From positions 17,416,945-17,480,944 of the forward strand of contig NC_087079.1 in NCBI RefSeq assembly GCF_026151205.1: 64,000 bases of DNA. The letters run 5' to 3'. The stretch is from Bolinopsis microptera (Eukaryota > Ctenophora > Tentaculata > Lobata > Bolinopsidae). Shown here piece by piece: positions 1 through 64,000 of this stretch. Made by a program: the position numbers and the translations under genes. The notes beneath the pieces were generated by a model. That model had not been told where the DNA came from and searched no databases. It worked only from the letters and a program-made list of their open reading frames with translations. Position 1 is the first letter of the stretch. Each line of letters starts with the position of its first letter.

Positions 1-165
1 CGATTTAACTAGGTTTCATATAAACACCTAGTCCTGAAACCCAGCTAAATCGATTTCTCGTGCAACAAGAAGGAGTTATAAGCGTTCCATAATACAAAAT
101 GTGAATCACCTCTTTCTCCTGCTGAGCAGAGCCTCCATGTAAAAGTAAACAAATCACCTCCCCAC
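1..165 (-). repeat. Dispersed repeat, copy 1 (partial)
   Basis: Read on the minus strand, this stretch matches 48430-48735 in the same order of blocks: a GAGGTGAT/TTGTTTAC part, a GGAGGCTCTGCTCAGCAGG-like part, an ATTTTGTATTATGGAA part, CTTCTTGTT, then GCACGAGAAATCGATTTAGC and a GGTTTCAG end. The two copies are diverged and in opposite orientation. No coding potential is visible. The window edge may truncate this copy. Confidence 0.6.
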
Positions 166-723
166 AAGAATCCACATCTATAGATGGACAATATTTGTAA
201 TTCGAAATATTTTGATTGTTAGGTCATTTTTTTCTGTATTTTGCTAATAAATTCACGATATCAATTGAATTGTATTCTGGAGAATTCCTGCCATGCTATT
301 ATGCACTATTCAGTTTTCTAACACTGTTTTCCATAACTTAAATATTTTGTTGTAGCTAAGGCACTATGTAAGGAGAAACGCACCAGGAATCTATGTTAAT
401 CAGATAAACTGCCCAAGGATGTGATTTAGACGTTTTGCAACACGGTTAGTCGTATTTCGAAAGTTTTTCATTTCGTCCAGTAAAAAACTTGAATAACAAT
501 TTCAGAATGTGCCATAGGGAAATCGGTCGCACGACTTTGTTTGGTTTTTGTAAGGCGCCGCGACATTTACCTAGCAGAAGGAGAATAAGTCCACTATTAT
601 CTAAATTCTTACCATAGAATATATGCGCGCAAAGTCCGTAACGTAGTTTTCTTCTCGATTTCGTACACTTAAATCAAAATATTCGATATTATTAAAGTAC
701 TGAAGACAGCTTTCAGGGTGACC
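166..723. other. Non-coding 5' flank of the IBTK gene
   Basis: AT-rich sequence with no credible ORF. It must hold the promoter and 5' UTR of the gene starting at 724, but I see no TATA box or other motif clear enough to call. Confidence 0.4.
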
Positions 724-3700
724 ATGGGACGTCGGAAGAAGACATCGTCGCGCAGTTTATCCGAAACGGAACCGAGAAGTGTCAAGATTTTGCCAGAAGG
801 TTCGATCGATGTGATAGAAGATCTTTCAGTCCTAACTGCGGAACAAGCAAGATACTTGCTCAGTCACTCCCATGTTCTGTCGGAAATATTCCAAGACAAC
901 ACTCCAGGTTACATACAGGATTGTATTAATTTACTCAGTGGCGTGCTATCACTTGATTATACATTTTTAAAAATATATACGTGGCTTCTCCAAAAACTAA
1001 GTCGATGGGGACGCTTTTAATATGGTTTGGTTAACTTTCATCGTCTAAGAAGTCACCAGTTTCCATAAGCTTAAATTAATTTTGTAAATTACATAGACAA
1101 TAACTGGGCGGTTGAGTAAACGTTTGCGCAGGTTTCAACATAGTACATCAAATCTGCAAAGAGGGGCACGCCGCCCTGCTGTGCGACATTCTGAAACTGA
1201 TGAACCTGAATCTAGATACCCTTTACACGCTGGAGGCACAAGATCTAGAGTCTAAGTACACTGCGTTACACGATGCTATTTCTTATGGGAACATAAATTG
1301 TGCTGTGAAGTTGCTACAGTATGGTGCCTCTTTGTCAACTCCCGCTATAGATGGTTTTACTCCTCTTGATATCGCTGTTTGGAATCAATTTAAAAACGGA
1401 TTTGTCCCCGAGAGCAAGAGCCTAAACGTTCTTACGTGGGGTACGAATTGTAATTACAATTTGGGACACAACCATGACGGTAATTTGAAGGTACCTGAAA
1501 AAGTTAAACGTTTCAACCGTGATAAATTCTCATCGTCGATCTGCAATGTGAACTTTGGGAAGTATCACACGCTTTTTTTAGATAAGGCAGGGAATGTTTA
1601 TTCCTGTGGGTATGGTCAAGGAGGTAGACTCGGTTTGGGTTCTGAGCAAACATTCCTCGAGCCAACGTTAATTCCCGGCCTTAAAAATATTGTGAAGATA
1701 TCATGCTCCAACGACCACTCTCTGGCCTTGTCTTCGGATGGTAAGGTTTATAGCTGGGGCATAAACACCCACCGGGTTCTTGGAATTCCCGAAGTTAAAA
1801 ACCTTCTTAGACCTCAAATCGTCAGAGCTTCCTTCACTTTCGATAAAATTATCACAGTTAAAGCTGCCAAATATCACAGCATTCTAGTAGCAGCAGATCA
1901 GATTTACACTTTTGGTTTTAACGGAGGTCAGATCGGGCACATGTTTTCAGAGGAAGAGTACCAGATAGTCCCTAGAACAGTGACGAGATTACGTCACAAG
2001 CCAGGTGACAATCTCGGGAAGATAGCGCATGTTCATGCTAGTGCTGCAACCACTGTGGTAGGATTCGAAAACGGTGCCATCTTTGTTTGTAATCAATTTG
2101 ACATTAAGAAAGTAGCAACCTTGAATAGGTTTGATCACTCGAAAGTGTTAAACTTTGATGCTAGTCAAGGCCAATCTTATCTGTCTGTTAAAACGAAGAA
2201 AATTCGAGTAACTGGCGGAAGCCTGGCCAGGCAACCAACATTGGAGACAACAAACAAAAAATCGAAACCGCTTCTCATCAGTATTCTAGATACAAACGGG
2301 CTGGTATTCTGCTGCATTCCGGAGATGTTTAAAAACGTGCTGCTCTATCACTGGGATGTGTATATGGAGAAGTTTCTGGTCTCTGATATCGCTGTGGGGA
2401 GTGGTTCTCTCCTCCTTCTCACTACGAACGGAGAGGTGTTCACATGTGACCCATATCCCACTTTAAAATCAGACAAGGAAATAAGGAGGGACCATTCTCA
2501 CAAAACATGGTCATCAGCCAACACCAAGAAAAAAGAATCACTCCAAATGTTACGACCCATCAAGCTAGTTAAAAAAACCGGTCTTCATAACGGCACAAAA
2601 ATTGTGTGCAACGGTTCTGGTCAGGTGAACGCATGCATTGTCCAGGACAGAATCTCCACCCTTGATTTTGTCCCTAGTGTAGAATCCTCGAGCTTTACCT
2701 CAGATGTTTCTGCTTTGTACGACAACGACGAAATCTACGAAACTGACATCACCATCTATTGTAAGTCTGGCAAACAGATATCTGCTCATAAAGCTCTTCT
2801 TGCTAATGCGTCTGAGAAACTGGCAATGCTGGTGGAAAGTGCTGAGACATCTGGTAATTCCTACATAGAGCTCGCTCTTACTGATGAGATTGTGACATCT
2901 ATGCTGGAGATAATTTACATGATCACTATGCCAGTTAAAGGCGAAACCAAACATCCTCTACTTCTAGGCGGATTAGTTAATGTGAGCCGATGCGATAAAA
3001 TAGAAAGGAACTCCATCAGAGATTTGTGCGACGTGGTGTTAGTGTCCGAGGAGGGGATTAAGTTTCAGTGTCATCGGTTTATTTTAGCTGCTAGGGTAGA
3101 TTATTTCATGACACACTTCATGGTTAACTCCAGATGGGGGGCTGTGAGCTTGAACCAAGAAATCCCTGTTAATTCTAACAAGAGAACACTCAGCGATTTC
3201 ATCTATTACATTTACACGGACACGTTTCCTCAAAAGAGCTCCTTCGAAAGTTTGATGCTACTTCTGCGATTGTCAGATCAATATTTGGTGAGTAGATTGA
3301 AGTCTTTTTGCGAAGTCTCTATAGTCGCATTTATAACGGAAGAAAATATAATTCATATCCTACGAACAGCTAACGATTACAACGCCCACAATTTGCGTGC
3401 TGTCTGCCTCCACATAATAGCCATGAACTTGCCTTTCTACTTGGAACATCGTTTGTTGGACAGCTTAGAAGAGGAAATCCTTGAGCAACTTGACAACGTT
3501 TATAAAGAAGTCGTCTTGTTTCATCTCACGAGATCTCCTAATAAAGATTACAGTGTGAAGGAGTATTTGAAATGTATGGTGGAGGTTATCAGACCGGTGG
3601 AGGTGGTTGAGCCTGTCGTGAAGACTCCAATCAAAGGGTTACCTGATCGACTTGATGAGTATGTGAGCGATGGTGAAGAAGGAGAATTGTTAAACTTCGT

Positions 3701-4658
3701 TTTAGATCAGCCTCCGAATGTTATTCCAACTTCTGAAGTGGTAATATCGAGTTCATCCCCCCAATTTCCTTCAACCTCAACAAGTCCTCAGGAATTCGTT
3801 GTTCCGCACATAACTCCTTTAGAAGTCAACATCAACAGGAAACTAAATGATAAAATGCTTAAAACTGTTGCAGTTGTTTCTGAAGCTCCGAAACAACAGG
3901 CTGGAAATCCTTCACTGACTCCAGCCGGAACACCTCCGTCTGTCCAAAATAACCAGACATCTCGATCATGGGGTGAATCTAACAGTAACCAAACATCTCG
4001 ATCATGGGGTGTATCTAACAGTGGTCCTCCAAAACTTAACCGTTCTCTCAGTGAGATCATTGAGGAAGAAAAACGTGAGAAACAGTTGCAAAAGAAGAAC
4101 AAGGAAGCGCAAAGAGATAAAGCCAAGTTAGAAGCCCAGAAACCGTTTGCAAAAGCTGGAAAACTTGACAAAAACAGAGAAATTTCAAGACCGTCCAGTG
4201 CGCCGTGGGGTACTGTTCCGGGTACTCCAGCCGTCTCACTGAAGGACATTATGACCACCGAGAACGGTTCTCCTGGTTTCAAACTGAGAAACCCCTCTCC
4301 CGGGAAAACTGCGAAGAGCCTGTCTCCAGCTCACCATACTTCAAACCCTAAATCGCCTCTGAAGCAGAGCACACCCGAACCCAGAGTCAAGTCAGAAACT
4401 TTCGATTTCACGACAGACCGCCAGGTTCATAGTTTGCGATCTATCATGGAAGCTGAACAAGAATCTTCAAAAAATATTCTTTCCAAGTCCTTCTCTAGGC
4501 CACTAGAAGTTATACAGATTGAGGAACGAGCGATTCAGGAGTTAAGAGAGTTATATAAGGTGGATGATTGTGTCAATGAGTTCATTACTATTAGAGCTGT
4601 TTCTGAGGAAAGCGTGGCCCGTCCTGCTTGGGGCAAGAACCAACTTTTGAATTTTTAA
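724..4658 (+). CDS. IBTK: Inhibitor of Bruton tyrosine kinase-like protein (ankyrin-RCC1-BTB-BTB)
   Basis: Two-exon model of 1236 aa: exon 1 724-907, exon 2 1132-4658. The ATG at 724 lies in a strong context (ACCATGG). Exon 1 ends CCAG|GTTACA and exon 2 begins after TTTGCGCAG. The phase-1 junction restores an ankyrin helix (...GFNIVHQICKEGH...). Seen in order: ankyrin repeats around residues 60-145 (KYTALHDAISYG); RCC1-type repeats around 155-340 (TWGTN, YSCGYGQGGRLG, YSWGINTH, YTFGFNGGQIG); two BTB/POZ domains around 595-680 (DITIYCKSGKQISAHKALL) and 690-800 (DVVLVSEEGIKFQCHRFIL); then a long low-complexity basic/Ser/Pro tail with a 12-codon direct repeat (NQTSRSWG, 3951-4022). Human IBTK has the same architecture at a similar length (1353 aa) and acts as a CUL3 ubiquitin-ligase substrate adaptor; that role is inferred here. 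The 3.5-kb unsplit exon 2 is unusual for this family. Confidence 0.93.
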
Positions 4659-4767
4659 TTATTGTAATTGTTCTTAAGAATTCCGTTTTATTCTTCACAT
4701 TGTTGAGTCTTGGTTAAATTACTTGTTTTATCTGGCATGTTATTTTTAGGGCGAATGATTATATACT

Positions 4768-6122
4768 TAAGGGGGCATACACCAAAACAGTGGTTTGTGC
4801 CGTCCAGACCAAATGACCTCATAGGCAGTTCAGTGACCTTCTAGCGCACCGTTTCCACACCAAAAAAAATTATTTTGAGAATACCCATTTTTGTAATCGA
4901 CCATTTCCTGGTTAAGAGTGCATTTTCGGAAAAAATTATTTTGTGGTTGAGACGCTATAAGTTAATCATTTCTTGCGGTATCGGGTTTAAATTTTGCTCG
5001 CCGTTTATTCACATCTATTTCAAGGTGTGTGTAAAATCTTGATATCGTATCTAAAAAGGCTGGTGTGTTATGAATTTTTAAAGTCAAAAAGCTAAAATTG
5101 TCCTTTTCAGGCTTATTTTAACAAAAAGTCAGTCAGGGAAGATCGGATTATTTGATGCTTGACATCAAATTGTTCTCTGAATTCTGGCGCAGTTTTTGAT
5201 GCCCTCAAAAATGTTTTTACTCATTCACCTTCTGATCTATTGGACCTCAAAGCCAAACAACAAATTAAGACACATTTTTTGTTTTTAATATTTACCGATT
5301 TTTCCAAAATTTTGATAGGAATGTGCTAGTGACTTTTTGAAGGGTGCAAAATAACCGCAACTAGCACATTTATATATGAGTTATGAACAAAAAAACACCA
5401 TAAAATGCTTCCCTTTGAAGTTATGGGAGAAAATGTGATTTTTTGGCTTTGCAGATAAAAAATCACATTTTCTCCCATAACTTCAAAGGGAAGCATTTTA
5501 GGGTGTTTTTTTGTTCATAACTCATATATAAATGTGCTAGTTGCGGTTATTTTTCACCCTTCAAAAAGTCACTAGCACATTCCTATCGAAATTTTGGAAA
5601 AATCGGTAAATATTAAAAACGAAAAATGTGCCTAAATTTGTTGTTTGGCTTTGAGGTCCAATAGATCAGAAGGTGAATGAGTAAAAACATTTTTGAGGGC
5701 ATCAAAAACTGCGCCAGAATTCAGAGAACAATTTGATGTCAAGCATCAAATAATCCGATCTTCCCTGACTGACTTTTTGTTAAAATAAGCCTGAAAAGGA
5801 CAATTTTAGCTTTTTGACTTTAAAAATTCATAACACACCAGCCTTTTTAGATACGATATCAAGATTTTACACACACCTTGAAATAGATGTGAATAAACGG
5901 CGAGCAAAATTTAAACCCGATACCGCAAGAAATGATTAACTTATAGCGTCTCAACCACAAAATAATTTTTTCCGAAAATGCACTCTTAACCAGGAAATGG
6001 TCGATTACAAAAATGGGTATTCTCAAAATAATTTTTTTTGGTGTGGAAACGGTGCGCTAGAAGGTCACTGAACTGCCTATGAGGTCATTTGGTCTGGACA
6101 GATTTGGTGTATGCCCCCTTAA
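4768..6122. mobile_element. Fold-back element with ~0.67-kb inverted arms and TTAA flanks
   Basis: The left arm (4772 to about 5446) and right arm (about 5457 to 6118) are near-identical reverse complements separated by about 10 bases (TGGCTTTGCAG). The ends read TTAA-GGGGGCATACACC and GGTGTATGCCCCC-TTAA, so TTAA flanks both sides, as with piggyBac-type target duplications. TTAA is itself palindromic, which weakens this. The left arm has about 15 extra bases near its outer end (around 4785-4805). It encodes no protein, so it would be non-autonomous. A transcript would fold into a ~660-bp hairpin. Confidence 0.85.
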
Positions 6123-6482
6123 AGACGTGATTGATAACTTGGGTTTAGATATTTCAGAAATTGTTGAATATTGTTTCATCAGAAAGTTTTTTAATTAACA
6201 GTCAAACTAGCTTGAAACCGTTTCAAATACATGGCTTGTCACTTCAAAGGGGTGCATTGACAATTTGACATTCGACAATTTATATGTATTTAAAATTTCC
6301 GTCGTTTTCGCAACAACATTTTCGTGACAAATTCGAAATTCGACCTTTACAACATACAACAGAGAATCATAAAATCATAAAAATGGACGTTGATGATCCC
6401 CTAATTGTTATTGTAGAGGTGTAGATCCTGAATCTGGTCTATACTCTAAACTGTGCCTAACCTGACAAATCTCAGATAAGGT
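6123..6482. other. Intergenic, upstream of the COX6C-like gene
   Basis: AT-rich spacer without a convincing ORF. A short in-frame stretch starting ATGGACGTTG (6383) ends quickly and is probably 5' UTR or leader of the next gene. No clear promoter motif. Confidence 0.3.
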
Positions 6483-7175
6483 ATGTCGTCCGCGGTAGCA
6501 GAATCTGCAAAGATTCCGCGTCCTGTTATGAAAGGTCGTCATGAAAAGCACTTGGCAAAAGGTCTGTTGATTTACTGTATTACACTTGCTGTATTACTCT
6601 GTGCGTTCTCAATTCTTTAAAGGGAAAATAACATAATAAGGAAAAATTATTGTTTAAAGTGTAAATTAATGCCACTTGTAACGGATGGATTTAACGAATG
6701 TATTTAGTAATGATATCTATCGTCAGGTATCGCACTTTCTCTAGGAGCTGCCAGCATCAGTGGCGCTCTTTTTGCTTACTACGGTATCTACAAACATCAT
6801 ATTTGGTGGATGAAGTACTGGGGAAACTTTGACCACGAAGCTAGGAAAGAAAGAATCTCTGTTAGTATAAAGTTCATCAGTTTTTACTAGTTATAGAACA
6901 AGCTTTCATCTTTGATTTTTGACTCTCCAAAACTTTGAACTTTCATATCATCCTTCTTAGGTCAAATTTAACACGTGTTTCATTTTCGTTTCCCCAATCT
7001 CACATATCATTTAAAGCTCACCCCCCTCTTTCAGGTAAACGAGGATGTGTATTTCCAGAAGTGGGAGTACTGGTGGAGAACTGGAGAGTGGGTTGGTAAC
7101 GGTCACGTGGTCCCTCCAGCACTCCCCCTCGGCACCGCCCTCGGAGCTCATCCTCGGCTCATCCGCAAGGAATAA
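6483..7175 (+). CDS. COX6C: Cytochrome c oxidase subunit 6C-like small membrane protein
   Basis: Three exons, 6483-6561, 6727-6860 and 7035-7175, joined in phase with consensus GT-AG introns, give 117 aa. The N-terminal two thirds resemble COX6C: a basic start (PRPVMKGRHEKHLAKG), a single hydrophobic segment (ALSLGAASISGALFAYYG), then an aromatic/charged stretch (YWGNFDHEARKERI) that lines up with the FYRNYD..KDFEEMRKAG part of the family. COX6C is a nuclear-encoded single-span subunit of complex IV in the mitochondrial inner membrane. The last exon adds a roughly 45-residue tail (KWEYWWRTGEWVG...) not found in vertebrate COX6C (75 aa), which resembles small complex I accessory subunits in flavour. 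Identity is inferred from short similarity, so another respiratory-chain accessory subunit is possible. It lies about 450 bp upstream of ACAT2 on the same strand. Confidence 0.6.
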
Positions 7176-7626
7176 TGACCACAGCTACTTTTTGGTACAG
7201 GATTGAGCCTGACAAGAGACTCTTAATTGTAAAGTGACAGTACGGGATCGGAACATAATTTAGGTTTTAAAATTCGTGGTGTCATCGGAGATTGTACATA
7301 CGGTTATCTTAGTTTCCCCACCTTTCGTTTCTAACTTATTCATCAAACTTCGTATCTAGTTTAGAGATAATTTGATTGTGATCACATCTAAATTTGTTAC
7401 CTCAGATGTTTTATTGATTCAGAGAATTATATAACTCGATGTACTTCTCAATCTGCCAAGATACAAACATCCACCCCCGCAGTACAATTTCCTACATAAA
7501 TGTGAACCCTCACTTATCCTCTTAGCATTGGTGTCCTATATACAAACTTATGATTTTCTTGTGCTGTGGCGATATTTAATTCGTGCTGATTCCGTCTATC
7601 CTTACTCCCTTATCTCATCAGTAGAT

Positions 7627-10188
<2,562 letters not shown>

Positions 10189-12947
10189 TGCTTTTTGGAC
10201 TGAAATTATACAACAGTTGATATTCATATATAAATATATTTGAGAATTCAGATTTTTGTTAGATTTACAGAATTAGATAGTTTGGTTTTCTTTTACATAA
10301 ATCTCTAGTATAAAGGAGACCCTGGTCATTATGTTAATATTATTATAAAGATTGAAGTTGTGGCAGATGTTTTGGGGAGACCATATGTTCGTTCAGTAAT
10401 GAGTGCATTTTTAACAAGGATTCTGCAATATTCGTTCAATAAGCAGTGCTTTTATTTATTTATCGTTTTGTAGGGGTATAATTGATTCAATGTTTTCTGT
10501 TGGTAGATTCTGTTCGAATTTCATCTACTTTAATGGAATTGTTTTATTTCTTTAACAAGAAATACAATGCTCTCTTTCATTAATACAAAGAGAAAGCCAC
10601 CTGGACCGGTTAATAGCTAGTTAGTATTAAGTATGACGGTTTAAAAGATATGGCTTTGTTGTGGGAATTCCTAAGATGAAATTGGTGCTATAAAAACTCA
10701 TGTTTTCAACTGTTGGTCTTTATCTTAAGGACTAAATGAAAATAGTATGAAGTATACAACTCCAGTCGAATCGTCCAATAATGCTAGAGAGGCGAAAAGC
10801 CGCGCGCGCATCAGTCAACACTGGCTGCAGAAAAAGGTCGTCTTTCTAGTAAGATTCTACAGCGCGCTCCGCTTATGTGAATTTCATTGCAAGAGTGATA
10901 CCGATTAGTGGCTACTTCGCCTATTTACCAAATTAGTTTGGTTTTAGCGACTCTTACATTAGCAATTGTGTAAAGAAGCTATCTCGAAACTGATGGGTTA
11001 AACAATGCTCAATTTCACAGCTAATCTGCATAAAAGATTATTCCGTTTCTCGGCAGACTTGATATTGTTGCACCATGACTGGAGATTCCTAATAATTATT
11101 TTCACGTGGTCAAATAAATGGCCCACGTGACGGCCTGCTACGCCCTGTTGAGCACGTGGTTTACTAACAAGCAGTTTGCAATAATGCACGTTATAACTTC
11201 TTTAAGATCGTCAGCTATTAATTCAGAACAAATTTTAAAATGTCGAAGGGAAAGTTCTGTTTGACGAAAAATCGACGTAAATTGCGGTAACGAAATGGTC
11301 AAATATAGAAGTCGTCTAATTCATAACCACTTAGAACTCAAATGCATGATTTTTTAGTGAGATATTAAGAAATCATGATGAGCGATGAGCGAATTGGGCG
11401 TTGAAAAAGATCATTTCATTATCTGAAATACAACTTGAATCTACAACGTCATTACACTTCTAATCTGGTCTTGAAGTTATCTTACCGGACTTGCCATCAA
11501 GCCGTATCAGGGTATCTGATTCTCATAGCATCACTTCATGAATAAGCAACTCATAGACTTGTGAACGGTCTAAGAGGCGGAACTCTGCTGTTTTGACACG
11601 TGATGCCCATATAAGGAGTGTAGTGTTAGCCGTTTTAACCAGTCGGCTTGTTATAGAACAGCAGATTGACAACCAATCAAATGAATCGGCTGATATTGTG
11701 GCATGTAATACTCAACTTGCTATCCTCTTCGCCCAGTCCATTCATTCAGAAAAGTATTCCATTTTTTGATTTCTTATTCCAAGAGAGAATTTTGGACGGG
11801 GAAAATGTATGTGTATGGTGCTGTGTATAAATCAAGAGGCTTGCATATAATGAACATATAGACACGGGTGCAGAGTTGAGTCTGTTTGGAACCTAGTAGT
11901 TTCAGATCCTTGTTTAACTTGCCGTACAGCAAGGTCATCCACTACTTTAGCCCGGCGAGGCACATAACTCCCTCTACAACTCCATATCAAATGCTTCATA
12001 TATACTAGCCAAGTTCACAAGATATATCCTTGTGTTTGAGAAGAGCTCGTTAGAACTGCTTCCTTTCCCTTCAGTATCCCACAGTCTCTCGAGTTTCGTA
12101 ACTGCCATGGAAGGACAAGATCAGCAATATTACTTTGTATGGTAGCCTACCAAGGCTGTCAAGTTACGAAGCAGGAGATTCGAAATGGCGGGACAATGCA
12201 TCAGACATCCTGAGCTACTGGCCAGTGATTTAGTCTTATGGGAATTTGGAACCTTTGCTTGATAGAGTACAGCCAGGCCGTCCAAGACAAAGCTGCTTGT
12301 CTATGTTACTAAAGGAAGTTGGGACAAACTCTAAAGAGGAACTGCGAACCCTGATGGAGGGGGTTATCTGGTGTAGATCGGACTTAATTCAGACCTCGTA
12401 GTAGTAGTAGCAATAGTATTTCCTAACCACAAATTTGAATCTGGCTTCTATTTGAAATAATGGTTACAACCAGACTGATTTCTAAACTCTGTGTTTGAAT
12501 TACTGTCTCTCTGTTGGCTGTACCCACATGTTAAACACCTTTCTACAACGTAATGACACTATCTTCTAACTGGTTACTAACTGGTTACTATGGCAACGAG
12601 CACCTGTTTGTATACCCGGCTAAGTACATGCTGTAATATCCTAACCTCCTCTGTGTAGTAAGCTAAAATGCGTTATTATTAAAAGATCTCCATTACATAA
12701 AGGTAGCATTTGGGTAAAAGGTTCGTGTAGATAAATTAGTTGCTAAGCAACTCACGATAATCGAATCAAGTAACTTAATAAGCGCTCAAAATCGTTCTCG
12801 CACGTATATATTTAGTAACCTTGATAAAATTAAGAGGTGGCTCTTTAGCAACCATAGCAAGATGAGGATCTTACATTCGCTGTTTTAGTACCATTGTGAT
12901 GATGAGTGGGGGTCGAATGATTAGAAAGGTATTTGTTAGCTGGTATG
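10189..12947. other. Gene-poor intergenic DNA
   Basis: Contains the ACAT2 3' UTR at its start. No ORF with family character and no clear RNA gene. A block at 11879-11941 resembles 33000-33063 (listed separately). Confidence 0.35.
11879..11941 (+). repeat. Short dispersed repeat with internal hairpin, copy A
   Basis: This stretch (GGAACC, GTTTCA, TCCTTG, then GCCGTACAGCAAGG and CATCCAC) matches 33000-33063 in the same block order. The CCTTG...CAAGG pair can form a small hairpin. The function and full limits of this family are not visible here. Confidence 0.5.
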
Positions 12948-13000
12948 TTTTTCATAGAATCAGCCTCTTATCAGTGATAAGAGGCTGATTCTATGAAAAA
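12948..13000. repeat. Perfect 26-bp inverted repeat with 1-nt centre
   Basis: Arms 12948-12973 and 12975-13000 are exact reverse complements around a single G at 12974 (centre CTTATCAGTGATAAG). It is unrelated to the neighbouring sequence and codes nothing. The loop is too short for an ordinary microRNA hairpin, so cruciform or recent inverted-duplication origin is more likely. Confidence 0.85.
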
Positions 13001-15108
13001 TAAGTTATCACTCTGTGTCATTTCAGTACATTGTTCACATATTACGTCAGCAGCCTGGAGAGAAGGTTTGAAAATGCTGATGAATGGGAAGGGATATTAA
13101 AGCCCTGTCCATGATGAGTGATGATGTCATCTAAAGCTCAGGGGCAGGGTTATTAGAACACACTTCAGGAGTGTGTTCCTCAAGATCAAGGGGGTTTTAT
13201 CAGTACCACGGGCAAAATTGTGATTTTCATAATTTCTAAACCATCTAATTTGTCATTGCTTTTTAATTTCATGCAGCTCAGGGGATCGAATTGAAAATAA
13301 GCCCAAAATTTAAATATCAAGAAAGCTTGCTGTTATATACAGGATTCTAGGCGCCCTATCTGCATCATTAACAATTAACAAATCAATCCTTATTTCTGTG
13401 TTTTAAAGTATATCCTGATGAACAATTATTAGTATTAATTGGTCTGTTGAAACTTGATAAAAATTAGTATGTTGAAATTTAATATTCTGAGTTCTGTTAG
13501 TATTTACAACATACTGACATTCTGATAACCGAGCATTATAAAGACGGCAATTACTTGTAACCATTTAGTCTCGTACAGTTTACTTTAGGCAATTATCATT
13601 ATCTATCAATTAAGACATTTTCGGAGTACGGCTCAACGACCTGGGTGTACTGCTTGCAATGGGCTTTCTCAGGAAATGCTCAGATTGTAAGGTATTTTTA
13701 ATAGTTGTCACATACCAAAGATGATGGATATGATGTCAGACTTGTCTCTTAGTAAAAGCTTTGATCACAAGTTATGAGAAAGCAACTAGGCTTAAAATCC
13801 TGTAAAATGATCTCATGTTTGCTCATTCATCACTGTTCGTTATGTTTAGTTCGGGACCAAAAACTGAGTCCGTGTTGGGGGACAAATTTAGAGCAATTAA
13901 TGTTCGTCACTTAATTGCTGAAAACAAATGTTGGCGGTAGTAATTCTACGTGAGAAATTAAAGTGAGATAAGAAGCAGCGCGGTGTATATGTTGGTTAAT
14001 GAACAGTTTCCTGGATAGCAGACTCATCCAGCGGCTAGCAATTACAAGAGCGATGTACCAGGGCAGATATTCTTCAGCAACCATTCAGGGGCAGGGCGTA
14101 TCAATGTAGCGCTGCTTAATGACGCCTGTAAATCAACAACTTTCCTACCTTAATTATTTATTTTTTATATCAAACTGGTGTGCGTTTTAACAACAACTGA
14201 TACAATTTTAGAACTAGTTTTTAATGGCATGTAATTGACAAAATACGAGAAGCGAAGCAGGAATCCCGACGGCAACGGGCGATGGCGAATCAATTCAGTT
14301 GATTGTTTGCTATAAATATTTTCAGATAAATTGGTTTGAGTCATGTTGATCGTGAAATACGCAAGTTCACGATCGATTTGTGGACATAGTAGGTTTATTT
14401 TATCATGCTTTATTTATTGTTTGGGATACTTTCATGATCAGGTAGAACAGATGTTAAAATCAATAAAACACAACAATTACATGTAAAGAAATGAAACAAA
14501 TTAAAACTGATATTTAAAAATTACCAGTGTGCCGTTAAATAATTTTCTAATAAAATCTATGTATTTACTCCCCCAACCCCTAACGAAAAGTTGCCTTTCG
14601 CTAAGTTTGTAATGCAAGGTGGTATAAATTCTAACAATAGAGTGCTAGCACGATCTACCTATTGATGTGGAGAGAATGAAAAGATATCCAGCATTTTCTC
14701 ACATCACGAAAATCAAATACTATACAATTTTAAGGAATCTAAGCAATTCGTTAGGAAAATAAATCTACGCTCTATTACTTTGTTCCTCGATCGAAATGAA
14801 CGCTTCTAAAATCAAATGAAATTGAAAACGGCTTGTTAACAGAACTTAAAAGAACTAAATGACACTCAACTCAATATTTGATAACAGCCTTCAAAAGAAC
14901 AAAAGCCATCAAGATAGATCCTTTCGGTCGTTATTCGAGCACTAAAAATTTGTATCTTAAACTCGGTTACCATCTTCTATGTACAAAATATGTTAGAAAG
15001 AATTGGACTGGTTGCGGATCATTAAAACATGATCGTACCTTCTGTCTGTACCTAAAAATTGGGAATACAAAGAAGAGGCAGGTGTTATAATTCACTACAA
15101 TCAATAGA
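13001..15108. other. Intergenic, downstream of DYRK2
   Basis: AT-rich, with no recognisable gene, RNA or element. The ORF at 14878-15090 has no family resemblance. Confidence 0.3.
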
Positions 15109-15114
15109 TTTATT
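15109..15114 (-). terminator. Candidate polyadenylation signal of DYRK2
   Basis: AATAAA on the minus strand about 480 nt past the DYRK2 stop codon. Position is plausible, but hexamers are common in AT-rich DNA. Confidence 0.35.
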
Positions 15115-15595
15115 AGATTTTAACGTCCTAATTCAGTTCATAGCGTCCCTCATCTTGTATTCCCAATCTTTAAAACAACATGGATGATTTGAGTTTTTTA
15201 CTTCTTTCAACTAGATCTAATTAATTCTCATCTAGACAATTCTTATCATATAAATTAATTTTATAGTTCTAGCGACCACTGCATCAAATACAAACGTGTA
15301 CACCTTAAATACTTTAAGTTTATACCAACTATTTACTATGTACACTTTTTACACACAAAACCACATTATGGAAAACAGATTAAATCAAATCGTGTATACC
15401 GCATACACATCCACAAGTTCAAATGTGTCCAGTCTCTTTCTTACGAGTATAAAGCAGTGAAATCGAAGCATACAAATCAATGTTCAAATATTTGTACGGT
15501 ATAAAGCATACTGATTGAGGCGATTTTGTGCCCAAAATCTGACGAACTTGTATCTGTATTCAATAAGACACTCAATATCGTGGTTCAGTGGGACG

Positions 15596-18500
15596 CTATC
15601 CCACGATTTTAGGCAAGACTGTCCTGGGTTTCTGGCTGATACCACCAGTGTTAGTTGACTGCTGAGGTGGTGATTCCACCAAGGACGATTTGACTTTGTG
15701 ACTCTTTCCAGAAGACGGGTGTTTTGGGGCTGGAGGTAGCTTCTCTGCTGTTTTTTCAGCTGATGTGCCCTGGGCTTCTGTCTGGGGTGGTGCACGTGGG
15801 AGCCTGCGGCGCAACCAGCTATGACGCAGTGCGGCAGATGGAGTGAGGCGCTGTGAGGGATCCCATTCTAGACATCTGTTTATAAAGTCCAGAAACAGAG
15901 GATCGTTACATTTCAAGGCTGCAGTAAGATCTCTCGTGCCAGGGAGGCCTCTAGGTTTGCCTCTACGAGACCGTCCAGTGGTCAGAGTTCCATCACCACT
16001 TGTACAGTACCGTGGCTGACCTTTAGAGTTAAAGAAATTCTTAGAACGCTTGGAAAGATCGAGAAGCCGCTGAGGAGGCATGCCAATAAGCTCTATGATA
16101 CACGCCAATTGATCACCCTCATCTTCACCAGGCAAAAGAGGATAACCCGTTAATAACTCACAGAGTATACAGCCAAAGCTCCACATATCTATTGGCATGC
16201 CATACTTAGCTCCCAATATCACCTCTGGTGCTCTGTAGAAACGAGATTGGATGTACGTGTATATCCGCTGGTGTTCATAACAAGATGATCCAAAGTCTAT
16301 AACTTTAATCCCACTTCGACCCTGCTGTTTCAGCAGAATGTTCTCTGGTTTTAAATCACAGTGAATTATTCTGTTTCGATGGAGAACTTCCAAACACTGT
16401 AAGATCGAGTGAGCAAACTTCCTGACCAAAGCCAGACTGAATCCTTGGAACTTGTTTTTCTTGATAAGTTCGTACAAGTTCATGGATAGAAGTTCGAAGG
16501 TAATACATATGTGGTTCCTGAAAGTGAATGTTTCCACCATATGCACAATATTATGCACATTGTCCTTGTCCTGCTTACACAGATGCTCTAAGATTCTGAT
16601 CTCTTCCTGGGCCTGACGATGGAAGCGTTTCTCGTTACGAACCATTTTGAGAGCAATGTGAGCATGCGTCTTGTGATCGTATGCCTTGACGACCTGGCCG
16701 AAACTGCCTTTGCCGATAACTTTTAACACTTCGTATCGGTACGCGATATGATCGTGAGGCACGTAATTGTATTGTCCAGCATCGTCGTCATATCCGCAGT
16801 TCTGGGGACCTCCAATGACACCCTGTCTCTTTTTAGAACTGGGCCCAAGGAAGTAAATCTGAGGGTAGTTGAAGATCTCGTGGTGCTCGTAGGCGGACAG
16901 TTTGTGCATGTAGTGCTTCATGGCTTGTTCTGGACTCATGTAGGTTAACTTGGTGCTCTTGTGGCTGGACGCAGCTGACCCAAGTCTCTTGTGAGGGGAG
17001 GGAGAGGAGTTACGGGAGTGCGACTTCTTGTCCTGAAATAAATTAACAGTTAGATAAACATAACCTTAACGTACGTATAACGCTAACAAATTTCAGCCTG
17101 AAAGTAATATCAAGATTTAAAAATACATTTTAAAGATTTCTTTTGATGCTAAGATACAAAGCACCATCCATTCCATACGGCTCAATAAGCGATCCAGTTA
17201 GAATTTATTAGTTTCTTGCACTCATTATAATGGGGTTTAACGTCATTTGACGGCAATATTTGTATTTCAAGAGGAATAAGTTACAGTTTACCTGACAGTG
17301 CAAGTGGCAGTTTGAATTGTAACTTTGCAAATGCCATTACAGTTGCAGAGAACAAAATATAATGGTATATTTTTCTTGCGATACGTGAAGAAAACTGAAC
17401 GATGCTTTCTTGACTGCACTGACTTTTTTTTGCATAGCAGCTGATACTTAAGTTTAATCAAGTCATGTTGCTCTTGTCCAGTACACATAATTAATTAGCT
17501 CAACATTGTTAGTCAAATGGAACAGATGATGAATCAGTGACGTTTTAGAGGAGACGCATAACGAAAGCCTGCGCATATCACTATCTATATATCATTATAT
17601 AATGCTAGATGGATGGTATAAATCTATTACGTGTCATGAGGAAATATATAAAGATATCAATAAGTCCGTTAACCATGATGAAAGGAGGATGATATGACGC
17701 AGAATGTAGTTAAGAGTGTACAAGGTGTACGGAGGTGTACAAGGTGTACGGACTACGGAGGAACGTGTGCAGGGGGCCGAGTGATGGATTGCTTGTTGAC
17801 ATCTCCCCTGCACTGCATACACACCTGATCTCACAAACATGGACAAGTTAGCGCCGCTGACATTCATCAATAGACCGTATACCAACTCAATTTTTTGTGT
17901 TATATCATGAAGATCATACTCCTCGAATATATACGGTGGAATAGCCGCAAGGTGTCTCCCTAAAATTAGCAATTATTATTCGATCCAATACTACGAAGCC
18001 ATTGACTTTCATTGGAGAGCATTTTACCTCGTTTAAATCAAACCGAGACGAGACCTCGTTTATATTAACAATCAGCGGCGCGAAGGCGTCAAGCATTTTA
18101 GTACAAAGTATGCAAGGAAAACTTAAAATGCAAACCACCCAGGGTACTCAAAAGTGATTTATGGAAATTCCGTGAGACTCCCGTCAAATCTAATTAATTG
18201 TAGTTATTAACATTGCATCGTTAAAACGATCTCTAGTCAAAATATGGCTAGATTGTCTGAGTGAATCGATAATAAAAGGAATGATTAGAAATGTAATAAC
18301 CGATCAAGGAAAATAACCTACCGGACTAGACATTGGTCAGATTGCCATAAACCAGAGAGAAAAATTAAAATTGTGCAAAAAACGTAGTACGGAACAAAGT
18401 TAACGCCATATTAGGTGGATTAAAATATTCATTTTGCCACGCTCTATATCCATAAATCAGTTTGCGTGTGTGTGCTGGGTTGGGTATCACGTGACTGGGT

Positions 18501-21500
18501 CACCATACCACGCTCCAGCCAATCAGTGACCAGGAAACGGGTGACGTACCCAGTCAGGCAATAATTACATTAGGCTGTTACCAGCATTTCTCTGCTTTTG
18601 ACAGAATTAAACTGAGCAGCCAATGACTGTACAAAAGCAACCACTACCTAAATACATAATTAACACAGGAAAAGATGGCAAAATTTGTCTAGATTTATCA
18701 CATTGTATACGTTGTGGGTACGGATGAATGACCGCAAACACATAATAGGGAATGTTTCTAAAACGGCACTTGATTCAATAATAATTCCTAGTTCCTAATG
18801 ACTTCTTGAAGACTTCAAGCTGAAATTATAAGATTATCAGAATAAGATCGATTCAATTAACCAAGCAGTGAGATTTACAGTATCTGAGTGAGTAACCTTT
18901 TATGAAATTTCTTATTAAGGCGTTCCGGAATCCGGATATTGCATCTTGAATATCATTCTGCTCAATCTTGGAATTTTAAAATACAAGTAATTAGAACCGC
19001 AGAAACTCCTCAGTAATCCATCAATACGATGAGATCACATGAAACACGAATACGGTTTAACGCTATCTATGTTTTTGAACAAACCTAAAACACGAAGACG
19101 CTCTCATCGATTGATCGTATGTAAATTGTGATCGTATTGACTGCAGTATACGGCAGGTCTAGAAATTAATGCAAAATTTCTAAAACGGCAAAACACAAAC
19201 TTTCCTCTAGCGTAAGTTTGCAATTAGTACTTTATTGATTTACCCCGATTTACCCGGCCTATATCCTTTAATTCGGGGAAACTTCACTGGAATTAATCGC
19301 ATATTTTCTGCTTTCAGGTGTAATAAAATACTGTGACAGAATTTGCTACGCTTATGTTGTTGTCATACTTGTAGCAACCGCTAAAGATCTCCAAATATCA
19401 AATTATCATGACATTGCAATATGTTCAGTTGTAACCATGGTAACGATGCTTCAATGTCCAACTTTACAAGTATCGGATTACGGTTAACCCTTTATCTGTT
19501 AAAGGTTCCTAGGTATGGGACTGTCTTTTGTCATCAAATGACAAAAATTTGCCAAATGTGAACTGATATCAGCTGATTTGATCTAGGCTATCTAGACTAT
19601 TCTAGTAAAAACTTCTAATGTCAGCGGTAATCATTTCAAAAAATTAATTATTTTTTCATGAAATAATCACGCACACGTTTTTGAGAAACGTATCGGTATA
19701 CACCGTGCTCAAACTCTCGTTTTAACGATGTGTCTATTTTTGGAAATTCATGCTGTAGATGAACTTAAATTGTAAATCAAGCTGTAAGTGCATGTTAATT
19801 TTAGTTACTTTACGGATATAAATTTGTCCTGATGGCTTAACTTACCTTACAACTTTATCGCTTCATTAGTCGATAGACCACTATTGACTTCAGAAAAACT
19901 AAAAGTGTAAGTCAGAATTTTTTGACAAGCATAAAATAAAAATCCATCTCTTAGTTTAGGGATGCATGCAAGAAGTTAAAATTTCTTGCTTGGTAATTCA
20001 CAAAAAATGCATTAAAGATACTAATTTTGAAGACAATTTCGTAAATTTTCGCTTGATTGGTCTCTACACTGTTACTCTACTAGCTAAGAGTAACCAATGG
20101 TTTTAACAACTTATAACGTACAACTTTTAAACAATTTCTTTCCGTTCTTCACGCTCATCAAGGGAAAACAACTGTCTTTGATGATGAGAAAATATCTAAA
20201 GATGTATCGCCGTTATTACAAACAAGCAGAAAAACGCAGATATTAAGTCACGTGGCTAGCTACTGAGGTCGAGATTAATCTAGAGATAAGAGTCAGGTGC
20301 AGGGAAACACATTTATACAGCTAATAGTAATCCAGTTGGTCTCGAAAAGGCGAGACTATATAATGATTATTTACCTCCAACTGAATAAGAACGTAAGCTG
20401 CGGTTGAGCTGATGGGAACCCGCAAACTTTGCTTCTTTTCAATTTCATAATTATCCAAATTAATAGGCATGATACCGTGTTCTGTGTTATTAACTTATTA
20501 TAATACTCAACTCAACAAACGTGCAACTTAGCCAAATCAACATTATGGACAATATTTGTTTATGTTTACTGAGCAGGAAAATAGTGCGACCACCTTTGGT
20601 GCATTGTTAATAGCTAATTGACGATTTATTTTAGGTTAAAAACAAATCATTTTGCACATCATACCTGGTTATTCCACACATCATGTGAACTAGAGAAATT
20701 GTTCTTTGTACATCATATAATTATCTAATTATAGATTTTCAGCTAATCAGGTGCTTTGGAAATTTCCGCTGACAAAGGATGGGCCTATCCTGATCCAAAA
20801 CAAAAGTTTATCGAACAGTTCGTAATAGCCATATTAAATGGCTATTGACTGTATATGGCTAGATATCAGACTTAGCAACTTACTATAGACAAGGACGAAT
20901 AATCGCTGCTTGCCGGAGCTCCATGACTATAGGAACAGTCCGATTTGCTGTATCCAGAACCGTGCTTGTGGCGGGTGGTGAGGACCACGGTGCCCTGGCC
21001 GCCGCCACCACCGCCACGCTGCTCTGGGCCCAAAATGTAAGACTGATTGACGGGAAACATTTCAGTGTAAACAATGATGACAGATAGAGAGGTAGGCGTG
21101 TACAAACAATCTAGTCACGTGATCCGTACAGTGTGAGTACAGGACGTGTACAGTGGTCTCCTAGTGGCGTCACAACGCTACAGGGTAACTATAAATAAAC
21201 ATGCAACTCTGCATGATATCCTAGGATGAACTAAGAGATTCTGGAGCATTTTAATAGATCTTTCGATGATCATTGCCGCATTAGTGCTTACTTCATATTG
21301 AGATAATACGGAATAAAGAAAAAAGGAATGTTTAATTCAGTTTTGTAACGTTGCCATGGATACGGATCACTCTGAAAGAACATTAGCAGCACTTTCTACA
21401 TCTTCTTCATCGGCTGAAATTGAACTCTATCTAAAATCTTCTTACTTTCTATTCCTGATTAGTATCACATCCGTAAAGTCTATAATTACATATATTATGT

Positions 21501-24062
21501 ATATAAATGTAAAATTTAAGAATTACATTAAGCAACATTAATACTGTTGTTAGAATTTTTGATATATTTCATTAAATAGTGTTTTTGAAGTGAGCTATTG
21601 AGCACCCTTTCCATTCATAAATTCTTGTCGACTAATTAACGGATAATTTGCCTTACTAATAGTCCGATGATCTGAAAATTTCGAGTTACATCACAAGAGA
21701 AAAAGTTAAAGATCATATAATATAGTATATTCGTCTAGCGTAAATTTAGCAAACCTTACTTATAGTAGTAGTAAAATTTTATCCACCTAATACAATAATC
21801 AGGCACTTTATTTCCTAGAAAACTTTCAAATTACTTAAAGTAAGTACACATTTCGAAGGTTTCAATCTACCTTGGGGAAGTGTGCATGCTTCGTCAAAGA
21901 AGCTATGCCATTGGGTAAAAGATGGGCCGGTCGTGGGAAAAGTTAACTTAGTTAGTACAACATTTTAGTATGTGCCTATTTAGCTCGAGAAAATTCATAT
22001 TCCAATGATAGCGAACTTTGCAAAAAAACAGAAATGAGTACTAATATTACGAATATTAAAGGCAGGAGAGGGGGGAGGAGGGGGGTAAAAATCATTTTTT
22101 TAGTTTTCAAATATTTGATAGAGCTGGTGGAGACGAACAAGTAGGAAAAAACTGCACTACATCAAAATATGATCTTGCGTACCAGGCTAGCCACACCCAG
22201 GACCTGATTTGGCACAGGTGTTCCTTGGGGAAATACCCAAAAACCTATGTTAACTTAACCCCAAATTCATTAAAAATCGAATTTTCTCAGAAAGTTAACC
22301 TCATATTTCGTCAACAAAAGTAAAATTCAAAATTCTGTTACTAAGTTATTTGGGTATTCGCCCAAGGAACACTGCACCTGTGCATGTGCCAAGTTTCCGG
22401 TCCTGGGCGTGGCCAGTCTTTTCCAAAAAGTTTGCCTTTTTTAAGTTTAAGTTTCACTACTAATTAGTAATTACAGGGAAACCTCAAACTTTGGCACGCG
22501 ATATCTCAGGAACGGTGAGATTTTGATGTGGTTTTTTTCCTGGCCTTAAAGTATGCAAGGTAAGTATTTAATAGCTTATAGCATTATAAACAGATACAAT
22601 TTTTGAGACAATTGAATCAAAGAACCTTGCCGAATGCGCCAAGTTTAGTTTATCAACCGAATAACAACATTATCGTGCATAATTTAGTTCGAACGAAGTA
22701 TCAAAGATTGGTTCTAGCTCAGAATTTAGATTAAATCCTTGGTTAAAATACTTAAAAACTCCTTATGAAATATGTTTTGATACTGAAATCAGCAAGATTA
22801 AACATTCCAAAATAAAACATGCCGATGGATAAGTTTGAGCAAGACACTCACTGCCTGACCATCTAAAAATAATGCATGTATCGAATTAAGGCATCATTTA
22901 GTCAGCAATCGTTTGGTTCATCGATAGATTACTGAACAGCTTGTAGAAAATAATTGACACATGGGAATCGGTGAAAAAAACACTGGACTATATATAATAA
23001 TAACTTATGGGGTAAGTTTGCCAGATCCGTACCTTTGGAATACTCTCGTTGAGACAATGAATCTTGCCCGTGGCCACGTCCGGAAACTGCATTAGAACCT
23101 TAAAACAAATCTGAGTAATTTCCAAGAATAAATAGCCGGTACGGTTAACTGCAATAGTTTCGAAGGTGTTGGTACTTTTAACAAGAAGGATCTCTTTCTC
23201 AGCAGATTTCTAAAATTCATAATCATGATAAGCTGCATACAAACAAAGGGAAAAGAGGGGCTCAACTTAACCGTATTTTATGCACATGCTGATTTCTTGC
23301 AATGATGTGGGAAATGCGACTTAACCCGACCTTGCAGATGGAGCTGAATTGGGTTGGAAAAACGATAACATAAGTCTGACACAGCTTTGAATGTAGCTTC
23401 TTCTAGGCTACTCTAGTAATTGCACGGGCTTTGTCAGCTTTGAGCTCCAAGGTTATGTGACGATCACGGTAAATCATTCCGACTAACATCATTATTACAG
23501 GAGGATATCAACTGGATACATCAATCAAAACTGTTTAAAGTTAAATGGCGGATTTCTGCATCAAGATAGAAATATGAACGTTTGGTGATCTGTGAAAGTG
23601 TCGGCACATCTCAAAATAAAAAAGTTTTTGTTCCAATTTGAACAAATTTACTAACAAGTGACAGTGCTGCAATGAATCGTAATAGGTATACAAAATCTTC
23701 TAAAGCTTATTAAATAAAATTATTAACATGCAGTAAAAATAACTATTTACCTTTCCTGGATCTCCTTGAGTTTGAACCTTTGGCAAGATATCCTCTTTAA
23801 GCTTAGCGTGGTGTCGTTGGTCATCATCATAGAGTTGTTGAACTTGGGGTCCGTGGCCTAGGTGAGGTAGCGTGTTGCTCTTCTGTCTGGAACTGGGCAT
23901 CTTTCCTCTCAATGGTGGCAGGCCATTACTTTCAGAGAGATCTACTTGCTTGTTTCTTGTTAGAGAAGCCGTTACCTCACTCAACCTTGCATACAAACTA
24001 GACGATTCATTACTACTGCCAAATATACGACTCTTCGTGTCAGGCAACTTGTTCGAAAACAT
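15596..24062 (-). CDS. DYRK2: Dual-specificity tyrosine-regulated kinase 2 (class II DYRK)
   Basis: Four exons on the minus strand, all phase 0: 24062-23751, 23086-23033, 21042-20884 and 17032-15596, for 653 aa. The C-terminal exon closely follows vertebrate DYRK2: the DYRK-homology box and N-terminal lobe ([61 protein letters not shown]), the ATP-binding Lys (IALKMV), HCDLKPEN catalytic loop, DFGSSC, activation-loop [14 protein letters not shown] with the autophosphorylated YxY Tyr, and a tail ending RTVLPKIVG. Exon 1 carries VQQLYDDD, matching the VQQLFED NAPA-type motif of DYRK2. Exon 3 adds a Gly-rich and Ser/Tyr-rich insert ([12 protein letters not shown]) absent from vertebrates. The family phosphorylates Ser/Thr substrates and scaffolds a ubiquitin ligase. 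Exon 3 is supported by phase and splice sites only; the kinase exon is certain. Confidence 0.93.
18322..18560 (-). promoter_or_regulatory. DYRK2: Possible alternative promoter and first exon of DYRK2
   Basis: Inside the large intron before the kinase exon, reading on the minus strand: a CCAAT box (CTGATTGGCTGG, near 18520), a TGACG/CRE-like site (TACGTCACCC near 18545), an E-box CACGTG (near 18490), then an ATG at 18333 giving Met-Ser-Ser-Pro followed directly by CCG|GTAGGT. That donor is phase 0 and would splice in frame to the kinase exon, giving [14 protein letters not shown].... Vertebrate DYRK2 also has isoforms with different N termini. Only motif and phase evidence supports this; no expression data. 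Confidence 0.4.
22140..22555. mobile_element. Imperfect inverted-repeat element (MITE-like) in a DYRK2 intron
   Basis: An inner pair, GGCTAGCCACACCCAGGACC (22186-22205) and its counterpart near 22400-22418, plus the paired CAAGGAACAC/TGTTCCTTG and TTTGGGTAT/ATACCCAAA blocks, form nested arms. An outer pair joins AGGAAAAAACTGCACTACAT (22144-22163) with the reverse complement near 22520-22550. Arms are diverged, suggesting an older copy. No ORF. Confidence 0.6.
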
Positions 24063-24614
24063 GCCTAACCATGAATCGTTTTTAACTAGACTTTTTCCAA
24101 AGTAAACTTCGCGTGCTTACAAAGATTTGCATATCAACACACAAACACTATTGTGTCTCAGCAAATTACATGTTGTCGGACGGGGGTTGCTACGGTAAAA
24201 CGAGACCATGTGCTTTCGATAATGGTCATATGACAATATCCGCAAAGTTATTTTTGGTAGCGTTACAATCGAGAATCTGTATGCGCGGCGTCATATAAAT
24301 CAAAGCAAGGAACACAAAACAACTGCGTACCGTTACATGTTGAGGATCGTTAAATTTCATGGTAATCACCTAAAGAAATAAAAAGTAGAAATGGAAGATG
24401 TCCTAAAGATCGAGAAGAAAATAAAAATACGTATTTTAGTGAATGGTGCAATTTTTAAAGCGTAAACAACAATGAACAAGCATAAGTACATTTTAAATTA
24501 CTCATCACTTGCACTGCACGTGCACCCTGCCATTACATGTTTGCTTTAAGTTTCCGTTTCATCATCATATGAATATTGGATATAATTTTAACTGAAGGTG
24601 CCAATGCTTCCACA

Positions 24615-25101
24615 TTAACGGGTGATACTCGTAAAATATCTGTTCCATATATTGGACCGTCGACGAGTCCAACTCGGCGCGCGTCCTGGTAGGTTGTAAA
24701 CCTACAACTTCCACATTGCAGTTTTATTAACCACGTGCTTTGATTGAAAATGTCAACCCATCAAGGTCGTTGCTCTGCGAAGCATCTTCTCCTAAATCGG
24801 CGAGATGCACCACTGGGCCTCGCCGAGCTAGGAAGGATTGACATCGTGAATCAAGATGACCCCCACTGTCGCTTCACTATAGTTCACTTCACTATAGAGT
24901 TTCAACGATACAGGGGGAAGCTAATAGTATTTTTGTTAGTAAGTTTCAATCGCGTCGAAAAATGTACTAGTACACAACTGAAGATAAAGCCAATTTTTTA
25001 GGTTTACAACCTACCAGGACGCGCGCCGAGTTGGACTCGTCGACGGTACTGTATATGGTTCCAATATATAGAACAGATATTTTACGAGTATCACCCGTTA
25101 A
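24615..25101. mobile_element. TTAA-flanked MITE with ~85-100-bp terminal inverted repeats
   Basis: The left end TTAA-CGGGTGATACTCG starts at 24615 and the right end CGAGTATCACCCG-TTAA finishes at 25101. Arms run to about 24703 and from about 25000 and include GTCGACGAGTCCAACTCGGC and GTAGGTTGTAAACCT. About 295 bp of interior has no significant coding potential. Same TTAA flank pattern as 4768-6122 but different terminal sequence. A solo copy of the same terminus (GTATCACCCGTTAA) occurs at 61448-61461. The element sits about 550 bp upstream of DYRK2 exon 1. Confidence 0.8.
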
Positions 25102-25604
25102 TGATCTAGCGAGAAGCTTGTATCACGTTGCGACCCGCACGGTCGTTTCACTATCGTCGCGTCCTGACGATACAGGGGCCCGGGAGCCGCGCACTTCGTG
25201 CGCGGCGGGTCATACAACGTATGACAACGAGAAGCATAATTGAGTGCGCGGCGCGGCACAGTAACGCATCGCGCTACAAGCATATGAACTGTAACTGTGA
25301 ATTGTAGCGTGTAGCGCAATGCTGAATGCACCGCGGGCCTTACCTAGCTTGCTAGTCTAATTGCTCGCTACTCTCACGTATAGGAAACAGAAAGCTGTTC
25401 AGGAAGCTTCAGGGAAAGTAAAGTAAAACATAAAATGTATGACATCACATCATCACACATTTCTACAAAATATCATCGCACTATGCGAAAAAATATATGG
25501 ATACGTTCATTTGAGTTTGAGGATTTTGTTTTTTAAAAGTTAATTGAGGATATTAATTTTTAAAAACTATCTAAATTTGAAAGGAGAACATTCTGATCAT
25601 GATG
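25102..25604. other. GC-rich then AT-rich non-coding stretch
   Basis: 25102-25340 is unusually GC-rich for the window and holds a perfect hairpin at 25187-25205 (CCGCGCAC, TTC loop, GTGCGCGG). It shares GTCGTTTCAC and ACGATACAGGGG phrases with the adjacent MITE interior. The rest is AT-rich. No gene recognised. Confidence 0.4.
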
Positions 25605-25605
25605 G

Positions 25606-27969
25606 TTGTTAGATTGTAGATTTTTGAGGATATTGGTAAACAAAAATAATAGCGTTTTCGACGATACCCCTGCAACAAAACGTGAGGGGCCAGAGAAACT
25701 TCCAACAATCGATATCCAACCTGTATTGTTTGAAGAAATCGATGGCGAAGCTATAAAAGCTGCGGCCAAGAATACCCATGGTTCAGGAGGCCCCACCCTC
25801 ATAGATGCTGATGGTTGGAAACATATCTTATGCTCAAAGAGCTATGGAAAATCCAACGATATCCTAGCTCAAGCCATAGCCGATGTCACCAAAAGACTAT
25901 GCACAGAAACTATTGATCCTTCCATGCTCAGTGACCTTCTTGCAAGTAGATTGATCCCTTTAGATAAGCGACCAGGAGTCAGACCTATCGGTGAAGTTTT
26001 GCGACGTATCATGACAAAAACTGTAACAAGAACCATCAAAGAACACATTAAGGAAGCAAGTGGGTCTCTTCAAACTTGTAGTGGCATTGAGTCAGGCATA
26101 GAGGCTGCAGTTCACTCAATGGCTGAGAACTTTGCCAACGAGAATAGCCAAGGCCTTCTCCTAGTTGATGCATCAAATGCTTTCAACAGTTTACACCGAG
26201 AGCAGGCCCTAGATACTGTTGCAACAACCTGCCCTGTGTTTCACCAATTTCTCAAAAACACCTATCAAGCAAGGACAAAGCTCTTTATTTCAGGGTCAAA
26301 GTCAGGGGAGTTCATCTGGGGTGAAGAAGGAAACACTCAAGGAGATGTTGCAGCAATGCAATTTTACTCCATAGCCACTAGACCTATAATAGATGATCTC
26401 AGAGCTTATGCAGAAGCAACCATGGTGTGGTACGCTGATGACAGCTCCGCATGTGGAAGCTTCATCCAACTTCTTCAGTGGTGGAATAGACTCTGTGACA
26501 TCGGCCCGGGATATGGGTACTACCCCAACGCTAAAAAGACCATTCTAATTGTCAAGAATCCCGAAGACCAAACTGAAGCAGAGACTCTATTTGGGCATCT
26601 TGGAGTTAAGATCACGACATCTGGAGAACGTCACCTTGGTGCTGTGGTAGGCTCAAAGAAATACAGGGAAGATTACATTAAAGAAAAAGTTGAGAAATGG
26701 ATAACAGATATTGAGCAACTTGCTGATATTGCATCTGAAGAACCACAGCTGGCTTATTCAGCTTTCACCAAAGGAGTATGCCACCGATGGAGGTTCTTCA
26801 TGAGGACAATACCTGATATTGCTGAGTACTTTGCCCCACTGGAGAGCAAGATCATGCATGTGCTCATTCCAGCCTTCCTTGGTCGCCCAGTCAGCCAGCA
26901 CGAGAGAGATATCCTTGAACTTCCTGTTCGATGTGGAGGGCTAGGCATTATCAATCCTGTCCGGATAACATCCCGTGAATATGTTTACTCAGTAGCAGTA
27001 ACTAAAGACCTTGTGAGTTTGATCAACCAACAAGACCAGGATATCACCAAGCTGGATCTGGGCAAGATAAAAGAAAAGAAAGAAGAACTGAGGAAACAGA
27101 AAGAGGAGTTTCTCTCCCAAAGGTTCAAGGTGCTCTATAATGAGTCAGATCATCAACTTAAGAACCACCTAGACCAAGCAAGAGAGAAGGGAGCCTCAAC
27201 ATGGCTCTCAACACTACCACTGAAGGACCTCAACTATGTTCTGAACAGGCAGGAGTTCCAAGACAGCATACGCCTACGTTATGGTTGGAAGATCCAAGGA
27301 GTGCCCTCTAAATGTGCCTGCGGAAATGTAAACAGTATCTACCACGCCCTTGACTGTAAACTAGGTGGATATGTTTCCATGCGCCACAATGCCATAAGAG
27401 ACACTGCTGCTTTCTTCCTCCGAGAAGCAAAGTGTAAAGATGTAAGGATAGAACCAGCACTCCTGACAGTCCAACCAAGCTCATTCTCAAGGAAGACCAA
27501 CACCCAGGATGAAGCCCGTCTTGATGTAGCAGCTGTCGGATTGTATGCACCTTTTGAAAGAACATTCTATGACATCAGGGTCACACATCCTAACTGTGAC
27601 ACAAATACATTTAAGCCACTAGATAAGATCTATAGAGATCATGAGAAAGAAAAGAAAGATTTGTATGAAGAGAGAGTACTTCAGTCGGAGAAGGGATCCT
27701 TTGTCCCTCTAGTCTTCACAACCTCCGGAGGTATGGGACCGCTCTGCACAGTGTTTGTAGATCGTGTCTCTGAGATGATAGCTGACCACAAAAAAGAAGC
27801 CAAGAGCCAAGTCAAAAATCATATCAGAACACGATTCAGATTCGATCTGTTAAGAAGTACACTCATTGCACTGAGGGGAATCAGAGGAAGGTCAACAGCC
27901 CAGCATCTTGAACTGCAAGACGTATCCTTCAACCTCATTCCCCAGAAGACGAGCTTTGAGGTCTCCTAG
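25606..27969 (+). CDS. Retroelement ORF: reverse transcriptase plus restriction-like endonuclease
   Basis: Uninterrupted ORF of 787 codons. Its first ~20 codons lie in the flank and target duplication, so the element's own part starts near 25667 without a native start, implying 5' truncation of a longer protein. Reverse-transcriptase motifs are intact: RPGVRPIGEVLRRI, LLLVDASNAFNSLHRE (catalytic Asp), GNTQGDVAAMQFY and MVWYADDSS (YADD box). After a coiled, Lys/Glu-rich segment comes a Cys/His cluster (CACGNVNS..HALDCKLGG..MRHN) and RLDVAAVG..FYDIRV, which fits the PD-(D/E)xK-like restriction-type endonuclease placed C-terminal to the RT in R2-like elements. The end (LVFTTSGGMGP) recalls proteins common in cnidarian and sponge genomes. 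The intact frame suggests a young copy. Clade assignment is not certain. Confidence 0.85.
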   Translation: MLDCRFLRILVNKNNSVFDDTPATKREGPEKLPTIDIQPVLFEEIDGEAIKAAAKNTHGSGGPTLIDADGWKHILCSKSYGKSNDILAQAIADVTKRLCTETIDPSMLSDLLASRLIPLDKRPGVRPIGEVLRRIMTKTVTRTIKEHIKEASGSLQTCSGIESGIEAAVHSMAENFANENSQGLLLVDASNAFNSLHREQALDTVATTCPVFHQFLKNTYQARTKLFISGSKSGEFIWGEEGNTQGDVAAMQFYSIATRPIIDDLRAYAEATMVWYADDSSACGSFIQLLQWWNRLCDIGPGYGYYPNAKKTILIVKNPEDQTEAETLFGHLGVKITTSGERHLGAVVGSKKYREDYIKEKVEKWITDIEQLADIASEEPQLAYSAFTKGVCHRWRFFMRTIPDIAEYFAPLESKIMHVLIPAFLGRPVSQHERDILELPVRCGGLGIINPVRITSREYVYSVAVTKDLVSLINQQDQDITKLDLGKIKEKKEELRKQKEEFLSQRFKVLYNESDHQLKNHLDQAREKGASTWLSTLPLKDLNYVLNRQEFQDSIRLRYGWKIQGVPSKCACGNVNSIYHALDCKLGGYVSMRHNAIRDTAAFFLREAKCKDVRIEPALLTVQPSSFSRKTNTQDEARLDVAAVGLYAPFERTFYDIRVTHPNCDTNTFKPLDKIYRDHEKEKKDLYEERVLQSEKGSFVPLVFTTSGGMGPLCTVFVDRVSEMIADHKKEAKSQVKNHIRTRFRFDLLRSTLIALRGIRGRSTAQHLELQDVSFNLIPQKTSFEVS

Positions 27970-28185
27970 ATTTGTTTATGTAAATTTTGTAGATATTTTA
28001 CTGTACTATTTTATATTGTATACAATTTTACGGACGAAATGATCCCAGGGGGGACTCCCAACCCACCGCTTCGGCGGGTAGTTGATGCACCGATCACAAG
28101 CAAGAGCCACTTTGGTCTACTTGCTGTGAGGTGTCTCAGCTACATGGGTTGGGGGTCCCCCCTTTTTTTTTTTTTTTCGACGATA
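25655..28185 (+). mobile_element. Non-LTR-type retroelement with 12-bp target-site duplication
   Basis: The 12-mer TTTTCGACGATA occurs immediately before (25655-25666) and after (28174-28185) a block holding a reverse-transcriptase ORF, a structured 3' region and a T-run tail (about 28163-28177). I read this as a retroelement insertion, most likely 5'-truncated, with target-site duplication. T residues of the tail could account for part of the right copy, so the certain shared core is CGACGATA. The 3' region has a long hairpin (arms near 28047-28064 and 28145-28161) enclosing CCGC-TTCG-GCGG, a stable tetraloop-type hairpin. Confidence 0.75.
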
Positions 28186-29214
28186 GTGGCTTAATTTTAC
28201 TTTGACAAAATTAACCTATTTTTTGCCATGTTGCAATGTTTCAATTGTGATACTATAAACATATTACTACCACAAAACAATGTTTGTGATTGGTGTGTGG
28301 TTCACAGGGGGGGGGGGGACTGAAACCAGGTTTTCTATCTGTAATACACTAAATATTAGGTTAAATACATAGGTTGTGGTGTCAGCACACATTTACCAAA
28401 ATCAAATTTTTTAATAGGAGGAACCTGTGGGCCGAGAACACTGGATTAAATTTGTTGAAGGGGATTGTTTTCAAATGACAGCTGCATTATGTCATAATTG
28501 CTTGAGGTCCATGCTGGATCATTATAAGCATGTTGCAGCTTTAGAAGTGCCTTTTTCAGGCGACTTTTAGCAAGGCTAATCTTGTAGTTGATTGATTTAG
28601 TACGGAATATAGGGTGTCTAAACTGGTATATCAATATTTGCTCAATTTCACACATGTTCAGATATCATCAAGAGTATGTGACAAAGTAAACTTGTTTGTG
28701 CCTTCTCAGTGTTATTTGCTTGCGACTATATGATATTCCTAGTGTTCCCCGGCCTTTGGAATTGATTTCATTAATTTTGAAATAACTCAAGATCAGTTAT
28801 CAAAATTTTTGCATGAAATTTTGGGAATCGAAACATTCGGCGACCAAATTCTGAATTTTGCCCGCCAAATTTTTTTCGAGGCCTAAATCATAAATCGGCT
28901 TTCTATCGGAAATGCGATTTAGAGTCGTTTCCGAAAATTTCATGCAAAAATTTTGAAAACTTTTTCGTAGGTTTTACCTAGCTCAAAGTTCGATGACAGT
29001 AATAAATTGGTTAAATGGGGAAAAATTACGGTTATAATATGGTTGATTGAAATGATTTAATAATGAGGCGGAAAACAGTTGGGTTTTTTGACATTTTGAA
29101 ATTGAAATAAGAAATTAAAGTTTTCTCACAAATTTGTAGTTCTTCATTCAGAAATCAGTGTTTAACAGCAATCATTTAAATCTATTTATTTACTTAACAG
29201 TACATTTAGACTAA
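28186..29214. other. Non-coding, with a short inverted-repeat element
   Basis: Contains a G-run near 28311 and, at 28801-28955, an inverted repeat whose arms are CAAAATTTTTGCATGAAATT and its near reverse complement ATTTCATGCAAAAATTTTG, spaced by about 105 bp: a small MITE-like unit. No gene recognised. Confidence 0.5.
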
Positions 29215-30030
29215 ATGGGTAATATGCAGGGAGCAAGACGCAAGAGGGACATAATGAATGAGTCAACGAGCGATTCGACATATGAAAAAGTTAGTATTCT
29301 TGAGATAAAACCATATTTGCCCCGAGAAATATGGCAAATTGTATTTGATGTAATGCCCATTAGAGATAAACTTTTCAGCAGTAAACATGTCATAGAATTT
29401 GAAGAATTTTATTCTCAACTATTAAAGAATTATGAAATGTATGCAGCAAATTTTAGAGACCAAGAGGTTGAAAGGTGTGCTCTTCTTGGGTTAAAGAAAC
29501 AATCTGACGATTCTGTAAATCTTATAAATGTTCCCAATATTGCACTGTCAATATATTTGTCCAACAACTCTGTGACATGGCTCGATGTAGATAAAACCTC
29601 ACATCGATATGTGACATTTGAAACTGATGATGAGAAAATTGGAATAAGTGAGCATTCAACATACTTAAAGGTGAACAACGTCTGTTGGTTAAATTTTGTA
29701 GTGAGCAAAATACTTCTCCCAACTGGGCAATACAACATCTTCTATAAGATCAAAGGACCTTGCAATGTTGCAAATGAATATAAGATAAGAGTAAAGCACA
29801 TTTCACCACATCAAGATGATGTTGGATACATTGATGTGAAGCAACTTAAAAGTTTGGATTCTACATGGGAATGGGTTCCGGTTTATATCGATCATAATTT
29901 CAAAGAATTGCTGAAGGTGTGTTATATTTATGAGAATAATGATGCACTCCATGTTGAATTATTTAATCAGAATGGATATTGGACAAGAGGGCTTTCCTTC
30001 CATGTGATCCGATTTGCATTGGCTGAATAG
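29215..30030 (+). CDS. F-box and PP2-like (phloem lectin type) protein, intronless
   Basis: Single-exon ORF of 271 aa starting ATGGGTAATATG. Residues about 30-52 (IKPYLPREIWQIVFDVMPIRDKL) fit the F-box consensus (LP.E....F......). The C-terminal half fits the PP2 jelly-roll pattern: CWLNFVVSKILLPTGQYNIFYKIKG, then WEWVPVYI, then LHVELFNQNGYWTRGLSFHVIRF, mirroring the WLD..KI....PGT.YEV, W.EIP and GLW.KGL.IKGI blocks of plant PP2. F-box proteins recruit substrates to SCF ubiquitin ligases; PP2 and the related FBXO2-type domains bind glycans. Hence a glycoprotein-directed SCF adaptor is inferred. Lacking introns and lying between repeats, it may be retrotransposed, part of an amplified family, or horizontally acquired. 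Domain calls are by eye. Confidence 0.65.
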   Translation: MGNMQGARRKRDIMNESTSDSTYEKVSILEIKPYLPREIWQIVFDVMPIRDKLFSSKHVIEFEEFYSQLLKNYEMYAANFRDQEVERCALLGLKKQSDDSVNLINVPNIALSIYLSNNSVTWLDVDKTSHRYVTFETDDEKIGISEHSTYLKVNNVCWLNFVVSKILLPTGQYNIFYKIKGPCNVANEYKIRVKHISPHQDDVGYIDVKQLKSLDSTWEWVPVYIDHNFKELLKVCYIYENNDALHVELFNQNGYWTRGLSFHVIRFALAE

Positions 30031-31300
30031 TGGATAAGTGAACAAGTTATATTTGAAGACTGTGACCATGAAAAATCTGGTCTTGTTGATATATATCAGA
30101 AATAGCTTTATAAGTCGATTATAAATAGCTTTATAAGTCAATTATAAATAGCTTTATAAGTCAATTATAAATAGCTTTATAATTCAATTTTAAATAGCTT
30201 TATAAATAGAGCTTTATAAGTCAATTTTGGAATTAGAATTACATGATAATTGGACAGCATATTATGTAATATACAATGAAAATATCCCAATGTTTAATCT
30301 TTATAAACCTTTTAAAGAGGCTAGCACTCCTCTGTCAGTAATTGTTAGCATCAATAAACTCCCTTACAGCTTTACAGTACTTTATCATGTGCCAACCCCT
30401 CCCTCCACGTTCTTAATCATGTTTTAACTTTGGATGATGACAAAATTAAAAAAAACTTTTTACCACTGGCATAAATTTAAAAAGTGACTAGGTATCCAGT
30501 CTGGAAAGAAAACAAACTATATTATATATTTTTAAAACGACTATACATTTTCCGGCCGCTCCGCGGCCGGGTGAATATTTCATTATGTATCACCCTAAAT
30601 TCCATACCATACTGCATTGTGCTTTGGTAATTATATTACTGAGGTATTATTAGTTATTCATTAGTTATTCATAATTGCCAAAAAAGTGGGAATAAAATTA
30701 TCGTCTGTGAGTCCAGAACTCGTAACCTGCCGATTTGAGGATAACGCATTAATCCATTGCGCCAGGCCACGCGGCCATATTCAAGAGTGTAATATTTGTG
30801 TCTATATTCGCATGGGAATTTTAAGCGCGTTCTGAAAAATACTCCACTAGAAACAAGTCGCGACTGAAAAAAAGTCGTAGATTTCTGTAGATTCCTGAGA
30901 ATGAAGAGTTACTTGGAATTTCCAAAAATATTTGAAGCGTTTTTTGTCCCAAGAATCAACAAGAATCTAGCTAGATCTTACATATGTAATGCGCTCAATT
31001 CGAACGTCTTAAGAACCCCTGAGAGCGACTAATTTTAATTTAATTTAAATATTTTTTTGACAAAAATCAGTCGGTGGCTATGGAAATATTATGACTAGGA
31101 ATTAGATTCTTAAATTCCTCACTAAAGCATCCGTAAATATTACTATGTTTGTGTTTTTTGCTTGAAGATTTTGTTGTGACCATTTTGTTGTTCTTCAAAA
31201 ATGTAAAAGTTTATCATATGTATCAATGTTTGATCACTAACATTTTTGAATATAAATTTTTTTGAAATACCATTAACATTGATTCTGTTTTCGTTGAAGC
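30031..31300. other. Intergenic AT-rich DNA with simple repeats and a tRNA-like relic
   Basis: 30100-30235 holds about five degenerate copies of a ~23-bp unit (AAATAGCTTTATAAGTCAAT). A tRNA-like sequence lies at 30702-30776 on the minus strand. The ORF at 30227-30427 has no recognisable character. Confidence 0.5.
30702..30776 (-). repeat. tRNA-Arg-like relic or tRNA-derived SINE head
   Basis: On the minus strand the start GGCCGCGTGGCCTGGCGCAA with ATGGATTAATGCG resembles the acceptor and D-arm (A box) of a tRNA-Arg, and GAGTTCTGGACTC about 30 nt later occupies the B-box place. The T-stem pairs poorly and the B box departs from GTTCRANYC, so a working tRNA is unlikely. A decayed tRNA gene or a tRNA-derived SINE head fits better. 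Confidence 0.4.
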
Positions 31301-34300
31301 ATGAAAAATGGCGAAGAGAAGTCGTATGTAATAGCAGACCGTGAGGATGCTAGTGATATAAGTGAACCCGAAATAATCAATTCTGCATCTTACAGTAATG
31401 GAGGTGGGTATGACAACGATGCAGATAATATTATGTTATTTGGGTATTTATTTTTAACAGACCTCCCGTGTTAATGTTATGTATTAACATAATTAAGTTT
31501 ATTTCTCTTTCCATTGCAATTTTAATAATTTGAAAATGGAATTTAATGCAAAAACATCATGCATAATGGATACTTGGAATAATTTAGTGTGTTATTATAG
31601 GCAGATGTTGGTATGTGAGATTTTAGCTCAGCCCCACATTCGTAACCGTGAAGTACAGTAGAACACACATAACTATATTCAGCAGTAATACACCAACTTG
31701 GCAAGTAGTAAAATATTTAATATTATCAATGATTACTTATCATCACGAAGCTAACGTAGTCTTTAAACAATAATGTGAAATATTTCTCACCAGAGAGCAG
31801 CGACTCTGCAGACAGAAGCGGGGTCCTGGTAGCTCATGTACCTGATTTACCATCTACTGTTACATTCCTTGAGGGTCCTTCCGGTAGCCAGGTACAGACA
31901 TTAACTAGAATTACACTTTACATTGTGTAAGAAATTATCAGATTTTTGGCGATTTCTCAGAAGCTAAGTCTCTTAGGCCTTAAGTTTGTTCATAGCACTA
32001 ATTGAGGTCTGTATCTCAATTAGAAGATGAGATAATTTATAGTGGGGGTCGCGATATGGGTGTGGTCAAAAAGGGTGTGATTCCGAGAAATTCCCCACTG
32101 GTGAAAAAGTGTACCCGAGTAAATAGTGTTATTTAGGACCATATAAGTCGGATTACATCGAGAAACTTAGCGGACGTCCCAATGTGAGCGGGAATTTTGC
32201 CAGGTACAGGCTGGGATTATTATATACACTCTCCATTTGATGAGGTATATGAGAAGTGAGAATATATCTCAATTTGAGTGTTGAGACTCAGTTTTAAAGC
32301 TGAGGACTGATAAGGATAGTGCTATTCAGCATTACAGCGTTCTCTTTGACCAAAATCAGAAACAAAACACTCCCTTCCACCAATTATTGTTGAATTATAC
32401 TTATTGTTCAGGAATAGAATTTGTTATTCGGTTTTCATTGAGTGCGTAAATGTTATTAATTCACATCTGCTCTGTTATAAATTAAGTCGAATTACACTAA
32501 CTAGAATATTTAGTACATCATTTGATAGCTCTAATTTTGTAAATATAAACGTCTACCCTAATTCAACGTTCTTCACGGCAGGTTTACATAATCGGAACAG
32601 CACATTTCTCTGAAGAAAGTAATCAAGATGTTGTTAGCACTATTGAGAAAGTTCAGCCTCACATCGTCTGTTTGGAGCTGTGTAAAAACAGGGTACGTGT
32701 CACGTGTCACGTGTCAACTTTTAAAGTGTCATTTAATAATCAGCTCTGAGTGAAGCTTTTTTAAGCTACTACTCGTATGTAATGGAATTGAAAGCGTATT
32801 TCAATAGAATGATTTCTTCATTATCCCGAACAAGGGATTACCATTGGCATGTAGATACGGTTCTAATATTATCTTGATTTATTAGAGAAAAGTTAACTTT
32901 GGTTATTTCTGGTGTTCGTACTTGGCGACTGGGCTCATCGTTATATTAAAGTCATTATTGTAACGGTATATTAGAACCAGACAGAAACAAAGTGTGAAGG
33001 GCCTGAACGGAACCCCTCGGTTTCAATTCCTTGCTTAACACTGCCGTACAGCAAGGAAATTCACCATTAATGATATAATTCATCTTGATATAATTTCAGT
33101 TGCACGTGATCAAGTGCTCGGAGGAGGAGATCCTGGAAGAAGTGCAGAATATCGGGCTGAACAAGGTCAAGGAACTCATCTCAAGATCGGGGGTGTTTTA
33201 TGGACTATTCCAGCTGGCCTTCCTTCATCTCAGTGCTGGGCTAACTAAACAGCTCGGCATGGCCCCTGGCGGAGAGTTCAGGTAGAATAGCTGTATAACA
33301 TATCGGCATGGCCCCTGGCGGAGAGTTCAGGTAGAATAGCTGTATAACATATCGGCATGGCCCCTGGCGGAGAGTTCAGGTAGAATAGCTGTATAACATA
33401 TCGGCATGGCTCCTGGCGGAGAGTTCAGGTAGAATAGCTGTATAACATATTGGCATGGCCCCTGGCGGAGAGTTCAGGTAGAATAGCTGTATAACATATC
33501 GGCATGGCCCCTGGCGGAGAGTTCAGGTAGAATAGCTGTATAACATATCGGCATGGCCCCTGGCGGAGAGTTCAGGTAGAATAGCTGTATAACATATCGG
33601 CATGGCCCCTGGCGGAGAGTTCAGGTAGAATAGCTGTATAACATATCGGCATGGCCCCTGGCGGAGAGTTCAGGTAGAATAGCTGTATAACATATCAGCA
33701 TGGCCCCTGGCGGAGAGTTCAGGTAGAATAGCTGTATAACATATTGGCATGGCCCCTGGCGGAGAGTTCAGGTAGAATAGCTGTATAACATATCGGCATG
33801 GCCCCTGGCGGAGAGTTCAGGTAGAATAGCTGTATAACATATCGGTATGGCCCCTGGCGGAGAGTTCAGGTAGAATAGCTGTATAACATATCGGCATGGC
33901 CCCTGGCGGAGAGTTCAGGTAGAATAGCTGTATAACATATCGGCATGGCCCCTGGCGGAGAGTTCAGGTAGAATAGCTGTATAACATATCAGCATGGCCC
34001 CTGGCGGAGAGTTCAGGTAGAATAGCTGTATAACATATTGGCATGGCCCCTGGCGGAGAGTTCAGGTAGAATAGCTGTATAACATATCGGCATGGCCCCT
34101 GGCGGAGAGTTCAGGTAGAATAGCTGTATAACATATCGGTATGGCCCCTGGCGGAGAGTTCAGGTAGAATAGCTGTATAACATATCGGCATGGCCCCTGG
34201 CGGAGAGTTCAGGTAGAATAGCTGTATAACATATCGGCATGGCCCCTGGCGGAGAGTTCAGGTAGAATAGCTGTATAACATATTGGCATGGCCCCTGGCG

Positions 34301-37300
34301 GAGAGTTCAGGTAGAATAGCTGTATAACATATCGGCATGGCCCCTGGCGGAGAGTTCAGGTAGAATAGCTGTATAACATATCGGTATGGCCCCTGGCGGA
34401 GAGTTCAGGTAGAATAGCTGTATAACATATCGGCATGGCCCCTGGCGGAGAGTTCAGGTAGAATAGCTGTATAACATATCGGCATGGCCCCTGGCGGAGA
34501 GTTCAGGTAGAATAGCTGTATAACATATCAGCATGGCCCCTGGCGGAGAGTTCAGGTAGAATAGCTGTATAACATATTGGCATGGCCCCTGGCGGAGAGT
34601 TCAGGTAGAATAGCTGTATAACATATCGGCATGGCCCCTGGCGGAGAGTTCAGGTAGAATAGCTGTATAACATATCGGTATGGCCCCTGGCGGAGAGTTC
34701 AGGTAGAATAGCTGTATAACATATCGGCATGGCCCCTGGCGGAGAGTTCAGGTAGAATAGCTGTATAACATATCGGCATGGCCCCTGGCGGAGAGTTCAG
34801 GTAGAATAGCTGTATAACATATCGGCATGGCCCCTGGCGGAGAGTTCAGGTAGAATAGCTGTATAACATATTGGCATGGCCCCTGGCGGAGAGTTCAGGT
34901 AGAATAGCTGTATAACATATCGGCATGGCCCCTGGCGGAGAGTTCAGGTAGAATAGCTGTATAACATATCGGCATGGCCCCTGGCGGAGAGTTCAGGTAG
35001 AATAGCTGTATAACATATCGGTATGGCCCCTGGCGGAGAGTTCAGGTAGAATAGCTGTATAACATATCGGCATGGCCCCTGGCGGAGAGTTCAGGTAGAA
35101 TAGCTGTATAACATATCGGCATGGCCCCTGGCGGAGAGTTCAGGTAGAATAGCTGTATAACATATCGGCATGGCCCCTGGCGGAGAGTTCAGGTAGAATA
35201 GCTGTATAACATATCGGCATGGCCCCTGGCGGAGAGTTCAGGTAGAATAGCTGTATAACATATCGGCATGGCCCCTGGCGGAGAGTTCAGGTAGAATAGC
35301 TGTATAACATATCGGCATGGCCCCTGGCGGAGAGTTCAGGTAGAATAGCTGTATAACATATCGGCATGGCCCCTGGCGGAGAGTTCAGGTAGAATAGCTG
35401 TATAACATATCGGCATGGCCCCTGGCGGAGAGTTCAGGTAGAATAGCTGTATAACATATCGGCATGGCCCCTGGCGGAGAGTTCAGGTAGAATAGCTGTA
35501 TAACATATCGGCATGGCCCCTGGCGGAGAGTTCAGGTAGAATAGCTGTATAACATATCGGCATGGCCCCTGGCGGAGAGTTCAGGTAGAATAGCTGTATA
35601 ACATATCGGCATGGCCCCTGGCGGAGAGTTCAGGTAGAATAGCTGTATAACATATCGGCATGGCCCCTGGCGGAGAGTTCAGGTAGAATAGCTGTATAAC
35701 ATATCGGCATGGCCCCTGGCGGAGAGTTCAGGTAGAATAGCTGTATAACATATCGGCATGGCCCCTGGCGGAGAGTTCAGGTAGAATAGCTGTATAACAT
35801 ATCGGCATGGCCCCTGGCGGAGAGTTCAGGTAGAATAGCTGTATAACATATCGGCATGGCCCCTGGCGGAGAGTTCAGGTAGAATAGCTGTATAACATAT
35901 CGGCATGGCCCCTGGCGGAGAGTTCAGGTAGAATAGCTGTATAACATATCGGCATGGCCCCTGGCGGAGAGTTCAGGTAGAATAGCTGTATAACATATCG
36001 GCATGGCCCCTGGCGGAGAGTTCAGGTAGAATAGCTGTATAACATATCGGCATGGCCCTGGCGGAGAGTTCAGGTAGAATAGCTGTATAACATATCGGCA
36101 TGGCCCCTGGCGGAGAGTTCAGGTAGAATAGCTGTATAACATATCGGCATGGCCCCTGGCGGAGAGTTCAGGTAGAATAGCTGTATAACATATCGGCATG
36201 GCCCCTGGCGGAGAGTTCAGGTAGAATAGCTGTATAACATATCGGCATGGCCCCTGGCGGAGAGTTCAGGTAGAATAGCTGTATAACATATTGGCATGGC
36301 CCCTGGCGGAGAGTTCAGGTAGAATAGCTGTATAACATATCGGCATGGCCCCTGGCGGAGAGTTCAGGTAGAATAGCTGTATAACATATCGGCATGGCCC
36401 CTGGCGGAGAGTTCAGGTAGAATAGCTGTATAACATATTGGCATGGCCCCTGGCGGAGAGTTCAGGTAGAATAGCTGTATAACATATCGGCACGGCCCCT
36501 GGCGGAGAGTTCAGGTAGAATAGCTGTATAACATATCGGCATGGCCCCTGGCGGAGAGTTCAGGTAGAATAGCTGTATAACATATCGGCATGGCCCCTGC
36601 GGAGAGTTCAGGTAGAATAGCTGTATAACATATCGGCATGGCCCCTGGCGGAGAGTTCAGGTAGAATAGCTGTATAACATATCGGTATGGCCCCTGGCGG
36701 AGAGTTCAGGTAGAATAGCTGTATAACATATCGGCATGGCCCCTGGCGGAGAGTTCAGGTAGAATAGCTGTATAACATATCGGCATGGCCCCTGGCGGAG
36801 AGTTCAGGTAGAATAGCTGTATAACATACCGGCATGGCCCCTGGCGGAGAGTTCAGGTAGAATAGCTGTATAACATATCGGCATGGCCCCTGGCGGAGAG
36901 TTCAGGTAGAATAGCTGTATAACATATCGGCATGGCCCCTGGCGGAGAGTTCAGGTAGAATAGCTGTATAACATATTGGCATGGCCCCTGGCGGAGAGTT
37001 CAGGTAGAATAGCTGTATAACATATCGGCATGGCCCCTGGCGGAGAGTTCAGGTAGAATAGCTGTATAACATATCGGCATGGCCCCTGGCGGAGAGTTCA
37101 GGTAGAATAGCTGTATAACATATCGGCATGGCCCCTGGCGGAGAGTTCAGGTAGAATAGCTGTATAACATATCGGCATGGCCCCTGGCGGAGAGTTCAGG
37201 TAGAATAGCTGTATAACATATCAGCATGGCCCCTGGCGGAGAGTTCAGGTAGAATAGCTGTATAACATATCGGCATGGCCCCTGGCGGAGAGTTCAGGTA

Positions 37301-40300
37301 GAATAGCTGTATAACATATCGGCATGGCCCCTGGCGGAGAGTTCAGGTAGAATAGCTGTATAACATATTGGCATGGCCCCTGGCGGAGAGTTCAGGTAGA
37401 ATAGCTGTATAACATATCGGCATGGCCCCTGGCGGAGAGTTCAGGTAGAATAGCTGTATAACATATTGGCATGGCCCCTGGCGGAGAGTTCAGGTAGAAT
37501 AGCTGTATAACATATCGGCATGGCCCCTGGCGGAGAGTTCAGGTAGAATCTGTATAACATATCGGCATGGCCCCTGGCGGAGAGTTCAGGTAGAATAGCT
37601 GTATAACATATCGGCATGGCCCCTGGCGGAGAGTTCAGGTAGAATAGCTGTATAACATATCGGCATGGCCCCTGGCGGAGAGTTCAGGTAGAATAGCTGT
37701 ATAACATATCGGCATGGCCCCTGGCGGAGAGTTCAGGTAGAATAGCTGTATAACATATCGGCATGGCCCCTGGCGGAGAGTTCAGGTAGAATAGCTGTAT
37801 AACATATCGGCATGGCCCCTGGCGGAGAGTTCAGGTAGAATAGCTGTATAACATATCGGCATGGCCCCTGGCGGAGAGTTCAGGTAGAATAGCTGTATAA
37901 CATATCGGCATGGCCCCTGGCGGAGAGTTCAGGTAGAATAGCTGTATAACATATCGGCATGGCCCCTGGCGGAGAGTTCAGGTAGAATAGCTGTATAACA
38001 TATCGGCATGGCCCCTGGCGGAGAGTTCAGGTAGAATAGCTGTATAACATATCGGCATGGCCCCTGGCGGAGAGTTCAGGTAGAATAGCTGTATAACATA
38101 TCGGCATGGCCCCTGGCGGAGAGTTCAGGTAGAATAGCTGTATAACATATCGGCATGGCCCCTGGCGGAGAGTTCAGGTAGAATAGCTGTATAACATATC
38201 GGTATGGCCCCTGGCGGAGAGTTCAGGTAGAATAGCTGTATAACATATCGGCATGGCCCCTGGCGGAGAGTTCAGGTAGAATAGCTGTATAACATATCGG
38301 CATGGCCCCTGGCGGAGAGTTCAGGTAGAATAGCTGTATAACATATCGGCATGGCCCCTGGCGGAGAGTTCAGGTAGAATAGCTGTATAACATATTGGCA
38401 TGGCCCCTGGCGGAGAGTTCAGGTAGAATAGCTGTATAACATATCGGCATGGCCCCTGGCGGAGAGTTCAGGTAGAATAGCTGTATAACATATCGGTATG
38501 GCCCCTGGCGGAGAGTTCAGGTAGAATAGCTGTATAACATATCGGCATGGCCCCTGGCGGAGAGTTCAGGTAGAATAGCTGTATAACATATCGGCATGGC
38601 CCCTGGCGGAGAGTTCAGGTAGAATAGCTGTATAACATATCAGCATGGCCCCTGGCGGAGAGTTCAGGTAGAATAGCTGTATAACATATTGGCATGGCCC
38701 CTGGCGGAGAGTTCAGGTAGAATAGCTGTATAACATATCGGCATGGCCCCTGGCGGAGAGTTCAGGTAGAATAGCTGTATAACATATCGGCATGGCGGAT
38801 GGCCCCTGGCGGAGAGTTCAGGTAGAATCTGTATAAAATTGTTTGAGAGGCAAACCCTCAACCCTGAACTCTATTACCACAACGCCCGTACAAATTTGGC
38901 CCCCTCTCCTAAATTGCGTTCAGTTATTGCGATAGCCCTAGCCGATACAATTCAAGTAAATTGTTGCTCACATTAATTTTATTGAGTTGTTAGCTTCGCA
39001 AATAAGTTGAGAGAATCCTCAATTCGGTCTGACGTGAGAAACAAGTCGTAAGAGGTTGTGTTTTAAATTGTTTAGCCTTTTTATACATTGGAAATATTTA
39101 AAACACTACTTTCCATAAAACCAACTTTAATGAAACTGTAAAACAGACTTTAAATTTACAGCTGAAGGAGCAACCCATGTTTTTGATTTAAAGGGAGACC
39201 GAAACCGATTCCCTTCCGAGAACTCAGAATCTAAAACTAATAAATCTGCCGATGTAGATAGTTATAACGCACAAATATTTAAACAATTTAGCCAAAATTG
39301 TATCTTATTCTAGGGATTCTATTATTCAATAAATATCAATCAAACTGTTCTTTATTAAAAAAGCAAAGATATTTAAAATAAATAAATGGATGCTTTAAAA
39401 GATGAAAGGAGTTGTAAAAATTACGACTCTCCGATTTAAGAACTACTTATTAAAAGAAATAATTCTACGAGATGGCTATTTAGGAGAACTAGTGGAAGAA
39501 GTTATCATTTATTACTTACAAACTATTACGATAATTCAAACCAGCATACAGAGAACAAATGACCCAGGTTAGTGTAGAGAAAATACATTTCTCACGTTTC
39601 AGGGCAGCGTATAGAAAAGGAAGAGAACTAGGCTGCACATTCCGACTGAGTGACAGATCGATACAGACCACACTGCAGCGAGCCATCTACTCGCTGACCG
39701 TGTGGAAACAGCTTGGACTTGCTGTGAAAACTTATCTTTAACAACGAGAAGATAACCAAGGAGGATGTGGAGAGTTTCAAGGGTGACGTTCTTCAGGTTA
39801 CTATGGTTACGATGGTTAAATTGGTTACTATGGTTACATAGGATACTAAAGTTAAATTTGAGAATAAATGTCTTGGGGCGGACAACAATAATCACATGAT
39901 GGATTTTGAAAGCTTTGTTACAAACAAATTAAGATCGTATTATGCAATATGCATATTACGTGGCTGAGAAGGGCAAATGAAATATGGTTTATTTGTAATT
40001 AGTTTTAATTAGTTTTATTTAGTTTTAATTAGTTGTAATTAGTTGTAATTAGTTGTAATTAGTTGTAATTAGTTGTAATTAGTTGTAATTAGTTGTAATT
40101 AGTTGTAATTAGTTGTAATTATTTGTAATTAGTTGTAACTAGTTGTAATTAATTGTAACTAGTTTATCTCACTCACAGAAGCTGATAGAGGAGATCACGG
40201 GAGAGTATCCCAACCTGTCCAGAATATTCGTGGATGAGAGAGACCAGTTCCTGTCGAGGAGGATATTTGACGCTTCTGGGGAGGCAGTGTGCAAACACAC

Positions 40301-43300
40301 GTCAAGCAACGTAGATTATATTTAGCACGTGTAGTTGCGTTATTACTTAATTATAGTTTTGTCCACTTTACTGCAAGTTCATCGCACCCTCAGAGAAAAC
40401 TTGGAGCTTTTATATTCCGATCACATAAGTTAATGGGGCGTGTTTGTATTTTGTAGTGTAATATTGTATACTATACTGTAGTGTATACTTGTAGTGTAAT
40501 ATTGTATACTAAACTTAAAGTGTGCTCTCAGAATGAGTCTGATGACTCAGAAGATTGTGTCGCTGTCGAAGAAAAGACGAGAATTGTGGCGGTCGTCGGA
40601 ATTGGACATATAGCTGGTCAGTATAGTTACTTCTACGGTTTACACTTCAACCCCCTATAGGGTATTTGTTTCCAAACTGAGGGGATTTTGCTTGCAAAAT
40701 TTATCCACAATTTACAAAAATTCTTTCAATATTTTTCAAATAACAAACGTGATCCTGAGGGCTGAGATACGTGATTTGAAAGGTGCTCCTCAATTTGAAT
40801 GAGGAATGTGAGGTGTCTCCTCTGTTTTGAAACTGTATCTGAAAACTGATATCTATCACCAATGTGCTTCTATACCTTTTATGTTGCCGATGGTCCTTGT
40901 TGGTGCTGTTATTCGAATTTAAAGGGGGTTGCTTTAAAAATTGATACATTAGCTGGCACCGATATTTCCATGGTAGGATATTTTCCAAGGTGCAATCTAT
41001 GGAACAAGATCACATGACTCTTTGTAACTGTTATTTAGAATATATATTCGCATGTATCCACACTATATTTACATTACACGTTCAACGTAATATCATTATC
41101 AGTGCAGTGTGTACAACACCAACTACACCGATCAATTGCCAATCTGCGAAACATTTAATTATTATTATCACTTCGAGATGGCAGGGCCTACTCTCATGCT
41201 GTCTATAGGTGATGATTAATTCTGAAAAACTAGGGACAACTGGGGAATGATCCCAGAACCTCGACATTTCGCGTGCCTTGCTCTACCAATTGAGCTACTG
41301 ACCCTGATTTTCAGAGCGAAATCACCACTCATATACAGCACAATTTCATGCTTTGTGTGGAATATCATTTATCAGTTATTTAGAATATATATTCGCATGT
41401 ATCCACACTATATTTACATTACACGTTCAACTCTTTGTAACTCTTTATAACATGACCGATCAAATTCCTCTGTGCATTCATTTGGTGAATGCACAGACTG
41501 TGCACAGACAAATGCGGAGAAAACGAAGTTTAATGTTTCTCTCCACTTATTAATATTTTACCGGGGAAATCACAGGGCTCCAATACTCTAAATTACAGTG
41601 GTCATGATCTATCCTATAGTGATAATGACCACAGTCTCCTGCGAAGAAGGAGAACCTGAAAATCCGATCGTTGGGTTCAGTTGTCGTATTTCCGATTTCG
41701 GTGCAGTTGTGATATGACCTGGGTTCAGTTGTCGTTTTGGGATTTAAGCTGATCGGTCACCCAATTAAGCTGATTGGGTGCCTGTTAACTAGGTTCAATT
41801 GGGTTCAGTTGTCGGTCACCCGTTAAGGCTGGCAGTCAAACGAGCTATATTTGAACTGTAAATAAGTAGTAGTGACGTCACTATTACGTCACTATTACGT
41901 CACTATTACGTCACTATTACGTCACTATTAATGAACTGCAGATAAGCTTTCCTCATATTCAGCTATGAGGAGATATTGTACTAATTTATAAATCACTTAA
42001 GACGATCTTCTGAAATTAATTGTTACCTCTTTTTACAGGGATAAAGAAGTACTGGGGCTCTACTGTAGATTGTGAAGCACTGTGTATCATCCCAGAGTCT
42101 TCCGTCACATCCAGAGTACTCGCCAAAACAATCAAGGTTTGTCACATTTTCTACTATTTTCCTGTGTATGTTTTACATCCCTAATTAAACTAAGGATATG
42201 ATTATGATAAAGTGATTGACCTGCAAGCAACTTCTGAAATTCAAATGTCTCAGAACTGAGTGATCATGTTCCCACATACTATTTGAACCATGTATAATAA
42301 TATCTCTTCTTCACTTAGTATTCATGTTATTTTCTGGGATGACTAGTTTAAACACTGCTGAGTATAAGTTTTATATTAATAGCGGTGTTATTAAATTCCA
42401 ATTTATTATTATTATTATATCTACTATTCGCTACACGAATTAACAAATTAATTAAAAAATTATCAAGTCAAGGCATGCGGCAACTTGGTCGTTTAGCTCC
42501 GGACAGTCTATGCAACGTCTATGCAACGTCCATGCAACAACAAAAGAACCGTCTATGCAACGTCTATGCAACGTCCCTGTACAATGAACACTCTATGCAC
42601 ACTCCCTGCACGGTCAGTCTATGCAACGTCTATGCAACGTCTATGCAACGTCTATGCAACGTCCCTGCACAGTACCATATGAACACCGGCTACTAGCCGG
42701 CTACTAGCCGGCTAGTAGCCACTTTTGTAATAACAGCTCCTCAACTTCACATTACCAACCGGCTACTAACCGGCACTTGAAAAGTGGTCACTAGCCGGCT
42801 ACTAACCGGCTACTAGCCGGCTAGTGACCACAAAGTGGCTACTAACCGGCTACTAAGCGGTCACTAGCCGGCTATTAGCCGAGCTCTAAAGCAGACCTAC
42901 TAGTAGCCGGTTCCAAACCGGCTACTAGCCGGCACTTAGAAAGCGGTCACTAGCCGGCTACTAACCGGCTACTAACCGGCTAGTAACCACCAAGTGGCTA
43001 CTAACCGGCTACTAACCGGTCACTAGCCGGCTCTTAAGCGGACCTACTAGTTTGGAACCGGCTACTAGTAGGTCCGCTTAAGAGCTCGGCTAATAGCCGG
43101 CTAGTGACCGCTTAGTAGCCGGTTAGTAGCCACTTTGTGGTCACTAGCCGGCTAGTAGCCGGTTAGTAGCCGGCTAGTGACCACTTTTCAAGTGCCGGTT
43201 AGTAGCCGGTTGGTAATGTGAAGTTGAGGAGCTGTTATTACAAAAGTGGCTACTAGCCGGCTAGTAGCCGGCTAGTAGCCGGTGTTCATATGGTACTGTG

Positions 43301-43994
43301 CAGGGACGTTGCATAGACGTTGCATAGACGTTGCATAGACGTTGCATAGACTGACCGTGCAGGGAGTGTGCATAGAGTGTTCATTGTGCAGGGACGTTGC
43401 ATAGACGTTGCATAGACGGTTCTTTTGTTGTTGCACGGACGTTGCATAGACGTTGCATAGACTGTCCGGAGCTAAACGACCAACTTCCCAGGCATGCTTA
43501 TGTTAACAGATAAGAAAAATTTTCAACGTCAAATATGTTGCATATTTCACTCCCGTGAAAATTGCCTGCTTTACAAATATTTTCACTGGATGCTATCTGA
43601 TGATACCGCACCCTTTTTCACAGCTGCAAAATGGGTTTCATGTTACTAATTTTCTAACTTAATTTTACATATTTAGACCATCTCTCTATCTTATTGAGAG
43701 ATGTCATCTTTCTCAATTTGACAAGTCCCCATAGGGTAGAATGTAAATGCAACTGAAGCTAATTATGCACTGGTATACATACATCAAGTACCAGTACCGA
43801 TTGAATATCTATCATAATTTTGGAAACATAATTAACAAAGAATATAATTTCAGTACTCAGTTCTGTCGTTGCTGCTGTACGGTACCTACAAGGTTATGTC
43901 GCTGGGCTACAACGGAGTCTACCCTTACCTACCCTCAGTCTCTCCTTATCTGTATTCTCTATTTGACTTACTCAAATCCTTCACCAACTTTTAG
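31301..43994 (+). CDS. TRABD: TraB domain-containing protein with a giant minisatellite intron and a frameshift
   Basis: Nine exons by phase and similarity: 31301-31403, 31794-31891, 32582-32692, 33100-33281, 39603-39796, 40179-40310, 40532-40616, 42039-42136, 43854-43994, about 380 aa (human 376). Conserved blocks: VYIIGTAHFSEES, VQPHIVCLELC (exon 3), TKQLGMAPGGEF (end of exon 4), CTFRLSDRSIQTTLQRAI (exon 5), GEYPNLSRIFVDERD (exon 6), VGIGHIAG (exons 7-8) and a C-terminal hydrophobic segment (exon 9). TraB/TIKI-like proteins of this branch sit at the mitochondrial outer membrane; catalytic role uncertain. Exon 5 contains one base too many for the frame: after VWKQLGLAV the A4 run at 39727-39730 leads to TAA at 39739, while the +1 frame continues perfectly (FNNEKITKEDVESFK). 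So either a sequence error or a disabling mutation. Exon 6's donor (AAC|GTAGAT) is tentative; GCA|GTGTGC is an alternative. Confidence 0.88.
33000..33063 (+). repeat. Short dispersed repeat with internal hairpin, copy B
   Basis: Located in TRABD intron 3. Matches 11879-11941 (GGAACC, GGTTTCA, TCCTTGCTTAAC, GCCGTACAGCAAGG, TTCACC). The CCTTGCT...AGCAAGG pair forms a hairpin. Confidence 0.5.
33256..38838 (+). repeat. 49-bp minisatellite, about 114 copies, derived from exon 4 plus its splice donor
   Basis: The unit begins GGCATGGCCCCTGGCGGAGA, continues GTTCAG|GTAGAATAGC, and ends TGTATAACATATC. The first copy is the end of TRABD exon 4 (coding GMAPGGEF) and the start of intron 4. About 5.58 kb divided by 49 gives about 114 units, almost all identical apart from the variants TTGG, CAGC and CGGT at the unit junction, and a few indels (36058, 36599, 37548, last unit). 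Every unit carries the exon end and the GT donor. Using any donor after the first would add an in-frame TAG, so only the first is productive. Confidence 0.98.
39998..40163 (+). repeat. AT-rich 10-bp tandem repeat (AGTTGTAATT)n
   Basis: About 16 copies of AGTTGTAATT and close variants in TRABD intron 5, ending just before the acceptor of exon 6. Confidence 0.9.
41031..41432. repeat. Direct repeat pair flanking a tRNA-like sequence
   Basis: A ~54-bp block (TTATTTAGAATATATATTCG ... ACATTACACGTTCAAC) occurs at 41031-41085 and again at 41379-41432 in TRABD intron 7. A tRNA-like sequence lies between them. Confidence 0.75.
41233..41304 (-). repeat. tRNA-Ala-like relic or tRNA-derived SINE head
   Basis: On the minus strand: GGGTCAG acceptor start, GTAGCTCAATTGGTAGAGCA (a good A box and D-arm), CACGCGAAATGTCG anticodon region, then a CTGGG-ATCATTC-CCCAG T-arm and TTGTCCC closing six of seven acceptor pairs. 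This is close to animal tRNA-Ala, but position 33 is not T, and the T-loop differs from TTCRANY. Probably a decayed tRNA or SINE head rather than a working gene; a divergent tRNA cannot be excluded. Confidence 0.5.
41873..41931 (+). repeat. 11-bp tandem repeat (GTCACTATTAC)n
   Basis: Five consecutive GTCACTATTAC units in TRABD intron 7, each containing an ACGTCA half-CRE-like phrase at the junction. Confidence 0.9.
42345..42412 (-). repeat. Short hairpin repeat, shared with 53731-53837
   Basis: The block AACACTGCTGAGTATAAG, a TTTTATATTAATAGC stretch, then GTGTTATTAAATTCCAATTT is the diverged reverse complement of 53750-53818. It lies in TRABD intron 8. Confidence 0.6.
42473..43497. mobile_element. 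~1-kb fold-back element built of palindromic CCGGCTACTAG repeats
   Basis: The ends are GCATGC and an inverted AACTTGGTCGTTTAGCTCCG block (42483 and 43471-43490). Inside each arm are runs of TATGCAACGTC (or its complement GACGTTGCATA) and then many copies of CTACTAGCCGG/CTACTAACCGG, themselves near-palindromic. The arms meet near 43047-43063. The left arm is longer, from extra internal copies. No ORF with coding character. It sits in TRABD intron 8 and would give a very strong hairpin in the pre-mRNA. Confidence 0.85.
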
Positions 43995-44477
43995 TTTCAG
44001 TCGGTCAAATAATTTTTATTCTGATAAACTGGCGATGATTTCCTCAAATAAAAAAAACTGTATAAAATACATTGTGTATATAATACAATGTATTGTTCGA
44101 TTTGATATTTTTGGCATGGATATGTACACCATTTTTTGGTTAAAAAACTTATGATGGAATAGGACCAGAAGCAGCTCCTTGTTTTCATTTGATAATGTGC
44201 AGTTAAATAAATGTTTAGCTTTAGTAATTTTGAATTTAATTGTATATCTTTTATTTAAGAAAGTAAATGCTTTTTTCGGACAATGTAATTCTAATCGGTA
44301 TCCGCTCATAATTTTGCTGGTTTACCAAGTTTACCAAGTAGTAGTCTAAACAATGTTAATAATCGTTTCATTATAATATAAATTTATTTGAGTGTCTTAA
44401 TGAACTTTCTTTAATTTTCACACTCTTTCATGGACGTGTAACGATGTGGGCTGAAATAATGGCAGTCAAGTGTTCTA
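43995..44477. other. TRABD 3' UTR and spacer
   Basis: AT-rich; no gene recognised. The 3' end of the TRABD transcript must lie here or just beyond. Confidence 0.3.
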
Positions 44478-47400
44478 TAATTGGCCACACAAGTAGGAAG
44501 TAAAATAAGGACCCGAGCACAGACTAAAATAGATCATAATAAGAGCACAGCTCAAAATAGAACAAAATCTGATTGGCAGTCACGCTGCACGTGACTGCCC
44601 GCACGTGACTGGCGCGCGTCCAATGGACGTTATGAAGGAGATTTGTTTTGGTTATAGCAGCAGAGATCACGTTTAGAGTGCGTCTGTCTGATTAGCCCAC
44701 GTCACTGCACACGTGACTGTGCAGAGCCAATAGGGTGCTATGTAATTTGTGTAAGGTGTGTACGCTAGGTGCGTGTAAGGGACATCTAATTTATTATTAA
44801 ACACAGCTGGCCGGCAGAGAATCGGAAATATAAGGACTTTTTATGGATGAAAATCGAAGCGAAAACCTTGTAACCCTATGTTTTCGAGTACGCTGAACAA
44901 GATTAAACTGGTTATAATTATCATACTCAAGGGCAAATTGATTTAAAATGTACTTGAATGTCATAGATGCTATTATACCGGCTTATCGAGTGGCACCAGT
45001 CTCTCTCGCCACTAGTTCTCAGCTTATTATCGGGCTCGTAAAGGGAAGATCTCTAGATCTCTAGCTCAGAAGACGAAAACCATTTTCTCAAACATTTGCT
45101 AACATTAACGAATACGTATATTAACCAGTATCAAGGATTGTATCGGGACTTCTATAAGAAGTAAAGAAGACCGAGGCCCTCTTTGTCGGAGCTATAAAGG
45201 GGGCTGTCTGCTTATAAAGAACAATAGAAAAACATTCGCCTGAGTATCGACACAGGAAGAAAATCGAGAGGCAAAAACTGGCATTCTGAAAAACTCAGGT
45301 CTGCATTCAGCAAACAGCTTTACTTCTTAATTAGATAGCTTTTGTAAGATAATTTTCGATATCTGATTTGCAACTGTTAACAAGTAATCGATACGTTAGT
45401 TTTCATTATCAGTTACCAGGGTTACCCGGGTAACCAGTTGCCAGAGTTTCTGTAGCAGCTACTGAGTTACTGGACAATCAAAAGGAGTAACCCAAATAGC
45501 TCGAGAGTCGAGATCACAGTCTGATCATGGACATTGAATAGAATAACACGTAAAATTTCGGCCTAAAATTTTAAGGTTTATCAACTGAAATAGTGAACTG
45601 AAAATATTTAACACAACTGAAATGGTAAACACAAAATACTAATCGAGATCAGCGAATTTACGTCGCCACGAATTTGGTAACCGTAGTAACAGTGTGTCAC
45701 GTGTTAATTATGAGCCAATCATGGCAACCTGCGTGATAACTGATATAGAGATATATAAGGGACCGATAGATAAGGTGAGCTCAGATACATTCTTTATATC
45801 CACATATATCCGTGGGAACTATTAACTAGTGTGTAAGTGTGGATCAATAACACTGTTCAGATTTTCGGGCACCAAAAATAAAGTGCAACTCCTATTCGGT
45901 TTGTGGGATATATCGCTTCTGGACAAATATTATGCGGGCTATATCAGCACGTGCTGTATTAGCGGGATAACAAATATCATCTATAACCGGCGCTGGCCCG
46001 CTGTACTACAAACAGTCCGCTACTGGATATATTGACACAAATTTACTAGCTGTACACTCAAAATTTGAGTCTCAAACCGTATTTGAGTCTATAAAATACG
46101 GTTACTGAATTTGTGTCGAGCAGGCCTAGTTTTTAGCTATAATATCCATCTTAGAAAACCGAATTGAGGATTCCCAGCACTCAAATACAGTTAATAAATA
46201 CTTTGATGTCCCTATGTTCCAAATTTATGGATTCATCTACTGTACACGGCACTGCATTGGGTAATCGTACTGTAGTGCGACACGTACTCTAGTGCGACAA
46301 GTACAGCTCTAGTGCGAAGTCCGACAAAAACACCCTCTTTCGCACTACAGTACGTGTCGCACTACGATCCAATTCCAGGTAGCGTACTCTAGTGCGACAC
46401 AATATCCTGTCTTATTTCCATGTTCAGGTCAGATCCTCTTTCGCACTAGAGTGCATGAGTGCCCTTCTTGTGGACCTGATTCGTCGGGTCTTTTCACTTT
46501 ACTTATTTCGAAGTGATCTTGTGGACCCGATTCGTCGGTTCACGTTATGTATTTCGAAGTGATCCACTGATCATAATTCCTTCGGCTTCGGGTCAATGAT
46601 TTTAAATTGAATATTATACAGTCCAGGTATAGCGTACTGTAGTGCGACAGTGTCGGCCTTGAAAATTCTCTGTCGCACTTCAGGCTCTGCACAGTCACGT
46701 TTGCAGTGATGTGCGCTAACAGGAGTGTCAACCAATCTGTAAGTAGCCCTAACACAGTCATATGATAATAATTAGTTCATCATAAAACCGCTATGAATAA
46801 AACTGCGGACTAGAAATACCGCTTATACTCTTATAGAAGTCCCGATACAATCCTTGATACTGGTTAATATACGTATTCGTTAATGTTAGCAAATGTTTGA
46901 GAAAATGGTTTTCGTCTTCTGAGCTAGAGATCTAGAGATCTTCCCTTTACGAGCCCGATAATAAGCTGAGAACTAGTGGCGAGAGAGACTGGTGCCACTC
47001 GATAAGCCGGTATAATAGCATCTATGACATTCAAGTACATTTTAAATCAATTTGCCCTTGAGTATGATAATTATAACCAGTTTAATCTTGTTCAGCGTAC
47101 TCGAAAACATAGGGTTACAAGGTTTTCGCTTCGATTTTCATCCATAAAAAGTCCTTATATTTCCGATTCTCTGCCGGCCAGCTGTGTTTAATAATATTAA
47201 TAAATTAGATGTCCCTTACACGCACCTAGCGTACACACCTTACACAAATTACATAGCACCCTATTGGCTCTGCACAGTCACGTGTGCAGTGACGTGGGCT
47301 AATCAGACAGACGCACTCTAAACGTGATCTCTGCTGCTATAACCAAAACAAATCTCTTTCATAACGTCCATTGGACGCGCGCCAGTCACGTGCGGGCAGT

Positions 47401-47516
47401 CACGTGCAGCGTGACTGCCAATCAGATTTTGTTCTATTTTGAGCTGTGCTCTTATTATGATCTATTTTAGTCTGTGCTCGGGTCCTTATTTTACTTCCTA
47501 CTTGTGTGGCCAATTA
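44478..47516. mobile_element. 3-kb non-autonomous element with ~0.69-kb terminal inverted repeats
   Basis: The left arm (44478 to about 45163) and right arm (about 46830 to 47516) are near-identical reverse complements. Outer end TAATTGGCCACACAAGTAGG; inner end near CAAGGATTGTATCGGGACTT. Arms carry repeated CACGTGACTG phrases and TATATAAG-like phrases. The ~1.67-kb interior encodes nothing recognisable but has many copies of TAGTGCGACA or complement at 46260-46690 and a duplicated CTTGTGGACC(T/C)GATTCGTCGG block (46467 and 46520). Target duplication is unclear: TA or TTA are both compatible. Confidence 0.85.
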
Positions 47517-48080
47517 TTAGTTGACACGAAAAATTGTAACTGTGCTACATGGAAATAAACTATTGTGGCACGGGTTGAAGAATGTAGATCATTTCTCATA
47601 AGAGAAATTTTATTGTCAATACTGACATTCGTTATCTTACAGAAAACAGTTAGTAGTGACAATATCACCAAACCTCAAACTTAGCCACCTATGTTGGTCT
47701 ATTTACGATTTTAAAATGTATACGGATAATGTCACAATTTCATTGCCGCATCGCTGATAACTATAATCCTTTTGCAAAACTTCTTGACAAAAGCGCGCTG
47801 TGACGTGGCGCGCGCAACGCAAGATTGAAGATCGATTAGCAAGATTTTAAACCTGATCCCGTCGAAAAAAGTTCATAATATAACTAGCGTCGTCATTCGT
47901 GAGATTGTTTTCAAAGATTAAACACTTATTCTTCCTATATAAACTGCTAAAATTCTTTTCCTCTGGAACCTCATAACACTTGGGGAGCAGAAACGTTTCT
48001 CTAATTACTAATAACCGTAGACGGTAGACTTGCTCATTCGTCTGAAGACTGGCTCTTAACCTACGTTTAGTTAGGCATTA
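47517..48080. other. Non-coding spacer
   Basis: No gene, RNA or clear repeat recognised. Confidence 0.3.
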
Positions 48081-48240
48081 GGGGTCGTTCACATATTACG
48101 TAATCAATTTTTTGGCAATTTTTACTCCCCCCTCCGTAATCAGTTTTACACATAGCTATTGTGTCAAAATTACACTAGCGTAATCATTTGGAAACCCACC
48201 TCGGCTGATTACGTTATTTACGTAATATGTGAATGACCCC
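48081..48240. mobile_element. 160-bp MITE, GGGGTC-type ends
   Basis: Left end GGGGTCGTTCACATATTACG and right end CGTAATATGTGAATGACCCC are inverted repeats, flanked by TTA on both sides. Ends of this type (GGGGTCxTTCACATATTACGTAA) recur in many animal MITEs. Confidence 0.85.
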
Positions 48241-48264
48241 TTATACAATATACATGTTATATAT

Positions 48265-48402
48265 TGGGATCGTTTACAGATAACGTACTGCGTGAGCTAG
48301 ATTTTGGACATTTTAGTCCCCCTTGAAAAGTCATTTTACAGTAATTTTCCCAATCTCCCTCCCTTAATTAAGCTTGGCTTATGTAATATGCGATGAATCC
48401 CT
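48265..48402. mobile_element. Degenerate second copy of the GGGGTC-type MITE
   Basis: Starts GGGATCGTTTACAGATAACG and ends TATGTAATATGCGATGAATCCC, with a central TTTTAGTCCCCC matching the neighbour at 48081. Diverged relative of the same family, in tandem with it. Confidence 0.6.
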
Positions 48403-48429
48403 ATTGACTATTCCCTATAGATGTGGATA

Positions 48430-48735
48430 CTGGCGGGGAGGTGATCATTGTTTGTTTACATTAATAGTGAGCACATGTTCGGCAGGCTGAGGAGGTGATC
48501 ATTGTTTGTTTACATTTTAGGTCGAGCACATGTTCGGCAGGCTGAGGAGGTGATACATATTTTGTATTATAGAAATATTGTAACACTTCTTGTTACCCCC
48601 CTTTGAGGGCCCCGAATTATTTTCTGAACGAAAGCTCTAAAATAACCGAGAAATCGACCTTCTTATTAACTTATTTTGAGGACCGTTTCTAACCTAAAAT
48701 TGCACGAAAAATCGATTTAGCTAGGTTTCAGAACC
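48430..48735 (+). repeat. Dispersed repeat, copy 2, with an internal 60-bp duplication
   Basis: The block GAGGTGATCATTGTTTGTTT ... GCACATGTTCGGCAGGCTGAG occurs twice in tandem (48438-48498 and 48499-48556), then continues through ATTTTGTATTATAG, CACTTCTTGTTAC and GCACGAAAAATCGATTTAGC. The same order is found reversed at 1-165. Confidence 0.65.
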
Positions 48736-48780
48736 TATAAACACTTCCTTATCCCTCAAAATCGATCTTTTATAGTTTAG

Positions 48781-49500
48781 AATGCGAGCAATAGAATTAG
48801 GAGCCACTGCAGATAAGATAATACTAAACTTAGAATTAGGAGCCACTTCAGATAAGATAGTACGCTCACTAAACTTTGAATTAGGAGCTACTTCATATAA
48901 GATAGTGCTAAACTTAGAATTAGGAGCCACTTCAGATAAGATAGTACGCTCACTAAACTTAGAATTAGGAGCCACTTCAGATAAGATAGTACTCTCAGAT
49001 AAGATAGTACGCTCACTAGAATTAGAATTAGGAGCCACTTCAGATAAGATAGTACGCTCACTAAACTTAGAATCTGGAGACACTTCAGATAAGATAGTAC
49101 GCTCACTAGACTTAATTAGGAGCCACTTCAGATAAGATAGTACTCTCACTAAACTTAGAATTAGGAACCACTTCAGATAACTAGATAAGATAGTACGCTC
49201 ACTAAACTTAGAATTAGGAACCACTTCAGATAACTAGATAAGATAGTACGCTCACTAAACTTAGAATCTGGAGACACTTCAGATAAGATAGTACGCTCAC
49301 TAGACTTAATTAGGAGCCACTTCAGATAAGATAGTACTCTCACTAAACTTAGAATTAGGAACCACTTCAGATAAGATAGTACTCTCACTAAACTTAGAAT
49401 TAGGAACCACTTCAGATAACTAGATAAGATAGTACGCTCACTAAACTTAGAATTAGGAACCACTTCAGATAACTAGATAAGATAGTACGCTCACTAGACT
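48781..49500 (+). repeat. 45-bp minisatellite array 1
   Basis: About 16 imperfect units of 45 bp beginning CTTAGAATTAGGAGCCACTT and continuing CAGATAAGATAGTACGCTCA. Because 45 is a multiple of three and the unit has no stop in several frames, long ORFs appear on both strands; they are not genes. Some units have deletions or an extra CTAGATAA. The array heads tandem unit A. Confidence 0.95.
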
Positions 49501-50270
49501 TATGTTTCAATGAGTGACCATATGATGTGTGTATCTGAACATGTCATGCAGATAAGTTAGAGCCAATCCTAGCAAGGACCTATCGGATAGTAGTAAGATT
49601 TTTAATGCAATAATTTTCTTTATATCCAGCCAGTGAACATTGATCAGGTCATCTTCAAGATGGTCGTGTTAATTTAGTTGAACAATACATTTACGGTCCT
49701 GGAGTTAAAAAGCATTACTTGAATTGAAATTTCATCCAGCAGGATTAACTCCATTGAACTGAAGAGTAAACCGCAGTCAGATGGCTGATAAAGAAACACG
49801 TGAACTTTAACGTGAACTGCACTGTTGGTTATTGTTTGGAATAAATCTTAACTTTCCCTTGAAGAGGTAGTCAGACTAAATATATGGTAGAAACATTTAA
49901 GGATTTATTAGTTCATGAGCCTGTGTTTGTACCTGGACCTTATAACACCAACTGGTGAGTAAATAAGTGAAGCAGGCACGTGCAGCTCCACTGTACCTTT
50001 TGTTAAACTAACTTTCTCGGAACCTAATCCTGCCATTCCCTAGAAAAAAAATTGATAGCGTTTTTATTAGTGAACATGCGCTCTAAGAATTTGCACGTGT
50101 TGGAGCATTATTCTAGAAACAAAGAGCCTTTATCAATAAACGCACTGGTGGTTTGAAAGAGCATGATAATTTGACATGGTGTGGGGAGGCCCTGTGAAGG
50201 AAGCTGCAACGGTAAGACTGCAGTAGTCAGAGAGCCCTGTGGAGGCGGGATTGAGGAGAGTTACGAATAT

Positions 50271-50278
50271 TATATAAG
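50271..50278 (+). promoter_or_regulatory. TATA box of pentraxin-like gene A
   Basis: TATATAAG within a GAATATTATATAAGCAGTGG block conserved in all three tandem units. The ATG is about 460 bp downstream, so a 5' UTR (possibly spliced) is implied. Confidence 0.5.
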
Positions 50279-50736
50279 CAGTGGTCTGAGGTCCAGATAT
50301 CAGAAGGTAGTGTTAGTTTTCTTGGACTGTATCGTTATGACGTGTCAACTGTCAACCGGCAAGTTCCCATGCAACAACAATCAGTATGGTGATTGAAGGC
50401 AGGGTCATTTTGTAATTGCTTGGTTTGTTACCTTACAGTTGTTATAACCCCAATGTAACGTTATATTATAACTTAGGTCTGGTGGCATTTAGATTTTTCT
50501 GTAACGTTCGGCATTTTGTTAAATTTTAATTAGGGTTTAACTGTATTCGGTTAAACCCTAACCCTAAAGAAAATTAGCTAATAGCTACCATCTTACCATT
50601 TAACTAACAATGATTAATCCTCTTCTTGTTAATTTAAACAGAAAAGTAATAATTAAACAATTAGGGTTTGAGTTAAAATAACAAACGTATTTATAAATGA
50701 TCAGTATTCAATATTCAGTAATCTTAAACCAGGATC

Positions 50737-52460
50737 ATGTTTTTGCAACTCCTAACAGCCCTGCTAGCCCTCCATTGCACCATCCCCACTATAATGGCAT
50801 CAGAGAGATCCTTAACAAAGGCACTACAGTTCGGTACCACTCTTGGTGACTACGTAGAGTTTTCACCTGATATGAGCCAGGTCAAAGACTCCCTAACGGT
50901 GTGTTCATGGGTAAAGAAGCAGCTGACTGGTGGCATCAGATCCTGGTTTTACTACAAAACGTCCACATACAGATACGAGATCCTCATATCAGATGGTGGA
51001 GGCTACAACTGGATTCACAACAGCAACAACAACCTGGTAAGCGCTGTTACAGTACCCCTCAACACGTGGACTCATCAATGTCAAAGTTGGTCAACAGGCA
51101 CTGGGACAATGAAGACCTATTATAATGGTACTCTGATAGGGTCTCAAAGGGTTTCCTCAGCTCCATTAGAAGAGGGGGGTGTTATCACTCTGGGACACGA
51201 TGCTGGCAGCCAAAATGAAAGAGAAGTATTCGGTGGGCAGCTGATGAAACTGGATATCTTAGGAAAAGTGCTCAGTTCAGAAGAAATTGCAGATATATAC
51301 AACGCTGGGAGATGTTCCGATGTAGAAAAGAAACACCAGGTAGTCAGGTTCGTCACCTGGGAGAGCATCCTGAGTCAGGACAGAACTGGTAATGTCACAG
51401 AAGTGGATTCTGGGTGTCCTGCTGAAGAAGAAGAAGAGGAGGACGAAAAGGATGATTGTGAGTGTACTCACAGCATTTGGGACATACTCTATGATCAGAC
51501 CTACTTTAACCAAACACTGACAACAGAGAAACTGACCGAGCTAAAATCCACTTGGAACATGTTGGGTAAGTAAGCAAGTTGGGTTTGCTATTATCTTAAT
51601 ATGTACAGTGATTTTTAATAATCTTTAGAAGGAAACTATTTCATTAACAAACGATTAAATTCTGAAAGGGGTAGGGGTGATGGACACTTGTTTTGACACG
51701 TGACAGCGGTAACCAGTTTTGTCTGGATATGCTGGAACCTGATTGATTTATTTATCTGTCACGTGTCAAAACAAATATTATTCGCCTCTTCACCTGTATA
51801 AAAATCCATAACACGTTAAACAATTCTCATTTTTAAATAAACATTAAATTTGTTTGCAGAACATTTCGTCGGGACATTGATCACGGAGAACATCGTATCT
51901 CATTACAAAGTCTTCCATCCTATGCCTGCAGAGAACGAAGTAAAAGAATATGGAGATTGTGAGTGTACTCACAGTATTTGGGACATGCTAAATGATCAGA
52001 CCTACTTCAACCAAACACTCACCGAAGAAAAACTGACCGAGCTAAATGCTAACTGGAACATGTTGGGTAAGTAAATAATTACCATGAGTAGGTTTAGTTC
52101 ATGTTTTATTATTTTTAGAGATTTTCCTTCGTTCTGGTTAGACTACGACTGGATACTGGTGCAGGGGAGGTTAACTGTATTTATTGTGACACGTGAAAGA
52201 GAGTCTTGTTTGATTGGCCAATTATACTGGAAGCTGACTGGTTAATTACTGGCACGTGTCATAGTAAATAGAGTCCAAATCCGGTCTTCCTAACCGTGTC
52301 TAGATATATTGAACGCGAACAATTTTTCTTGTACCCTAGAAATAAACTAATAATAAGTTTACTTGCAGATTATTTCGTCGGCACACCGATCACGGAGAAT
52401 ATCATAGCTTATTTTAAGGCGTACCATCCTATGCCGGCAGAGGAAGATGACAGCAGCTAG
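50737..52460 (+). CDS. Secreted pentraxin-like protein A with duplicated C-terminal repeat
   Basis: Exons 50737-51565, 51860-52066 and 52369-52460, all phase 1 junctions, 375 aa. Signal peptide at residues 1-19 (MFLQLLTALLALHCTIPTI). Pentraxin domain about 25-200: SLTVCSWVK, the family signature HxCxxW (HQCQSW, 113-118), GGVITLG, FGGQLMKLDILGKVLSSEEIADIYNAG and a VRFVTW end. Then an acidic linker (EEEEEEDEKDD) and a roughly 68-residue module (DCECTHSIWD..YFNQTL..EKLTEL..WNML-FVGT.ITEN..HPMPAE) present once complete and repeated by exon 2, so exon and module were duplicated together. Pentraxins are usually calcium-dependent pattern-recognition lectins; the usual acidic calcium-loop residues (EQD type) are not obvious. 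Innate recognition or adhesion is inferred. AATAAA at 52822 may end the transcript. Confidence 0.85.
51693..52270. repeat. CACGTG-centred inverted repeats in introns 1 and 2 of gene A
   Basis: Intron 1 has TTGTTTTGACACGTGACAG paired with CTGTCACGTGTCAAAACAAA (51691-51776). Intron 2 has GTGACACGTGA paired with GCACGTGTCATAG (52187-52265). Similar position, length and core suggest the two introns are paralogous, duplicated with the exon between them. The same pairs are in gene B. Confidence 0.55.
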
Positions 52461-54024
52461 AGGAAAGAAATCAAGGGGGAAGATTAACTCATCGGTACGT
52501 TGATTTTAATAACAATATAATAACTTCTTATTAACTAGGTTTGCTGAATGAACATTTAAGATGATTAATTACTATTAATATTATTGGTTATCCCTCTCGT
52601 CTCCGGCCGGTAAAATGTATGATATTATATTACTAATCAACTTCTCTTCAGGTCCTACTACAAAGTACACTGTTCTCCCTGCAGCTGCCTGGTTACTAAT
52701 TTGGAGACGAGGATCTACTTTCTCTGATACGTATCATGGGATTAGTCTGATGTCAGAGCTTTTTGAACTCGTTTCCATAAAAGTAACCCGTTTTAGAAAA
52801 TATTAAAAATTTATTCTAGATAATAAACTGTTTAATTTGTTCAAAAGTTCAAATACAAGCTTTCATTGCTTTTAATTCCGATCTGAATTGTGTTATATCT
52901 ATATTATAGAATACCGATTCTAAAACAATATTGTTGTTACCGGTTGCGTGGAAAATAGATACTCGAAGTGAAAGTCAGTATGATAGTAAAATCGGAATAA
53001 TGAAATCGGAATAATGAACAAAGTATGATCGCAGAACCTTGACCCTTACGCTAAACCTACATGTTTCGGAGAGGTCTAAGTTTATATTCAAAACAAGGTA
53101 GTTAACCGTTGTTATCCTCTCTACGGACTAGTGGTTTTAACCGTCCTCTTTACGGACTAGTTGTTTAACCCGTAAATATCAAGAGATATTTGGTCCTCGT
53201 GGAAGGTTCTAGAAGAATCAGGTGAGAGCTAGGAACTAGCTCGATTCAATCTATAACAATATTAATGGGAGGCATATCTCTGGTAAATTATGTGGTTTTC
53301 AACATAAAACTGGTCCTCTTATAGTAGTCCATCGGGACAACTGTGTACAACTACAAGACATTAGAGAGAGTTCTGATATTATTGTGAAATAAGGATTACA
53401 AAATTAATTGAGTGGTATGACCCTGCCTTAATGGTAGAGCTATCTAGAATGCTAGCGCCGTATTAAACTGAGATATTGTGAAGTGCTTAGAGCAGCTCTC
53501 TGTATATAATAATACTAGCCGGGTTACATTAGTATAATATTACTATGTTCTCGACTTTACTGAGTATTTTTACAGCATTACTGTTCTGTTATCTATATTC
53601 GGTTTTTAACAAATATTCCGGGCGGGGTTTCAGTACAAGTAATTGATGGTTAAAGTTGTAATTTGAATATTTATCACGGCTCGATGTTCCGGTTTGTACA
53701 GCCTGTTTAAATTCGATTCCATAAAGAAAGAGTGGACCTAAAGATAAACATAATAATAAATTGAAGTTTAATAACACTGCTGTTAAGATAAAACATATAT
53801 ACTCAGCAGTGCTTAATCTTAACGTCCCAGAAATTTACTTGTATATTAGTTTAAAATGTATTCTTGTGTAAATTTTTATTGATCCCGTTTGATGCGACAA
53901 GGAAAAAATGCTCTCATCAGGAAAGGAATTACTCAACGTTTTAATGTTAGAACATCGTTATCATGATCTCAAATTTTTTGTTATAATATAATTACAGTAG
54001 TTTTGAAAGTATTAAAACACTGCT
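52461..54024. other. 3' flank of gene A
   Basis: Contains a conserved downstream block (52597-52806) whose ORF counterpart in unit B is longer. Also the two unit-A-specific blocks at 52933-53263 and 53731-53837. No further gene supported. Confidence 0.4.
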
Positions 54025-54270
54025 GCTCACTAAACTTAGAATTAGGAGCCACTTCAGATAAGATAGTGCGCTCACTAGACTTAGAATTAGTAGCCACTTC
54101 AGATAAGATAGTACTCTCACTAAACTTAGGGTTAGGAGCCACTTCGGATAAGATAGTACGCTCACTAAACTTAGAATTAGGAGCCACTTCAGATAAGATA
54201 GTACGCTCACTAAACTTAGAATTAGGAGCCACTTCAGATAAGATAGTACTCTCACTAAACTTAGAATAAG
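54025..54270 (+). repeat. 45-bp minisatellite array 2
   Basis: Five to six copies of the CTTAGAATTAGGAGCCACTT unit between tandem units A and B. ORFs on both strands are repeat artefacts. Confidence 0.95.
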
Positions 54271-54955
54271 TAGTAAGATTTTGAATGCAATAATTTTCTT
54301 TATATCCAGCCAGTGAAGATTGATCAAGTCATCCTCAAGATGGTCGTGTTAATCTAGTTGAACAACACATTTACGGTCCTGGAGTTGAAAAGCATTACTG
54401 GAATTGAAATTTCATCCAGCAGGATTAACTCCATTGAACTGGAGAGTAAACCGCGGTCAGATGGCTGATAAAGAAACACGTGAACTTTAACCACCTGCAC
54501 TGTCGGTTATTGATTGGAATAAATCTTAAATTTCCCTTGAAGAGGTAGTCAGACTAAATATATAGTGAAAACATTTAAAGATTTATTAGTTTATGAGCCT
54601 GTGTTTATTCCTGGACCTCATAACACCAACTGGTGAGTAAAGAAGTGAAGCATGCACGTGCAGCTCCACTGTACCTTTTGTTAAACTAACTTTCTCGGAA
54701 CCGAATCCTGCCCTTTCCTTAGAAGTCGAACAAAAATTGAGAGCGTTTTTATTAGTGAACATGCGCTCTAAGAATTTGCACGTGTTGGAGCATTATTCTA
54801 GAAACAAAGAGCCTTTATTAATAAATGCACTGGAGGTTTGGAAGAGCCTGATAAGTTGACATGGTGTGGGGAGGCCCTGTGAAGGAAGCTGCAACGGTAA
54901 GACTGCTGTAGGCAGAAAGCCCTGTGGAGGCGGGATTGAGGAGAGTTACGAATAT

Positions 54956-54963
54956 TATATAAG
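54956..54963 (+). promoter_or_regulatory. TATA box of pentraxin-like gene B
   Basis: TATATAAG in the same conserved block as in units A and C. Confidence 0.5.
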
Positions 54964-55399
54964 CAGTGGTCTGAGGTCCAGATATCAGAATGTAGCCTTA
55001 GTTTTATTGGACTGTATCGTTATGACGTGTCAACTGTCAACCGGCAAGTTCCCATGCAACAACAATCATTATGGTGATTGAAGGCAGGGTCATTTTGTAA
55101 TTGCTTGGTTTGTTACCTTACAGTTGTTATAACCCCAATTTAACGTTATATTATAACTTAGGTCTGGTGGCAGTTATACTTTTCTGTAACGTTCGGCATT
55201 TTGTTCAATTTTAATTACGGTTTAACTGTATTCGGTTAAGAAAATTAGCTAATAGCTACCATTAAACTAACAATGATTAGTCCTCTTCTTGTTAATTTAA
55301 ACAGACAAGTAATAATTAAACAATTAGGGTTTAAGTTAAAATAACAAACGTATTTATAAATGATCAGTATTCACTATTCAGTAATCTTAAACCAGGATC

Positions 55400-57450
55400 A
55401 TGTTTTTGCAACTCCTAACAGCCCTGCTAGCCCTCCATTGCACCATCCCCACTATATTGGCATCAGAGGGATCCTTAACAAAGGCACTACAGTTCGGTAC
55501 CACTCTTGGTGACTACGTAGAGTTTTCACCTGATATGAGCCAGGTCAAAGACTCCCTAACGGTGTGTTCATGGGTAAAGAAGCAGCTGACTGACCTCTAT
55601 AGATCCTGGTTTCACTACGAAACGTCCTCACACAGGGCAGAGATCCTAATATCAGATGCTGGTAACTACAACTACATTCAAAGCATCAACAACGACCTGA
55701 GAAATGCTGTTACAGTACCCCTCAACACGTGGACTCATCAATGTCAAAGTTGGTCAACAAGCACTGGGACAATGAAGACCTACTATAATGGTACTCTGAT
55801 AGGGTCTAAAAGTGTTTCCTCAGCTCCATTAGAAGAGGGGGGTGTTATCACTCTGGGACGCATTGGTAGCAACAACTGGACACCTCCAATATTCGGTGGG
55901 CAGCTGATGAAACTAGATATATTTGGAAAAGTGCTCAGTTCAGAAGAAATTGCAGATATATACAACGCTGGGAGATGTTCCGATGTAGAAAAGAAGCACC
56001 AGGAAGTCAGGTTCGTCACCTGGGAGAGCATCCTGAGTCAGGACAGAACTGGTAATGTCACTGAAGTGGATTCTGGGTGTCCTGCTGAAGAAGAAGAAGA
56101 GGAGGACGAAAAGGATGATTGTGAGTGTACTCACAGCATTTGGGACATACTCTATGATCAGACCTACTTTAACCAAACACTGACAACAGAGAAACTGACC
56201 GAGCTAAAATCCACTTGGAACATGTTGGGTAAGTAAGCAAGTTGGGTTTGCTATCTTACTATATATAAAGCGAGACGATATATATATATATATATATCTG
56301 TGCCATTTTACTGACACCACGGCATCAACTTTAACGCGACTTTCCGCAAAAACCGTAAAAGATATACAACTGGAACTTTTTTGGCTGGGTCAAATGCTTT
56401 AATGGCCTTCAAATCGGCATGAAAAAATAAAAAATTGGCCAAGGAATAATAATTTTAGAGCCGAAAATTTGGGCCCCCAAGTGGTGTCAAAAACGCCGAT
56501 TAAATAGGTAATAATTATTTTAGTATTTTGAGTCTTGACACCGTTTAGGGTTATATTATACGGGTTCCTGCTAGTTATCTTAATATATACAGTGATTTTT
56601 AATAATCTTTAGAAGGAAACTATTTCATTAACAAACGTTTAAATTCTGAAAGGGGTAAGGGTGATTGACACTTGTTTTGACACGTGACAGTGGTAACCAG
56701 TTTTGTCTGGATATGCTGGAACCTGATTGATTTATTTATCTGTAACGTGTCAAAACAAATGTTATTTGCCTCTTCACCTGTATAAAAATCCATAACACGT
56801 TAAACAATTCTCTTTTTTTAATAAACTATAATATTAAATTTGTTTGCAGAACATTTCGTCGGGACACTGATCACGGAGAACATCGTATCTCATTACAAAG
56901 TCTTCCATCCTATGCCTGCAGAGAACGAAGTAAAAGAATATGGAGATTGTGAGTGTACTCACAGTATTTGGGACATGCTAAATGATCATACCTACTTCAA
57001 CCAAACACTCACCGAAGAAAAACTGACCGAGCTAAATGCTAACTGGAACATGTTGGGTAAGTAAATAATTACCATGAGTAAGTTTAGTTCATGTCTTATT
57101 ATTTTTAGAGATTTTCCTTCGTTCTGGTTAGACTACGACTGGATACTGGTGCAGGGGAGGTTAACTGTATTTATTGTGACACGTGACAGAGAGTCTTGTT
57201 TGATTGGCCAATTATACTGGAAGCTGATTGGTTAATTACTGGCACGTGTTATAGTAAATAGAGTTCAAATCCGGTCTTCCTAACCGTGTCTAGATATATT
57301 GAACGCGAACAATTTTTCTTGTACCCTAGAAATAAACTAATAATAAGTTTACTTGCAGATTATTTCGTCGGCACACCGATCACGGAGAATATCATAGCTT
57401 ATTTTAAGGCGTACCATCCTATGCCGGCAGAGGAAGATGACAGCAGCTAG
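55400..57450 (+). CDS. Secreted pentraxin-like protein B with duplicated C-terminal repeat
   Basis: Exons 55400-56228, 56850-57056 and 57359-57450, 375 aa, co-linear with gene A. Same signal peptide, HQCQSW signature, acidic linker and duplicated C-terminal module. Compared with A, roughly 30 amino-acid changes fall between residues 65 and 164, clustered in two blocks (65-102, e.g. DLYRSWFHYETSSHRAE; 154-164, GRIGSNNWTPPI), with only a handful elsewhere, although flanking introns and UTRs are nearly identical. This fits diversification of ligand-binding loops. Intron 1 carries a Helitron. AATAAA at 57811 is a candidate polyadenylation signal. Confidence 0.85.
56254..56574 (+). mobile_element. 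Non-autonomous Helitron, 321 bp, in intron 1 of gene B
   Basis: Begins TCTTACTATATATAAAGCGAG and ends CCTGCTAG, inserted exactly between A and T: the unit-A sequence GCTATTATCTTAAT is interrupted as GCTA-[element]-TTATCTTAAT with no target duplication. A 5' TC, 3' CTRR and A|T insertion are the Helitron hallmarks. It contains a TA dinucleotide run near 56279 and no ORF. Confidence 0.88.
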
Positions 57451-57537
57451 AGGAAAAAAATCAAGGGGGAGGATTAACTCATCGGTACGTTGATTTTAAT
57501 AACAATATAATAACTTCTTATTAACTAGGTTTGCTGA

Positions 57538-57795
57538 ATGAACATTTTAAGATTATTATTACTATTAATATTATTGGTTATCCCTCCGTCTCCGGCCGGT
57601 AAAATGTATGATATTATATTACTAATCAACTTCTCTTCAGGTCCTACTAAAAAGTACACTGTTCTCCCTGCTGCTGCCTGGTTACTAATTTGCAGACGAG
57701 GATCTAATTTCTCTGATACGTATCATGGGATTAGTCTGATGTCAGAGCTTTTTGAACTCGTTTCCATAAAAGTAACCCGTTTTAGAAAATATTAA
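57538..57795 (+). other. Short ORF with hydrophobic N terminus in the 3' flank of gene B
   Basis: 85 codons starting MNILRLLLLLILLVIPPSPAG, signal-peptide-like. In unit A the corresponding start reads ATGAACATTTAA and a 1-2-base difference near 52598 breaks the frame. It lies within the probable 3' UTR of gene B (before AATAAA at 57811). More likely chance than a gene. Confidence 0.2.
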
Positions 57796-58789
57796 AAATT
57801 TATTCTAGATAATAAACTGTTTAATTTGTTCAAAAGTTCAAATACAAGCTTTCATTGCTTTTAATTCCGATCTGAATTGTGTTATATCTATATTATAGAA
57901 TACCGATTCTAAAACAATGTTAATGGGAGGCATACCTCTGGTAAATTATGTGGTTTTCAACATAAAACTGGTTATAGTAGTCCATCTGTACAACTGTGTA
58001 CAAAACATTAGAGAGAGAGTTCTGATATTATTGTGAAATAAGGATTACAAAATTAATTGAGTGGTATGACCCTGCCTTAATGGTAGAGCTATCTAGAATG
58101 CTAGCGCCGTATTAAACTGAGATATTGTGAAGTGCTTAGAGCAGCTCTCTGTATATAATATTACTATGTTCTCGACTTTACTGAGTATTTCTATAGCATT
58201 ACTGTTCTGTTATCTATATTCGGTTTTTAACAAAGATTCCGGGCGGGGTTTCAGTACAAGTAATTGATGGTTAAAGTTTTAATTTGAATATTTATCACGG
58301 CTCGATGTTCCGGTTTGTACAGCCTGTTCAAATTCGATTCCATAAAGAAAGATTGTATATTAGTTTAAAATGTATTCTTGTGTAAATTTGTATTGATCCC
58401 GTTTGATGCGACAAGGAAAAAATGCTCTCATCAGGAAAGGAATTACTCAACGTTTTAATGTTAGAACATCGTTATCATGATCTCAAATTATTTGTTATAA
58501 TATAATTATAGTAGTTTTGAAAGTATTAAAACACTGCTATATAACAAATAATTATTTAAAAGGACTAGACACTTATGCTTGAAAAGATTTTGGAAATACT
58601 AATGCATAGTATGAGACCAAATAATTAAAGATTGGACAAAAAATAATGATTACAATAGGTTATCGATAAATTTTCTGAAGTTCGTGAATGGACAGTTTTT
58701 AAACTGTCCTTTTTATTTAAAAGAACTTTTGATAATAAAAAGTGAAGAGACTTAAAAGATTCCTGAGATTGAGTTCCAGAGATTAGAAG

Positions 58790-59366
58790 CCACTACAGAT
58801 AAGATAGTACTAAACTTAGAATTAGGAGCCATTTCGGATAAGATAGTACGCTCACTAAATTTAGAATAAGGAGCCACTAAAGATAAGATAGTATAGTACG
58901 CTCACTAAACTTAGAATTAGGAGCCACTTCAGATAAAATGGTACGCTCACTAAACTTAGAATTAGGAGCCACTTCAGATAAGATAGTACTAAACTTAGAA
59001 TTAGGAGCCACTTCAGATAAGATAGTACGCTCACTAAACTTAGAATTAGGAGCCACTTCAGATAAGATAGTACGCTCACTAAACTTAGAATTAGGAGCCA
59101 CTTCAGATAAAATAGTACGCTCACTAAACTTAGAATTAGGAGCCACTTCAGATAAGATAGTACGCTCACTAAAATTAGAAGTAGGAGCCACTTCAGATAA
59201 GATAGTACTCTCACTAAACTTAGAATTAGGAGCCACTTCAGATAAGATAGTACGCTCACTAAACTTAGAATTAGGAGCCACTTCAGATAAGATAGTACGC
59301 TCACTAAACTTAGAATTAGGAGCCACTTCAGATAAGATAGTACGCTCACTAGACTTAGAATAAGTA
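58790..59366 (+). repeat. 45-bp minisatellite array 3
   Basis: About 12-13 units of the CTTAGAATTAGGAGCCACTT repeat, the most regular of the three arrays, at the head of unit C. Long ORFs on both strands come from the repeat. Confidence 0.95.
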
Positions 59367-60102
59367 GTAAGATTTTGAATGCAATAATTTTCTTTATATC
59401 CAGCCAGTGAAGATTGATCAAGTCATCCTCAAGATGGTCGTGTTAATTTAGTTGAACAACACATTTACGGTCCTGGAGTTGAAAAGCATTACTGGAATTG
59501 AAATTTCATCCAGCAGGATTAACTCCATTGAACTGGAGAGTAAACCGCGGTCAGATGGCTGATAAAGAAACACGTGAACTTTAACCACCTGCACTGTCGG
59601 TTATTGTTTGGAATAAATCTTAAATTTCCTTGAAGAGGTAGTCAGACTAAATATATGGTAGAAACATTTAAGGATTTATTAGTTCATGAGCCTGTGTTTG
59701 TTCCTGGACCTCATAACACCAACTGGTGAGTAATTAAGTGAAGCAGGCACGTGCAGCTCCACTGTACCTTTTGTTAAACTAACTTTCTCGGAACCGAATC
59801 CTGCCCTTCCCTAGAAGTCGAACAAAAATTGAGAGCGTTTTTATTAGTGAACATGCGCTCTAAGAATTTGCACGTGTTGGAGCATTATTCTAGAAACAAA
59901 GAGCCTTATCAATGAATGCACTGGAGGTTTGAAAGAGCCTGATAAGTTGACATGGTGTGGGGAGGCCCTGTGAAGGAAGCTGCAACGGTAAGACTGCTGT
60001 AGGCAGAAAGCCCTGTGGAGGCGGAATTGAGGAGAGTTACGAATATTATATAAGCAGTGGTCTGAGGTCCAGATATCAGAATGTAGCCTTAGTTTTATTG
60101 GG
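59367..60102 (+). pseudogene. Truncated unit C: pentraxin promoter region without the gene
   Basis: Co-linear with the upstream part of units A and B, including the TATATAAG at 60047-60054 and AATGTAGCCTTAGTTTTATT. Homology stops at about 60102, where GC-rich repeats begin. No pentraxin coding sequence follows within the window, so this is a promoter-only remnant, or the gene was displaced beyond the window. Confidence 0.8.
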
Positions 60103-60485
60103 CACTATCCGTCGCGGAGTAGAGTCCGCGGCGGAGCCGCCGGACTCCGAGCGGACTCCGGCGGTGCTCCGCCAAAATGTATTTACACTGGACTCGAGTA
60201 CATTTTGGCGGACTCCGAGCGGACTCCGAGCGGACTCCGAGCGGACTTTAAAGTCCGCCGCGGACTCCGAGCGGCTCCGCGGCGGCTCGGCGGAGTGTCC
60301 GCCGCGGACTAAGCCACCAGGCGGACTCCGGTCCGCCGCGGACTCCGGCGGAGTGCTTGGCGGACTCCGCCGGACCTCTCCGCCAGACTTGAATCCGGCG
60401 GAGTCCGGCGGAGCTTGGACTCCGCTCGGAGTCCGCCGGACTCCAACAGAGTCCACTGACTTCCGACTTCCGACTTCCGACCCTC
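60103..60485. repeat. GC-rich palindromic repeat block (CGGACTCCG)n
   Basis: Dense copies of GGCGGACTCCG, GAGCGGACTCCG and their complements, nearly self-complementary throughout, with an internal ATTTTGGCGGACTCCG/CTCCGCCAAAATGTA inverted pair around 60165-60210. Base composition differs sharply from the rest of the window. Open frames on both strands are by-products of the repeat. Confidence 0.85.
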
Positions 60486-61960
60486 GGCTAAATTTGTCAC
60501 GTGACATTCAACATAGCCAATAGCATTTTGCGATATTGTGGTCAGATGAAAAGGTCGCTAGTGATAAACCTTAACCATTACCCTCACAATGTCAATAGTG
60601 TACAACTCTAGTCCTAACTTTGACCCTATAATGTATAAACGTTGACCCTAACCCTCCACCAAACCGCCAGCAGCGAAATATCAATGTCATTGACTGGTCA
60701 CGTGACCAAAACAATTTTTGTCATATTATCTCATATAGGGAAGCGTTTTTAGTTTTACCCTACACGTTGCATGTGGCGTCATTCGGCCGGATCCCAGCAA
60801 GCAAAAATACGTCGACCATCACAGGACGACGCCAGCACTCTCTACGCTCGTCGAGCTCCGATCGTCCTGTGACGAAGTAAGGACGAAGCCTGAGGTCCTC
60901 AGGTAACATCGACCACCGATTGAAATTTCAGAGATTTTTTGACATAAAGGTCAAATGTAAAACTAAAATCTTAATGTTAATTGATTGACGACGCGACGTC
61001 AATTTTTGAGCACAGCGCGAGCGCATGCGGAAAAGGACCGCGTAGCTAGTCAAGATGTTGATAAATATTTGGCTTGTGGCGCGATGTTTTGCTCTAAGTC
61101 TAACTATAGCCCTCTCGCTTGCAGTTACTGGGCCGCGCTCAGCCTGTCATTCCGCCTAATCTCTATTAACAACATTGAAGCCTGGGGTCCTCAGGTAAGC
61201 TTGCAGTAGCGCGCGACCGCCGGAGGCGGAAATGACCTGGTTAGCTAGGTAAACGTTACTGGGCCGCGCTCAGCCTGTCATTCCGCCTAATCTCTATTCG
61301 GTTGTTTACCAACATTGTTTACCAACATTAAAGCCTGGGGTCCTCAGGTAAGGTAAACGCGATGTGCCTTGTAGGATGAAATCCTACTAGCTGACGCCAC
61401 TCGCAGCTGTGCTGCTCGCTGTACGTCAGCGATCGAAATTTATACGCGTATCACCCGTTAAGATGTGCCACCCGACGTGCCACACAATTTTTCTCGTTGC
61501 TCGTCGCACGTCGACGAACAACGAAGCTCGTTGCGACGCGCAATGAGCTGCCAGGCTAGGACATCGTCCTGGTCCAACAAATTTTGGCGAGCGATTTTCT
61601 CCAAAAATTTAATGAGGGCGCCGACTTCCACTTTGGCTAGGTTTCTTTTTACCCAGCGCGCGTTCCTTAATGGGATGAGGTAAAATTAGGTAAAAAGAAT
61701 CCACTGACTTGGCCAGAGTGCTTTCATAAAACTCTATTACTAGCTTGGCGTTGTAGGATTATATACTTTAATTTCGGATCGAGTGAAGCGAGTGATACAC
61801 ATTACTTTGATTAAACTCATGCTGATCACAATACAGTACAGGGAAATGGGTAACACGGCTTGCAGTCGCAGCTGCGGCTCCTCGCTGGCGGTAATATTTC
61901 AATGAACAAGAATTAAGAAAAAGATAATTTAAGAAAAAGAGAATTTTATTTGCCACAGAA
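60486..61960. other. Non-coding DNA with duplicated blocks
   Basis: A block TACTGGGCCGCGCTCAGCCT ... CTGGGGTCCTCAGGTAAG is present at 61125-61199 and again at 61257-61352, the second with an extra GTTTACCAACATT duplication. CTGAGGTCCTCAGGTAA also occurs at 60890. A solo TTAA-MITE terminus lies at 61448-61461. 60830-60875 has an inverted CGTCCTGTGA/TCACAGGACG pair. No gene recognised. Confidence 0.5.
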
Positions 61961-62812
61961 TCACAATGCTGGCAAGCATTACCGTCGCCCTTATATTCAC
62001 AACACTATTTACCCCCTATACGATTATATCCCCTTTATTGTTTTCCAGGCATTAAGACTCATCGAAAGTAGTTCAGCAGGTACATTTAAGTTCAAAACAT
62101 TCTAATTCAATGTTGAAGATGACAGGAATAAAAAATAGTTATATGGAGGTTTTTAAGAAATTTGCGCAAAATACGCGCCAGCATGTTATACGAAATTAGG
62201 TAAAAAACCCAAAATCGCCATATTCAGGTGCCTTAAAAACCATGTTAAAATTGAGTTAGAGATCTGAAACTTTGCAGGGCGTCTAGACCTTGTCCAAATC
62301 GACTGTAAAAAAAATTTCATGTTTCAGGAGTATCGGGAAGTGGGTTTTCTGGAACCCCTGTTTTACAACAGATTGTCGTGAAGATATATCACAATGCTGG
62401 CAAGCATAACCGTTGCCCTTATATTCACAACACTATGTACCCCCTATACTATTATATCCCCTTTATTGTTTTCCAGGCATTAAGACTCATCGAAAGTAGT
62501 TCAGCAGGTATATTTAAGTTCAAAACATTCTAATTCAATGTTAAAGATGACAGGAATAAGAAATAGTTATGTGGAGGTTTTTAAGAAATTTGCGCAAAAT
62601 ACGCGCCAGCATGTTATACGAAATTAGGTAAAAAACCCAAAATCGCCATATTCAGGTGCCTTAAAAACCATGTTAAAATCGAGTTAGAGATCTGAAACTT
62701 TGCAGAGCGTCTAGACCTTGTCCAAATCGACTGTAAAAAAAATTTCATGTTGCAGGAGTATCGGGAAGTGGGTTTTCTGGAACCCCTGTTTTACAACAGA
62801 TTGTCGTGAAGC
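61961..62812 (+). repeat. Two tandem copies of a ~428-bp sequence
   Basis: The block starting TCACAATGCTGGCAAGCAT at 61970 repeats at 62390, nearly identical to its end GATTGTCGTGAAG. No ORF. Followed by a (TA)n run at 62813-62833. Confidence 0.9.
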
Positions 62813-62834
62813 TATATATATATATATATATATG

Positions 62835-63355
62835 TATTTTACCAAAACCCATAATCATGGGTAGAGTGGACCGCTGTCAGTGTCTCTCTTTCCCAAACAA
62901 AAGGAAATGATATTAATTTGATTGACCGTTCTCAAATGCAAAATGATACCGAGAATGAAATCGGTCGCTCGCTTTTCCCATTCATTCACGGCTTACGAAT
63001 TGTATAATTAAGTTTCGATTGCAGATTACATCAATCAGATGCTGTAAAAATCTCTTTGGGTTGCGTTCGGGTCGATACCTAGTATTTCGGGGTAAGGGAC
63101 AAGGGTGGTAGTTATTACTTATTGAAAAAGCTGAAGTTTATTGAATCTTCATTGCCGAGTACAGCTGCCTTTGGATAGTTCTTCTTAATCTATTACAATT
63201 GTAAATGAATGGGAAAAGCGAGCGACCGATTTCATTCTCGGTATCATTTTGCATTTGAGAACGGTCAATCAAATTAATATCATTTCCTTTTGTTTGGGAA
63301 AGAGAGACACTGACAGCGGTCCACTCTACCCATGATTATGGGTTTTGGTAAAATA
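62835..63355. mobile_element. ~520-bp MITE with ~150-bp terminal inverted repeats
   Basis: Left end TATTTTACCAAAACCCATAA, right end TTATGGGTTTTGGTAAAATA. Arms extend past CGACCGATTTCATTCTCGG to the GAATGGGAAAAGCGAG block (about 62985 and 63209). Flanking TA fits a Tc1/mariner-type target. About 220 bp of unique interior with no ORF. Insertion into or next to the (TA)n run. Confidence 0.85.
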
Positions 63356-64000
63356 TCATCTCTTTTTGATTATAATGTCAGGGTACTTTATAAAGTCGAA
63401 ATATAAACTGATATCTTCATTAATAAGGAGGAAGTTTCAACGATTTCGAAATTTTTCCTTTAAAAACATTTCCTTGTGTTTAGGTAAGCATATCGGTCGA
63501 TCACTGACTGAATATGCCACTTAATACTCATTCAAGTTGGCATTAAATTCATAAATAATGACATTAAACTGTCGTGGCAAAGCAGAATTTGTTGGAAATC
63601 ACGAATGAGCAAAATTCTCACCTTTCGCACGTGCAAACTTTGAGCGGACGTTGCGTGCGCATCCAATATTGAATCGCCGTAAATTTTTGTATTTCAAGAA
63701 GAACTGTAATCATAACGGCACTCTAAAGTTGACAGAAAATGACGAAAACAGCAATTTTCAGTGATTTTAGCGATTTTCTATCAATTTGGGCGTGTCCCCA
63801 CGTGTGCAACTTTTCGATTTTCAACTTTAAAACTAGCCTAATGCACAATTTATACCTATAGGAAGCAGAACTGAGCTCCACAACCCAAGGCATGGCCCAA
63901 CACCAGAGAATACTAAATCGCAAAATTGACGTTTTTATAAAATAATTTTTCAAAAAAGCACAAACTTCAATGACGAATATCTTTATGAAGGAGCAAGCTA
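63356..64000. other. Non-coding DNA at the window end
   Basis: No gene, RNA or clear repeat recognised. Confidence 0.3.

Follow-up and report, generated by a model that had tools for sequence, protein, structure and literature searches.

Minisatellites that straddle an exon-intron edge are not new; the mirages of lancelets and the 31-bp VNTR of human CBS are examples. The reference for the CBS repeat is reportedly Lievers 2001. In the excerpts of PMC3087553 and PMC3902484 drawn on here, mirages are described in lancelet Adh3, the globins BflGb6 and BflGb9 and troponin C, with imperfect examples in PGBD5; they lie at 5' or 3' edges, are unstable in length and have unit lengths of 10-160 bp, and many of them contain AG/GT. 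The same part of PMC3087553 states that they do not interfere with regular splicing. The CBS repeat appears in an excerpt of PMC2630376 as c.1444_1467+7(16_21), a polymorphic sequence of 16-21 copies. A related idea, set out in the portion of PMC4974935 used here, is the Rogers model, in which introns are gained from tandem duplication of AGGT segments.

Here we describe a 49-bp minisatellite in the TRABD gene of the ctenophore Bolinopsis microptera, found in a window of 64,000 nucleotides (the whole stretch of DNA analysed). The genome, which has 13 large contigs, gave 55 photoprotein matches with berovin and mnemiopsin as the nearest relatives of solved structure, in keeping with a ctenophore; a cytochrome oxidase query gave no match and is uninformative. 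Like the lancelet mirages as portrayed in those excerpts, it is a minisatellite-like tandem repeat across an exon-intron border; the two BflGb6 haplotypes carry 6 and 3 units, whereas a single TRABD intron holds 114 units of 49 bp, and the host is a ctenophore with such arrays in several genes of one genome. As in the CBS repeat, the last exon and first intron bases, donor included, stand in tandem, with 24 + 7 bases (judged from the variant name in the excerpt) in 16-21 copies in CBS compared with 28 + 21 bases in 114 copies in TRABD. Copies under the Rogers model and TRABD units both carry AG|GT and thus paired splice sites, but the model, as outlined in that portion, places a new intron within an exon, whereas in TRABD the existing intron 4 was lengthened. 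Intron gain by AGGT duplication was rejected for TRABD, as no new intron lies in a former exon and intron 4 continues to an ordinary acceptor. Recursive splice sites are AG|GT ratchet points in which the acceptor AG is joined directly to the donor GT. The TRABD borders share this immediate succession of AG and GT, but differ in a weak-looking acceptor and in copies every 49 bases.

TRABD gene model and the intron 4 array

Seven exons of TRABD were placed, all on the forward (+) strand. Exon 1 (31301..31403; MKNGEEKSYV...SNG) was set by its start codon, reading frame and donor, and exon 2 (31794..31891; CACCAG|AGAGCA...CAG|gtacag) carries the frame on. Exon 3 (32582..32692; VYIIGTAHFSEES...CKNR) was placed by its frame and its share in a Pfam match, and exon 4 (33100..33281) reads LHVIKCSEEEI...KQLGMAPGGEF followed by AG. 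Exon 5 (39603..39796; AAYRKGRELGCTFRL...), exon 6 (40179..40310; KLIEEITGEYPNLSRIFVDERDQ...; 3' border tentative) and exon 7 (40532..40616; NESDDSEDCVAVEEKTRIVAVVGIGHIAG; border tentative) follow the array. A peptide joining exons 3 and 4 to the beginning of exon 5 matched Pfam TraB_PrgY_gumN above the cut-off (E 9.8e-8), which bears out the earlier note's naming of TRABD as the host gene; exons 6 and 7 together fell below it (E 0.019). A TraB profile search of the whole genome returned no match, probably because the exons are short, and single-exon queries of the genome matched exons 4 and 5 once each. Exon 5 has 194 bases, one too many to keep exons 4 and 6 in frame, with the break near 39730, and the remaining six placed exons are open. 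The TRABD allele, or its assembly, may therefore encode no working protein, in which case selection on normal splicing may be absent.

Intron 4 spans 33282-39602 (6,321 bp), and TRF revealed an array at 33254..38836 with period 49, 113.9 copies, 98% matches and indels rounded to 0%. Direct counting of CAGGTAGAAT (CAG|GTAGAAT) gave 114 copies, the first donor at 33282 and the last at 38822; both figures agree with the earlier count of about 114 donor-bearing copies, and the array fills 88% of the intron, most of it, as had been claimed. The unit contains both sides of the exon 4/intron 4 border, which was placed from the frame and the TraB match. Its origin in the end of exon 4 and the start of intron 4 was read correctly before, but the proposed split of 26 + 23 bases was not; the shared stretch begins at 33254, giving 28 + 21. 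The array adjoins the authentic exon, such that the first unit has as its exon side (33254..33281, 28 bases) the end of exon 4 itself, and its intron-side 21 bases (33282..33302) carry the authentic donor CAG|GTAGAA. At the other end, an aberrant 56-base unit (38766..38821) precedes the last donor copy, GTAGAATCTGTATAA (38822..38838), where the array passes into unique intron that runs on to an ordinary acceptor.

The array was highly regular. Donors were spaced by 49 bases in 109 of 113 intervals, by 48 in two, 47 in one and 56 in one, and every inter-donor unit (113/113) ran from GT to AG. Identical units made up 80 of the 113, and 20 identical units stand in one unbroken row, which makes the copy number only as reliable as the assembly itself. 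Variant units were not randomly placed: matches at a lag of six units numbered 9 against 1.9 expected (0/10,000 shuffles), and the best of lags 1-20 was equalled in 2/5,000 shuffles. Such clustering with a six-unit period is what stepwise expansion would give. When a 445-base array probe was compared with the genome, every match fell inside 33254..38836, a single locus.

Exon-edge arrays elsewhere in the genome

The TRABD array does not appear to be a one-off. Among loci fetched from the matches listed for three donor patterns, and from one encounter in passing, 13 further arrays of the same architecture were found to begin at coding exon ends, as read from frame and borders. Two of the patterns gave clear cases at 9 of 13 fetched loci (L004, L005, L008, L009, L010, L011, L015, L016 and L017), and the third, BGGTAAGT, at 3 of 13 (L040, L043 and L044); the remaining one is an array in LMF1, met on the other strand of L034. 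The host genes include a homeobox gene, an ADP-glucokinase-like gene, CFAP69 and LMF1. In the homeobox gene the array lies between ...QIQVQ and VWFQNRRAKCK; the Homeodomain match stops at the array and the next exon is VWFQNRRAKCK. A Pfam match above the cut-off was obtained in 4 of the 13 clear cases (L004, L005, L016 and LMF1) and none in the other nine, of which L010 and L017 were left out of the scan. The pattern-fetched loci that were not clear donor-edge cases (14/26) include an acceptor-edge array in L013, the probable cases L038 and L042, and L034 with its edge array on the opposite strand. The L013 array, on the same contig as TRABD, has the unit GTAAGTAGTCCCATTACTTACTCTTACCTTATTTCAG, a pyrimidine-rich acceptor joined to GTAAGT.

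Counts of the patterns far exceeded those of their reversed controls. CAGGTAAGT in triple tandem was found at 445 places (154+291) versus 0 (0+0) for the reversed pattern, the other of the first two donor patterns at 871+1290 versus 33+307, and BGGTAAGT at 1820+2847 versus 14+39. As places are not independent arrays and at most 100 of them are listed per pattern, we claim no targeted birth mechanism. A control sample of 13 ten-kb pieces, one fixed position from each of C1-C13 (130,000 bases, 2,796 N), contained 38 arrays of period >=11 and >=2.8 copies; among these no general excess of arrays with a motif at least three times was visible (GTAAGT 1 versus 1 reversed, GT[AG]AG 3 versus 4, GGTAAG 1 versus 0). 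Outside arrays, single motifs were about equal to their reversed forms (GTAAGT 63 versus 67, BGGTAAGT 9 versus 10, CAGGTAAG 2 versus 0).

The AG|GT borders of the sampled CAG arrays were imposed by the search pattern. Exon-edge arrays lacking AG were found in L040, where the exon ends GTG|GTAAGT, and in LMF1 (TAC|GTAAGT), which shows that arrays can survive in the absence of AG|GT borders. Selection for such borders was dropped as an explanation; the BGGTAAGT test was unclean, catching many non-exon arrays, and these two edge arrays oppose a requirement.

Origin of the array and donor choice

We consider it probable that the TRABD array is a near-neutral minisatellite of the mirage type that arose through tandem duplication and is spliced out together with intron 4, starting at the first donor. 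A short tandem duplication would have straddled the exon 4/intron 4 border, and unequal exchange or slippage would then have expanded it to about 114 units. Growth should be close to neutral, because copies join on the intron side and alter neither the coding exon and its donor nor the acceptor downstream. The array would leave the pre-mRNA together with intron 4, with the first donor used in most transcripts, as exon definition would pair no other donor with the acceptor of exon 4, which lies 182 bases upstream. The array donor is ordinary, its predicted duplex with U1 (-8.0) ranking second among the seven TRABD donors. Among equal donors, in vitro work has given a proximity rule. Applied here, the rule would favour the last donor and yield a stop-containing mRNA, which counts against use of the first. 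The frame break in exon 5, the 14 of 26 pattern-fetched loci that are not clear donor-edge cases and the nine clear cases lacking a Pfam match above the cut-off also weigh against the mirage reading.

It had been claimed that only the first donor keeps the frame. This holds if nothing is spliced within the array, as use of donors 2 to 114 places a stop (TAG) directly after GGEFR in 113/113 cases. Later donors need not break the frame, however, because the AG at each unit's end is directly followed by the GT of its neighbour; excision of any run of units restores the border exon 4|GTAGAA, and splicing within the array would be harmless. An unlikely outcome is that many transcripts do use later donors, gain the TAG and are destroyed, with TRABD output falling as the array lengthens; retention of 1 to 113 units would indeed give an immediate stop in every case (113/113), but lancelet mirages reportedly leave regular splicing undisturbed in the excerpt of PMC3087553. 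The same GT...AG units (113/113 in TRABD) and the L013 unit, with its pyrimidine-rich acceptor joined to GTAAGT, would suit recursive splicing, in which each TTCAG|GTAGAA acts as both acceptor and donor, units are removed stepwise and exon 5 is joined at the final step alone. By eye, the TRABD unit has TATAAC about 32 bases before its end. Against such splicing, it has almost no pyrimidine tract before the AG, and at 49 bases it would be close to the shortest introns of animals. With the GTG|GTAAGT and TAC|GTAAGT arrays also speaking against it, we regard recursive removal as distinctly unlikely.

Two further readings concern the locus itself. If TRABD were a dying gene with a real frame break in exon 5, the array could have grown since the locus no longer matters; the extra base in the 194-base exon and the single genome match of exons 4 and 5 fit this, but the other six placed exons are open, the TraB match exceeds the cut-off and similar arrays occur in genes such as the homeobox gene with exons open to the edge, making this quite unlikely. 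Mis-assembly of the copy number or the whole array is very improbable. It could draw on the 20 identical units in a row, on the exon 5 frame break as a possible assembly error, and on one lancelet mirage that, according to the excerpt of PMC3087553, looks aberrantly assembled in a draft genome; against it, the variant units are patterned, arrays of the same kind with different units occur at other loci, and PacBio reads went into the Bolinopsis microptera project of PMC10232365. The annotation in that project drew on Iso-Seq and RNA-seq.

Exon-edge arrays may be a genome-wide habit in this species, usable for the study of splice-site choice. We tentatively suggest, as a possibility short of probable, that they reflect a repeated process that affects donors as well as acceptors and in some instances flanks an exon with arrays on either side, with some arrays seeded by pairing of a splice site with an exon look-alike; self-restoring AG|GT ladders would let introns grow with the mRNA unchanged, and provide many natural replicates for donor-choice rules. 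If recurrence is genome-wide, the genome would hold many endogenous constructs in which a real exon is followed by near-identical donors, from 3 to over 100 of them; exon definition would select the first donor, proximity the last, and recursive splicing would be invisible in the mRNA. Mirages, known from lancelets and one human gene, would then also occur in a ctenophore, among the earliest-branching animal lineages, and they would offer a simple route to longer introns, with exon edges pre-duplicated for new exons.

Structural masking of the donors was dropped as an explanation, as a 206-base stretch across the first units was predicted to fold worse than its shuffled versions (z +2.09; 199/200 shuffles at least as stable). 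The U1 titration put forward in the earlier note is implausible and was dropped; U1 is very abundant, and at least 10 U1 loci above the Rfam cut-off were found in the genome, two of them, in L003, with the canonical 5' end ATACTTACCTG.

The TRABD array and the gene that carries it

Exons 1-7 of TRABD were placed by reading frames and GT/AG borders, those of exons 6 and 7 only tentatively. The peptide from exons 3 and 4 and the first part of exon 5 matched Pfam TraB_PrgY_gumN over the cut-off (9.8e-8), and that from exons 6 and 7 gave a weak match to the same model (0.019). The name TRABD, taken from the earlier note, probably fits the human protein. Exons 4 (33100-33281) and 5 (39603-39796) each had one match in the genome. 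Introns 1-6 measured 390, 690, 407, 6321, 382 and 221 bases; the array accounts for the length of intron 4 (33282-39602). Exon 5 comprises 194 bases, one over what the neighbouring frames permit, and around 39730 its conserved reading passes from frame 1 into frame 2; this shift may be an assembly error, a polymorphism or a real lesion.

Tandem Repeats Finder analysis of the window revealed a 49-bp repeat at 33254-38836 with 113.9 copies and 98% matches. Direct counting identified 114 copies of CAGGTAGAAT in the array, 112 of them followed by AG. The roughly 114-copy array of exon end and donor described in the earlier note was thus confirmed, as was its 49-bp unit length, but not its division of the unit into 26 exon and 23 intron bases: 28 bases from the end of exon 4 and 21 from the start of intron 4 make up the unit. 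When a 445-base array probe was compared with the whole genome, the 19 matches listed among the best candidates scored all lay inside this array, on contig C8.

Units between donors were identical in 80 of 113 cases. The main variants were TCGG to TTGG (n = 13), TCGG to TCAG (n = 5) and GGC to GGT (n = 8), the first two matching what would result if one CpG were deaminated on one strand or the other. Variant placement displayed a six-unit period (9 matches versus 1.9 expected; reached in 0 of 10,000 shuffles), and 2 of 5,000 shuffles attained the best value over lags 1-20. Lag 11 was also high (6 versus 1.9; 68 of 10,000 shuffles). The final copies deviate, with a 56-base unit followed by a last copy GTAGAATCTG, a form also present once within the array.

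Predicted consequences for splicing

Every TRABD unit is formally an intron, because the unit border reads AG|GT, and removal of any run of units would restore the same string. The harmful outcome would be a unit left in, leading to TAG after GGEFR; this stop was present for all 113 of 113 retained lengths. The proposal that only the first donor keeps the frame therefore holds for unit retention, but AG|GT removal inside the array would restore the string. We expect the first donor to win via exon definition; depletion of U1, proposed in the earlier note as titration, is not expected. More speculatively, an extra AG in five D-type units might create a 24-base in-frame mini-exon. Arrays can persist without AG|GT borders, since those at L040 and LMF1 (see below) lack them.

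As a single locus, the TRABD array is a large example of an already known kind. It is of the same kind as the lancelet mirages, minisatellites straddling exon-intron borders (PMC3087553; PMC3902484), which were reported not to interfere with regular splicing (PMC3087553). Human CBS carries c.1444_1467+7(16_21) (PMC2630376). Literature searches for TRABD together with minisatellite found none, and those for ctenophore, minisatellite and intron found nothing relevant; no report of exon-edge arrays in ctenophores was found in the literature searched, which is not proof of absence.

Recurrence in other genes

The more interesting part is recurrence across genes of this ctenophore, which rests on a small, pattern-selected sample. 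The genome was searched for strong donor motifs occurring three times at intervals of 30-60 bases, with the reversed pattern as control; the 13 large contigs (C1-C13) hold 258,070,895 of 264,652,675 genome bases (97.5%). CAGGTRAG triples occurred at 871+1290 places (control 33+307), CAGGTAAGT triples at 154+291 (control 0+0) and BGGTAAGT triples at 1820+2847 (control 14+39). The 100 places listed for CAGGTRAG represented three arrays on C1, and the 100 for CAGGTAAGT represented 11, one of them shared. All 13 distinct arrays were fetched (loci L004-L006 and L008-L017), and 9 of the 13 start where an open frame preceded by an acceptor ends; by reading, this frame is a putative coding exon. This count of donor-edge arrays, those starting at an exon end, leaves aside the ambiguous L006, L012 and L014 and the acceptor-edge L013. 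The 100 places listed for BGGTAAGT formed 13 groups, all in the first 13 Mb of C1. One place per group was fetched; L032 and L033 have the same unit and the same flanking sequence, leaving 12 independent loci. Reading revealed clear donor-edge arrays at L040, L043 and L044 and probable ones at L038 and L042; no clear donor-edge array was seen in L032/L033, L035, L036, L037, L039 or L041. L034 carried its donor-edge array on the opposite strand, at an LMF1 exon, and is counted outside the pattern-based yield. The pattern-based yield was 12 of 26 fetched loci, or 12 of 25 without the repeated L032/L033 family. Beyond TRABD, 13 further donor-edge arrays were identified by frames and borders, 4 of them with Pfam matches over the cut-off.

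Those four matched ADP-specific phosphofructokinase/glucokinase (L004, 2.7e-9), CFAP69 (L005, 1e-24; the match lies mostly within the exon preceding the array-bearing one), Homeodomain (L016, 2.2e-13) and LMF1 (L034, minus strand, 2.1e-22). Matches below the cut-off were WD40 (L011, 1.7e-5), LDL receptor class B (L009, 0.012), F5/8-like (L008, 0.12; only about 4 exon bases lie within the repeat), RhoGEF (L040, 6.5e-4), dynein heavy chain N2 (L043, 1.1e-6) and activin receptor (L044, 0.029). L015 had no match in the Pfam scan, which covered L004, L005, L008, L009, L011, L015 and L016 of the nine CAGGTRAG/CAGGTAAGT loci.

The homeobox locus is the cleanest donor-edge case. Its Homeodomain match extends as far as position 45 of the 57 in the model and stops at ...AQIQVQ, where the array begins, and the exon after the array opens VWFQNRRAKCK. 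Copies of the homeodomain exon end and donor account for 719 of the 771 bases of the intron (from position 2618 of locus L016 to position 270 of locus L046). At LMF1, the exon end starts a 65-bp array of 31 copies (TAC|GTAAGT), and a 14-bp array lies directly before the acceptor.

Acceptor-edge arrays and array ends

Arrays ending at an exon start were also found. One exon upstream of the donor-edge array in the CFAP69-like gene, a 31-bp unit with CCTTCACAG|ACCCAG (L005, oriented 127-1777; 53.6 copies) extends a few bases into the exon. L017 carries three copies of a 33-bp unit with CTTTTCAG|AGGGTATCG before the exon bearing a 42-copy donor array. The L013 array adjoins the start of an open exon, presumably TAF2-like by resemblance; its 37-bp unit GTAAGT...TTATTTCAG (2592-2961, ten copies) joins each pyrimidine-rich acceptor to GTAAGT, making it the strongest recursive-splicing candidate among these arrays.

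Comparison of array ends in L005, L011, LMF1 and TRABD revealed short exon/intron matches in the first three (GATACA, AA and GTAA, respectively) and none in TRABD. Copies in L011 read GTAAGT and the terminal donor, presumably the original one, GTAATT; in LMF1 the copies read GTAAGT versus a terminal GTAAGG. These ends hint, anecdotally, at short exon-intron matches in array birth.

Other features of the window and genome

A 45-bp minisatellite family occupies three window sites (48792-49502, 54025-54267 and 58809-59361) and is therefore dispersed, in contrast to the TRABD array. The window also contains an open frame of 788 codons with a reverse transcriptase domain (25603-27969; Pfam RVT_1, 2.9e-9) and 11-bp repeats in inverted arrangement (42506-43462), whose Tandem Repeats Finder rows look mirror-image by eye. 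Photoprotein matches identify the genome as that of a ctenophore. An obelin query gave 55 genome matches, on C1, C2, C3, C5 and C13; in 51 of the 55 a single open frame covered residues 14/15-191 of the query, and many matches lay in tandem clusters with a spacing of about 0.94-1.03 kb (for example C5:17012730-17026404). The best match (locus L018) had 89% identity over 175 residues to berovin, with mnemiopsin 1 next, both being names of ctenophore photoproteins.
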